In this document: positions 1 to 46,082 of the stretch, piece after piece
How the letters are laid out: the number at the start of each line of letters is the position of its first letter
Position numbering within the stretch: the stretch's first letter is position 1
Assembly (NCBI GenBank): GCA_903868125.1
Contig: CAIPUE010000047.1
Span: 1-46,082 of the forward strand
Length of the DNA stretch: 46,082 nucleotides
Reading direction: 5' to 3'
DNA from: an uncultured bacterium
GTDB taxonomy: Bacteria; Cyanobacteriota; Vampirovibrionia; Gastranaerophilales; Gastranaerophilaceae
Program-made: the position numbers and the translations under genes
Notes under the pieces: model-generated
Told to the model about the DNA's origin: nothing
Databases searched by the model: none
Seen by the model: only the letters and a program-made list of their open reading frames with translations

Positions 1-141
1 ATCCAATCAAAGGATAAGAGATTTGATATGGAGTTACAAACTATCAATACAGAACATTCAGCGATACAAACTGAAATAGATTCTGTTAAGAAAGTTATCG
101 ACAAAAACATCCAAAGATCATTCAAATCATTCGATGCATAA
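1..141 (+). CDS. C-terminal end of an unknown coiled-coil-like protein (partial)
   Basis: The window opens inside a reading frame that runs from base 1 to a TAA at 139-141, giving 46 residues and ending in S-F-D-A. The segment is rich in E, I, Q, K and T with hydrophobic residues spaced as in an amphipathic helix, so a coiled coil is likely. No start or domain can be seen. A good intrinsic terminator lies about 100 bases downstream, which agrees with a gene ending here. Function unknown. Confidence 0.6.
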   Translation: MQSKDKRFDMELQTINTEHSAIQTEIDSVKKVIDKNIQRSFKSFDA

Positions 142-243
142 TAATCAATTTGCTTTTAATATTTTGTCCAAATATTTTTTTATAAAGAAAAAGGGATTTA
201 ACAAACAGGTTTTAATTATTCCCATAATTTCGTAATGTTGAAT

Positions 244-270
244 ACGCCGATCTGACAGTCGGCGTTTTTT
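244..270 (+). terminator. Rho-independent terminator
   Basis: Stem ACGCCGA / TCGGCGT (7 bp, 8-base loop) followed directly by a run of T at 265-270. It would end transcription of the partial gene at the window start. Confidence 0.8.
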
Positions 271-495
271 ATTGCTGAAAATTCAGAATTAGTTTTGTAA
301 TTTAAGACCCCTGCGCAAGTATAGAAAATTTGTTTTGACTGCTTTCTCCGAAATCTTTGATTTCGAGAGAAATGTCCCTATGCGGGTTCTTGATTGTGCA
401 TTAGTCTCAATTTTTGTAACGATTGTTCTCATTTTAGAAATAAAAATAATTTTCATGTTTTTATATAAATATAGGTAAAAAATTAAGGTATTATT
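271..495. other. Intergenic region with a repeat fragment and small hairpin
   Basis: Bases 301-319 (TTTAAGACCCCTGCGCAAG) match 29621-29639 at 16 of 19 positions, so a dispersed repeat end is present. A small hairpin CGAAATC-TTT-GATTTCG sits at 349-365. An A/T-rich TATAAAT-like stretch near 463-470 could be the -10 box of the next gene. No gene seen. Confidence 0.4.
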
Positions 496-741
496 ATGGC
501 AATTAATCCTACAAGCTTCTTATTTTCTCAACAACCTCCTCCAATACAAGGGGTAGCACCTTCTCAAGTGGTCAATAAAGGTGCTCAATCTTTTGTCGGG
601 AACGAGAATCCACAATCAAACAATCCGTTTGGCACTAAAAATGATTATGGCATTGGGCTGGTTAATTCAAATTTGGCAAACATGAGTTATAAGTTACCAA
701 ATGGTCAAACTAGTACATGTAATCCTATTTGCATTGCCTAA
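496..741 (+). CDS. Small hypothetical protein (81 aa)
   Basis: A short ORF with AAGG 9 bases before the ATG. The product is rich in N, P, Q and S, has no membrane segment, and holds two Cys near the C-terminus (C-N-P-I-C). No domain is recognised. The beginning M-A-I-N-P-T-S resembles the short N-terminal signatures of other orphan proteins of this genome (see 7516 and 33518), but this one lacks P-x-F. It ends 7 bases from the convergent queE. A real gene is likely from the ribosome-binding site and its own upstream -10-like sequence; function unknown. Confidence 0.5.
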   Translation: MAINPTSFLFSQQPPPIQGVAPSQVVNKGAQSFVGNENPQSNNPFGTKNDYGIGLVNSNLANMSYKLPNGQTSTCNPICIA

Positions 742-748
742 AGATATT

Positions 749-1444
749 TTACCTAACCCCCAAAAACTTGTGTACTTGGGGAATTACTCTTGTGTCGGGA
801 TGGTTTATTAAAAATTTGTTGAACACTTCAAGGATTTTTTCTTTATCCGGAGAAATATTACCTTCAATCGTTTTAGGTTGCAAAATTAATGCTAAATTGT
901 ATTTTGTCGCCAACTTTAAGCAATGAGAAATTTCAATATCTAAAATATTTTCATCAAAAACAATTTTGGCAAAAATTTCTTTGTCATATTTTCTAGCTAC
1001 CTTGAAAAATTCATCATGTTCTGCAAAAGAATTTTCAATGCCTGAGGCACTTGGAAGTTTAATGTCAGCAGAAATTATGTTTACATAATCAATAATTTTT
1101 TCTAAATTATTTTTCAAGGTCGAATTTGTTTCAAGATAAATTTTACCCTTAAAACTATCTTTCAAAAGCGGTAAAAACTCAAACAAAAAATCACTCCAAA
1201 GCAACGGTTCGCCACCTGTGAGCGAAATTGAATGTAAAGATGTTAAGTTAAATTCTTCTATATGTTTTTTTAATTCTTCTGGTGTAAATTCCAGATAAAA
1301 TTCATTGGAAATATTTTGAGTATCGCAGTAATCACATTTTAAATTACAGCCGCAAAATCTTATAAACAGTTGTTTTACCCCTATGTATGGTCCTTCTCCC
1401 TGAATTGATGTGAAAATTTCTATAATTCTTGATTTTTCTGTCAT
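749..1444 (-). CDS. queE: 7-carboxy-7-deazaguanine synthase (radical SAM, QueE-like)
   Basis: QueE converts 6-carboxytetrahydropterin to 7-carboxy-7-deazaguanine, the ring contraction step in queuosine/preQ1 synthesis. The protein (231 aa) starts with the family's S-I-Q-G-E-G at residues 13-18, then the radical-SAM cluster ligands C-N-L-K-C-D-Y-C at 33-40 and the SAM-binding L-T-G-G-E-P near residue 75. Length is normal. The ATG overlaps the TGA of the upstream dnaJ-like gene (ATGA at 1441-1444), so the two are translationally coupled. No other queuosine gene is in the window. Function is recognised by family features, not tested. Confidence 0.88.
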   Translation of the reverse strand: MTEKSRIIEIFTSIQGEGPYIGVKQLFIRFCGCNLKCDYCDTQNISNEFYLEFTPEELKKHIEEFNLTSLHSISLTGGEPLLWSDFLFEFLPLLKDSFKGKIYLETNSTLKNNLEKIIDYVNIISADIKLPSASGIENSFAEHDEFFKVARKYDKEIFAKIVFDENILDIEISHCLKLATKYNLALILQPKTIEGNISPDKEKILEVFNKFLINHPDTRVIPQVHKFLGVR

Positions 1445-2454
1445 TTATTTTCTCTTATATCATTTTGGGTAATATCTTTCAATTTTTTGTATAATTCAAT
1501 TTCTTTTTCTGATGGATTTTTAGGGGTTTCAATATTCACTGTAACAATCATATCCCCCCTTTTCCCGTCTTGTTGAAGTCCTTGTCCTGAAAGTCTGAAT
1601 TTTTGTCCGCAATGTGTATTTGGAGAAACTTTCATCATAACTCTACCTGTTGGAGTTGAAACTTCTATTGAAGCACCTAAAACAGCTTCAAATGGAGTAA
1701 TTAGAACCGTACAAAGTGCGTTAAGTCCATCATATTTGAAAATTGAATTATTTTCAACCTTGATATTCAAATATAAATCCCCATTTCTGCCGCCGTTATA
1801 ACCTGTATTGCCTTCATTTGCAATTCGTATTTTTGAACCGTGTTTAATATTGGCGGGGATTTTTACCGTCAATTTTTTATGAATTGATTGTTCACCTAAT
1901 CCTTTACAAATAGGGCACTTAGTACCATTTAAAAATATTTTACCCTCGCAATTCGGACACACTTCTGTATGTAATATATTAATTGTTCTTGTTGTTCCCT
2001 CAATCGCTTCAATCATTGTAATTATAATATCCGTATTAACATCACTACCACGTTCGGGACGGTTTTGTTTAGTTTTAAAATTTTGCCCTTTAGACGATGA
2101 AGTAGTATTTTTAAACCCCTCCAAAATATCACTGAAAACATCAGAAAAACTGTCTGATTTGTATTTTTCTTCTTTTAGAGTTTCTTTGTATGCTTTTTCT
2201 GCTTCATTACGTTTTGCTTGGGAATTTTCTGTATAAAACCCTCTTAAAAGGTCATAATTTTTCTTTTTTTCTTCATTAGATAAAACCTCATAGGCTTCTG
2301 TAATTTCTTTGAATTTTCTTATGCAGGAAACATCCCCTGCATTGAGGTCAGGATGGTATTTTCGGGCAAGCTTTCTATACGCCGATTTTATAACAGACGT
2401 AGTTGATGTTGAAGAAATTTCAAGGATTTCGTATAGATTTTTTTCAGAAGACAA
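1441..2454 (-). CDS. dnaJ: DnaJ-like co-chaperone with a half-sized zinc finger
   Basis: An Hsp40: the J domain (about the first 70 residues, with Y-H-P-D-L) stimulates DnaK ATPase, and the C-terminal beta domains bind client protein. The central zinc region has only two CxxC pairs (C-P-N-C and C-P-I-C), so it could hold one Zn, not the two of classical DnaJ. A linker rich in S, D and F replaces the G/F region. The frame is open to an ATG at 2508, but that has no ribosome-binding site. GAGGTG followed after nine bases by TTG at 2454 is the better start, just before the J domain. Overlaps queE by four bases. Confidence 0.75.
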   Translation of the reverse strand: MSSEKNLYEILEISSTSTTSVIKSAYRKLARKYHPDLNAGDVSCIRKFKEITEAYEVLSNEEKKKNYDLLRGFYTENSQAKRNEAEKAYKETLKEEKYKSDSFSDVFSDILEGFKNTTSSSKGQNFKTKQNRPERGSDVNTDIIITMIEAIEGTTRTINILHTEVCPNCEGKIFLNGTKCPICKGLGEQSIHKKLTVKIPANIKHGSKIRIANEGNTGYNGGRNGDLYLNIKVENNSIFKYDGLNALCTVLITPFEAVLGASIEVSTPTGRVMMKVSPNTHCGQKFRLSGQGLQQDGKRGDMIVTVNIETPKNPSEKEIELYKKLKDITQNDIRENK

Positions 2455-2842
2455 GACCAATTTCACCTCAATAATTTTTAACTTGGTGCCTATGAAACAA
2501 ACACACATATATATTTATATTAATGAAAATTTCAAAAATATCAATAGTCCGAAAAGGTTATAAGGGGAGAAGGGAGAAGTTAAAGGTGAGAGTTGAAGAA
2601 GTTTAGAAATCAGTAAGACGGGCTTCAGCCCGTCGCAAGGGCTTACGACCTTATATCAATAATGAGCAAATGCGTACGAAATTGTTCAAATTAGCCATTA
2701 AATTACATGCCCATCCTACAAGTTACTGTCCGACAAAATAAGATTAATTAATTTGTCCTTTTTTCCGTTTTGAAAGAGCTACAAAAAAATATTCGAAGCA
2801 TTAAAAATAACAAAAAAAAGCTTTCGACAATAAACAATATAA
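2455..2842. other. Intergenic spacer with repeat modules
   Basis: The spacer upstream of the dnaJ-like gene holds a purine-rich GAGAAGG/GGTGAGAG module (about 2565-2600), a perfect hairpin GACGGGCT-TC-AGCCCGTC (2617-2634) and then unremarkable A/T-rich sequence. No gene seen. Confidence 0.5.
2617..2634. repeat. Palindromic dispersed repeat
   Basis: GACGGGCTTCAGCCCGTC is a perfect 8-bp-arm hairpin. It is one member of a palindromic family whose stem sequence varies while pairing is kept (others at 7992, 8044, 16248, 17636, 25981, 36271, 40086). Confidence 0.7.
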
Positions 2843-3238
2843 TTAAAGAACTTTTATAAAATATTTTTTAATTTCTTCAACAAAAAAAGCGGCTTCCTCA
2901 ATTGATTTTACCATATCCTCTTTATTAGTTAAGAATAAAATTTCATAGTCACCTTTTAGTCTGTTTGAAAATGAATTTTTATAAATATCGAACATATTTT
3001 CACCAAAGATTTTGTTTTCATGAATAAATTTTTTATTAAACCAACCCATAAGTTGTTTATGCTTAGATGTTATAAAATCATTTTCATAAGCTAAAGCACT
3101 CACAGCATAAAAAATTGCATAATAAATTCTGTTTTGTGCCGTTTCTAAATTATCCAGATTAATATTATCTTTCGCAGCTTTAATTGCTAAATCAGATTTT
3201 TCCAAAGTTAATTTTATAAGTTCTTCTTTATGCAGCAT
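2843..3238 (-). CDS. HEPN-domain protein, toxin-side partner of an MNT nucleotidyltransferase
   Basis: A 131-residue all-helical protein with HEPN features: the helix motif N-R-I-Y-Y-A-I-F-Y-A near residue 40 and R-L-K-G-D-Y-E near residue 94. This is the R-x3-D-Y form; the classical R-x4-6-H of RNase-active HEPN toxins is not seen, so RNase activity is uncertain. It overlaps the end of the upstream MNT gene by 11 bases, the usual antitoxin-toxin arrangement. In HepT/MntA pairs the MNT protein modifies the HEPN protein by AMP transfer; that role here is inferred from family and context. Confidence 0.75.
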   Translation of the reverse strand: MLHKEELIKLTLEKSDLAIKAAKDNINLDNLETAQNRIYYAIFYAVSALAYENDFITSKHKQLMGWFNKKFIHENKIFGENMFDIYKNSFSNRLKGDYEILFLTNKEDMVKSIEEAAFFVEEIKKYFIKVL

Positions 3239-3548
3239 CGTAGAAAATTCCTTTATTCACCACTTCGTTATAATAAATAGGGTTTCTGCTCAATTCTGCT
3301 TTCGTCATTGGATGTAAATCTAAAAAAACATCATATTGAGCTTCAATTGGTCCGACAATTCCCCAAATGATACTCATTTTTTCTCTATTAGGCTCACTGC
3401 CAAACAAAGCGACAATATCAATATCACTCTCGGGATGACTAGTATTTTTAGCAAATGACCCATACAAATAAGCACCTTTGAAATCGGCAAAATTTTCCTT
3501 CAAAGCTTTATTTAAAATATTGATAATATTTTTTATCTTTGTTTTCAT
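3228..3548 (-). CDS. MNT-type minimal nucleotidyltransferase (antitoxin-like)
   Basis: The pol-beta-fold signature is clear: Y-G-S-F-A near residue 29, then S-D-I-D-I about ten residues on, giving G-S...D-x-D for metal and nucleotide binding. About 106 residues. The frame is open to 3563, but those first codons are formed by the -10 box TATAAT (3555-3560). TATAAT lies exactly six bases before the ATG at 3548, so a leaderless mRNA starting with ATG is likely. Followed by the HEPN gene with an 11-base overlap. Confidence 0.75.
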   Translation of the reverse strand: MKTKIKNIINILNKALKENFADFKGAYLYGSFAKNTSHPESDIDIVALFGSEPNREKMSIIWGIVGPIEAQYDVFLDLHPMTKAELSRNPIYYNEVVNKGIFYDAA

Positions 3549-3554
3549 AGAGTT

Positions 3555-3560
3555 ATTATA
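3555..3560 (-). promoter_or_regulatory. -10 box of a predicted leaderless promoter (MNT gene)
   Basis: TATAAT on the minus strand, six bases (AACTCT) before the ATG. With the usual -10 to start-site distance, transcription would begin at or next to the A of ATG. No strong -35 is seen. Confidence 0.6.
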
Positions 3561-3583
3561 CATTATTTTTAATAAAAAATCTA

Positions 3584-5374
3584 CTATTGCCGTGCTTTAT
3601 ATTTTCCTTGCACCACTTTACATCCCTCGTCCGCTTTGTCGATTTTCCCATCAAAGTCGTTGTCCACGCCGTCAGAACATGAGCCGATTGAATCTAATGA
3701 TTCCGAACGCGCGTTGTATTTTAGCCATTTGTCAGGAATTTTTGTCCATAAATACTGAAAAAATGTTTTATAAAATATTGCAATGTTATGATTTTTTATG
3801 ATAATTAAATTTTCGTCATTCGCTCCTTCACCGCTTTTAGAAAAATTCATTGAACCTATTACGGTGTACAAATCGTCGATTATTATCGATTTTGAGTGTA
3901 ATTTCCCTGCAAAATTCTCTGTTTTAACCTGAATTCCGTTTTGTCTCAATAAATTAAGCTTAGAATGGCTTCCGTGTGTGTTTGTGGCATCAAGGATTAA
4001 TCTCACCGAAACCCCTCGTCTTGAGGCGTTAATAAGACTTTGCGTCAATTCTTTGTGAGTTATTAAAAATGTCGGCATATAAATATATTTTTGAGCGCCA
4101 TCAATTAGTGGAATTATTTGTGTTGTTATAGCTTTATCCTGCGGTGAAAAATAGACTTGAAAATTTTTATCCACAAAATCGTGGTGGATTTTTGATTTCT
4201 GCTTATGAAATTTATCGTTGAACATTTGTTCAAATTCTTGAGAGTAAATATTCGCAATATTTTTGGATTTAATCAAAACCACAGCGTTGGAATTGAACCC
4301 CGACATATCCGTATTACTGATATTGGCGGAACCTGTCAGGACGGTTTGATTGTCAAATATAAAAAATTTGTTATGCATAAGCGTTTGCTCGTTATCGTGT
4401 CGATTGTCCGTAAAAATTTTTGACAGATACAAAGTGTCAGGATAAATATTCGTATTGTTTTTATCCAAATCATAAATCCATCGAATTTTGACCCCTCTTT
4501 GTTGGGCGTTTTTGAGTGCTTTTTGGATTGCAGGAACTTTTGTGTAACCGTAAATTGCAAAATCAATTGAGTTTTGAGCCTCGTTAATTTCTTGAACCAA
4601 AACTTTACAAATCGTTGTTTCACAAACATTTGACGGTTTTAGAATTTTGGTAAAATCAGTCAAAAATATTTTTATTGAATTTGTTTGATATGTCAAGGCT
4701 GGGCTTTTGATATTGGGAATGTTGTCTTGGTTATAATTAAATTTTTGATTGTGTTTTTTGAATTTTTTATATTTTTCGTGCTTTAAGAGACAAAATCTAC
4801 AAGGTTTCGCATCTTTTGGAAGTTGCGATGAGGGCAAGATTTGAGCATTATGAGCAATAAGCCCATATTTACAGTTCAATTTATGATACTTATGGCTTTT
4901 ATTGTTAAAAATCTTCAATTTAAGCTTTTGAATTTTTTTAATATTCGTTTGGATTTGAGGTGTAATATTTCCGTTTTTTTCAACTGCAAATCCTGAGATT
5001 AACAATAAGGTTTCATAATTTTTATTGTCGATAATTATTTGTGACTTTTTGTTTTCTAATTTAATCTTCTTCTCCACCAAAGTTTCCCTTGCGAAATTTT
5101 CTGCCAAAAACCCCAGTCCAAGTAAGTTTTCTTCTGATATTTTCAATCTTTTTGAAATATTTGCTTGAGCTTCGTTTGGTTTTGTCGAAAAACTTTGGAT
5201 ACTTGAAAGGGTAATTGTTTCATTATCATCTTTGAGCCCATTTTTATTCAAATCAACGACGATTTGAGTAGGGGAATTAACCTCAAGCACTTCAAATTCA
5301 GTGCTTTTCTGCATTTCATAAAACAAAAACAAGAGGAATCCTGAAATCAAAACAACAATAGAAAAATTTTTCAA
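3584..5374 (-). CDS. Exported/membrane-anchored phospholipase-D-superfamily nuclease or lipase
   Basis: 596 residues. An N-terminal membrane segment (about 5-22) is followed by D-L-N-K-N-G-L-K-D-D, an EF-hand-like Ca loop. A Cys/His patch with H-K-L-N-C and C-R-F-C (about 160-195) looks like a metal site. Two HKD motifs follow, H-N-K-F-F-I-F-D with G-S-A-N-I-S and H-S-K-S-I-I-I-D with G-S-M-N-F-S, which form one PLD active site. The C-terminus has C-S-D-G-V-D-N-D-F-D-G, a second Ca-loop-like motif between cysteines. HKD enzymes cleave phosphodiesters in lipid or DNA; the substrate cannot be told. The outside location is inferred from the anchor. Confidence 0.75.
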   Translation of the reverse strand: MKNFSIVVLISGFLLFLFYEMQKSTEFEVLEVNSPTQIVVDLNKNGLKDDNETITLSSIQSFSTKPNEAQANISKRLKISEENLLGLGFLAENFARETLVEKKIKLENKKSQIIIDNKNYETLLLISGFAVEKNGNITPQIQTNIKKIQKLKLKIFNNKSHKYHKLNCKYGLIAHNAQILPSSQLPKDAKPCRFCLLKHEKYKKFKKHNQKFNYNQDNIPNIKSPALTYQTNSIKIFLTDFTKILKPSNVCETTICKVLVQEINEAQNSIDFAIYGYTKVPAIQKALKNAQQRGVKIRWIYDLDKNNTNIYPDTLYLSKIFTDNRHDNEQTLMHNKFFIFDNQTVLTGSANISNTDMSGFNSNAVVLIKSKNIANIYSQEFEQMFNDKFHKQKSKIHHDFVDKNFQVYFSPQDKAITTQIIPLIDGAQKYIYMPTFLITHKELTQSLINASRRGVSVRLILDATNTHGSHSKLNLLRQNGIQVKTENFAGKLHSKSIIIDDLYTVIGSMNFSKSGEGANDENLIIIKNHNIAIFYKTFFQYLWTKIPDKWLKYNARSESLDSIGSCSDGVDNDFDGKIDKADEGCKVVQGKYKARQ

Positions 5375-5398
5375 TATTTAAATTCCTTAATTTTTGTT

Positions 5399-5453
5399 GA
5401 GGATGTGGAAAAATTACAAAAAATTGTCATTTTTTGAATTTTTCCACATCCTC
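5399..5453. repeat. Near-perfect hairpin spanning a stop codon
   Basis: Arms at 5399-5415 and 5437-5453 are 17-base perfect complements, and the bases between them pair further (CAAAAAAT / ATTTTTTG), leaving a four-base loop and one bulge. The right arm is the end of the ChbG-like coding sequence; the stop codon lies within the inner stem and loop. It may act as a terminator or 3'-end stabiliser. Confidence 0.8.
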
Positions 5454-6299
5454 GTTGGTATAATTAACGATTTCAAATCCCAATCTTTGAATTTTATCCT
5501 TTAAATCCATGTTTTGTGTAATCATAAATTCTATTTGATTTTGACTTTTAAGTTTTTTCTTCGGAAAACTGCAAGGATGAATAATCGCCTCAACAACGGC
5601 ATCTTCTTTTATGACCGAAAGCCCCTGTAAAACTGTTTTTTCATCCATCATCCCCGTATATCCGACGCCAATTATGTAATCGTTAGTTTGAAGTTCGTAT
5701 CGTTTAATTATTTCAATATTTTTTTTGGTGAAAAAGTTCAAAAGTATTATTTTAAGAAGATTCGGAGGATACTTTATATCTAAATGTTTTTTTATATCAG
5801 GAATAAGATAAAACTTTTCAAATTGGGTTCTGACTTGTTTTATACCGTACTCTTTTGCCAATTTACAAGTGAGTTCAAAAACTTTTGGAATAGCATGCAC
5901 ATGCACATGAGAATCTAAATGATCCGGTTTCGTATAGGTTAAAACCCTTTCAATCTGTGCTCTAAACTCTCTTTCTACTTCTTCCAGAAACCAAGAATTG
6001 TTAGCTAAATACATTAATTTTAAATAACCGTTATTAAAATTTCCGTCCAAATCAGTAAGCGAGACTGAATTGGTAAAATCTTGCAAAGATTTGGCTTCAA
6101 TAATATTAAGATGAACTCCGACGCCAAGATTCGGACATTCCGGAATAATCTCGTTCACAGCCGCATCAAATGCTTTGCCGTTGGCACAAATGCTTGCACT
6201 CGTTAAAAACCCACTGTTATATCCCTCTAAAACCGCTTTATTAAAAGCTTTAGACATCCCAAAATCATCCGCATTAAGTATGAATTTTTTGTTACTCAA
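5427..6299 (-). CDS. YdjC/ChbG/HpnK-family carbohydrate deacetylase
   Basis: Family motifs are complete: N-A-D-D-F-G at residues 8-13 (metal Asp), G-V-H-L-N near residue 62 and D-S-H-V-H-V-H near 129 (metal His). These enzymes remove N-acetyl groups from sugars (chitobiose in ChbG, a hopanoid head-group sugar in HpnK). Start is TTG at 6299 with AGAGGA eight bases before. It is divergent from a polyprenyl-phosphate glycosyltransferase, with about 80 bases between, so a role in lipid-linked sugar modification is a fair inference. The substrate is unknown. The last codons form half of a long hairpin. Confidence 0.82.
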   Translation of the reverse strand: MSNKKFILNADDFGMSKAFNKAVLEGYNSGFLTSASICANGKAFDAAVNEIIPECPNLGVGVHLNIIEAKSLQDFTNSVSLTDLDGNFNNGYLKLMYLANNSWFLEEVEREFRAQIERVLTYTKPDHLDSHVHVHAIPKVFELTCKLAKEYGIKQVRTQFEKFYLIPDIKKHLDIKYPPNLLKIILLNFFTKKNIEIIKRYELQTNDYIIGVGYTGMMDEKTVLQGLSVIKEDAVVEAIIHPCSFPKKKLKSQNQIEFMITQNMDLKDKIQRLGFEIVNYTNEDVEKFKK

Positions 6300-6380
6300 A
6301 AGAATTTCCTCTTGCCCTTACGACATAAGTATTATAATATAAATAATAAGAATAATACAATTTTAGGAATTATTTTAAAC

Positions 6381-7334
6381 ATGAGAAAACCAACTTTAGC
6401 TGTAATCATACCTTGTTTTAACGAGGAATTACTTATTGAAAGCACTGTTAATAGCCTTTTTGAGGTAATTAATACCCTAATCGAAAAAGGTAAAATTTTA
6501 TCAGACAGTTACATTTATCTTGTAGATGACGGCTCAAAAGACAAAACATGGTCGATTATAGAAGTTTTGTACAAGAAAAATCCGCTTGTAAAAGGGGTTA
6601 GGTTTGTTAAAAACTACGGAAACCAAAAAGCACTTATGGCTGGGCTTTTGGGCGCGAGAGAAATCGGTTGTGATTGTGTTGTTTCAATTGATGCTGATTT
6701 ACAGCAAGACCAGTGGGCAATAGAAGCATTTGTCGATAAGTATTCCGATGGTTATGATATAGTTTCGGGAATTAGAAACGGCAGGGACACAGATTCAATT
6801 TTTAAAAAATATACGGCTTTGTTCTTCTACCATTTAATGAACTTATTGGGCGCGAAAATACCCGTAAACCATTCAGATTACAGGCTTGTAAGCAAGCGTG
6901 CGCTTGATATTTTGGCACAATATCCTGAAAAACAAATGTTTTTAAGAGGATTTTTTCACGAAATCGGACTAAAAACTGCTTATGTGAAATTTGATGTAAA
7001 ACCGAGAGTGTTGGGAAAATCAAAATTCAACTTCATAAGTCTCTTGGGACTTGCTCTAAACGGAATTACCTCATTCAGCATAGTTCCTTTGAGAATTATT
7101 GCTGTTTTAGGGTTTTTTATGGCATTGTTCAGTTTTGGGCTAGGCATTGAAGTTTTGTACGAAAAAATATTTTTAAACTCCACTCCAAAGGGCTGGGCAA
7201 CACAAGTGGCAATGTCGGCGTTTTTTGGGGGCTTACAAATATTTTGTCTTGGCATAATCGGCGAATACGTGGGACAGGTTTACAGAGAGGTCAAGGAACG
7301 ACCTAGGTATATTAAGGATGTTGAACTGTATTAA
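6381..7334 (+). CDS. GT2 family polyprenyl-phosphate glycosyltransferase (DPM1/GtrB/ArnC-like)
   Basis: 317 residues from the ATG at 6381 (AGGAAT upstream; the 23 codons before it belong to the leader). The GT-A domain begins V-I-I-P-C-F-N-E, then V-D-D-G-S near 50 and S-I-D-A-D-L-Q near 105. Two C-terminal membrane segments (about 235-257 and 270-292) are typical of enzymes that move a sugar from a nucleotide to undecaprenyl or dolichyl phosphate at the inner membrane face. A TATAAT-like -10 lies near 6329-6340. Divergent from the deacetylase, which may act on the same lipid-linked sugar. Confidence 0.85.
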   Translation: MRKPTLAVIIPCFNEELLIESTVNSLFEVINTLIEKGKILSDSYIYLVDDGSKDKTWSIIEVLYKKNPLVKGVRFVKNYGNQKALMAGLLGAREIGCDCVVSIDADLQQDQWAIEAFVDKYSDGYDIVSGIRNGRDTDSIFKKYTALFFYHLMNLLGAKIPVNHSDYRLVSKRALDILAQYPEKQMFLRGFFHEIGLKTAYVKFDVKPRVLGKSKFNFISLLGLALNGITSFSIVPLRIIAVLGFFMALFSFGLGIEVLYEKIFLNSTPKGWATQVAMSAFFGGLQIFCLGIIGEYVGQVYREVKERPRYIKDVELY

Positions 7335-7515
7335 ATGGTGAGAGGTGAGCAGTTTTGCAGTTCTCGCATGCTTTTTTCTTTTTGCTAAATCATCCCCTCC
7401 TTATTAAAAATTGTAACGAGTTTCTTTTTAAAATCCTAAAACTAGCAAATTGTTTTTATTACAAGTTTTCAAGCAACTGTAAAACTATAATTAATTAAAA
7501 AAGGAGAAACCCAAA
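7335..7515. other. Spacer with inverted copy of a repeat core
   Basis: Bases 7338-7368 hold GGTGAGAGGTGAGCAGTTTT followed by GCAGTTCTCGC, the reverse complement of the GCGAGAACYGCAAAACTG core seen at 31409, 36732 and 16319. The rest is A/T-rich; AAGGAG at 7501-7506 serves the next gene. Confidence 0.5.
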
Positions 7516-7948
7516 ATGAGAATTCAATCAATCGATAACCGAAAACAACCAAATTTTAAAATGAGATGGTCAACAGTTGCTGAAGATAAGACTCAATTAC
7601 TTCAATTGGCAAACATGTGCACACCCCCCCCCACAACTTTTAAATAGTCTAAAAATGCAAAAGGCGTTATTTGCTAGAAGAATCAATGCTGAGCATCCGA
7701 TTTTAAAAGTTACAAAATTGCATAATATTCAAGAACCAGCTATAGTTATTTCTGTAGGTTCACATTATAGACCTTGGGCAAAACCAATTGATGGTTGGTA
7801 TGATAATATTACACCTACGAAAGCTCTCAGGCTCTTAAAAAGAATCATTTTAGATGTATTTGAAGAATTGCAAGCTGATAGTCCAGATAAAGTTCTTGCA
7901 ACAAAGAACGATATTATACAATTTATATCAAAAACAAATAATTCATAA
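7516..7948 (+). pseudogene. Small protein gene interrupted at a C9 tract (possible phase-variable ORF)
   Basis: A strong AAGGAG precedes the ATG at 7516. The frame begins M-R-I-Q-S-I-D-N and has P-N-F, the same opening style as the unknown protein at 32625-33518. It meets nine C at 7624-7632 and stops at 7645 after 43 residues. The +1 frame then continues without stop to 7948. Removing one C, or adding two, would give a 143-residue protein that contains V-G-S-H-Y-R-P-W-A and an amphipathic C-terminus. No family recognised. Phase variation, a recent pseudogene or a sequencing error would all explain this. Confidence 0.65.
7624..7632. repeat. C9 homopolymer tract
   Basis: Nine consecutive C in otherwise A/T-rich DNA, placed inside the coding region exactly where the frame shifts. 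This is the form of a slipped-strand contingency tract. Confidence 0.85.
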
Positions 7949-7991
7949 AAAAAATAACCGATAAGCTTAATAAGGCAAATTAATTATGACT

Positions 7992-8098
7992 GCGGGATAG
8001 CAATCCCGCCCTACCTTTTACACCGACCTTTGGGTTTTTGGGCGGTGCGGTTAAATCCGCACCCTACGATTGACCGTTTACCGTTTACCGTTCGCCAT
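7992..8098. repeat. Cluster of dispersed repeat modules downstream of obgE
   Basis: Three modules in a row: hairpin GCGGGAT-AGCA-ATCCCGC (7992-8009), hairpin GGTGCGG-TTAAAT-CCGCACC (8044-8063) and the 7-mer array ACCGTTT (8072-8098; GGTAAAC on the other strand). The same order of modules, in the other orientation, is found at 16191-16267 and 25921-26000. Confidence 0.75.
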
Positions 8099-9379
8099 TC
8101 ACTTCCCGTCTTCTTCGTCATAGTGGGTAAACTCCAAATGTTCAACAACCACCGTGTCGCCGGTTTTTATCCCATATTTTTTCAGCGTTTTAAACACGCC
8201 CATATTGGTCAAAATATTCTGTAACCTCAAAACCTGCTCGAGATTTCTTGAATCAGTAACATTCGCCAGTCTTTTGATTTTTCCGCCGAAAACGGCAAAA
8301 GTGTTTTTCTCCGTTTTAACAATTTCAAACTCACTGTCATCATTATTGTAAGCATCCAAATCCTCTTTGATATCAAAATCAAAAGTCGGTTTTGGAATTT
8401 CGTCAACTTTTTGTGCCATAAAATTCTTTAATATTTCGACATTTTCACCCGTTGCCGCAGAAATGACAAAAACATCTTTAGCCACCGCCCTAAACTGCTC
8501 AAAATACTCCTCGATAGTTTCCTTTTCAATCGCGTCAATTTTATTCAGTGCGACAATTTGGTACAAATCAGCCAAACGTTCGGAGTGCTTTTTCAATTCA
8601 TTATTAATTTTATTGTAATTTTCCATAGGATTATCTTGGGTTAAATCCACGATATGCACCAAGAAACGACATCTTTCAACGTGTCTTAAAAATTCATGCC
8701 CCAATCCAACGCCCTCACTTGCACCCTCAATAAGTCCCGGAATATCAGCTACAACAAACCCGTCTCCTGTCGGTTTTGTAACAACCCCAAGGTTAGGGAT
8801 AAGTGTTGTAAAAGGATAATCAGCAATTTTCGGTTTCGCAGAACTTATTACACTTATAAATGTTGATTTTCCTGCGTTCGGCATACCCAAAAGCCCAACA
8901 TCAGCGATTAATTTCAGTTCCAATTCCAAATCTCTTTCAATTGCGGGTTCCCCGGGTTCACAAAATTGCGGCGCACGCTTTTGAGAAGTCGCAAATCTTG
9001 CGTTGCCTCGACCGCCCCTGCCGCCCTTTGCTACAAGTACCGTATCAGCAGTGTTGGCTAAATCGGCGATGAGCTTCCCGGTTTTTAAATCCCTTATCAT
9101 AGTTCCCACAGGAACTTTTACATATAAATCTTTACCGCAACGCCCGTGTTGCCCCTTACTTCTGCCGTTTACCCCAGCCTCTGCCTTAAAAACGGATTTA
9201 TATTTAAAATCCATCAATGTCGACATGTTCTCATCTGCGATAAAATAAACGTCGCCGCCCAATCCGCCGTCGCCACCAGCAGGCCCGCCCTTGTCAACGT
9301 ATTTTTCTCTACGCCAAGCAACCATGCCGTTCCCGCCATGACCTGATACTATTTTAATTTTTGATTTATCTAAAAACAT
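8099..9379 (-). CDS. obgE: GTPase Obg/CgtA
   Basis: 426 residues with all three Obg parts: the glycine-rich Obg fold (1-160, many G-G and P-x-G), a G domain with P-loop G-M-P-N-A-G-K-S-T near 165, D-I-P-G near 212 and N-K-I-D near 283, and a C-terminal OCT domain. Obg binds the 50S subunit, links ribosome maturation to GTP/ppGpp level and is essential. The TGA stop abuts the 7-mer repeat array. Its start codon directly follows a conserved structured leader (9380-9485) also found in front of flgB and flgC, so translational control is likely. AAGG six bases before ATG. Confidence 0.95.
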   Translation of the reverse strand: MFLDKSKIKIVSGHGGNGMVAWRREKYVDKGGPAGGDGGLGGDVYFIADENMSTLMDFKYKSVFKAEAGVNGRSKGQHGRCGKDLYVKVPVGTMIRDLKTGKLIADLANTADTVLVAKGGRGGRGNARFATSQKRAPQFCEPGEPAIERDLELELKLIADVGLLGMPNAGKSTFISVISSAKPKIADYPFTTLIPNLGVVTKPTGDGFVVADIPGLIEGASEGVGLGHEFLRHVERCRFLVHIVDLTQDNPMENYNKINNELKKHSERLADLYQIVALNKIDAIEKETIEEYFEQFRAVAKDVFVISAATGENVEILKNFMAQKVDEIPKPTFDFDIKEDLDAYNNDDSEFEIVKTEKNTFAVFGGKIKRLANVTDSRNLEQVLRLQNILTNMGVFKTLKKYGIKTGDTVVVEHLEFTHYDEEDGK

Positions 9380-9485
9380 ATTGCCTTCTTTCTCCGTTGA
9401 GCCTCTGGCGAAACGTGAGAAATGGCCTCACGGCTTCACTAAGAACTACCTTTTTATTGATTTATTCGTATATAGTGAGAAACCT
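9380..9485 (-). promoter_or_regulatory. Conserved structured leader of obgE (candidate riboregulator, copy A)
   Basis: Read on the minus strand: TCTCACTATA (9480-9471), a variable spacer, TTAGTGAA (about 9442-9435), hairpin CGTGAG-loop-CTCACG (9432-9414), then GGAGAAAGAAGGCAA up to the ATG. TCACTA can pair with TAGTGA. TAGTGAA can instead pair with TTCGC after the hairpin. The hairpin loop and 3' arm (GCC-A-TTTCTC) can pair with GAGAAAGAAGGC, which holds the ribosome-binding site. All these parts recur before flgB and flgC. Confidence 0.7.
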
Positions 9486-9690
9486 CAACACGAAATTGTT
9501 TAAGTTCCGCCTTTATTAACTTTTTCGCTTTACTACTTTATTCTTTCGATTTATCGGCTTACACGCTTTATGCACTCGCTGATTTTTGCTCCGTCCCTCA
9601 TTTTAAGTTAGACTTGCCCGCTCGCATCTCCTTTGCTAGGGAGTTTTTACCTTGTTGACCTTTTGTCGGTAGGTTAGGGAACCCACCCTA
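9486..9690 (-). other. Upstream extension of the obgE leader, shared with the GT6 gene leader
   Basis: No gene in this 317-base gap. The minus strand begins with a GTAGGG hairpin (one mismatch) and then has blocks GAGATGCGA, GCGAGTGCATAAAGCG, GTAAGCCGAT, TCGAAA and TAAAGTAGTAA, in the same order as 26081-26177. This looks like the 5' part of a longer structured RNA or a dispersed element of about 300 bp. Confidence 0.55.
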
Positions 9691-9696
9691 CTTTAG

Positions 9697-10209
9697 CTAT
9701 TTTACATTAAAACCAATTTGTGCCGGTTTTGTTATATTAATTAAATAATCAATTGCTTGATTAATTTTCTCAATTTCTGTATTGTTTTCCCTTGCATATT
9801 GTACAAAATACCTTTCAAGCTCTGAAACTCTTTGCGAAAGTTCTTTATTTGTAAGCGCAAATTTTCGTATTTTAACAAAAGTAATCATAATTTGGATATT
9901 TATTTGAATAGCTTTTTTACTGTTAAGAACACTTGATAGCATAGCTACTCCTTGTTCTGTAAAAACGTACGGTAAATAACGTCTTCCACCTTTACCTTCC
10001 TTTGAGGTTCCAATTTGGAACCTCAAAGTTTCCCATTCCGTTTCTGAAAGTTGAAACATAAAAAATTCAGGAAATCTTTCCATATTTCTTTTAACTGCTT
10101 TATTAAGATTCTTGGTTTCTACTCCGTAAAGTTCTGCTAAATCACTGTCCAGCATAACTTTTTGTTCTCTTATTTCATAAATTATATTTTGTATTAAGTT
10201 ATTCTGCAT
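9697..10209 (-). CDS. ORF6N-domain (KilA-N-like) DNA-binding protein
   Basis: 170 residues from the ATG at 10209, with AAGG eight bases before; an in-frame TTG two codons earlier is less likely. The N-terminal 90 residues match the ORF6N pattern: M-L-D-S-D-L-A-E-L-Y-G-V, then K-A-V-K-R-N, R-F-P-E-F-F-M-F-Q-L and F-T-E-Q-G-V-A-M-L. This domain is common in phage and phage-like islands, and also stands alone in many gut bacteria. A coiled coil follows (about 115-150). Likely DNA-binding; target unknown. Divergent from tsaD with only 38 bases between starts, so it could influence the tsaD promoter. Confidence 0.8.
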   Translation of the reverse strand: MQNNLIQNIIYEIREQKVMLDSDLAELYGVETKNLNKAVKRNMERFPEFFMFQLSETEWETLRFQIGTSKEGKGGRRYLPYVFTEQGVAMLSSVLNSKKAIQINIQIMITFVKIRKFALTNKELSQRVSELERYFVQYARENNTEIEKINQAIDYLINITKPAQIGFNVK

Positions 10210-10235
10210 AAACAAACCTTATTCATACTTTATTG

Positions 10236-10241
10236 TATAAT
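10236..10241 (+). promoter_or_regulatory. -10 box of a predicted leaderless promoter (tsaD)
   Basis: TATAAT with six bases (AATACT) before the ATG at 10248. The same layout as the MNT gene at 3548. Confidence 0.6.
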
Positions 10242-10247
10242 AATACT

Positions 10248-11417
10248 ATGAAAAGAATAAAAAAGACACTATTTAGCGAAAAACCAATCAATATCGGTGA
10301 AAATTCGGGATATGACAACTACATAATGGCGATTGAAAGCAGTTGTGATGAAACAGCTTGTGCTATTGTAAAAAACGGGCGTGAGGTTCTTTCAAACGTG
10401 GTCGCATCCCAAATAAAAACCCACGCAAAATATGGTGGGGTAATCCCTGAAATAGCGGCTCGAGAACATCTTGAAGCCATAAATATTGTCATAAAGGAAG
10501 CTTTTGAACAGGCGAATTTAAAACCTCAAGACGTAACAGCTTTTGCTGCAACGGTTGGCCCCGGACTTGTAGGTTCATTACTTGTCGGACTAAACGCCGC
10601 AAAAACTCTTTCGCTAATTTACGATAAGCCCTTTATCGGAGTTAATCATTTAAACGCCCACGTTTGCGCGAATTATATTGATACAGATTTAAAGCCCCCA
10701 TTTATCGCACTTTTAATAAGTGGTGGGCATACCCAAATTATTGAGGTTAAATCACATTCCGAGCAGTATATTCTTGGCGAAACTATTGACGACGCCGTAG
10801 GCGAAGCTTATGATAAAGTCGCCCGACTTATCGGACTACCTTATCCGGGAGGGCCGCTTTTAGATAAACTTGCAAAAGATGGAAACAGATTTGCATACAA
10901 ATTACCTATCAGTAAAGTCGGTGAATATGATTTCAGCTTTAGCGGATTGAAAACTGCGGTTTTGAGGTTGGTACAAAGCCTTGAGAAGGTAAACGGTAAA
11001 CGGGAAACGGGAAACGGAGAAAAAGCCGACCTTTTAGCCCTCACCCCCAACCCCTCTCCAGCAAGGTCGGAAACCGTTCACCGTTCACCGTTCACCGTTC
11101 ACCAGTCCTCTCACCTCTCACCTTATACGCTTGATGTTTGTGCCTCGTTTCAAGAAACAGTCTCAGAAACCCTTTTGATAAAAGTAAAATCTGCGCTTAA
11201 AGAAAAGGGATATAATCAGATAGTTTTGGCGGGCGGAGTAGCCGCTAACTCAGAAATCAGAAGAAAGTTTTTTGAATTAGAAAATCAGGGGTATAGGGTG
11301 AACGCCCCTGCGATGAAATACTGCACCGACAACGCCGCAATGGTAGCGTCTTGTGCATATTTTTCGACAAACACCTTTGACGATGTCGATGTCGAAGTTT
11401 TTTCAAGGGTTAAATAA
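10248..11417 (+). CDS. tsaD: tRNA N6-adenosine threonylcarbamoyltransferase, with an in-frame repeat insertion
   Basis: TsaD transfers threonylcarbamoyl to A37 of ANN-decoding tRNAs. Key parts are present: E-S-S-C-D-E-T, the metal site H-L-N-A-H, S-G-G-H-T, and A-G-G-V-A-A-N near the C-terminus. At 389 residues it is about 45 longer than usual. Most of the excess is at bases 10988-11124, where 7-mer repeats, a CCGACCTT/AAGGTCGG inverted repeat and a CACCTCTCACC module are read through in frame, in the linker before C-A-S-F-Q-E. An N-terminal extension of 26 residues comes before M-A-I-E-S-S (ATG 10326); I keep the start at 10248 because TATAAT lies six bases before it. Confidence 0.92.
   Translation: MKRIKKTLFSEKPINIGENSGYDNYIMAIESSCDETACAIVKNGREVLSNVVASQIKTHAKYGGVIPEIAAREHLEAINIVIKEAFEQANLKPQDVTAFAATVGPGLVGSLLVGLNAAKTLSLIYDKPFIGVNHLNAHVCANYIDTDLKPPFIALLISGGHTQIIEVKSHSEQYILGETIDDAVGEAYDKVARLIGLPYPGGPLLDKLAKDGNRFAYKLPISKVGEYDFSFSGLKTAVLRLVQSLEKVNGKRETGNGEKADLLALTPNPSPARSETVHRSPFTVHQSSHLSPYTLDVCASFQETVSETLLIKVKSALKEKGYNQIVLAGGVAANSEIRRKFFELENQGYRVNAPAMKYCTDNAAMVASCAYFSTNTFDDVDVEVFSRVK
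10988..11124. repeat. Composite repeat inserted in frame in tsaD
   Basis: GGTAAAC-type 7-mers (10988-11017), CCGACCTT (11026-11033) with its complement AAGGTCGG (11063-11070), CCGTTCA-type 7-mers in opposite orientation (11073-11103) and CTCTCACCTCTCACC (11107-11121). The whole can fold into a long hairpin. Confidence 0.8.
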
Positions 11418-11418
11418 A

Positions 11419-11538
11419 TTATTTTTTGATTTCAGAGGGAAACATAGGTTTTGTAAGTTGGAACAACCCCCATGCGGTAATAGCAAAAGGTGTTAATATA
11501 ATCAGATACACTAATAATGTTAATATATTTTCTCTCAT
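11419..11538 (-). CDS. Tiny single-span membrane protein (39 aa)
   Basis: A short ORF, M-R-E-N-I-L-T-L-L... to ...E-I-K-K, with one hydrophobic helix (about residues 5-27) and a charged tail. The ribosome-binding site GAGG overlaps the TGA of the upstream 80-residue membrane protein, and its ATG follows that stop after seven bases, which strongly supports coupled translation. No family recognised. It ends next to the convergent tsaD stop. Probably a partner of the upstream protein in the same membrane complex. Confidence 0.6.
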   Translation of the reverse strand: MRENILTLLVYLIILTPFAITAWGLFQLTKPMFPSEIKK

Positions 11539-11545
11539 GTTAGCC

Positions 11546-11788
11546 TCATTTCAATTTTTTAATTATTTCATTGTGAACATTAATCAACCCTTTAATTGCC
11601 AGAAGGACAAATGTTATTCCAAGAATAAATAATAAATCTTTTGAAAACATTTCAACTGATAAGACATTTATTGGAAAAGATGTTGTCAAGACAAGACCGG
11701 CAAGCCCACCTATTAAAACAATCAAGCCCATCCACAAATTATTTTTATGAGCAATTAAAAAATCAATAACTTTTTCTTCTTTATTCAT
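11546..11788 (-). CDS. Small two-span membrane protein (80 aa)
   Basis: Hydrophilic N-terminus, membrane helices at about 18-36 and 48-67, and a basic C-terminus ending K-K-L-K. A -10-like TAAAAT (11795-11800) lies exactly six bases before the ATG, so this too may be a leaderless message. It forms an operon with the 39-residue protein downstream. Function unknown. Confidence 0.6.
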   Translation of the reverse strand: MNKEEKVIDFLIAHKNNLWMGLIVLIGGLAGLVLTTSFPINVLSVEMFSKDLLFILGITFVLLAIKGLINVHNEIIKKLK

Positions 11789-11856
11789 AATTGGATTTTA
11801 GCTCAAATTTTAATTTAATCAAATACATCAAGAAATGTAAATTGCAAAAAAGAACG

Positions 11857-13773
11857 TTAAATTTCTCTTTTTTCCAAACTAATTTCCCAACCGTCTTCTT
11901 GTTGGTCGGTTGAGATTATTTCCTGTGTTATAATCGGATGCTCGTAGTCTTCTTCTGCATTTTTCAGTAAATTATTTTGTTCTTCCTGTTCTTCTTTCGA
12001 AAGATAGATGGGTAATCTGAATCCGAAAGTAGAACCTTCATTCAATTTTGAGTGTACAAATACCTGACCGTTATGATGTTTTTCGATTGAAATTTTAACC
12101 AAATGAAGCCCAAGTCCCGTGCCCTTAATTGTGTGGGTATCGTTTTCAACTCTGAAAAATCTGTCAAAAATTCTATTTTGATATTCTTCAGAAATTCCGC
12201 TTCCCTGATCCTCAATACTTATTTCAATATATTCGCCCATTCTTGCTCTTTCGGCTCTTATCTTAATTCTTCCACCGTCCGGAGAATATTTAATCGCGTT
12301 AGATAAAAGGTTTTTAACCGCACGTTCAACGCTTCCCTCGTTAAGCATTATATCAGGCAAATCAGGTTCTTTCATTATTGAAAAAGTTAGATTACGTTCT
12401 TGTCCCAAAACCTGCATAGAATTCACACAGTTTTCAATAAGCACAACAATATTACAGTTTTTCTTTTCAAGTTTTATATTGGTGGATTCTAATCTGGAAA
12501 AGTCTAAAATATCATTAACCATTCGATTAAGACGAATTATTTCTTTGTTCATCACTCCGATAAATTCTTTTTGCGTACTAAAGTCAAATTCATTTCCGAA
12601 ATTAAACAAAGTGTCTATATAGCTTCTTAAAACCGTAACCGGCGTGCGCAGTTCATGCGAAACGTTTGAAATAAAGTGCCCTCGTATTTTGTCCATTTCA
12701 GTTTCTTTTGTTACATCAATTAGGACAATAATATACCCGACGTAATCTTTATTTCTTGAAAACATAGGCGAAATAACCGCCTTGATAACTCTTTTGTCAA
12801 CCTCAATGTTAAAATCAAGCGGCTTTGTTTCCATAATGTCAAGCGGTGTATCTTTAAATTGTTCTATTTTTTCTTTAAAACAAAGTTCTCCGTTTGAATC
12901 GCAATAAAGCTGGATTTTGGTTTTTAAAATTTCATTTTCTTTAACTTCCAAAAGTTTTTGTGCCTGATTATTAATCAAAACAACACTATCAAAGTTGTCG
13001 CAAACAACGACCCCGTTTGCAATACTCATCAAAACGGCTTCCATTTTATTTTTTTCCAAAGTCAACTGCTCAACATTCTGCTCCTCGTATAAATGCAAAC
13101 GGTTGGACATATCGTTGAATGCGTCAAAAAGTTCGCGAACTTCTGTACTCACGCCCCTGCCTTGGATTTTGTAACCAAATTCACCTGTTGAGATTTTTCT
13201 GACCCCATGGTGCAGAATTCGTAATTCTCTTGTGATTAAATAGGTATTTAGAAGAATTACTAACGCAAACACTGCCCATGCAACAACAAAAACGAACAAG
13301 AGAGAAGCTCTTGTAGTTGAAGAAATTTGGTTAATAATATTTCCAGAAAGTCCTACCATAACAGAACCGATTGAGTAAGATTTTCCCTGTTTTCTTACCA
13401 TCATAGGAGAACTTACAGCAATTTTTGAGCTTTGCGCCTGATTTTGATAATCTTCTTTACTTGAATAAATTACATTACCCCTATTATCCGTAAACTCAAT
13501 AAAAGCAATGTCATCATTACTATTTAAAATGGCTTGGGAATGGTATTTTAATTTATCATATTTCTCAAATTCAGGAATATCCTTTATCAGGTCAGTGCTT
13601 TCTACGGCAAGTGTTTTGGATATAATTTTCCCAAAATTCTGATAGCCTTCGTTTAATTTATTCTGAATATTAATACTGGCAAAAATTGCAATCAGAATGA
13701 TAAGAAGGGTACTTAAAACAAGTCCCAATAGTATCAAGCGATTTTGAGTTGTCAAACTGATTTTACTATTCAT
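11857..13773 (-). CDS. Membrane sensor histidine kinase (PhoR/VicK-like)
   Basis: 638 residues. Membrane helices at about 10-35 and 165-190 flank an extracytoplasmic sensor; HAMP, a PAS-like domain (about 250-360) and HisKA with N-V-S-H-E-L-R-T-P follow, then HATPase_c with N-L-L-S-N-A-I-K-Y-S, D-Q-G-S-G-I and G-T-G-L-G-L-H-L-V-K. The frame is open to 13917, but that part is the translation of an A/G-rich repeat; the real start is ATG 13773, six bases after TATAAT (13780-13785). No response regulator is beside it on the same strand, so its partner is unknown. A cell-envelope stress role is inferred only from the domain order. Confidence 0.88.
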   Translation of the reverse strand: MNSKISLTTQNRLILLGLVLSTLLIILIAIFASINIQNKLNEGYQNFGKIISKTLAVESTDLIKDIPEFEKYDKLKYHSQAILNSNDDIAFIEFTDNRGNVIYSSKEDYQNQAQSSKIAVSSPMMVRKQGKSYSIGSVMVGLSGNIINQISSTTRASLLFVFVVAWAVFALVILLNTYLITRELRILHHGVRKISTGEFGYKIQGRGVSTEVRELFDAFNDMSNRLHLYEEQNVEQLTLEKNKMEAVLMSIANGVVVCDNFDSVVLINNQAQKLLEVKENEILKTKIQLYCDSNGELCFKEKIEQFKDTPLDIMETKPLDFNIEVDKRVIKAVISPMFSRNKDYVGYIIVLIDVTKETEMDKIRGHFISNVSHELRTPVTVLRSYIDTLFNFGNEFDFSTQKEFIGVMNKEIIRLNRMVNDILDFSRLESTNIKLEKKNCNIVVLIENCVNSMQVLGQERNLTFSIMKEPDLPDIMLNEGSVERAVKNLLSNAIKYSPDGGRIKIRAERARMGEYIEISIEDQGSGISEEYQNRIFDRFFRVENDTHTIKGTGLGLHLVKISIEKHHNGQVFVHSKLNEGSTFGFRLPIYLSKEEQEEQNNLLKNAEEDYEHPIITQEIISTDQQEDGWEISLEKREI

Positions 13774-13779
13774 AACAAG

Positions 13780-13785
13780 ATTATA
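13780..13785 (-). promoter_or_regulatory. -10 box of a predicted leaderless promoter (histidine kinase)
   Basis: TATAAT on the minus strand, then CTTGTT, then ATG. Directly upstream lies an A/G-rich repeat module (13790-13860). Confidence 0.6.
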
Positions 13786-14010
13786 GCACGAGAAAAGGGA
13801 AAAAGGCAAAAGGTGAAAAGATAAAAAGGTAGGGGAAGAGGCAAGAGGGAAGATAAATGCGAACTTTCGAAAGCCTTTTGATTCAAAAAACATTAAGAAA
13901 TATAAATTTTCACCCATCCAAACTAGTCCGTTTAAATTATTTAAAAATTCGTCAAAATTTTAACAAAAATTTTTAAAAGCCTCAAAAATACATATTCTAA
14001 CTCACTTATT

Positions 14011-14022
14011 AACCATGTGGTT
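14011..14022. promoter_or_regulatory. Perfect 12-bp palindrome, possible operator
   Basis: AACCATGTGGTT, extended imperfectly to TTAACCATGTGGTTTAA, lies in the region between the divergent histidine kinase and NarL-type regulator. The palindrome is seen directly; an operator role is inference. Confidence 0.35.
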
Positions 14023-14146
14023 TAAATCTTTTTATACACCCGAATCTCCTATAAAATCAATCTGTATGTTGATGATAACCTCATCTAAAAGGATGTAATA
14101 TGCATAGAGGATAAGAAAAAATTACTTAATGTATAAGGAGTAGGAG

Positions 14147-14863
14147 ATGAGAAGAGTGGTGGAATTTAAGAAGAAAGCCAGAGTATTATTAATTGATGAT
14201 AATTACGATCATTTGGCGGGGATTAGGGAGATTATCAATTTAGAGGGAAGATTTGATGTGGTAGCGACATCTACAAGTGCAAATATAGGGATTTCACTTG
14301 TAAAAAAACATCATCCGGACATTGTTCTTATGGATATTAACATGCCGGAAAAAGATGGGCTTCAGGCTATACAAGAGATTGAAAAGCTGGATTTAGGGGT
14401 ACGTATTGTTGCTTTAAGCGGGTATGATGATGCCGATTTGATTTTTCGGGCAATGAAATTGGGCGCAAAGGGATATGTGTTAAAAACTATGGCGTCTGCT
14501 CAGTTAATTTACGCGATTGAGGAAGTTGTTGCCGGAAAAATTTATCTTCCATCGGCTCTTTCATCAAGATTTTTCGAACACTTCCAACGCTCTTTCAAGG
14601 AAGAAACAGCGGTTATCTCGGACGAAGAAAATTTGCTTACTTATTTGACTCAAAGAGAAGAAGAAGTTTTAGATTTGTTGACTCAAGGAATAACATACAA
14701 AGGAGTTGCAGGAAAATTATTTATCTCTGAAACAACAGTGAAAACCCACGTAAACAATATTTTTCAAAAACTTCAGGTAAATGACAGAACTCAAGCTGTA
14801 CTTTATGCAATCAACAATGGGTTTACAAATAAAAGAAAAATGCACTTGACAAGCGTGCGGTAG
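14147..14863 (+). CDS. NarL/FixJ-family response regulator
   Basis: 238 residues: a receiver domain (about 10-130) with acidic pair D-D near 18, phospho-acceptor in L-M-D-I-N-M-P (about 64), and switch Lys in V-L-K-T; then a LuxR-type HTH (about 170-230) with T-Q-R-E-E-E-V-L-D-L-L and E-T-T-V-K-T-H-V-N-N-I. Strong AAGGAG precedes the ATG. The leader has a possible uORF (ATG at 14100 in ATGCATAGAGGATAA, preceded by AAAGGA). The next gene is a soluble histidine kinase, and flagellar genes follow, so the pair may control motility; this is inference from position. Confidence 0.88.
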   Translation: MRRVVEFKKKARVLLIDDNYDHLAGIREIINLEGRFDVVATSTSANIGISLVKKHHPDIVLMDINMPEKDGLQAIQEIEKLDLGVRIVALSGYDDADLIFRAMKLGAKGYVLKTMASAQLIYAIEEVVAGKIYLPSALSSRFFEHFQRSFKEETAVISDEENLLTYLTQREEEVLDLLTQGITYKGVAGKLFISETTVKTHVNNIFQKLQVNDRTQAVLYAINNGFTNKRKMHLTSVR

Positions 14864-14928
14864 TTGAAAGGTTGAGCAATTGAACGGTTGTTCTTAAAAT
14901 AAACTTTTCAACCGAAAAGGTATGAAAC

Positions 14929-16200
14929 GTGTATACAAAAAACAAACTGAAAGATTTAATTTATATTCAAGAAAACAAGCCTTGTAATGAACAAACGGTG
15001 AAAGGTTTGTTTCGATCAATTGTGGAACCTATTTTGGAAAACAATTCCCAAGGTGTTGTACTATGCCGCTTGGAAGAAAAAAGTAAAAATGATTTCAACG
15101 GGATTTTAAAACGGCTTGAATATTCTAATGCTAAATTATACGATTTTTCCAATAATCCCATTTCTGACAAGATTGAAAATGTTTTGAAAGCAAGAGTATG
15201 GGACAAAACGGAATTTATTTATATTTTAGCAGAAAGATTCGGTGCGGTTTTAATTTTTGATTACGAAGAAAGTGAGATAAAAAACTTCGCTCATTTTTAT
15301 CTAATGCATAATTCAAAAAATTTATCCGAAGCATTCGACGTAATTAGTGCAAATGCCACGGTTGATCTGAAAAAATATCAAGAAGAGTTTCATCCCGATA
15401 GACGTGATAATGATATCTTAAATTGTTCCATAAGGAAAATTGTTGAAAGCTTAAATGAAACAAATCAAGAAATTTTGATTTCAGAATTGGAAAAAGAAAA
15501 CATTCAAGATAATTTAAATTTGAGCTCTCATTTAGAATTCATCTCAAAAAAATCAAATTACGTTGCTCATGAAATAAGAAACCAACTTTCAATTTGTAAC
15601 TTATATTCAAGCATAATTCAAAAACAATTATCTAAAATAAAATTTGATAATGAAGATACCGCAAACTCTGTTACAAACGCTTTGGAATATATTCAAAAAT
15701 CGCTTAAAATATCGGGGAATTTACTTTTAGACATAAAATCTTTAAAAAACAATGATATAAAAGAATACGATGTAAAAAATTTGATAGAAACGGCAATAGA
15801 TTTGGCGAGAGCTTATGCGAACGGAAAAGATATTAAGATTAAAAGTGCAGTTACCGAAACGGTTGGAATTTTGGTAGATGAAAATAAATTTTTGACGGTT
15901 TTAATAAATTTAATAAAGAATTCAGTTGAAAGTATTGAAAAAAAAGGCGAAATTAGTATTAAAATGCAAATCGAAGCAGAGAATGTCAAAATAATAATTT
16001 CAAATAACGGAAGCCCGATATCCAAAGATGTTCAAGCAAGAATTTTTGAAGAAGGCTTCACAACAAAAACCTCAGGTGCAGGGCTAGGGCTTTTTATCTG
16101 TAAAAAAACACTGGAAGAACAATTCGCTCAATTAAAATTAATAAAATCCGACGAGATTTCAACCGAGTTTGAAGTAACTGTTTTACGAGGTGAACGGTAA
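14929..16200 (+). CDS. Soluble sensor histidine kinase upstream of flagellar genes
   Basis: 423 residues, no membrane segment. The N-terminal 190 residues are a sensor region of no clear family. Dimerisation region with V-A-H-E-I-R-N-Q-L-S (about 214-223), then ATPase motifs N-L-I-K-N-S-V-E-S-I and G-A-G-L-G-L-F-I-C-K. GTG start at 14929 with AAGG eight bases before. It follows the NarL-type regulator by 65 bases and lies about 290 bases before flgB, like the FlgS-type kinases that drive rod/hook genes in other bacteria; the match is in position and architecture only. The stop codon abuts 7-mer repeats. Confidence 0.8.
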   Translation: MYTKNKLKDLIYIQENKPCNEQTVKGLFRSIVEPILENNSQGVVLCRLEEKSKNDFNGILKRLEYSNAKLYDFSNNPISDKIENVLKARVWDKTEFIYILAERFGAVLIFDYEESEIKNFAHFYLMHNSKNLSEAFDVISANATVDLKKYQEEFHPDRRDNDILNCSIRKIVESLNETNQEILISELEKENIQDNLNLSSHLEFISKKSNYVAHEIRNQLSICNLYSSIIQKQLSKIKFDNEDTANSVTNALEYIQKSLKISGNLLLDIKSLKNNDIKEYDVKNLIETAIDLARAYANGKDIKIKSAVTETVGILVDENKFLTVLINLIKNSVESIEKKGEISIKMQIEAENVKIIISNNGSPISKDVQARIFEEGFTTKTSGAGLGLFICKKTLEEQFAQLKLIKSDEISTEFEVTVLRGER

Positions 16201-16345
16201 ACGGTAAACGGTGAATGGCGGCAAAAAGCCCAAGGTCATTAAAGTAGGGTGGGTTCCCTAACCCACCGACAACAAGCCCGAAAAGAAGTAAAAAGTAAAA
16301 AGGAAAAAGTGAAAAGTAAGCGAGAAACGCAAAACTATTCAACTA
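16191..16345. repeat. Composite dispersed repeat before flgB
   Basis: Ordered modules: GGTAAAC 7-mers (16191-16215), GGCAAAAAGCCCAAGGTC (16219-16236), hairpin GGTGGGTTCCCTAACCCACC (16248-16267), GTAAAAA 7-mers (16287-16318), core GCGAGAAACGCAAAACT (16320-16336), ATTCAACT 8-mers (16336-16352). The same modules occur in the same order at other loci. Confidence 0.8.
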
Positions 16346-16360
16346 TTCAACTAAAGGAAA

Positions 16361-16492
16361 GGCACCTACAATACAAACGGGTGTAATGGTGTCTCACTAT
16401 AGAAGACCCAAGTGATAAAAGAATAATCTTAGTGAAGTCGTGAGGCCATTTCTCACGTTTCGCAGGAGCTCAACGGAGAAAGAAGGCAAAAA
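16361..16492 (+). promoter_or_regulatory. Conserved structured leader of flgB (candidate riboregulator, copy B)
   Basis: GGCACC (16361-16366), GTGTAATGGTGTCTCACTAT (16381-16400), TAGTGA (16430-16435), hairpin CGTGAG/CTCACG (16439-16444 / 16452-16457), then GGAGAAAGAAGGC before the ATG. GGCACC can pair with GGTGTC. TCACTA (16394-16399) pairs perfectly with TAGTGA; GTGAA can alternatively pair with TTCGC after the hairpin. GCC and TTTCTC in the hairpin can pair with the GAGAAAGAAGGC ribosome-binding region. Confidence 0.72.
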
Positions 16493-16975
16493 ATGGATTT
16501 GACAACAACAAGAACGATAGATATAACAAAATTGGCATTAGACGGCTTAATGATGCGTCAAAAGGCAGTCACTGCAAATACGGCGAATGTTATTACTCCG
16601 GGATACCAAAGACAAGAAGTTACCTTCGAAAATCAACTTAAAGAAATTGTGGAGAAGGATGACCTGAAAACTTATATAAAGGAAAAGAACAGTATTCAAT
16701 ATAATCCGACATCTTTGGATTTATTGATGGGGGAGAATAAAAAGCCCAACTTAACTTCTCAACAAGCGCGTTATTTACAATCAGATGTATATGGTGGTTA
16801 TAATCCGCAAATCACTACAGATATAGATTCAGGCAGTGATGCAACAGGGAATAATGTTGACTTGGAAACAGAGGTAATGGATATGGCTGCGGTAGGGATG
16901 AAATACAATGTTTTGGCAGGTTTGGAACAAAAACAATTTAGAACCATAGCAGGAGCGATTAAAGGTGATATGTAG
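16493..16975 (+). CDS. flgB: Flagellar basal-body rod protein FlgB
   Basis: 160 residues. FlgB is a proximal rod subunit exported by the flagellar type III apparatus. The N-terminus has the rod/hook family pattern: L-A-L-D-G-L-M-M-R-Q, A-N-T-A-N-V-I-T-P-G-Y-Q-R, F-E-N-Q-L; the C-terminus has the heptad-rich V-D-L-E-T-E-V-M-D-M-A. Length is a little above the usual 130-140. It opens the flagellar gene run and is preceded by the conserved structured leader. Confidence 0.93.
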   Translation: MDLTTTRTIDITKLALDGLMMRQKAVTANTANVITPGYQRQEVTFENQLKEIVEKDDLKTYIKEKNSIQYNPTSLDLLMGENKKPNLTSQQARYLQSDVYGGYNPQITTDIDSGSDATGNNVDLETEVMDMAAVGMKYNVLAGLEQKQFRTIAGAIKGDM

Positions 16976-16980
16976 TAAAA

Positions 16981-17113
16981 AGGCTCCAGAGGAAATATGG
17001 TAGGTGTAATGGTGTCTCACTATATACAAACAGAGCGATAAAATATAGCTCTTAGTGAAACCGTGAGGCCATTTCTCACGTTTCACTAAAGCTCAACTGA
17101 GAAAGAAGGCAAA
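16981..17113 (+). promoter_or_regulatory. Conserved structured leader of flgC (candidate riboregulator, copy C)
   Basis: GGTGTAATGGTGTCTCAC (17003-17020), TCACTA (17017-17022), TAGTGA (17053-17058), hairpin CGTGAG/CTCACG (17062-17067 / 17075-17080) and TGAGAAAGAAGGC before the ATG. Here TTAGTGAAA pairs fully with TTTCACTAA after the hairpin, making a 15-bp stem with one bulge that competes with the upstream TCACTA pairing. Confidence 0.72.
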
Positions 17114-17620
17114 ATGAGTTTTGATGTATTTGATATAGCGGCATCGGGGATGCATGCTCAAAGAGTAAAAATGGATGCAATTGCGAGTAACGTTGCAAAT
17201 ATAAACACGACAAGAAGACCTGACGGAACTGTCGGACCTTACATAAAAAAAGATGTAAGCTTTAAGTCAATTTATGATGAAAAACTTTCGCAAGGAGCAT
17301 CTAATTTTTCTAGTAACAGTACGGCGGCGCAATTTGATCCTGCAACCGGTACATTGAGAATAAAGGCAGGGATTGAGTTAAATAACGGACGGATGTCAAA
17401 CGGGGTTGAAGTTGCCGGAATTACGGATTCAAAAGATGCTATCAGAACCGTATACGACCCATCGCATCCGGATGCGGATGCTGATGGCTTTGTACAAATG
17501 CCAAACGTAAACATTGTGGAAGAAATGGTCGGTATGGTAACTGCCTCAAAGGCTTATGAAGCGAACTCTATTGCGGCAGAGAACGTTAAAAACATGATAA
17601 GCGCGGCAATGAAGATTTAG
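17114..17620 (+). CDS. flgC: Flagellar basal-body rod protein FlgC
   Basis: 168 residues. A rod subunit with N-terminal F-D-I-A-A-S-G-M-H-A-Q-R and A-S-N-V-A-N-I-N-T-T, and the C-terminal family block V-N-I-V-E-E-M-V-G-M...A-Y-E-A-N near 140-160. D-P-S-H-P-D-A-D-A-D-G is the usual FlgC signature. The gap from flgB is filled by its own copy of the conserved leader, so it can be controlled separately though it is in the same operon. Confidence 0.94.
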   Translation: MSFDVFDIAASGMHAQRVKMDAIASNVANINTTRRPDGTVGPYIKKDVSFKSIYDEKLSQGASNFSSNSTAAQFDPATGTLRIKAGIELNNGRMSNGVEVAGITDSKDAIRTVYDPSHPDADADGFVQMPNVNIVEEMVGMVTASKAYEANSIAAENVKNMISAAMKI

Positions 17621-17635
17621 AAAAGTGAGAAGTAG

Positions 17636-17655
17636 GTCGGGCATTCTTGCCCGAC
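17636..17655. repeat. Palindromic dispersed repeat
   Basis: GTCGGGC-ATTCTT-GCCCGAC, preceded by GTAG. Same family as 40086-40105 (reverse orientation). Confidence 0.7.
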
Positions 17656-17727
17656 AACAAAAAACGATAAAGTAAAAAGAAGTTTAAAGGTTTAGAAGCT
17701 GTAGGGTGAATAGTGAGAGGTGAGAAG

Positions 17728-18201
17728 ATGGAATTTATAGGTGGGATAGAAGGTATGAAATTTGCACCGATAAGCAATTATAATAGTTATCTTAAGAATA
17801 ATACATCTTTTGATGTTGATTCTAACATGGATTTTGAAAATGTTTTGAATAGTCAAACAACGGCATTGCAAAATTCTTTTAAGATTGATGGCGGAATTGA
17901 AATGAGCAATGATTTCAGTGATTTAATTGCTCAAAATTCTGTTCAGAAAACTTCTAATAATGCTTCTACGGGGGATTTTATAAAGAGTTTTTCAAATTCA
18001 CTCAATGGCGGCTTGACTGCCGTTAATAACTCCGTGAAAGCTGCCGATAGAGCTCAAGAAGCTTTAGCTATGGGTGAAGATGTCAGCGTTCATGACGTTA
18101 TGATAGCATCAGAAAAAGCCTCTTTAAGCTTACAAATGGCAATGCAATTGAGAAACAAACTGCTTTCGGCATATACTGAAATTAATAACGTTAGAGTTTA
18201 A
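17728..18201 (+). CDS. fliE: Flagellar hook-basal body protein FliE
   Basis: 157 residues from the ATG at 17728; the frame is open upstream through GTG 17713 but GAGGTG lies right before this ATG. That site is supplied by a GTGAGAGGTGAG repeat module. The C-terminal 100 residues are FliE: S-F-S-N-S-L-N near 90, A-D-R-A-Q-E-A-L-A-M-G-E-D-V-S-V-H-D-V-M-I-A and L-Q-M-A-M-Q-L-R-N-K. The N-terminal 60 residues are longer and more variable than usual. FliE links the MS ring to the rod. Confidence 0.9.
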   Translation: MEFIGGIEGMKFAPISNYNSYLKNNTSFDVDSNMDFENVLNSQTTALQNSFKIDGGIEMSNDFSDLIAQNSVQKTSNNASTGDFIKSFSNSLNGGLTAVNNSVKAADRAQEALAMGEDVSVHDVMIASEKASLSLQMAMQLRNKLLSAYTEINNVRV

Positions 18202-18352
18202 AAAGATGTAAAAAATGTTTACATAATTGAAAGTGGAAGAAAAAGGGGTTATAGTAATATTAAGAAGTGAATAGTGAATAGGAAGAAGTACGAAGAAAAT
18301 ATTTTCTCTACCTCTTACATTTTTACCTTTCACCTCTCGCTTAGATAAGGGG
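18202..18352. other. fliE-fliF spacer with repeat modules
   Basis: GAAGTGAATAGTGAATAG (about 18266-18283) and CTTTCACCTCTCGC (18328-18341) are members of the GTGAATAG/CACCTCTC repeat family. AAGGGG at 18347-18352 is the fliF ribosome-binding site. Confidence 0.45.
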
Positions 18353-19930
18353 ATGGAATTGGGTAACAACTATTTTAAGTTATTAGCGGATGATTTTAAA
18401 AAATTATGGAATGGTTTAGACTTTGCCCAAAAATTTGGGATGCTCGCATTGACAATTGTTACAGTGGTTGTGGCGACTTATTTTTTGGCTAAATCCATGG
18501 AGCCTAATTGGGCAGTGCTTTACACAGATTTATCTGAACCTGACGCTGTTAGTGTTACTGAGAACCTAAAGAAAAACGGTTATGCCTATAAAATTGCAGA
18601 TGATAAAAAAACAATTTTAGTCCCTGCCAGTCAAAAAGATGAGTTAAGGGTTTTTGTTGCAGAAAATGATCTAATTAAAAATTCTACCCCCGGATTTGAA
18701 CTTTTGGATGATTTACAACTTGGCTCAACCGATTTCAAAAACAAATTAACCAAACAAAGAATTTTTCAAGGGGAATTAACTCGTTCCATTGAAAAAATGA
18801 ATGGAATAAAAAGTGCACGAATTCAAATAGCGGAACCCGAACGTTCCATTTTTCAAGAACAGGATGAAGAACCTACTGCGTCTGTTATGCTAATTTTAGA
18901 CGCGGGTTATAAACTCAAAAGTTCTCAGGTGAAAGCCATCAAAAACCTTGTTGCTTATGCAATTCCTCGGATGACTCCCGACAAAGTTTTTATTACCGAT
19001 CAAAACGGAAATAGTTTAAGTGACGAAAACGGTAAAAATTCTAATGACATGGAAAGTTTTAAAACCAACTTCGAAACTGATACAGCTACAAAAATTACTA
19101 CCGTTCTTGAAAAAATAATGGGCAAAGGTAATGCAACCGTTCAGGTAAGTGCTGATATTAATTTTGATAGTGCAAAATCAACAATAGAAAGTTATATCCC
19201 CTTAAATGACAAAGGTCAAGGGGTTTTAACCACTTCTCAGACTGAAGATGAAAATTATACAAATCCTAATCAGACTGGTCCAACTCCCTCTATAGTCGCA
19301 TCTTCAGGGAACAAAAATCTGAATTATACAAAACAAAAAAATTCAACAAATTATAGTGTTTCCAAAGAGATTAAGCAAGTAATTTACGCTCCGGGTACTG
19401 TAAAAAGAATGACAATTGCTGTTGCCGTTAATAAAATTCTTACCCAAAAGGAAAAAGAAGAAATCCAAAACCTTGTGCTTTCAGCCAGCGGCGCGGATTA
19501 TAACAGAGGCGATGTAATTACTGTTTCAAGCTTGCAGTTTGAATCAATTGCGGAAGAGAAAGCCGCGCAAGACCAAATGCAAAAAGATCTTGCAAAAGAT
19601 AACAGTATTGAATTTTGGACCACAAAAGTCGGGCCTTTGGCTGTTGTTTTGATTTTAGGCTTAACCGCATTGCTTGTAATTAAAGGTCTATTTAAGAGCG
19701 GTGGAAGTTCAACATCCCAAATGGATGAACCTTATAATGCAAGAACTTTTGAAGCGCAATTACCGACAATTAAAGAATCACCTACAAATTTGATAGAAAA
19801 TGAAGCGCTGCCTTTAATTGAGGCTCACTTGGATCCGGAACTTGAAAGAATAAGAATGGAACTTAACGATACTATTCTAGCAGACCCTGCGGAAGCAGCA
19901 AGATTACTTACATACTATATTAAGGATTAA
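18353..19930 (+). CDS. fliF: Flagellar MS-ring protein FliF
   Basis: 525 residues. The MS ring is the base of the flagellum and the platform for the export apparatus. First membrane helix at about 27-46, second at about 423-445; between them the ring-building motifs with Y-T-D-L-S-E-P-D-A near 58, T-P-G-F-E-L-L-D near 112 and the V-M-L-I-L-D-A-G-Y region. The C-terminal R-L-L-T-Y-Y-I-K-D is the FliG-binding tail. The start is uncertain: AAGGGG lies directly before the ATG, and a TTG two codons later has better spacing. Confidence 0.95.
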   Translation: MELGNNYFKLLADDFKKLWNGLDFAQKFGMLALTIVTVVVATYFLAKSMEPNWAVLYTDLSEPDAVSVTENLKKNGYAYKIADDKKTILVPASQKDELRVFVAENDLIKNSTPGFELLDDLQLGSTDFKNKLTKQRIFQGELTRSIEKMNGIKSARIQIAEPERSIFQEQDEEPTASVMLILDAGYKLKSSQVKAIKNLVAYAIPRMTPDKVFITDQNGNSLSDENGKNSNDMESFKTNFETDTATKITTVLEKIMGKGNATVQVSADINFDSAKSTIESYIPLNDKGQGVLTTSQTEDENYTNPNQTGPTPSIVASSGNKNLNYTKQKNSTNYSVSKEIKQVIYAPGTVKRMTIAVAVNKILTQKEKEEIQNLVLSASGADYNRGDVITVSSLQFESIAEEKAAQDQMQKDLAKDNSIEFWTTKVGPLAVVLILGLTALLVIKGLFKSGGSSTSQMDEPYNARTFEAQLPTIKESPTNLIENEALPLIEAHLDPELERIRMELNDTILADPAEAARLLTYYIKD

Positions 19931-19935
19931 TAACT

Positions 19936-20961
19936 ATGGGACCTGATTTAGAAATACAAACTATGACCCCAACACAAAAAGTTGCAGCATTTTTAATTGT
20001 ACTGGGACCAACTACCGCTTCTGAGGTACTAAAAAATATTACCGATGACGATTTACTTGATCAGATTACTTTGGATATTGCAAGTTTAAACAAAGTTTCT
20101 ACAGAAATTTTAAACAGTATTTTAGAAGAATTTAAAACATTTTTTCAGGCAAGTAATTATCTTTCTTCAGGTGGTATGGATTATGCAAAGGAACTTTTGG
20201 AAAAAGCCTATGGTACAGATCATGCTAAAAAGATTTTGGATAGATTAGTTGTTTTAATGAATTCTAATCCGTTTCAGTTTTTTAACGAGGCTGATCCTGG
20301 GCAATTAGCAACATCTTTTCAGAATGAAAATCCTCAGTTAATTGCTTTAATTATGGCTTATCTAAAACCTGAACATTCCGCACAAGTTTTAAACTATCTT
20401 CCTGCGGAAGTTCAAGCGCTGGTTGCGATGAAAATTGCAGATATGGATACCACGAATCCTGAAATACTTGCTGAAATCGAAAAAATTGTTGAAAGTAAAT
20501 TCTCATCTGTCGTAGTTCAAGACTTCTCCAAGGCCGGTGGTGTTGAATCCTTGGCAAATATTTTAAACCATGCTGGCAGAGTTACTGAAAGAAACGTTAT
20601 AGAATTGCTTGAAATCCGAAGCCCTCAATTAGCCGAAGATGTTAGAGAATTAATGTTCGTATTTGAAGATATTGTCAACCTTGAGGATAAGGCTATTCAA
20701 AGAATTTTACGAGAAGTAGACACAAAAGATTTGGCAATGTCTCTGAAAGGTACAAAAGAGGATGTGAAAGAAAAAATCTTCCGAAATATGTCCGAACGTG
20801 CACAAGCTATGCTGCGTGATGAAATGGAATACATGGGTCCTGCAAGAGCAAAAGAAGTTCAAGAAGTTCAAACTAAATTCGTCAGCATAATAAGAACATT
20901 AGAAGTTTCAGGCGAAATAATAATTTCTCGCGACAACAATGAGGATGAATTAATTGACTAG
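19936..20961 (+). CDS. fliG: Flagellar motor switch protein FliG
   Basis: 341 residues, normal length. FliG joins FliF to the C ring and takes torque from the stator. Seen are the N-terminal K-V-A-A-F-L-I-V-L-G-P, the middle E-H-S-A-Q-V-L-N-Y-L-P (EHPQ-like) near 140, and the C-terminal charged torque helix with F-V-F-E-D-I and D-T-K-D-L-A near 235-270. AAGGA nine bases before the ATG; five bases after the fliF stop. Confidence 0.96.
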   Translation: MGPDLEIQTMTPTQKVAAFLIVLGPTTASEVLKNITDDDLLDQITLDIASLNKVSTEILNSILEEFKTFFQASNYLSSGGMDYAKELLEKAYGTDHAKKILDRLVVLMNSNPFQFFNEADPGQLATSFQNENPQLIALIMAYLKPEHSAQVLNYLPAEVQALVAMKIADMDTTNPEILAEIEKIVESKFSSVVVQDFSKAGGVESLANILNHAGRVTERNVIELLEIRSPQLAEDVRELMFVFEDIVNLEDKAIQRILREVDTKDLAMSLKGTKEDVKEKIFRNMSERAQAMLRDEMEYMGPARAKEVQEVQTKFVSIIRTLEVSGEIIISRDNNEDELID

Positions 20962-21703
20962 GATAAAAAGTAATAACGTACAATTAGGTAGTTCTTTTAT
21001 TGTGCCGGTGGAGCAAAGTGTTTACAATACAAAAATTCAAGAAGCACTGAAGAAAGAAAAAGAAATAATTATTCAGAGTGAACAAAAAGCTCGAGAGATA
21101 ATTGAACAAGCCCAACAACAGGCTCAAGAAACAGTAGAAAGTGCCAAAAATCAAGCATTGTCCGAAGTTGATGCGATTACTCAACAAGCCCATCAAGAAG
21201 GTTTTGAAGCCGGTAGACAGGAGGGGCTTGAAAATATAACGCAAGAGCTTCAGGATAAAATCATAACTATCAATGATTTTGCAAAAAGTGAGTTTGCAAT
21301 CAAAAATAATATAATAAAATCTATGCACTTGGATATAATAAGCTTGGTAGTAGAGATTGCGCAAAAAGTTTGTCATAAATCACTTGAACTGGACGATAAT
21401 ATTTTAAAAACTATTACCGAAAACGCAATTCAGGCTTTAAAAGATAAAGAAAATATAACAATTATCGTAAACCCTATTATGGCTGAAAAAATTTATGCGA
21501 TATCAGATGAATTAAAAGAAAAAATTCCTCAACTTTCTTCAATAAAAATCATCGAAGACAACAGTGTTTCGCCTGACGGAACGATTGTTGAATCTCCACT
21601 TTCGAGGGTGGATTGCAGGGTAAAATCACAAATTGACGAAATCGCGGAAAAACTTATGGTTAAGCTGAACTCAACGCCGAGTGAAGAACTGGAGGAAAGT
21701 TGA
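20954..21703 (+). CDS. fliH: Flagellar assembly protein FliH
   Basis: 249 residues. FliH regulates the FliI ATPase and holds it at the export gate. An N-terminal coiled coil with many Q, E and A (about 25-90) includes G-F-E-A-G-R-Q-E-G, the usual FliH block; the C-terminal half is the FliI-binding V-type E-subunit-like domain. Start is TTG at 20954, inside the end of fliG (8-base overlap), with GAGG nine bases upstream, so it is translationally coupled. Confidence 0.88.
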   Translation: MTRIKSNNVQLGSSFIVPVEQSVYNTKIQEALKKEKEIIIQSEQKAREIIEQAQQQAQETVESAKNQALSEVDAITQQAHQEGFEAGRQEGLENITQELQDKIITINDFAKSEFAIKNNIIKSMHLDIISLVVEIAQKVCHKSLELDDNILKTITENAIQALKDKENITIIVNPIMAEKIYAISDELKEKIPQLSSIKIIEDNSVSPDGTIVESPLSRVDCRVKSQIDEIAEKLMVKLNSTPSEELEES

Positions 21704-21780
21704 TAAGTCGATAAGTTGAACAGTTGATAAGTTTATTTTTAATAACTATTCAACTGTTCGACTATTCAACTGTTCGACTA
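21699..21780. repeat. 8-mer repeat with inverted arms between fliH and fliI
   Basis: The right part is a tandem of TTCAACTG and TTCGACTA units (21748-21780). The left part (AGTTGATAAGTCGATAAGTTGAACAGTTGA, split across 21699-21727) is an inverted version, so the spacer can fold into a long hairpin before fliI. Confidence 0.75.
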
Positions 21781-21788
21781 TAGTAAGA

Positions 21789-23099
21789 ATGATAAATTTA
21801 GAAGAATACTCACAAATAATCAAACAAACCAATCCGATACGTGAAATTGGCAAGATTATTGAAATAATCGGGTTGATAATTGAAGCTGATGGTCCTCAAT
21901 CGAGTATTGGAGATTTGTGTTATATTTACAACCGACTTGATGAAGAACCTGTTTGGGCAGAAGTTGTAGGGTTTCGTCAAGGAAAAATATTATTGATGCC
22001 GCTTGGGTCAATGGAGGGGTTACAACCGGGGGCGGTTGTTGTTAATACAGGGTCGGCAATGAAAATTAAAGTCGGAGAACAACTTTTGGGTCGTGTTCTT
22101 GATGGGCTTGGCAGGCCAATTGATAATTTGGGTGAGATTAATTCTCAAACCCTGCAATCAACCCATGCGGATGCAATCAATCCGCTTAAAAGAAGAAGAA
22201 TAACGGAATCTCTTTCGTTGGGAATAAAATCTATCGATGGTTTTGTGACGGTAGGAAAAGGTCAGAGATTAGGAATTTTCGCAGGTTCGGGCGTCGGGAA
22301 AAGTACAACTTTAGCGATGATGGCAAAAAATACTTCTGCCGATATGAACGTAATTGCGCTTATCGGAGAACGAGGCAGGGAAGTAAGGGAATTTATTGAA
22401 AAAGCTCTCGGTCAGGAAGGAATGAAAAGAACGGTTGTTATTGCGGCGACTTCTGAGCAACCGTCGTTGGTAAAAATAAAAGCGGCGCATGTTGCAACAT
22501 CTATTGCAGAATATTTCAGAGACACGGGTCGTGATGTTTTATTTATGCTCGACAGTATAACGCGTATTTCTATGGCGCAAAGAGAAGTAGGACTGGCAAT
22601 AGGTGAACCTCCTGCAACTAGAGGCTATACGCCTTCGGTTTTTGCACTTATGCCAAAATTATTGGAAAGAGCAGGAAGTAATGAAAAAGGAACAATGACC
22701 GGACTTTATACGGTTTTGGTTGAGGGGGATGATTTTAATGAGCCTATTTCAGATACGGCAAGAAGTATTTTAGATGGTCACATAATGTTATCTCGCGACC
22801 TTGCGCATAAAAATCATTATCCTGCGGTGGATATTTTACAATCTATTAGTCGGGTCATGCCTGATGTTACGACTGATGAGCATAGAAAAGCGGCGGGTAA
22901 AATAAGGAATTTGCTGGCTATTTACAAAAAAAATGAAGACTTGATTAATATAGGAGCTTATGTGAAAGGCTCGGATAAACAGTGCGACGAAGCGATTAAG
23001 ATGATGGATAAAATAAACGCATTTTTACAACAAGAAGTCGAAGAAAAATTCCATTACTTAACAACTGTGGATGAATTAATTCAACTTTACGGTAAATAA
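21789..23099 (+). CDS. fliI: Flagellum-specific ATPase FliI
   Basis: 436 residues. Export ATPase related to F1-beta. P-loop G-S-G-V-G-K-S-T near 167, G-E-R-G-R-E-V-R-E-F near 193, Walker B L-F-M-L-D-S-I-T-R near 255, and R-G-Y-T-P-S-V-F-A-L-M-P-K-L. It hydrolyses ATP to help substrate entry into the flagellar export channel. No good ribosome-binding site; the 8-mer repeat makes up its leader. No fliJ follows: the next gene is convergent, two bases away. Confidence 0.96.
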   Translation: MINLEEYSQIIKQTNPIREIGKIIEIIGLIIEADGPQSSIGDLCYIYNRLDEEPVWAEVVGFRQGKILLMPLGSMEGLQPGAVVVNTGSAMKIKVGEQLLGRVLDGLGRPIDNLGEINSQTLQSTHADAINPLKRRRITESLSLGIKSIDGFVTVGKGQRLGIFAGSGVGKSTTLAMMAKNTSADMNVIALIGERGREVREFIEKALGQEGMKRTVVIAATSEQPSLVKIKAAHVATSIAEYFRDTGRDVLFMLDSITRISMAQREVGLAIGEPPATRGYTPSVFALMPKLLERAGSNEKGTMTGLYTVLVEGDDFNEPISDTARSILDGHIMLSRDLAHKNHYPAVDILQSISRVMPDVTTDEHRKAAGKIRNLLAIYKKNEDLINIGAYVKGSDKQCDEAIKMMDKINAFLQQEVEEKFHYLTTVDELIQLYGK

Positions 23100-23101
23100 T
23101 T

Positions 23102-24004
23102 TTACAATTTAATCCATTTTGGCGGAATAATTCCACATTTTTTATTGTTTTTCGCAACCCATTTTTTGGGGGCGATAACTATCTTTTTGGGGGTTTCATT
23201 AAGCCACGCTCCCCACCATGAAAAACTTGAATTAGCTATAATATTATGTTTACAGTTTTTCATCAATTCTAAATCAAGCCAGCTTTTATCTTGGTTAACA
23301 TCTACTATTGTGCAAGGATATTTTGTTTTAAGATTATCGCTTACCCAAGCAATATCATCGGAAAACACAAAAAAATGAGGGTCTTTGACTTTTTTTGCGA
23401 TATATTTAATTACTTTTTGGTAGTAGTCAAGCGAACAGGTTCCGTGGAAATTTTTTGCACATTCAAGAGTAACATAATCTCCACGCCTTACGTGTATTGA
23501 AACTGAATTTGTCTCCCGAATTTTATTTAAAATAAGTTGATTTTTATAATCAAGGGCAACTTTTAATTTAAAATGGTTTAATATTTCTTCTCTTACATTT
23601 TTAAAATATTTTTCATTTTGAAAATAACCCTCATAGTAAAAATAATCGGACTGGTTAAATAATGTTTTATCAAATTCAAACGCTGACATTTGTATAAATT
23701 TATTGCCTGTTGGTTTATATTTTTGGATTTTAAATATTTTCCACAAAAATCTCGGGATTTTTGAACGGCGTTTTGATTGAACAACTTTTGCTAGATCTTT
23801 TTCCGTTGCGGCTTCACAATCAATATTAAAAACGCTGAGTTCAAAAGGTCTTGGCGTAACATTTTGGTGAATTTTCACATCATCAAACCACGATAAATCA
23901 AATGCTATGTCAATATTAAATTTTTTAGACAAAGCGTATGCAAAAGCGTATTGAAACATTTGATTCCCAAGTCCGCCATTGAGTTTTACCAGTTTTTTAG
24001 TCAA
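23102..24004 (-). CDS. GT11 family fucosyltransferase (alpha-1,2-FucT-like)
   Basis: About 300 residues from TTG 24004, with AGGG five bases before; the open frame further upstream overlaps the previous gene and has no support. N-terminal K-L-N-G-G-L-G-N-Q-M-F-Q-Y-A-F-A and the central I-H-V-R-R-G-D-Y-V motif are diagnostic of GT11, which adds fucose from GDP-fucose, usually alpha-1,2 to galactose. N-S-S-F-S-W-W-G-A-W-L near the end is also typical. It is cytoplasmic and peripheral. Downstream partner of two other glycosyltransferase-like genes; near a GT6 gene (26231), which needs just such a fucosylated acceptor in the ABO pathway. Confidence 0.87.
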   Translation of the reverse strand: MTKKLVKLNGGLGNQMFQYAFAYALSKKFNIDIAFDLSWFDDVKIHQNVTPRPFELSVFNIDCEAATEKDLAKVVQSKRRSKIPRFLWKIFKIQKYKPTGNKFIQMSAFEFDKTLFNQSDYFYYEGYFQNEKYFKNVREEILNHFKLKVALDYKNQLILNKIRETNSVSIHVRRGDYVTLECAKNFHGTCSLDYYQKVIKYIAKKVKDPHFFVFSDDIAWVSDNLKTKYPCTIVDVNQDKSWLDLELMKNCKHNIIANSSFSWWGAWLNETPKKIVIAPKKWVAKNNKKCGIIPPKWIKL

Positions 24005-24021
24005 ATTTTCCCTCTTAAATC

Positions 24022-24837
24022 TTACTGTTTCCACGCATATAATTCGGGGACTTCTTCGATTTTTCCATCTTCGTGTAAAACATTCTCCAAAAGTGAATTG
24101 AAATAAGCTTTTTTTGTATCGACAAAATCTTTTGGTTTTTTCTCCCAATTTGAGCCTGCACGGTAATGCAAAACAGAATTTTCTATAAATTGAAAGCAAT
24201 ATTCCGGTTTATACTCATCGCGAAATTTTTCGGGTAACATAACAGTTTTAGAAACATCCACGTGTCCTGTATGCATCATATATCTTATTTTTAAATCAGG
24301 ATTTCTTTTTAACCAGTAGTAAGTTTTGCCGCCGGTGTCGGTTCTTTCACCCTCCACGGTTCCCAATCTGTAGTCGAAATGATTTTTATCAGGTAAATCG
24401 GCTCCACGCATAATTACAAATCCGTTCCAAAGATATTCAATGTCCCCCCTGCGTTGATGAATTGCACAAATATCATTATCGCCGAGATATTCATTGAAAT
24501 TAAAATCATTAATAAAAAACATATCAGAATCAAAAACCACATGAATAGCATCTTTTTCCCATCTGAAAAATCTATGATAAGCCCAAAGAATTCCCCAACC
24601 TGTTATATAGGAAGCCCCAGAAATAAAAGTACGAAATCTTACATCTAAACATTTCACTCCCAGCTCTTTACAGATTTTTTTAATCTTTTTTTGTCTGTCG
24701 CGAATGGTAATTGGCGTGTTATTAAATACAATAAACTCAAAATCTTCGTCTTTTACAAACCGTTTAATAGTTTCATACTGTTTATATATAAATTCGGGTG
24801 CTTTATCTGCCCAAGTGTATATTTTAACTTTACTCAT
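24022..24837 (-). CDS. GT-A-fold glycosyltransferase-like protein (unassigned family)
   Basis: 271 residues. V-V-F-D-S-D-M-F-F near residue 98 is a DxD-type motif after a hydrophobic strand, which suggests a nucleotide-sugar enzyme of GT-A fold. Other visible motifs: A-I-H-Q-R-R-G-D, N-G-F-V-I-M-R and H-Y-R-A-G-S-N-W near the C-terminus. AAAGGGG precedes the ATG, and TATATT farther upstream may be a -10. Placed 17 bases before the fucosyltransferase gene in the same direction. Family and acceptor not recognised. Confidence 0.65.
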   Translation of the reverse strand: MSKVKIYTWADKAPEFIYKQYETIKRFVKDEDFEFIVFNNTPITIRDRQKKIKKICKELGVKCLDVRFRTFISGASYITGWGILWAYHRFFRWEKDAIHVVFDSDMFFINDFNFNEYLGDNDICAIHQRRGDIEYLWNGFVIMRGADLPDKNHFDYRLGTVEGERTDTGGKTYYWLKRNPDLKIRYMMHTGHVDVSKTVMLPEKFRDEYKPEYCFQFIENSVLHYRAGSNWEKKPKDFVDTKKAYFNSLLENVLHEDGKIEEVPELYAWKQ

Positions 24838-24906
24838 TTAAAAATCCCCTTTAATCTTGCTAAAACAATAATATAATCTATAAATTCTCAAGTCAAGTTT
24901 TCTTAA

Positions 24907-25875
24907 CTAACTTCGTCTCTCAAATGTTATTTGAAAAGGCTTATATATGCAGAAATTATATTCTGCAATTTTCAACTTAAATACTCTATTTTTAAATTTA
25001 TAAAAATCTTCCAAAATGTGATTTTTTTTGTCAATCAGTGTTTGTTTATCGAATATTTGCAAGTTTTTATTATGTTCAATAATTTTATCAATCCAGTTGG
25101 ATATTTCTTCCGGTGATTTTATAGCATTAAAATTGCTACACTCAATGTTATAATGCAAATCAATTTCTGTTTGAGAAAAATTCAAATTAAGATTAGAAAA
25201 TATTTTTTTGTATAATTTCTTTAAAATAGCAATTTGCTTTTCTTTCTTTGCTTTAGAAAGTTGTCCGGGGCGTCTTGTATAAATCATCAAAAATTCTTTC
25301 AAATTCGCCATCTTTATACCCGTAAACATTGCATCAATCCAAAGTTCGTAATCTTCTGCAAAATTTATATCTTCGGTGTAGAACAGATTTCTCTGTATGA
25401 ATTCTTCTCGTCTGAACATTATTGTAGAATTGTTCAATGGTGAATTAAAAAGCATAAACATTCTGATATCTTTGTCTTCTATCGGGACAAAGGAGAGTCT
25501 TTTTTTATTTGAAAATCTAAAAGTACCGCCCATGAGCGATATATCAGGGTTCTCATCAAGGAATTTTGATTGATTTTCAAATCGTCGGGGCATATAAACA
25601 TCGTCACTGTCTGTAATCGCTATATACTCACCGATTGCTTTCTTAATCCCTACATTTCTGGCATGTCCCGGACCCGCATTTTTCTCAAGTTTAAAATATT
25701 TTATTCTATCATCATTAAATTTTTCAAAAAATTCTTTATATTGCATTGATGACGCATCATCAATAACAATAAGCTCAAAGTCTTTAAAACTTTGGTTCAA
25801 AAGACTTTCTACAGTTGTTTTTAAATAACTGTAGGGAGTGTTATAAAGAGCCATGACGGCAGAAATTTTTGGCAT
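24907..25875 (-). CDS. GT2 family glycosyltransferase
   Basis: 322 residues. A classical GT-A start, I-S-A-V-M-A-L-Y-N-T-P, then V-I-D-D-A-S near 38, G-H-A-R-N-V-G near 72 and T-D-S-D-D-V near 92 (metal-binding DxD). E-D-Y-E-L-W near 175 is the usual catalytic-base region. Soluble, with no membrane segment. Probably first gene of the minus-strand glycan operon; TATAAT lies about 40 bases upstream and GGAG just before the ATG. Substrate unknown. Confidence 0.83.
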   Translation of the reverse strand: MPKISAVMALYNTPYSYLKTTVESLLNQSFKDFELIVIDDASSMQYKEFFEKFNDDRIKYFKLEKNAGPGHARNVGIKKAIGEYIAITDSDDVYMPRRFENQSKFLDENPDISLMGGTFRFSNKKRLSFVPIEDKDIRMFMLFNSPLNNSTIMFRREEFIQRNLFYTEDINFAEDYELWIDAMFTGIKMANLKEFLMIYTRRPGQLSKAKKEKQIAILKKLYKKIFSNLNLNFSQTEIDLHYNIECSNFNAIKSPEEISNWIDKIIEHNKNLQIFDKQTLIDKKNHILEDFYKFKNRVFKLKIAEYNFCIYKPFQITFERRS

Positions 25876-25918
25876 ATCATCTCCAACATTTGACTTCTAA
25901 CTAAAGCTATTATAACAT

Positions 25919-26026
25919 AAAGGTAAACGGTAAACGGGAAACGGGAAACGGTGGCAACAAGCCCTAGGTTGTTTAAGTAGGGTGGGATTACTATCCCACC
26001 GTCAAAAAGCCACGAAGAAGTAGAAG
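25919..26026. repeat. Composite dispersed repeat upstream of the glycan genes
   Basis: GGTAAAC/GGGAAAC 7-mers (25922-25951), GGCAACAAGCCCTAGGTTG (25953-25971) and hairpin GGTGGGAT-TACT-ATCCCACC (25981-26000). Same module order as at 16191. Confidence 0.75.
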
Positions 26027-26230
26027 TAGGGTGGGTTCCCTAACCCATCTGCAATAAGCCCAACGTTTCCCAAGCAAAACAGATGCGAAGGTACAGCGAA
26101 ACAATCGAGGGTCAGCGAAACCAGACCCGAGTGCAATAAAGCGAGTAAGCCGATGTCTCGAAAAAGTAAAGTAGTAATTCTAAAAAACAAGTAAAGGCGC
26201 CGACAAAACAAGTAGGTGTAATGGTATAAA
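26027..26230 (+). promoter_or_regulatory. Truncated copy of the long leader element before the GT6 gene (copy D)
   Basis: Begins with a GTAGGGTGGGTTCCC hairpin (26027-26049). Blocks AGATGCGA (26081), CGAGTGCAATAAAGCGAG (26128-26145), GTAAGCCGAT and TAAAGTAGTAA match the region upstream of obgE. It then has AAAGGCGCC and GGTGTAATGGT (26215-26225), and stops there: the switching 3' half present at flgB, flgC and obgE is missing, and ATAAA leads straight to the ATG. Confidence 0.6.
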
Positions 26231-27043
26231 ATGAATAAGGTCGCAATTTTATATATCGGTACAGGTCGTTATACGATTTTTTGGGACGAATTTTACCGTT
26301 CCTGCGAAAAAAACTTACTAAAAAATTGCGAAAAACATTACTTTTTCTTCACCGATAGCCAAGAATTACAGTCTAACGAAAAAATTACGATGATTCCGCA
26401 AGAAAACCTCGGTTGGCCTTTGATTACGGCGCTTAGATATAAGATTTTAAACAAAGTAAAAGAACAATTAAAAGATTATGATTATGTGTTTTTCTTCAAC
26501 GGGAATATGGAGGTAATCCATTCTGTTTCCGAGGAAGAACTGCTCCCGACTGAAGCAGAAGGCTATATTGTGGCACCTCTTCATTCGGGTAACAAAAGAT
26601 TTAAATCTAACTATGAATTTGAATACGAAAGAAATCCAAAATCGAGCTCTTATATTCCTTACGGCGAGGGTGAATATTACTTTCATGCAGGACTTTTAGG
26701 CGGGAGAGTAAAGGAATTCTTAGAAATGCTCGACATTTGTGAAAAAATGATGGATGAAGATTTAAAGCATAATTTTATTCCAAAATTTCATGACGAAAGC
26801 GTATTTAACAAATATGTTTTGACAAGACCGCACAAGATTTTGAGCAATTATTACATCCACCCGACACACGGAAAACCGTTTTTAAGATTAAACCCGAAAG
26901 TAAAAATTATCCAACGGGACAAATCTAAATTCAAATACGGTGGGCATGCCTATTTACGTGGCGAAACCACCGAAAAAATAACATTAACAAGTTACTTTCA
27001 GGAAAAACTTAAAGAAAAATTTGGCAAGGGGTTCAAAAAATAG
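26231..27043 (+). CDS. GT6 family glycosyltransferase (ABO-type, bacterial NxN class)
   Basis: 270 residues. Bacterial GT6 marks are clear: opening V-A-I-L-Y-I-G-T-G-R-Y, F-F-F-N-G-N-M at about 87-93 (the NxN that replaces the metal-binding DxD of animal ABO enzymes), Y-Y-F-H-A-G-L-L-G-G near 155 and F-H-D-E-S-V-F-N-K-Y near 192. GT6 enzymes add GalNAc or Gal in alpha-1,3 linkage to fucosylated galactose; bacterial NxN members are metal-independent. Which sugar it takes cannot be read safely. A GT11 gene 2.2 kb away could make its acceptor. No clear ribosome-binding site. Confidence 0.88.
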   Translation: MNKVAILYIGTGRYTIFWDEFYRSCEKNLLKNCEKHYFFFTDSQELQSNEKITMIPQENLGWPLITALRYKILNKVKEQLKDYDYVFFFNGNMEVIHSVSEEELLPTEAEGYIVAPLHSGNKRFKSNYEFEYERNPKSSSYIPYGEGEYYFHAGLLGGRVKEFLEMLDICEKMMDEDLKHNFIPKFHDESVFNKYVLTRPHKILSNYYIHPTHGKPFLRLNPKVKIIQRDKSKFKYGGHAYLRGETTEKITLTSYFQEKLKEKFGKGFKK

Positions 27044-27069
27044 AAAAATCTGATATAATAAAAATTATA

Positions 27070-27372
27070 ATGAATGAAATTTATACGCTTGATGAACTTA
27101 GAATAATTATAAATGGTAAGAAATTAGAACTTGCTGAAATTTTTAATGTTTCAAATATATTTATTTTTGGCTCTTATGCAAAAGACATGCAAACGCCGGA
27201 AAGTGATATTGATATACTTGTCGAGACTACAAAGCCGATTGGTCTTTTTAAATTTGTTAATTTGAAACAATATTTTGAAAATCTTTTGGGCAAAAAAATT
27301 GACTTAGGCACGCCGAATGGCTTAAAGCCTCTCATTAAAAATACCATTTTAAGCGAGGCGGTACAAATATGA
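27070..27372 (+). CDS. Orphan MNT-type nucleotidyltransferase (antitoxin-like)
   Basis: 100 residues with F-G-S-Y-A-K near 33 and S-D-I-D-I near 45, the minimal nucleotidyltransferase signature. Normal length for the class. TATAAT at 27054-27059 is ten bases before the ATG, giving a very short leader. Its TGA overlaps an ATG (27369) that starts a frame of only five codons before a stop, so the usual HEPN partner seems to have been lost. Different in sequence from the MNT at 3228. Confidence 0.78.
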   Translation: MNEIYTLDELRIIINGKKLELAEIFNVSNIFIFGSYAKDMQTPESDIDILVETTKPIGLFKFVNLKQYFENLLGKKIDLGTPNGLKPLIKNTILSEAVQI

Positions 27373-27386
27373 AAAACCGAAAATAG
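27369..27386 (+). pseudogene. Remnant start of a lost HEPN partner gene
   Basis: ATG overlapping the antitoxin stop (ATGA), preceded by GAGGCGG, then M-K-N-R-K and a stop. Coupled ATGA starts are the normal layout of MNT-HEPN pairs. The sequence after it does not continue as a HEPN protein in any frame that I can see. Inferred deletion. Confidence 0.4.
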
Positions 27387-27434
27387 AAAAGCAAGTTATA
27401 TCTGCAAAACCCTCCAGCCGTTCAACCTTTCAGC

Positions 27435-28337
27435 TTAAACAATCAACGCTACCAAGCCCTTTTCAACAGAAGTTACGGGTGTTACGCCGAGTAATTCGCT
27501 ACATTTTTTGTTGTCCAAAATACTGTGTTTAATATCGCCAAATCTTTCTTGAGTATAAGTCGGCGGTTTTTTATAGCCATACTTTTCTGCCATAAGTTCA
27601 AAAAGCTTGTTAATAGAAATCGCTTTATCGGTAGAGACATTAATTATTTCGTTTTTAAGTTCACTTTGTATCGCACAAAGACAAACTTCGGCAATATCAG
27701 AAACGTAAACGAAATCTCTCGTCTGTTCGCCGTCGCCGTGAATAATTATTTCTTCATCACGCTGCATCTTATCGGTAAAAATAGCAACAACACCAGCTTC
27801 GCCATGTGCGGATTGGCGTGGACCGTAAACATTTGCGAATCTGAAAATTATATAATCAATTCCGAATAATTCGGTGTATTTTTCCATGGTAAGTTTTGAA
27901 AGTCCGTAAAAAGAAAGACACTTTGTAGTGTGGTTTTCATCCACAGGTAAATATTTAGGAACTCCGTAAACCGCAGCAGTTGAGGAGGTTATGAATTTTT
28001 TAACTGCGTATTTTTTTGAAAATTTAAGAACGTTAATGCTTCCTAAAATATTTTCTGTTGCATCTTCTGTCGGGTTTTTTGTAGAAAAACTTACACTCGC
28101 TTGTGCCGCAAAGTGAAATACGTAATCAATTTTATTTTCTTTAAAAACATTTTCTAAGTCGGTTGAATTTATGTTCAAGTTATAAAATTTCGCTTTTGCA
28201 TTAAGATTATGACCGTTGCCTGAAGACAAGTTATCTACGACAAAAACATTGTAGCCGTTTTCGATTAACAAATCTCCGAGGTGTGAGCCTATAAAGCCTG
28301 CTCCGCCTGTGATTAAAACATTTTTGTACTCTGTCAT
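27435..28337 (-). CDS. NAD-dependent sugar epimerase/dehydratase (GalE-like extended SDR)
   Basis: 300 residues. G-G-A-G-F-I-G-S-H near 11 binds NAD; S-S-T-A-A-V-Y-G near 119 and catalytic Y-G-L-S-K near 144 follow; R-F-A-N-V-Y-G-P-R and G-D-G-E-Q-T-R-D-F-V-Y-V-S-D are standard in UDP-glucose/GlcNAc 4-epimerases and related enzymes. It would supply UDP-Gal or UDP-GalNAc, the donors that GT6 enzymes need, though exact specificity is not readable. GGAG before the ATG. Confidence 0.82.
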   Translation of the reverse strand: MTEYKNVLITGGAGFIGSHLGDLLIENGYNVFVVDNLSSGNGHNLNAKAKFYNLNINSTDLENVFKENKIDYVFHFAAQASVSFSTKNPTEDATENILGSINVLKFSKKYAVKKFITSSTAAVYGVPKYLPVDENHTTKCLSFYGLSKLTMEKYTELFGIDYIIFRFANVYGPRQSAHGEAGVVAIFTDKMQRDEEIIIHGDGEQTRDFVYVSDIAEVCLCAIQSELKNEIINVSTDKAISINKLFELMAEKYGYKKPPTYTQERFGDIKHSILDNKKCSELLGVTPVTSVEKGLVALIV

Positions 28338-28590
28338 CTTTTACTCCGTAGCTTTTATATCTTTAACTATACACTAAATAAGCATATACGACAAATAAAT
28401 TAAAACGCCCCGAATTCTATTATTAAGTTTTGTTGCGTGTTTTTTAGGCTATAAATCAGTAATATTCTTATTTTGTTATTTATAGTATATATTTGTTATT
28501 CAAAAAATAACACTTTTTTATCCCTCAATGTTTTTATATATACATAAGAGAAAATTAAAGTTTAAATTACATATTAAAGGAGAATGAACA
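28338..28590. other. Divergent intergenic region, A/T-rich
   Basis: Holds TGTTATT-CAAAA-AATAACA, an inverted repeat at about 28494-28512, and TATATATAC-like -10 candidates before the CopG-type gene. An autoregulatory operator is possible, as ribbon-helix-helix proteins often repress themselves. Confidence 0.35.
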
Positions 28591-28779
28591 ATGGCAAGAG
28601 TTTTGATTTCAATGCCCGAAGAATTTTTAAGCAAAATTGACGAAGTAGCTGACGGAGAAAATCGTTCGCGCTCAGAATTAATCAGAGAAGCGTTAAGAAC
28701 GTATATTCATAAGCAAAAAGTGCGTGACAGTGCTGTTGCGACAAAAAATGCAAGCATTTTAGACGCGTTATTAGACTAA
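28591..28779 (+). CDS. CopG/MetJ/Arc ribbon-helix-helix protein
   Basis: 62 residues. R-V-L-I-S-M-P-E-E-F forms the DNA-binding strand, followed by helix L-S-K-I-D-E-V-A and the turn G-E-N-R-S-R-S-E-L-I-R-E-A-L-R, typical of the family. AAAGGAG precedes the ATG. Such proteins are often antitoxins, but no toxin gene follows before the terminator at 28890, so it is either an orphan antitoxin or a small regulator. Confidence 0.82.
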   Translation: MARVLISMPEEFLSKIDEVADGENRSRSELIREALRTYIHKQKVRDSAVATKNASILDALLD

Positions 28780-28889
28780 GATTGGAACGAGTAAATTTTA
28801 AAGAACACTCAAATGTAAAATAGCTTCTTGAGCTGGAAAAAATTTATAGAAGACGAAATGATTAGGGAATGGGACTTATGTTGGGGAAT

Positions 28890-28917
28890 AAAAAAGCAGG
28901 CATCGCCTGCTTTTTTA
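28890..28917. terminator. Bidirectional intrinsic terminator
   Basis: A-run, AGCAGGC-ATC-GCCTGCT, T-run: works in both directions. It lies between the convergent CopG-type and NarL-type genes. Confidence 0.88.
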
Positions 28918-28938
28918 GTTTAATGATTAAAACTATCA

Positions 28939-29607
28939 TTAAACCAATCCTTCTTTAAGTGCTTTTACAGCGGCTTGGGTTCTATCATCTACGACCATTT
29001 TTTGAATTATATTGCAAACATGGGCTTTTGCTGTATGCTCACTGATGGTCAATTCTTTTGCTATTTCGTTATTTGATTTTCCGTCTACTACAAGTTTTAG
29101 AACCTCATATTCTCTTTCGGTTAAATTAGAATGTTGTGCCTTGAAAGTTGCTCTGGACAATTGTCTTTTTGGAATAATCCCCGCATTTTTCTCCCTAATA
29201 ATCGGTGCGACTTTAGGATCAAGCCATATTGCACCTTCTTTTACGGTTTTGATGACCATCATGAGCACTTCCGTATTAATATCTTTCATAACATAAGCGT
29301 TTGCTCCCGCTGCAAGAGAATCTAAAACTTCTTTTTCTGAAATATGAGAAGTTAGCATAATTATTTTTACGTCATTAAATTGATCCAGAATTTTTTTAGT
29401 TGTTTCTATACCGTCAATATCTGGTAAGCCGATATCCATTAAAACAACATCGGGTCTATGTATGCGAACTTTTTCCAGCGCTTCTTTAGAACTCTGGGCT
29501 TCATCGACAATTGTAATTTCAGGATAATCCTCAAATAAAGACCTCAGACCCACTCTCATTAGTTTATGATCCTCTACTATTAAAACTTTTACTGAATCGG
29601 TTAACAT
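28939..29607 (-). CDS. NarL/FixJ-family response regulator
   Basis: 222 residues from ATG 29607 with AGGG before it; the frame upstream of this is repeat DNA. Receiver domain with E-D near 13, L-M-D-I-G-L-P-D (phospho-Asp near 58), V-M-K-D; HTH_LuxR at about 150-215 with L-T-E-R-E-Y-E-V-L-K-L-V and S-E-H-T-A-K-A-H-V. The switch Lys and Thr are present. No kinase is next to it; it could share one of the two kinases in the window. Confidence 0.9.
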   Translation of the reverse strand: MLTDSVKVLIVEDHKLMRVGLRSLFEDYPEITIVDEAQSSKEALEKVRIHRPDVVLMDIGLPDIDGIETTKKILDQFNDVKIIMLTSHISEKEVLDSLAAGANAYVMKDINTEVLMMVIKTVKEGAIWLDPKVAPIIREKNAGIIPKRQLSRATFKAQHSNLTEREYEVLKLVVDGKSNNEIAKELTISEHTAKAHVCNIIQKMVVDDRTQAAVKALKEGLV

Positions 29608-29939
29608 ATTACCCTCCCAATTTGAGACCCTTGCACAAGCCTCTTTTACGTCATTGCAAAAGCAACATCTATGCAACCCTAAAATACATTCAGGGTGACG
29701 TGAGCCTAGAATTTGAGACTTATACGGTAGTCTCTTTTACAAATTTATATTACATTCCTTTTTCAAGGGTTAAATTGTATAAAATCATATATTGGCGGAC
29801 AATATTCTAATTATATCAGTATGAATAAGGATTTTATATCTAAATTAAAGTACAATTTGAGTTCCGTTCATAATATGCTTTTGGGTTGGAAAACCCAACC
29901 ACTTTTCCTGTTTAACTTTTTTTGTAGTATATTATTAAA
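29608..29939. other. Intergenic region with repeat and promoter
   Basis: Bases 29621-29720 are a dispersed repeat: TTTGAGAC at both ends, CGTCA...TGACG arms (29650-29701) and an inner CCCTAAAAT / ATTCAGGG hairpin. A second hairpin TTGGGTT-GGAA-AACCCAA is at 29880-29897. TATATT at 29928-29933 is six bases before the decarboxylase ATG. No gene seen. Confidence 0.5.
29928..29933 (+). promoter_or_regulatory. -10 box of a predicted leaderless promoter (decarboxylase)
   Basis: TATATT, then ATTAAA, then ATG at 29940; same spacing as at tsaD and alr. Confidence 0.5.
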
Positions 29940-31373
29940 ATGATATATAAATCCGAAAAACCAACGCAGATAAAGAATAAGGCACCTATTGTTGAAGCAC
30001 TTAAAAATTCAGTAGAGAATCCAACCTACCAGTTTCATATCCCCGGACATACAAAAGGACAGGGGGTTTACCCTGAATTTAGAAAATTAGTCGGAAAAAA
30101 AGCTCTTTTGATTGACACCACGGATGAGTTTGATAATCTTGGGACACTTAATCCGGCAACAGGTCCGATAGAAGAAGCTGAGAAGCTTGCGGCATTAGCT
30201 TTTGGTGCAAGAAAAACATTTTTTCTGCTTAACGGTTCAACGGTTGGAAATCTTGCCATCGCAATGGGTTTAACCAGAAAAGGACAAAAAATTATTACAA
30301 ACAGAAATTGTCATCGTTCGGTTATAACAGGCATGATAATTTCAGGCGCCGATCCTTTGTGGCTTGTTCCAAACAGGCTTGAGGAGTGGGGAATTTGGGG
30401 AAGTGTTGTTCCTGAAGATGTCGAAGAATTACTCAAAAAGAATGATGATGTGGCGATGGTATGGATTACAAATCCGACTTACGAGGGCGTTGTGTCTGAT
30501 GTAAAATCGATAAGCATGATTTGTAAAAAATATAATGTTCCGTTAATTGTTGACGAAGCGCATGGGTGCTTGTGGAATTTTAATAAACATTTGCCATTAT
30601 CTTCACTTGAATTGGGGGCTGATGCGATTGTTCACTCCCTGCACAAAACAGGCGGAAGTATGAGCCAAAGTTCTATGCTTCACATTAACAAAAATTCTTT
30701 GTTGGATGTTGAAAAAATAGAAAAGGCTTTGAAGCTTTTACATACAACAAGTCCTTCGCTTATGCTTTTGGCGAGCTTGGATGCTTCAAGGACAAATTTG
30801 GAAAGTTCTGTTGGCAGAAGACAAATAGAAAAAGCGGTAAAAAATGCAAAATATTTGAGAGCAAAAATTGATAACATCCCGACAATGCACCAACTTAAAC
30901 CTGATTTTGGGTATAAAACTGATGTAATGAAAATCTTTATTAAAGCTGATGGGCTTTCGGGTAAAAGATTGGAATCTATTTTGGAAATGGACTTTAAAAT
31001 AGAGGTGGAATCGGCATCTGATGTGGGTTTATTAATTCTCTCAAATATAGGAAACAAGCGTTCTGATTTTGAATATTTGGCAGATTGTTTGGAAAAAATT
31101 TCAAAAAAAGAATATTCGGACATTTGTTATTTGGAAAACAAAAAGCATATGCCAATGTTGACCCCAAACATAAAAATGAATCTTCAAGAGGCTTTCTATG
31201 CCGATAAAGAAACGGTTTTAAAAGAAAACGCGATTGGAAGGATTTCGGGTGAAATTATCGCCGAATGTCCACCGGGGATTGCGATTTTGGTTCCGGGCGA
31301 ATTGATTACCGAAGAACACATGTCTTACTTGGAAGACTATGAATATGTTGATGTTTTAAAGGGTGAGATGTGA
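29940..31373 (+). CDS. Orn/Lys/Arg decarboxylase (PLP, fold type I)
   Basis: 477 residues. H-I-P-G-H-T-K-G near 34, D-T-T-D-E-F-D-N-L near 58, N-G-S-T-V-G-N near 98, D-E-A-H-G near 205 and the PLP lysine in H-S-L-H-K-T-G-G near 230 are all typical. The family decarboxylates arginine, lysine or ornithine in polyamine synthesis or acid resistance. The short form without an N-terminal receiver wing is the type common in Firmicutes and cyanobacteria. Substrate cannot be decided from sequence by eye. Stands as a single transcription unit or with the transporter after it. Confidence 0.87.
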   Translation: MIYKSEKPTQIKNKAPIVEALKNSVENPTYQFHIPGHTKGQGVYPEFRKLVGKKALLIDTTDEFDNLGTLNPATGPIEEAEKLAALAFGARKTFFLLNGSTVGNLAIAMGLTRKGQKIITNRNCHRSVITGMIISGADPLWLVPNRLEEWGIWGSVVPEDVEELLKKNDDVAMVWITNPTYEGVVSDVKSISMICKKYNVPLIVDEAHGCLWNFNKHLPLSSLELGADAIVHSLHKTGGSMSQSSMLHINKNSLLDVEKIEKALKLLHTTSPSLMLLASLDASRTNLESSVGRRQIEKAVKNAKYLRAKIDNIPTMHQLKPDFGYKTDVMKIFIKADGLSGKRLESILEMDFKIEVESASDVGLLILSNIGNKRSDFEYLADCLEKISKKEYSDICYLENKKHMPMLTPNIKMNLQEAFYADKETVLKENAIGRISGEIIAECPPGIAILVPGELITEEHMSYLEDYEYVDVLKGEM

Positions 31374-31384
31374 GTGGAGGGACG

Positions 31385-31460
31385 GGTAAACGGTAAACGG
31401 TAAACAGCAAGCGAGAACCGCAAAACTGTTCAACTAATCGACTTATCGACTTATCAACTA
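31385..31460. repeat. Composite dispersed repeat before the MFS gene
   Basis: GGTAAAC 7-mers (31385-31405), core GCGAGAACCGCAAAACTG (31411-31428), then TTCAACTA/ATCGACTT 8-mers to 31460, which form the leader of the next gene. Confidence 0.8.
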
Positions 31461-31464
31461 AATA

Positions 31465-32628
31465 ATGAAAGAATTAGAAAACAAAAAAGCGTTAATTTGG
31501 CTCAATTTGGCGCATTGGGCGAATGACACTTATTCGGGATTTTTGACCCCGATTATGCCTTTTATTGCCGTAAAAGTAGGCATTTCCATGGCTGTTGCTA
31601 CGATGGTAATGAGTATTGCACAAGTTTGCGGGTCTATGTTTCAGCCTATATTCGGGTTTTTTGCGGATAATATGGTTAAAAGGGTCTTTATTTTTTGGGG
31701 TTTAATTTTTGGCTCACTATTCGTCCCGCTTGCGACTAATGCTCCAAATGCAGTTATTTTAACCTTTTTTGTAATTCTAGGAAATCTTGGAGGAAGCTTT
31801 TTTCATCCTCAGGCATTGGGGTTCATTTCAAGGTTTTCGCGTGGGGATTTTGTATCGAATATGGGTATTTTTATTACTTTTGGCACTGTCGGGTATTCTC
31901 TCGGGCCTGTAATTTCAGCACTCGTTACAGAGCATTTCGGACTTGATAAAATTCCTTACATGTCAATTGTCGGTATTTTTATTGCGCTGGCTATGTTTAA
32001 ATCCGTGCCGAAAATTTCGGGTATGGGGGTTAAAGTTGAGCATAAATATTTTAAAGAAACTTTTAAGGAAATTTTGACAAATAAATACATGCTTATCTTG
32101 ATAATGATTTCGATTATGAAATCTTTGATAATAAACGCTTCGGTGATTTTGTTACCTTTTTTATGGAAAAGTCTCGGACATAGTCCGACTTACATTGGTG
32201 TTGCGTTGTTTTTATTCCTTTTGGCAGGGGGCTTTGGTTCAATATTAAGCGGAAGATTTGAGGGAGCAATCGGGGCAAAAAAAATCTTTTATATTTCAAT
32301 GATTTTAACGTTTCCGATAATGGTTTTGTTTGTTTTGACTTATCGGTTACATCCGATGATTTCTGTTGCGGTTTTCGTTTTAATGGGATTTACCACAATG
32401 CTCGCACAGCCCGTAATGCTTGTGATGGCACAGCGAATTTTGCCTGAATATAAAAGTATAGTTTCGGGTTTTATTAACGGTTTTAGTTGGGGTATAGTGG
32501 CGATATTTTTGACGATTATCGGATTTTCAGCCCAAACGTTCGGAATAGCAAAAGTATTGTTGATAGTCTCCGTTGTCCCCGTTATGTTTGCGTATTTTGT
32601 TAAATTTTTACCGAAGATAGAGGATTAG
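31465..32628 (+). CDS. MFS transporter, fosmidomycin-resistance (Fsr)-like
   Basis: 387 residues with about 12 hydrophobic segments. The N-terminal L-N-L-A-H-W-A-N-D-T-Y-S-G-F is the Fsr-group signature, and F-F-A-D-N-M-V-K-R in the first cytoplasmic loop is the MFS motif A region. Probably a drug or metabolite exporter in the inner membrane. Its leader is 8-mer repeat with no good ribosome-binding site. The four last bases overlap the convergent unknown gene. Confidence 0.8.
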   Translation: MKELENKKALIWLNLAHWANDTYSGFLTPIMPFIAVKVGISMAVATMVMSIAQVCGSMFQPIFGFFADNMVKRVFIFWGLIFGSLFVPLATNAPNAVILTFFVILGNLGGSFFHPQALGFISRFSRGDFVSNMGIFITFGTVGYSLGPVISALVTEHFGLDKIPYMSIVGIFIALAMFKSVPKISGMGVKVEHKYFKETFKEILTNKYMLILIMISIMKSLIINASVILLPFLWKSLGHSPTYIGVALFLFLLAGGFGSILSGRFEGAIGAKKIFYISMILTFPIMVLFVLTYRLHPMISVAVFVLMGFTTMLAQPVMLVMAQRILPEYKSIVSGFINGFSWGIVAIFLTIIGFSAQTFGIAKVLLIVSVVPVMFAYFVKFLPKIED

Positions 32629-33518
32629 ACCCATATCCTATCATCTTTGCCATGCCAAAAAGAAGGGTCGAAATCCATTATTTTTAACGCCAAATTTTCT
32701 CCCTCTTTCGCTGTTGCTCCAAATCTTCGTCCTATATCTCCTGCTATCAGCTCTATTTTATCTACGTGTTTGTCTGGCGGTAGTTCACATCCGATAAATT
32801 TTTCCAATTTGGGGATATCGTCAGTGGTCATTTGTTGAACAGAATCGCATACTTGTTGTCGTAATTTTTCATAATGGACTTGCATTGCCTTCCAGTATTT
32901 TTGGTTATGCCACTTTACATCCAAAATTTCTTGTGGTGTTGTTAAACCAAGGAATTCTTCTATTTTATTATTCAGGGCTTCAGGTCCTATATGGCGCATA
33001 TTATTTATAGCGTTTGGATTTATACTTGCTTTTAATTCTTCCAAATACTTCTGCTTAATATTAAATGCAGGGTTTTGCGGGTATACTTTTACTAAATCTT
33101 GCTCTCTTTTAGAATTAAGCTTTTGAAGCGTAACAACTATTTTTTTTGCCAATCCCGCTGGAGTTATACGCTCCTCTAAATCAATGTTCCCGTGGATGCT
33201 AATATTTTTTGTGAAGGGCTCAATATAGTTTAAACGAAAACCTTCCTCATGATAAATTGTTCCCAATTCTGCAAAGCGGAATCTCGGCTCTAACCCACCT
33301 TGCTCACCTGCAAAAAGTCTAATTTTTTTAAGTTCTTCATTTTTAGATAATAAGTCTATAAGTTCGTTTAAAAATCTTTTATCATATTTTGTTGATATAG
33401 CTTTTGCCAAATGAACAAGTGATTCTCCCCCTCTGTCTATCCTTGCCTCAAACTTCGGCTGACTTTTTCGATTTGTTTGCAAATTTTGATTTTGTATCTG
33501 AACACTATTAATTCTCAT
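32625..33518 (-). CDS. Unknown protein with the M-R-I...P-x-F N-terminal signature
   Basis: 297 residues, mostly helical and soluble, no membrane segment or recognised domain. The N-terminus M-R-I-N-S-V followed by Q/N-rich sequence and Q-P-K-F-E-A resembles that of the C9-interrupted gene at 7516, so both may belong to a family with a shared N-terminal tag. Central R-F-R-F-A-E-L-G-T and a W near the C-terminus (F-W-H-G-K) are notable. AAGGA before the ATG. I associate this signature with gut Melainabacteria proteins, but that is from memory and unverified. Confidence 0.6.
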   Translation of the reverse strand: MRINSVQIQNQNLQTNRKSQPKFEARIDRGGESLVHLAKAISTKYDKRFLNELIDLLSKNEELKKIRLFAGEQGGLEPRFRFAELGTIYHEEGFRLNYIEPFTKNISIHGNIDLEERITPAGLAKKIVVTLQKLNSKREQDLVKVYPQNPAFNIKQKYLEELKASINPNAINNMRHIGPEALNNKIEEFLGLTTPQEILDVKWHNQKYWKAMQVHYEKLRQQVCDSVQQMTTDDIPKLEKFIGCELPPDKHVDKIELIAGDIGRRFGATAKEGENLALKIMDFDPSFWHGKDDRIWV

Positions 33519-33797
33519 AATCTTTTATCCTTTTTTATAGTAATTTATGGTATCACAATAGCCTAAAAACATGTAAAAAAATAAGTTGTCAGTAAAAAAA
33601 TTACCATAAACAATTTTATCCCCCGACATCCTTGCCCTAATTGGAATTAAGACGATTGTAAATTTTTATGAATCGCTATTGGTAAATAAAACGATTAGTT
33701 ACACGATTAGAAGCTTAGTGGCTTGATGTTCACCTTACAGTTCACCTCTCACTTCTCACTTCTCACCTCTCACTCTTCACTCCGTTTATTTTTGATT
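33519..33797. other. Intergenic region with pyrimidine-rich repeat
   Basis: Unremarkable A/T-rich sequence to 33727, then a CACCTCTCACTTCTCACTTC-type array of 7-9-mers (33728-33782) directly upstream of the alr -10 box. No gene seen. Confidence 0.5.
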
Positions 33798-33803
33798 TAT
33801 AAT
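33798..33803 (+). promoter_or_regulatory. -10 box of a predicted leaderless promoter (alr)
   Basis: TATAAT, then TAAAGA, then ATG at 33810. Confidence 0.6.
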
Positions 33804-33809
33804 TAAAGA

Positions 33810-34946
33810 ATGAAAACATCAAGGCAATCATATATAAATGTTCACAGAGATTCTTGGGTTGAGATTAACCTTGAATATCTTGCGCAGAACGTAAAAGCGA
33901 TAAAAAAACTTGTTAATAAAAACGTAAAATTACTTGCGGTAGTTAAAGCGGATGCTTACGGTCATGGTGCAGTGATGGTTGCACCGACAATGTTAGCGTC
34001 GGGCGTTGATATTCTTGGAGTTGCGTCCATTGATGAAGGTTTAAATTTAAGAGATTCTAAAATAACCTGTGATATTCTGGTTTTGGGTGCGGCACCGGTC
34101 TGGTCGTTTGAAAGTGCCGTGGAAAATGATATTACGATTTCAATTTTTTCGCAAGAACATATTCAAGCGGCAAAGCAGGCGTTTGAAAGAACAGGGCAAA
34201 AAGTTAAGGCTCATATTAAGCTTGACACAGGCATGAACAGGATTGGGGTTTGTGCGGATGAAGCGGTGGAATTTATAACGAAAGTTCAAAAGGCTGATTT
34301 CATTGATTTAAAAGGAGTTTTTTCGCATCTGGCATGTGCCGAGGACGAAAATAAAACCCAAAAACAATTAAATAAATGGAACGAAATCATTTCGCAGATT
34401 GATACAAGCGGATTGATTTTACACGTTTTAAATACCGCAGGAATAATGTCTTATCCTGATGCTCAATTCGATATGGTACGTGCTGGAATCGGTTTGTACG
34501 GCTTGATGCCCGATTTATCGGGCGGGATAAACGGTAAACGGGAAACGGTAAACGGGATTTTCTTACCAGTTTTGTCTTTAAAAGGGCGAATAACAAGAAT
34601 TCACACAATGCCAAAGGGCGAGGGAATAAGCTATGGGCATACTTTTGTAGCGGATAAAGATATAAAAGTAGCGACAGTCCCGATTGGCTACGCTGACGGT
34701 GTTCCAAGGGCTTTGTCGAATAAAATTTACGGAATCATTAATAATAAAAAAATTAAACTAATCGGAAATATTACAATGGACCAAATGATGTTTGATATAA
34801 CGGATGTTGAGGCTCGAGAGGGTGACGTAATTACGCTTTTGGGCGAGGATTTATTCATTGATGAATGGGCAAAAATAGTCGGCACGATTAACTATGAATT
34901 GGCTTGCAGGCTTAAGGTTAGGTTACCAAGGGTTTATACGAGGTGA
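33810..34946 (+). CDS. alr: Alanine racemase, with in-frame repeat insertion
   Basis: 378 residues. Alr makes D-alanine for peptidoglycan. PLP lysine in V-V-K-A-D-A-Y-G-H-G near 46; M-N-R-I-G near 141; R-A-G-I-G-L-Y-G near 226; the catalytic Tyr in G-I-S-Y-G-H near 272. Bases 34527-34556 are GGTAAAC/GGGAAAC repeats read in frame as G-K-R-E-T-V-N-G between the barrel and the C-terminal domain, where other Alr proteins have a short linker. The message may be leaderless. Its TGA is 14 bases before the lpd ATG. Confidence 0.93.
   Translation: MKTSRQSYINVHRDSWVEINLEYLAQNVKAIKKLVNKNVKLLAVVKADAYGHGAVMVAPTMLASGVDILGVASIDEGLNLRDSKITCDILVLGAAPVWSFESAVENDITISIFSQEHIQAAKQAFERTGQKVKAHIKLDTGMNRIGVCADEAVEFITKVQKADFIDLKGVFSHLACAEDENKTQKQLNKWNEIISQIDTSGLILHVLNTAGIMSYPDAQFDMVRAGIGLYGLMPDLSGGINGKRETVNGIFLPVLSLKGRITRIHTMPKGEGISYGHTFVADKDIKVATVPIGYADGVPRALSNKIYGIINNKKIKLIGNITMDQMMFDITDVEAREGDVITLLGEDLFIDEWAKIVGTINYELACRLKVRLPRVYTR
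34527..34556. repeat. 7-mer repeat inside alr
   Basis: GATAAACGGTAAACGGGAAA continuing to CGGTAAACGG: four units of the GGTAAAC array within the coding sequence. Confidence 0.8.
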
Positions 34947-34960
34947 GTGAGAGGGATATT

Positions 34961-36256
34961 ATGAAAAAATATAATTTTGCGATAATCGGTTCGGGACCTG
35001 CGGGATACACTGCGGCAATTCGTGCGTCGCAATTGGGTAAAACGGTTATTTTGTTTGAAAAAGAACACTTAGGCGGAGTTTGTCTTAACAAGGGCTGTAT
35101 CCCGACGAAAACTTTTTTATATTCTGCAGATTTATATAATTCAATCAAAAAGGCCTCGAATTTCGGGATAGAGATAGAAAATTTTTCGCTTAATTTTGAA
35201 AAAGTGGTTGAAAGAAAGGAAAAAATAGTCGAAAAGTTAAGAAAATCACTCGAAATGCTTTTGAAAAGCCATGGGATTGAGATTGTAAACGCTGAGGCAA
35301 AAATGGTAAACGGTGAACGGAAAACGGTGAACGGAATTTCACTTGTCGAAGCTGACGGCGAGATTTACGAATGTGAAAATATTCTTATCGCGACTGGTTC
35401 AGAACCAAGTTGTGTAGGCGGATTTGAGTTTGACCATGAGTTTATTTTGAGTTCTGACGATGTTTTGGGACTTAAAACATTGCCTCAAAAAGTTTTGATT
35501 GTGGGTTCCGGTGCTATAGGGGTTGAATGGGCGCGAATTTTTTCAGCCTTTGGGGTAGATGTTTCGATTGTAGAGCTTGCGGATAAGCTTTTACCGTTAG
35601 CTGATTTTGAGGTTTCTCAACGTTTAGAGCGAATTTTTAAAATGTCTAAAATAAAAATGTCCTTGTCTACATCGGTAAAAGAAATTAAACAAAAAAAAGT
35701 TACGTTGTCAAACGGCGAAGTTCTTGAGCCTGATTTCGTGTTATTCGCAACGGGCAGAAAATCCCTTGTTTTTAACTTTTCACCACTCACCTCTCACCTA
35801 ATCGGTGATGCTTACGGCTCAACTCAGCTTGCGCATTTTGCAAGCCATCAGGGGGTTCAAGTGGTAGAAAATATTGTTTTGGGTAAGGAGATTGAAGAAT
35901 TTATTACGCCTTTTGTTGTTTACGGCAACCCTGAAATAGCTTGGGCTGGGGCAACGGAGCAGGATTTAATTGCAAAAAATATTGAATACAAAAAATCTGT
36001 TTTTCCCGTTTCTGCGCTGGGAAAAGCAGCTACGGAGAGTAATTTAGAGGGATTTGTGAAAATTTTGGCTGATAATGAAGGAAAAATTTTAGGTGCTCAT
36101 ATTATTTCAAAAGAGGCGTCTGCGTTGATTCATCAACTGACAATTGCGATGCAGAACAATTTGGGAGTGGACGAGCTTAAAAAATGTTGTTTTGCTCACC
36201 CGACTTATTCCGAGGGGATTTATGAGGGTTTAAAACTAGTAAACGGTAAACAGTAA
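34961..36256 (+). CDS. lpd: Dihydrolipoamide dehydrogenase-like flavoprotein, with repeat insertion and a shortened segment
   Basis: 431 residues from ATG 34961 (GAGAGGG before it). FAD motif I-I-G-S-G-P-A-G-Y; redox pair G-G-V-C-L-N-K-G-C near 43; NAD motif V-G-S-G-A-I-G near 187; C-terminal H-P-T-Y-S-E. It oxidises dihydrolipoamide in 2-oxoacid dehydrogenase or glycine cleavage complexes. Bases 35303-35335 are 7-mer repeat read in frame. At about 35777-35800 a CACCACTCACCTCTCAC module sits where about 20 residues between G-R-x-P-N and the second FAD motif (here L-I-G-D) should be. The H-x-x-x-x-E pair is weak. Function is therefore probable but not certain. Confidence 0.85.
   Translation: MKKYNFAIIGSGPAGYTAAIRASQLGKTVILFEKEHLGGVCLNKGCIPTKTFLYSADLYNSIKKASNFGIEIENFSLNFEKVVERKEKIVEKLRKSLEMLLKSHGIEIVNAEAKMVNGERKTVNGISLVEADGEIYECENILIATGSEPSCVGGFEFDHEFILSSDDVLGLKTLPQKVLIVGSGAIGVEWARIFSAFGVDVSIVELADKLLPLADFEVSQRLERIFKMSKIKMSLSTSVKEIKQKKVTLSNGEVLEPDFVLFATGRKSLVFNFSPLTSHLIGDAYGSTQLAHFASHQGVQVVENIVLGKEIEEFITPFVVYGNPEIAWAGATEQDLIAKNIEYKKSVFPVSALGKAATESNLEGFVKILADNEGKILGAHIISKEASALIHQLTIAMQNNLGVDELKKCCFAHPTYSEGIYEGLKLVNGKQ
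35303..35335. repeat. 7-mer repeat inside lpd
   Basis: Units of GGTAAAC/GGTGAAC in frame, read as M-V-N-G-E-R-K-T-V-N-G. Confidence 0.8.
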
Positions 36257-36330
36257 ACAGTGAACGGTAGGGTGCGGATTTAACCGCACCGACAAAAACT
36301 GTTAAACTATTCGACTTTTCGACCAAAAAA
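36238..36330. repeat. Composite dispersed repeat between lpd and lipA
   Basis: GTAAACG/A 7-mers (36238-36266), hairpin GGTGCGG-ATTTAA-CCGCACC (36271-36290), then ACTGTTAAACTATTCGACTT-type 8-mers (36298-36326). The lpd stop lies inside the 7-mers, and AAAAAAGG after the 8-mers is the lipA ribosome-binding site. Confidence 0.8.
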
Positions 36331-36338
36331 GGAAAAAA

Positions 36339-37250
36339 ATGACAAGACTTCCTGAATATTTAAAACGACCGATTATAGATACGGAAAAAACAAAAAATGT
36401 TCGTCGTATTTTAAAAACTCACTGCTTAAGCACGGTTTGCGAGTCGGCACGTTGTCCTAACAAAAACGAATGTTACACGAAAAACACGGCAACTTTTTTG
36501 ATTATGGGGGACGTTTGTACGAGAAACTGTCGTTTTTGCAATATTTCATGTGAAACCCCACAACCCTTGAACGAAAATGAACCTAAAAACGTTGCGAAAG
36601 CCATTCAGGAGTTGAATTTAACATACGCGGTGATAACCTCCGTAACTCGAGACGACTTGCCTGACGGAGGGGCGGAGCATTTTTCGAACTGCATTAAAGA
36701 AGTAAAAAGTAAAAAGCAAAATGTAAAAAGTGAGCGAGAACCGCAAAACTGTTCAACTATTCGACTATTCGACTTTTCAACTAAAATAGAAATCCTCACG
36801 CCTGATTTCAAGGGTGACACAAAATCACTCGATACAATTATTAAATCAATTTATCCCCCCGATGTTTTCAATCATAATATCGAAACCGTGCCGAGGTTGT
36901 ACAAAACTGCCAGACCACAGGCGATTTATCAGCGTTCGCTTGATGTTTTAAAATACGTGAAAGATAATTCAGAGATTTTAACAAAATCGGGTATTATGGT
37001 AGGTTTAGGCGAAACTTTTGAAGAATTGAAGCAGACTTTAAAGGATTTAAAAAATATTAGTTGTGATATTGTAACAATCGGTCAATACATTCAGCCCTCA
37101 AAAGAACATTTACCTGTGGAAAAATACTACACGCTTGAGGAATTTGAGGAATTGAAAATATTGGCAAAACAAGTCGGGATAAAAACCTACCAAATCGGCG
37201 CGCTTGTTAGAAGCTCATATAACGCCGCAGAAACAGCTAAAATAAGTTAA
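36339..37250 (+). CDS. lipA: Lipoyl synthase, with in-frame repeat insertion
   Basis: 303 residues. LipA inserts two sulfurs into protein-bound octanoate. Both clusters are present: auxiliary C-E-S-A-R-C-P-N-K-N-E-C (about 33-44) and radical-SAM C-T-R-N-C-R-F-C (about 60-67); R-S-S-Y-N-A at the end supplies the Ser ligand. Bases 36700-36785 are a GTAAAAA array, the GAGCGAGAACCGCAAAACTG core and TTCAACTA 8-mers, read in frame as about 29 extra residues before K-I-E-I-L-T-P-D-F. Same pathway as lpd upstream. Converges on dnaX with a four-base overlap. Confidence 0.93.
   Translation: MTRLPEYLKRPIIDTEKTKNVRRILKTHCLSTVCESARCPNKNECYTKNTATFLIMGDVCTRNCRFCNISCETPQPLNENEPKNVAKAIQELNLTYAVITSVTRDDLPDGGAEHFSNCIKEVKSKKQNVKSEREPQNCSTIRLFDFSTKIEILTPDFKGDTKSLDTIIKSIYPPDVFNHNIETVPRLYKTARPQAIYQRSLDVLKYVKDNSEILTKSGIMVGLGETFEELKQTLKDLKNISCDIVTIGQYIQPSKEHLPVEKYYTLEEFEELKILAKQVGIKTYQIGALVRSSYNAAETAKIS
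36700..36785. repeat. Composite repeat inside lipA
   Basis: The same module order (GTAAAAA array, GCGAGAACCGCAAAACT core, 8-mer array) as the intergenic copy at 16287-16352. Confidence 0.82.
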
Positions 37251-39067
37251 TCTATATATTTACCGTCAAAAAGTTTTATGACCATGGAAACCTGATCTGA
37301 AGGCATAAATTTTTCTTCTTTTTTCTCAGGGTTAGACAATTTTTGTTCTATAAATTCATCTTCCTCGCCAATTTCCTCGGATTCTACTTGTATTTTGGGG
37401 AGTTTTTCAATTATTGGATTTTTTTTTTCAACTTCCTGAATCTTATCGTCAGAAGTGGCTAATCTTACAATAACATTTACTTCTTTATTAAAAAGTTTTT
37501 TCGCCGCCTCAACGATAACCTTTTTTTTTGCATCGCTGCCGAGCATCTTTAGAGCAAATTCTTTTTCACACCCGATTACAATTTTGTTTTCAGAAAGTTC
37601 AATCGGTCTCGTGTGTTCAGCTAAAAGCGAAACCGTCGGCGGACTGGAAATATTTTGTAATAATTCAAACCAAAGGGTGCTTATATCGTCCTGATTTTTA
37701 ATAACAGGCTTGGATAAAGGCATTGGCGGAAGTTCGTCGGTTGTAACGGGAACTTCGGTAGCTGGCGAGAGGGTTGATTTTTGCTCAACCTTTGAACTTT
37801 CAACTTTCTTAACCTCAATAGTCTTAGTTTCAGTTTCTTTATTAAAAACTGTTGCCGGTTTCATCACTTGAAGTTTGGGCATAACATTTTGAGTAGTCGG
37901 AACTCCTTGATTATTTTCCAGCTTTAAAACTCGTTCCTGAAGCTCCAAAAGTGAAGTGTTTTGAGCTAAATTCGCTAAATCTATTATCGCTACTTCAAGC
38001 CAAAGATGCTGGTTGGTAGTGGTTTTTAGTTCTTTTATGTAATAAACTGTTTTTTCTATCAAAAACGTTATCTGATGGGTGTCAATATGTTCAGACTGCT
38101 TTTTTAAAATATGTATTTGCGAAGTATTTAATTGAGTTAAGTCCATCAAAAGTTCCTCGCCCTGACAGTTTTTAACTATAAGTAAGTTTTTAAAGTATCC
38201 GAGCAAATTAAGCAAAATTTGCGATGGTTCATTTCCAGAATTATAAATTTTACCCAAAAACTCAATCGCCTCTTGAGGTTTTGACTGAATAATATTTTGA
38301 GAAAGATTGTTTAACATATCAAAAGAAAGCCTGCCCAACAGTTTGTTAATGTCTTCTGATGTTATTGTTGTTGAATCATCAAGCACACTCACTTGATCCA
38401 AAAGTGCTAAAGAATCCCTCATTCCGCCCGCAGCATTTTTTGCTATTGTAAAAAGGGCATCTGCGTCTATTTTTATTTTTTCTAATTTCGCAATATATTT
38501 AAGGTGATTGATAATATCGTCAGTAGTAATTCTTCTGAAATCAAACCTTTGACAACGACTTGTGATTGTTTCCAAAACCTTTTGCGGCTCTGTCGTAGCT
38601 AAAATAAAAATAACGTTTTCAGGCGGTTCTTCAAGAGTTTTTAAAAGCGCGTTAAAGGCATGATTTGTAAGCATATGAACTTCGTCAATAATATAAATTT
38701 TATATTTACCGTTAACAGGCACGTACTGAATTTTTTCCAAAATATTTTGAGCGTCCTCAACTTTTCTATTGCTCGCTGCATCAATTTCGATTACATCCAT
38801 CGGTGTTGAATTTTTTATGTCGATGCAACTCGGACAAACTTCACAAGGGGTTATGGTCGGACCGTCTTTGCAGTTAAGAGATTTTGCCAAAATCCGCGCA
38901 ACAGAAGTTTTACCCGTTCCACGAGGACCCGTGAAAAGATAAGCATGAGAAATCTTGTTCAAGTTAATTGCGTTGGCAAGTGCCTTTTTAACATGCTCTT
39001 GTCCAACAAGCTCTTGAAGATTTTTTGGTCTGTATTTTCGGTATAACGGAATGTATTTTTCGCTCAT
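37247..39067 (-). CDS. dnaX: DNA polymerase III subunit gamma/tau
   Basis: 606 residues. The clamp-loader ATPase: P-loop G-P-R-G-T-G-K-T-S near 46, zinc ligands C-x8-C-x2-C-x2-C (about 66-80), Walker B I-I-D-E-V-H-M-L near 125, sensor-1 A-T-T-E-P and S-R-C-Q-R-F-D-F-R near 165. Domain III follows, then a low-complexity linker (about 395-450) and a tau-like C-terminal domain. AAGGC before the ATG and TATAAT farther upstream. No frameshift site for a short gamma form was noted. Confidence 0.95.
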   Translation of the reverse strand: MSEKYIPLYRKYRPKNLQELVGQEHVKKALANAINLNKISHAYLFTGPRGTGKTSVARILAKSLNCKDGPTITPCEVCPSCIDIKNSTPMDVIEIDAASNRKVEDAQNILEKIQYVPVNGKYKIYIIDEVHMLTNHAFNALLKTLEEPPENVIFILATTEPQKVLETITSRCQRFDFRRITTDDIINHLKYIAKLEKIKIDADALFTIAKNAAGGMRDSLALLDQVSVLDDSTTITSEDINKLLGRLSFDMLNNLSQNIIQSKPQEAIEFLGKIYNSGNEPSQILLNLLGYFKNLLIVKNCQGEELLMDLTQLNTSQIHILKKQSEHIDTHQITFLIEKTVYYIKELKTTTNQHLWLEVAIIDLANLAQNTSLLELQERVLKLENNQGVPTTQNVMPKLQVMKPATVFNKETETKTIEVKKVESSKVEQKSTLSPATEVPVTTDELPPMPLSKPVIKNQDDISTLWFELLQNISSPPTVSLLAEHTRPIELSENKIVIGCEKEFALKMLGSDAKKKVIVEAAKKLFNKEVNVIVRLATSDDKIQEVEKKNPIIEKLPKIQVESEEIGEEDEFIEQKLSNPEKKEEKFMPSDQVSMVIKLFDGKYID

Positions 39068-39132
39068 ATTGCCTTAATTTAATATTAGTATTAAGATTAT
39101 TATATCTTAACTCAAGTAAAATAGGTAGGATT

Positions 39133-40053
39133 ATGAACTTAATTAAACCGAAAAAATTAAACAAAGGCGACACAATAGGAATTTTGCCACTTTCAGGAGC
39201 TGTTGAAAGCAAAACAAATATACTAAGAGCCAAAAAATATTTTGAAAATAAAGGGTTTAAGGTTGTTTTGTCCGAGAATATTTTTGATAATCACCGATAT
39301 CTCGCCGGAACTGATGAAAAAAAAGTTGAAGAACTGCACAAATTTTTCTCTAATCCTAAAATCAGCATGATTTTATGTGCCCGCGGAGGCTATGGTGCTA
39401 TTAGACTTCTTGATAAAATAGATTTTAATTTGATTAAAAACAACCCGAAAATTTTTGCAGGGTACTCGGATGTGAGTGCACTTCAAGCAATGATTTGTAA
39501 AAATACCGGGTTAATAACCTTTTATGCTCCGGTTGCACAGGGTGATTTTGGGTTCGAAGAAGTTTCGAAATTCACAGAAACTTCTTTTTTTAACACGCTT
39601 ACAAACACGAAGGATTTGGAATTTTTACCCGATAAAAGAAAAACAAAGGTTTATTTTGAGGGTAAAAGCGAAGGTGTCCTCTGGGGCGGTAATTTGGCTA
39701 CAGTTGTTTCTATGTGCGGGCTAGATTTTATTCCTGATGTAAAATTTATATTTTTTGCGGAAGATTTAAACGAGGAAGTTTATAAAGTTGATAAAATGAT
39801 GACGCAGCTTTTAAATATCGAAAAATTTAGAAACAATCTTTCGGGGATTATTTTAGGTGATTTTTTGGGGGTTGGAAATAAAAAGCATTTTGATGAATTA
39901 TTTTTTGAAATTGGTGAAAAAATCCAAAAGCCGATTTTGAGCGGGTTTAAATTAACCCACGCCCGAGATAAAATTACTCTGCCTTATGGTGCAAACGCCG
40001 AATTTTCAACGGATACAAAAGTATTAAAAATTAAAAAATATTTGGAAGATTAA
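39133..40053 (+). CDS. ldcA: LD-carboxypeptidase (peptidase S66)
   Basis: 306 residues from ATG 39133 with GGTAGGA before it. L,D-carboxypeptidases remove the terminal D-Ala from murein tetrapeptides in recycling. Seen: G-I-L-P-L-S-G near the start, C-A-R-G-G-Y-G-A-I-R near 80, catalytic Ser in G-Y-S-D-V-S-A-L near 107, W-G-G-N-L near 180, the Glu in F-A-E-D-L and the His in L-T-H-A-R-D near 275. No signal peptide, so probably cytoplasmic. Divergent from dnaX. Confidence 0.9.
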   Translation: MNLIKPKKLNKGDTIGILPLSGAVESKTNILRAKKYFENKGFKVVLSENIFDNHRYLAGTDEKKVEELHKFFSNPKISMILCARGGYGAIRLLDKIDFNLIKNNPKIFAGYSDVSALQAMICKNTGLITFYAPVAQGDFGFEEVSKFTETSFFNTLTNTKDLEFLPDKRKTKVYFEGKSEGVLWGGNLATVVSMCGLDFIPDVKFIFFAEDLNEEVYKVDKMMTQLLNIEKFRNNLSGIILGDFLGVGNKKHFDELFFEIGEKIQKPILSGFKLTHARDKITLPYGANAEFSTDTKVLKIKKYLED

Positions 40054-40085
40054 AAATCAATTCATGTTGTACACAATTTAATGTT

Positions 40086-40105
40086 GTTGGGCTTGCAAGC
40101 CCGAC
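40086..40105. repeat. Palindromic dispersed repeat
   Basis: GTTGGGCTTGCAAGCCCGAC followed by CTAC; reverse-orientation member of the GTAGGTCGGGC family (17636). Confidence 0.7.
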
Positions 40106-40143
40106 CTACTGTCTATTTTTCTTCAGCGAATAAGCCAATATTC

Positions 40144-40839
40144 CTAAAGTTTTTTGCCTTCTTTTTTGCAAAAAAGAAGGTCTTTCCTGCGAAGCTTTGT
40201 GCGTAAAAGGCTCTGTTCGTGGCGGTATTTCTCTATTTCTGCGTGATTTCCGTTAAGTAAAACTTCCGGGACTTCAAACCCTCGAAAATTTCTTGGCTTG
40301 GTATATTGCGGATGTTCCAAAAGTCCGTTAGAAAAACTATCATTATCTGCCGATTCTATTTTCCCCAATGTGCCGTCTATTTTGCGGCTTATGCTATCTA
40401 TCAGGCAAAGTGCAGGCAATTCGCCTCCAGTCAGCACAAAATCACCAATAGAAACCTCTGTGGGTTTAATAATTTCCCTTATTCTTTCATCAAAGCCTTC
40501 GTAATGACCGCATAACATGATTATTTGGTCATATTGGGCAAATTCATTACTCATGGTATCGTTGAAAACTTTGCCTTGCGGGGTGAGCATAACCGTCAGT
40601 GAATTTTCAAGTTTTTCTACACTTTCATACGCATCAACATAAGGTTGCGCCATTAAAACCATGCCGGCTCCGCCTCCGTATGGAGTGTCGTCAACTTTTT
40701 TATGCTTGCTTTGCGTAAAATCTCTCGGGTTTATAGTATTGACTTCAATCACGCTTTTATCAATTGCTCGTTTTAGAATACTGCAACCACAGCAACTTTC
40801 AATCATTTCAGGAAACAAGGTCAAAACATCGAATTTCAT
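40144..40839 (-). CDS. trmD: tRNA (guanine-37-N1)-methyltransferase
   Basis: 231 residues. TrmD methylates G37 to prevent frameshifting. F-D-V-L-T-L-F-P-E-M at the start, P-Y-G-G-G-A-G-M-V near 53, C-G-H-Y-E-G-F-D-E-R near 110, S-I-G-D-F-V-L-T-G-G-E near 130 (SAM trefoil knot), and H-P-Q-Y-T-K-P near 176. Complete. The final codons contain a 24-base perfect palindrome (40157-40180). The ATG overlaps the rimM stop (ATGA), which is the usual rimM-trmD coupling. Confidence 0.96.
   Translation of the reverse strand: MKFDVLTLFPEMIESCCGCSILKRAIDKSVIEVNTINPRDFTQSKHKKVDDTPYGGGAGMVLMAQPYVDAYESVEKLENSLTVMLTPQGKVFNDTMSNEFAQYDQIIMLCGHYEGFDERIREIIKPTEVSIGDFVLTGGELPALCLIDSISRKIDGTLGKIESADNDSFSNGLLEHPQYTKPRNFRGFEVPEVLLNGNHAEIEKYRHEQSLLRTKLRRKDLLFCKKEGKKL
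40157..40180. repeat. Perfect 24-base palindrome in the trmD C-terminal coding end
   Basis: CCTTCTTTTTTGCAAAAAAGAAGG. It encodes L-L-F-C-K-K-E just before the stop. There is no T-run after it on the minus strand, so a classical terminator is not certain. Confidence 0.7.
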
Positions 40840-41345
40840 TCGATTAAGCCCTCAATATTATTTACCGTAATTTTTTTGTTTTTTATATCAACATTGGGTA
40901 CCAAGTTTTTTACAAAAGGAACCAATGATATTTTTTTGCTCTTACTTTTAATTGAAATTAAGTCATTGACGCCGTTATTGGAAACTCCGACAACAATCCC
41001 GATTTTGTTATCAGCCAAATCAAAAACCTCAAGTCCGGTTAATTCGTCAATTAAGAATTCATCTTCACCCAAAGTCTCTCTTACGACTGTTTTCTCAACA
41101 AAAAGTAAGCAACCTTTGTAAGGGATTAAATCGTTAATGGAGTTAATTTCTTTGAACTTTATTAATGCAAAAGTTTTATTAAATCGAACGCCGGATACCT
41201 CAAATTTGACATAACCATTGTCTTGTTTGATATAAACAAGTTTGAGTGTTTTTAAAAAATCTTCTTGATTTTTTGAAAATCCGACCTTGGCTTCGCCCTG
41301 AATCCCATGAAAGTTTAAAATTTTCCCTACAGAAATGTATTCCAT
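40836..41345 (-). CDS. rimM: 16S rRNA processing protein RimM
   Basis: 169 residues from the ATG at 41345, with AAGG seven bases before; AAGG overlaps the stop of the upstream gene. I-S-V-G-K-I-L-N-F-H-G-I-Q-G-E near the start and the PRC-barrel with L-I-D-E-L-T-G-L-E-V and the C-terminal L-V-P-F-V-K-N-L-V-P-N-V are standard. RimM binds S19 and helps mature the 30S head. Sits between the Gly/Tyr-repeat gene and trmD. Confidence 0.93.
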   Translation of the reverse strand: MEYISVGKILNFHGIQGEAKVGFSKNQEDFLKTLKLVYIKQDNGYVKFEVSGVRFNKTFALIKFKEINSINDLIPYKGCLLFVEKTVVRETLGEDEFLIDELTGLEVFDLADNKIGIVVGVSNNGVNDLISIKSKSKKISLVPFVKNLVPNVDIKNKKITVNNIEGLIE

Positions 41346-41354
41346 AATCAAGCC

Positions 41355-42701
41355 TTAATCTTCAGTTTCTTTAGCTGATTTTTTTGGTTTTTTTTCTTTT
41401 TTTTCTTTTTCAGGTTTTGCGGGTTTTTCTTTTACTTCTTTAGGTTTTTTTGTCTTTTTTTCTTCTTTTACTTTAGGCTTTTTGAATTCTTCGGGAGCAT
41501 CCACTCTTTCTTGATTCCATCTGTCAAGCCCCAATTTAGCCCTTACAAGCCCTATTCCGACGTGTACTCTCCACTCATCCATTTTTAATTGCGAAGCAAG
41601 AATCTTATGGCAGCCTATAGGAGGCAACGGGAGTAAAGGTTCATATAAATTTTGGATTGCGAACATTTGATCAGGTGAAATAGCCAACTTTCTTTTAGGG
41701 AACGGCAATTTCGGCAACATCATTTTTTGTCTTATCAAATTGATACCAAAGAAAACTTTTCTTGGCTCAAGTTCGATTTTTGCTCCGATTACTTCATGCG
41801 CATCAGGATTAGGTAAAGGTAACATAGCCTTATACAATAATTCAATTTGTTCCAATTGCTCTTTGCTTACCAAAAGCGGTTTGTTACGATTCATCGGAGG
41901 ACGTCTGTTAGCATTAAAATGATTTCCGCTTTGAGGTCTATTATATCCTCCACCCTGTTGCGGCGGTCTGTTGTATCCGCCACGGTCTTGGTTATACCCG
42001 CCTTGTTGAGGTGGTCTGTTATACCCGCCACGGTCTTGATTATATCCGCCTTGTTGAGGCGGTCTGTTATATCCGCCACGGTCTTGATTATATCCGCCTT
42101 GTTGTGGTGGTCTGTTATAACCGCCTTGATTATATCCACCCTGTTGAGGCGGTCTGTTGTAGCCGCCACGGTCTTGATTATATCCACCTTGTTGTGGTGG
42201 TCTGTTATACCCGCCTTGGTTGTACCCACCCTGTTGAGGCGGTCTGTTATATCCGCCACGGTCTTGGTTATACCCGCCCTGTTGTGGTGGTCTGTTGTAA
42301 CCGCCACGGTCTTGGTTATATCCACCCTGTTGAGGCGGTCTGTTGTAGCCGCCTTGTGGTCTTTGATAACCGCCTTGACCTTGATTATAGCCCTTGTTGT
42401 CAGGACGGTTATAAGGTCTTGGCTGCGGAGCATCCTGTGAATAACTGTTATAAAACTGTTGCTGCGATTGCGGTCTTTGTTGCTGGGATTGTTCGTTATT
42501 TTCCTGTTGTTCTTGTTGATTTCCTTGTTGCTCCTCTTGTTGAGAACCGTTTTTTTCATCTTTTTCAGACTCATTTGAGGTCGTTAAATCCGATGATAAA
42601 ATCATTTTTTTATCAGGGTACAAACAATTGGGGCAAATAACTCTTTTGGGGTTTTTGGTTTCAAACTCGGAACCGCACTTAGTGCATTTGTTTACATACA
42701 T
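41355..42701 (-). CDS. Zinc-ribbon protein with Gly/Tyr/Asn/Gln tandem repeats
   Basis: 448 residues in four parts. Residues 1-30 are a zinc ribbon (C-T-K-C ... C-P-N-C). About 45-95 is Q/N/E-rich. About 105-255 is a tandem array of 14-16-residue units of the type G-G-Y-N-Q-D-R-G-G-Y-N-R-P-P-Q-Q, which is strongly disordered. About 270-390 is a pair of similar 60-residue helical units, each with L-Y-x-x-L-L/M-L-P-x-P and R-x-x-x-G-I-x-L-(I/V)-R. The last 50 residues are K/E/P-rich. Family not recognised. Placement before rimM-trmD hints at RNA or ribosome work, perhaps in condensates; that is inference. Confidence 0.75.
   Translation of the reverse strand: MYVNKCTKCGSEFETKNPKRVICPNCLYPDKKMILSSDLTTSNESEKDEKNGSQQEEQQGNQQEQQENNEQSQQQRPQSQQQFYNSYSQDAPQPRPYNRPDNKGYNQGQGGYQRPQGGYNRPPQQGGYNQDRGGYNRPPQQGGYNQDRGGYNRPPQQGGYNQGGYNRPPQQGGYNQDRGGYNRPPQQGGYNQGGYNRPPQQGGYNQDRGGYNRPPQQGGYNQDRGGYNRPPQQGGYNQDRGGYNRPPQQGGGYNRPQSGNHFNANRRPPMNRNKPLLVSKEQLEQIELLYKAMLPLPNPDAHEVIGAKIELEPRKVFFGINLIRQKMMLPKLPFPKRKLAISPDQMFAIQNLYEPLLPLPPIGCHKILASQLKMDEWRVHVGIGLVRAKLGLDRWNQERVDAPEEFKKPKVKEEKKTKKPKEVKEKPAKPEKEKKEKKPKKSAKETED
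41940..42385. repeat. 42/48-bp tandem repeat array in the coding sequence
   Basis: Units differ mainly by synonymous or single changes and by presence or absence of the Q-D-R part. The repeat phase keeps other frames open on both strands, which creates long spurious ORFs. Confidence 0.85.
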
Positions 42702-43006
42702 AATGAAAGCCTCTTAATTATAAAACGATTAATAAAAAAACTCCTCGTTCACTTCAAACAAAATTTATATTTCTTTTTATATTTTCATATATTATAATCA
42801 AAATTAATTCTTGGCAAGTCTTTTTATAATTTTTTTATTAATACTAACAGAAAATTATCTATTTTTCCACTAAAAATATTATTAATCCTTTGTTTACAAA
42901 TGAAATATCCATTATAGAAAGGGATTTACCCGATTTGGCTAATTCATAAAAAATTAACATTCCTTTACCGAATTTATCTTGACAAGCAACTTATTATGAG
43001 TGAGCT
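42702..43006. other. Intergenic region with promoter for the Gly/Tyr-repeat operon
   Basis: On the minus strand TTGCCA (42817-42812), 15 bases, TATAAT (42796-42791) may be the promoter for the repeat protein-rimM-trmD operon; the spacer is short. The rest is A/T-rich with no gene seen. Confidence 0.45.
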
Positions 43007-44026
43007 TTACTTTCCTGCAAGCTGCCCGCATGCGGCGTCAATGTCTGCGCCTCTTTCTAATCTTATTGTAACTTTTTTCCCCGAATGTTCAAGTATGCTC
43101 TTAAACCTCATGACAGAGTTATTACTTGGTTTTTGAAAATCGTTCTTATCAATCGGATTATAAGGAATTAAATTTATATTACATTTTAAATCTCTTAAAA
43201 AAATTGAAGTTTGCTTTGCCATATCAAGTGTGTCTGTCAAATCTTTTATAAGCAAATACTCTATCGTAATTCTTCTTCCTGTTTTATCTATATAATTTTT
43301 GAGTGCTTTTTTAAGTTCAGGCAAGGGATATTTATTTTCAATCGGCATAATCTGTTTTCTAATCTCAGAAACAGGAGCATGCAAAGAAAGCGCCAAAGTA
43401 GATTGCATATCGAGTTCCGCCAGTTTGTTTATCTGAGGAATAACACCACTTGTTGAAATGGTAATTCTTCTTGCACCAATTTGAAAATTTTCGTTAAATA
43501 TTTTAAGTGCAGGCAAAACATTGCCAAGGTTCAATAGAGGTTCACCCTGTCCCATAAATACGACATTTGTAACCCTTAAACCTGTATCTCTTTGAATTGT
43601 CAAAACCTGCTCTACAATTTCAGAAGTAGTCAAATTCCTTATAAATCCTCTTTTACCAGTTGCACAAAACGCGCAATTTATCGCGCATCCTATTTGAGAA
43701 CTTACGCAAGCCGTTAAATTTGCACGATTATCAAACCGCATTAAGACGGTTTCGACGCAGTTTCCGTCAGGATATTTGATTAAATATTTAATCGTTCCGT
43801 CTTGTGAAATTTGCTTAGCTGTTATTTCAACATCAGAAACTTCAGCGACTGTAGACAATTTTTCTCTAAAATCCTTTGACAAATCAGTCATTTCATCAAT
43901 TGTTTTAACGGATTTCAGATAAATCCAATTATGAATTTGTCTTGCTCTGAATTTTGAAACATTTAACTTTTCTGCCAGTTTTTCAAACTCGTCTTGAGTT
44001 TGCCCCGATAATATAATTTTGTTCAT
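43007..44026 (-). CDS. rlmN: Dual-specificity rRNA/tRNA (adenine-C2)-methyltransferase
   Basis: 339 residues. Radical-SAM enzyme that methylates A2503 of 23S rRNA and A37 of tRNA. Motif C-A-I-N-C-A-F-C near 110, V-F-M-G-Q-G-E-P-L near 155, S-T-S-G-V-I-P near 192, S-L-H-A-P near 217, and the resolving Cys in D-A-A-C-G-Q near the end. All are standard. It follows the small basic protein by nine bases with no strong ribosome-binding site. Confidence 0.95.
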   Translation of the reverse strand: MNKIILSGQTQDEFEKLAEKLNVSKFRARQIHNWIYLKSVKTIDEMTDLSKDFREKLSTVAEVSDVEITAKQISQDGTIKYLIKYPDGNCVETVLMRFDNRANLTACVSSQIGCAINCAFCATGKRGFIRNLTTSEIVEQVLTIQRDTGLRVTNVVFMGQGEPLLNLGNVLPALKIFNENFQIGARRITISTSGVIPQINKLAELDMQSTLALSLHAPVSEIRKQIMPIENKYPLPELKKALKNYIDKTGRRITIEYLLIKDLTDTLDMAKQTSIFLRDLKCNINLIPYNPIDKNDFQKPSNNSVMRFKSILEHSGKKVTIRLERGADIDAACGQLAGK

Positions 44027-44035
44027 AAAAATTTA

Positions 44036-44149
44036 TTATTTATTCTCTATCGGTTTGCTCAAATTTGAACCGGATGAATTCGGTGCTTTTGAAGGTTTAG
44101 CTTTTTTAGGTTTTTTAATTTCTTTTTTTCCGCCTTTATCTTTAGACAT
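44036..44149 (-). CDS. Small basic protein (37 aa)
   Basis: M-S-K-D-K-G-G-K-K-E-I then a Lys/Pro/Ala-rich tail. AAAGGAG is eight bases before the ATG at 44149. The K-D-K-G-G-K opening resembles small basic proteins annotated as conserved hypothetical in several bacterial groups, but no function is known to me. Probably co-transcribed with rlmN; TATAAT lies about 50 bases upstream. Might bind nucleic acid. Confidence 0.6.
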   Translation of the reverse strand: MSKDKGGKKEIKKPKKAKPSKAPNSSGSNLSKPIENK

Positions 44150-44284
44150 AATCATTTCTCCTTTGTTTGATAGTAAATCCAACTGTAAGATTATCAAAAT
44201 TATAACACACATAGTAAAATTTAACATTTGAAATTTTTTTTAAAAAAATTATAATGTAGTTATACTTAAAAGGGTTGAAAATTA

Positions 44285-45106
44285 ATGTTTACAAATATAC
44301 AAGAATTAATTCTAACAACGCAAGATGGAATTAAAATAGCGATTAATCAACACAAAACAGGACACGACGAAGTTTTGATTATTGCACACGGCTGGTTTAT
44401 GACTAAGGATAGTTCGTATTTTACTGATATAGCAAAGGTTTTTAGCGCAAATTTTGATGTAATTTCCATGGATTTTCGAGGTCATGGTAAAAGCTCCGGA
44501 TTTTATACTTTTACAAGCAAAGAGCCAATGGATTTAAAAGCTGTGGTCGCTTATGCCAAAAAACAGTACTCAAAAATTTATTTAATGGGCTTTTCTTTAG
44601 GCGGAGCGCTAGTTTTAATCCACAGTGCCATTGAAAAAGATGTTGACAAAGTTATTGCAATCTCTGCGCCTCACAGTTTTATCAAAATTGAAAATCAAAT
44701 GTGGCGCAAAGAAGCTTGGAGTAATTCTTTAAGGAAATTTGAATTTATAAGATGGATTACAGTCCGACCTAGTCTTATAATCGGAAAGAAAATTCGCCCC
44801 ATTGATATTATAGATAAAGTTGAGGCTCCTACCTTGTTTGTGGCCGGAAGAAAAGATGTTACAGTCCATGCCTGGCATTCTAAAAGCCTTTTTAGAAAAG
44901 CAAAATGCCAAAAACATTTTGAATTATTCGAAGATTGTTGCCATGCGGAAGATTTATTTTTTCAATCAAGAGAAAGATTTATAAATATTTGTACAAATTG
45001 GTTGGCAGTAATCGATGAACAAAAAGAAGCAAAAAATACGGTGGAGAGTGATAATCCATGTGAATTAACCTCAATAAGCGGCGCGAAAATACTAAGCAAA
45101 AAATAA
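44285..45106 (+). CDS. Alpha/beta hydrolase
   Basis: 273 residues. I-I-A-H-G-W-F near 38 (oxyanion), M-D-F-R-G-H-G-K-S near 67, nucleophile elbow G-F-S-L-G-G near 103, acid in A-G-R-K-D near 190, and catalytic His in C-C-H-A-E-D near 222 make a full catalytic triad. No signal peptide. Similar to serine aminopeptidase S33/FrsA-type esterases; substrate unknown. AAGGG about ten bases before the ATG. A TATAAT lies near 44249. Confidence 0.82.
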   Translation: MFTNIQELILTTQDGIKIAINQHKTGHDEVLIIAHGWFMTKDSSYFTDIAKVFSANFDVISMDFRGHGKSSGFYTFTSKEPMDLKAVVAYAKKQYSKIYLMGFSLGGALVLIHSAIEKDVDKVIAISAPHSFIKIENQMWRKEAWSNSLRKFEFIRWITVRPSLIIGKKIRPIDIIDKVEAPTLFVAGRKDVTVHAWHSKSLFRKAKCQKHFELFEDCCHAEDLFFQSRERFINICTNWLAVIDEQKEAKNTVESDNPCELTSISGAKILSKK

Positions 45107-45314
45107 AAAGCGTTGCACTTTTGTTCAAAATTTTAACAAAATAAGGCAATTTTATTCTTCTTTTGGTTTTATTATTAATAGGTTACAATATAAAATTGTG
45201 AGTTAGAAAAGGTTCTTAAAATCCCCAAGTGTTGTATAATATTATTTAGGATTTATTCCATTGTGACAAAATTAACTAATATCAATCGGAAGGTGTAACC
45301 AAAGGAGAATTAAA
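45107..45314. other. Intergenic region
   Basis: A/T-rich, with AAAGGAG at 45301-45307 before the next gene. No terminator or gene was noted. Confidence 0.4.
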
Positions 45315-45848
45315 GTGAAAAAATTATTACTTGTATTAGTTTTTATTTTAACAATGACACCGTGTTTTGCACAAGTTAAGAATTCTGTCGTTCAAAACGG
45401 GAATAAAGCTACTTATTATGATAACAATGGAAATGTAAGCGGTTGGACTATTAATGACTTTAACAAAACTTTTACTTATGATGCCCAAGGCAATCTTCTT
45501 AATTATGTTGTCAGATACGGTAACAGTGTTAAATACTATGATGGAAATAACAAACTTCAACATTCAACCAATCAATTAGGAAATAAAGTAATTTATTATG
45601 ACGGAGAAGGTAAAGTTCAAAGCTATATCGCCCGATATGGAAATAAGATTATGTACTATGACGGACAAGACAAACTCCAAAAATATGTAGTCAAATACGG
45701 GAATAAAACATCATATTATAATGACAAAAATGAACTTCAAAGTTCAAGTTACATACACGGCAACGATATAGAATATTATGACGGGAATGGTAAATCTACT
45801 GGTTCAAGTACTTTCGACGGAAATAAAGTTACAAACTTTGATAACTAG
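45315..45848 (+). CDS. Secreted YD-like repeat protein
   Basis: 177 residues from GTG 45315 with AAAGGAG eight bases before. A signal peptide (1-19, ending C-F-A-Q) is followed by about seven units of 20-21 residues, of the type Y-G-N-K-x-x-Y-Y-D-x-x-x-K-L-Q. These resemble RHS/YD or MORN-like beta repeats. Likely periplasmic or surface exposed. Function unknown; perhaps ligand- or wall-binding. Confidence 0.72.
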   Translation: MKKLLLVLVFILTMTPCFAQVKNSVVQNGNKATYYDNNGNVSGWTINDFNKTFTYDAQGNLLNYVVRYGNSVKYYDGNNKLQHSTNQLGNKVIYYDGEGKVQSYIARYGNKIMYYDGQDKLQKYVVKYGNKTSYYNDKNELQSSSYIHGNDIEYYDGNGKSTGSSTFDGNKVTNFDN

Positions 45849-46047
45849 ATTTAAATCCGTTAAAAATTATTATCGGATATATGTGTAACTAATTACCAGT
45901 AAACAAATATGCGTCAAGCCCAATAAATACCGTGGTCTACCCCTCGCCCCTTGAGGCTGTGTAAAAACTAATTTTCAAAAAGCCATGTATAAATACTTAC
46001 TAATATGGTAAAATTAGTAAGTGGTATTGGCATTGGAGGGTTTTTGA
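45849..46047. mobile_element. Probable left edge of an IS1182-like element
   Basis: GAGGCTGTGTAAAAACTAA (from about 45952) resembles an IS terminal repeat. A hairpin CTTACTAAT-ATGGTAAA-ATTAGTAAG (45996-46021) follows, then GGAGG before the transposase ATG. The right end is out of the window, so target duplication and end match cannot be checked. Confidence 0.5.
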
Positions 46048-46082
46048 ATGGGTTACATTAAAGGCGAATGTAGAGAACAAAT
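46048..46082 (+). CDS. Transposase N-terminus, IS1182-like (partial)
   Basis: M-G-Y-I-K-G-E-C-R-E-Q then the window ends. The opening x-Y-I-K-G-E-x-R-x-Q is the usual start of IS1182-group transposases. GGAGG is about eight bases before the ATG. Eleven residues are too few for certainty. Confidence 0.5.
   Translation, partial: MGYIKGECREQ

Follow-up and report, generated by a model that had tools for sequence, protein, structure and literature searches.

A dispersed two-hairpin repeat, probably co-opted as a portable ribosome-binding-site leader, before unrelated genes in a Gastranaerophilales genus

Why do a GTPase gene and two flagellar rod genes carry the same leader up to their start codons? 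The window (the whole stretch of 46,082 nt analysed here, contig CAIPUE010000047.1 of assembly GCA_903868125.1, from an uncultured member of the Gastranaerophilaceae) contains this leader at obgE, flgB and flgC, and NCBIfam upheld the naming of the three genes, which have no common function. An earlier note on this DNA described a common leader of about 105–130 nt and read it as a riboswitch or protein-binding leader. Three copies are indeed found where it placed them, but the repeated unit is 96–98 nt long (TCTCAC...GAAGGC), with a 3–5 nt gap to the ATG in each case, and the sequence upstream of it at flgB and obgE belongs to a second repeat, LR2. An 18-nt core of the unit, GTGAGGCCATTTCTCACG, occurs three times in the window against 0.01 occurrences expected. 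The copies and their parts are as follows.

16392–16487, plus strand: P1–P2 element, flgB leader (ATG at 16493); also present at flgB of the sister species
16393–16397, plus strand: P1 5′ strand CTCAC of the flgB copy, 3′ strand GTGAG at 16440–16444; covariation at the outer pair
16445–16459, plus strand: P2 5′ arm GCCATTTCTCACGTT of the flgB copy; P2 covariation
16472–16487, plus strand: P2 3′ arm AACGGAGAAAGAAGGC of the flgB copy, holding the SD-like GAAGG
17015–17110, plus strand: P1–P2 element, flgC leader (ATG at 17114)
17095–17110, plus strand: P2 3′ arm AACTGAGAAAGAAGGC of the flgC copy, holding the SD-like GAAGG
9383–9480, minus strand: P1–P2 element, obgE leader (ATG at 9379–9377); none at obgE of the sister species
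9383–9398, minus strand: P2 3′ arm of the obgE copy, holding the SD-like GAAGG

The absence of a known RNA class, as suggested before, was borne out by Rfam, which gave no match in the window at the gathering score, none up to E=1 for positions 16300–17200, and only a tRNA and sub-threshold matches in other carriers. The element is built of two abutting hairpins with no gap between them, P1 (NTCAC/GTGAN) followed by P2 (GCC-A-TTTN.../...NAAA-GAA-GGC). Both complementarities pointed out earlier, TCACTA with TAGTGA and GCC plus TTTCTC with GAGAAAGAAGGC, are present in the sequence. It had also been proposed that the helices are kept while the spacer and loops vary; the spacer is variable, but the proposed helices are invariant in the three window copies except for a loop change at flgC, and the window copies are therefore of little weight by themselves, covariation becoming visible only with relatives added.

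With relatives included, the covariation that the note had suggested looking for is strong in both hairpins. Over 49 distinct 48-nt cores in a gapless alignment, the 13 pairs of P2 were paired in 99.2% of cells, and 128 cells had changed on both sides, the figure for shuffles being 35.5 ± 6. These counts refer to sequences rather than to independent events; the copies form a few subfamilies, and conservation counts are inflated by recent copies. The signal falls off sharply at every shift of the partner strand. With other lengths included, at least 12 fully paired P2 stem sequences were seen, and the outer clamp changes in step from GCC/GGC to GAC/GTC; a separate tally of stem cells gave 942 Watson-Crick, 3 G-T and 30 mismatched. 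For P1, the outer base in copies with one candidate partner was matched as A-T in 63/65, C-G in 20/20 and G-C in 28/29. The helix of GCC/TTTCTC with GAGAAAGAAGGC is real and strongly covarying, and spans the likely ribosome-binding site. The central hairpin of the note did not hold up as a conserved core: GTGAG/CTCAC shows 72% pairing across the family, little above shuffles, and is for that reason regarded as peculiar to the TTTCTC subfamily. Long-lived RNA families do not typically show such a near-lack of G-T pairs in their stems, which fits either selection at the DNA level or recent spread.

Pattern searches and a covariance model identified 15 copies in the genome, 12 of them besides the three in the window. 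Eight end at start codons (fliQ, obgE, flgB, flgC, ilvD, hisG, speE and a portal-like gene, L007, with an SU10-type phage portal protein domain in Pfam), and these genes share no function; the hisG copy lies outside the pattern of the start-codon scan and was added from separate inspection. The other seven are away from start codons and adjoin another hairpin repeat (CCTTCTTTTTTTGTAAAAAAAGAAGGCAAAAAAACTTTAGG..., in places tandem), which is itself commonly found without the P1–P2 element; non-leader copies also precede A-runs beside other hairpins. The genus is represented by two draft assemblies, the source genome (G000) and a sister species (G001), whose compared gene starts are mostly 91–98% identical. 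The sister carries 12 copies. Seven of these end at start codons, namely those of prfA, a nifS-like gene, hisA, yebC, flgB, fliQ and one unassigned gene, so that leader copies precede at least 13 unrelated genes in the two species together. All 15 leader copies of both species have one orientation and stand 3–6 nt from the ATG.

Beyond the genus, a pattern scan of GTDB genomes returned, among the matches listed, almost only Candidatus Gastranaerophilales, and the few others were taken for chance matches or misnamed bins. As far as seen, the repeat is restricted to this order, in which a P2-core model found it patchily, in 39 of 286 sampled genomes and 11 of 50 genera; the richest genomes gave at least 21 matches in that screen, and one (G002) gave 26 in a separate search. 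The copies are intergenic, as only 12 of 137 fall inside ORFs of at least 120 codons, compared with 74% of random positions. Among copies across the order, only this genus was found to have any that end 3–6 nt ahead of a recognisable gene's ATG. Two copies from other genera, L178 (before a GTG) and L254 (before an ATG), resemble the leader copies in placement and were counted as accidental, because both candidate starts lie within the repeat's own 3′ extension, which is seen at many sites. Searches for phage carriage gave only three scattered matches in viral contigs, and a literature search on such repeats in Gastranaerophilales or Melainabacteria returned nothing relevant. In one assembly (BRZ_BG bin84), about 20 near-identical repeats of ~177 nt (TGTCCGAG...GATTAGA) enclose the P1–P2 core at L165, L169, L177, L186 and other loci; their predicted fold is branched, and Rfam gave no match to them.

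The genus-specific LR2 repeat, mapped in the window next to the element at flgB and obgE, also occurs by itself.

16358–16390, plus strand: LR2 AAAGGCACCTACAATACAAACGGGTGTAATGGT, directly 5′ of the flgB element
9482–9515, minus strand: LR2 TAAAGGCGGAACTTAAACAATTTCGTGTTGAGGT, immediately 5′ of the obgE element
26193–26225, plus strand: LR2 with no P1–P2 element; 5 nt separate it from the ATG at 26231

At 33 places in the source genome and 32 in the sister species, an ATG follows an LR2 end (GTGTTGAGGT or GTGTAATGGT) at a distance of 1–11 nt, compared with 1–2 places in a reversed control and 0–5 in four other genera; a few of the matches are due to chance or are internal to a repeat. LR2 is part of a larger unit, which is tandem at yebC and at L097 in the source genome. 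Fourteen of the 15 leader copies lie directly 3′ of an LR2-type end, the exception being ilvD, where the element follows a GTTAC...GTAAC hairpin. Tandem repeats of short units such as AACTGTTCGACTATTCAACT were also seen in the window (21752–21789, 31424–31469, 36297–36334 and 36747–36792), several of them immediately upstream of start codons and forming a third kind of leader repeat.

Comparison of the sister species revealed that the leaders turn over. A full leader copy is shared by both only at flgB and fliQ. At speE the sister species is empty, reading GTGTTGAGGT, a single T and then AAAAATG, and the source genome is occupied, reading GTGTTGAGGT, a G, the whole element (TCTCAC...GAAGGC) and AAAATG; LR2 and the upstream flank match between the species, making this a near-clean occupied/empty pair. 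Further leaders that are bare in one species were found at yebC, hisG, prfA, the portal-like gene and L097, where recombination of the whole leader is as likely as insertion because the LR2 hairpin differs too, and at obgE, ilvD, nifS and hisA the entire upstream region differs. At flgC the sister species has a GTAG-type hairpin in place of the element, with the last 20 nt (GCTCAACGGAGAAAGAAGGC) alone left in front of the A-run and ATG, as though they were needed.

These observations bear on the earlier reading and on its fuller form, a cis-regulatory switch RNA governing a regulon, in which an AGTGAA/GTGAG fold would leave the SD free, a P1+P2 fold would hide it, and a ligand or protein would choose between them. 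Mutually exclusive folds are possible in the leader RNA, as the note had held: P2 is the favoured prediction for most leaders, but for flgC, prfA and nifS it is a long local hairpin, AGTGAA to TTTCRC, in which the SD is left free. AGTGAA is kept in 11 of the 12 leader copies compared, and in leaders TTTCTC/GAGAAA replaces TTTTGC/GCAAAA, a change that makes the rival GTGAG/CTCAC hairpin possible with P2 kept. The same TTTCTC/GAGAAA is, however, also present in two non-leader copies, the spacer, a possible site for a ligand pocket, is the most variable part, and the genes with leaders both lack a common function and differ between close sisters, so we consider a switch over a regulon improbable. 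The note had itself named copies unlinked to start codons as the mark of a simple dispersed repeat, and this applies in part: copies away from start codons make up 7 of the 15 in this genome and, outside the genus, essentially all. Given the off-start copies, the turnover between sisters, the unrelated genes and the central hairpin that is not kept, the element is a dispersed but structured repeat with a leader subgroup strictly tied to start codons; many unrelated sites, a conserved structure and presence or absence between close relatives all characterize it. Without a search of the whole genome, repeats that lie before genes can pass for riboswitches.

A narrower form of control, by CsrA acting on an ACGGAG (ANGGAN) motif near the SD, was also considered. 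CsrA and FliW control flagellar genes in other bacteria, this genome has a CsrA gene, and most leader copies contain ACGGAG. Yet the flgC copy reads ACTGAG, with no GGA, the motif occurs at non-flagellar genes as well, and no CsrA was detected in the sister's assembly despite its seven leader copies, making this explanation extremely improbable.

We therefore turn to what the leader subgroup does. The account we regard as probable is that of a non-autonomous structured dispersed repeat, co-opted as a portable ribosome-binding-site leader. In this genus the subfamily sits, in one orientation only, with the SD-like end of LR2 on its 5′ side and the A-run that leads to the ATG on its 3′ side; the element's own 3′ end, AAAGAAGGC, would take over as ribosome-binding site. 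With AAAGAAGGC and the A-run in place, GAAGG lies 4–7 nt before the ATG and the SD of LR2 ~100 nt off, and GAAGG is a plausible working SD. P2 pairs the last G's of GAAGG and the A/G stretch before it, and this helix may damp translation; the competing fold, in which AGTGAA joins the local GTGAG hairpin, would open the SD. The SD likeness of AAAGAAGGC may have another origin, since the 3′ arm is conserved also in copies that have no gene behind them.

One alternative is a selfish or neutral DNA hairpin of MITE or REP type, placed at start codons through an insertion preference for non-coding A-runs and having no effect on expression. The scarcity of G-U in the stems and the non-leader copies that likewise precede A-runs next to hairpins agree with it. 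It sits poorly, however, with the uniform orientation and spacing of all 15 leaders in two species, and with the retention of the last 20 nt alone at the sister's flgC. Across 12 leader copies, moreover, identity is 66% in the spacer and 98–99% in the P1 strand, P2 arms and SD arm; conserved arms beside a drifted spacer suggest constraint on the arms, for spread or for translation. As the element takes up all of the stretch in front of the ATG, an SD in that stretch can only belong to the element, which again counts against a repeat with no role, and we judge such a repeat unlikely.

A more far-reaching version of the co-opted leader is a mobile translational switch, a two-hairpin cassette that enters between SD and start by transposition or gene conversion, swaps the SD and carries a bistable fold. 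We hold this to be possible though doubtful; if true, one lineage would be rewiring the translation of unrelated genes species by species. The co-opted leader would mean that, from one close sister species to the other, repeats turn over the last ~100 nt ahead of the starts of core genes (flagellar rod, ObgE, release factor 1, histidine synthesis), with the incoming repeat restoring the ribosome-binding site, and would offer a direct route to testing how dispersed non-coding DNA turns into translation control.

The ends and neighbours of the element bear on how it may spread. There are no terminal inverted repeats, as the TCTCAC... and ...GAAGGC termini belong to separate hairpins, and no target-site duplication was seen at speE or yebC. 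The apparent AAAAGAAG duplication at some copies lies inside a CCTTC...GAAGG hairpin repeat, and a full target-duplication model fits only in part, since AAAAGAAG suits some non-leader copies and neither the GTAAG/GTAAC-armed hairpins nor the leader copies. In most of the leaders that differ between the species the LR2 hairpin differs as well, which fits gene conversion of whole leaders no less than insertion. A Y1/RAYT transposase was rejected as mobiliser: the genes in G002 and G006 adjoin GTAG hairpins, several carriers have no Y1, and no P2 copy was found near Y1/RAYT genes at any of eight loci examined. In both of those genomes the Y1 gene lies between GTAGGTTGGGCATAC.TGCCCAAC copies of opposite orientation.

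Among known systems, the element shares with the Y1/RAYT-mobilised REP/BIME repeats an imperfect hairpin with a covarying stem, many intergenic copies and no clear target duplication, but it has no GTAG at the hairpin foot, and wherever a repeat was seen beside RAYT genes it was a GTAG hairpin and not this element. Correia elements and other MITEs are also small and non-autonomous, and Correia elements can supply expression signals, but the P1–P2 element differs in having no terminal inverted repeats. By behaviour it appears to stand near REP2/CREN of Neisseria and pneumococcal BOX/RUP, likened in both cases by description and not by sequence. As described in the citing papers, REP2/CREN of Neisseria meningitidis is a repeat of ~150 bp found immediately before a set of genes whose expression it affects (Morelle et al. 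2003, as cited in PMC9031163 and PMC3898611); the likeness is that of a short repeat immediately upstream of genes, and the difference that REP2 accompanies genes switched on by contact with host cells, in an unrelated organism, whereas the genes here share no function. The BOX, RUP and SPRITE repeats of Streptococcus pneumoniae are similarly non-autonomous, structured and intergenic, are co-transcribed as 5′ or 3′ extensions of operons and are thought to alter expression, and a fixed distance to the start codon or a role as ribosome-binding site was not found in what was consulted of that source (PMC3049150). If the element works as proposed, it has a property unusual for a structured dispersed repeat, in that it enters the gap from SD to ATG and provides the SD itself.

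Other repeats in the window include tandem GGTAAAC 7-mers at 10986–11017, 16187–16218, 25920–25951, 31383–31414, 34524–34555 and 36236–36267, and GTAG-type REP hairpins at 16242–16279, 17630–17667, 25975–26012 and 26024–26061, the latter type occurring also at L276 and L278. Tandem repeats with 48- and 90-nt spacing (41902–42425) lie inside an ORF on the minus strand (41355–42701).
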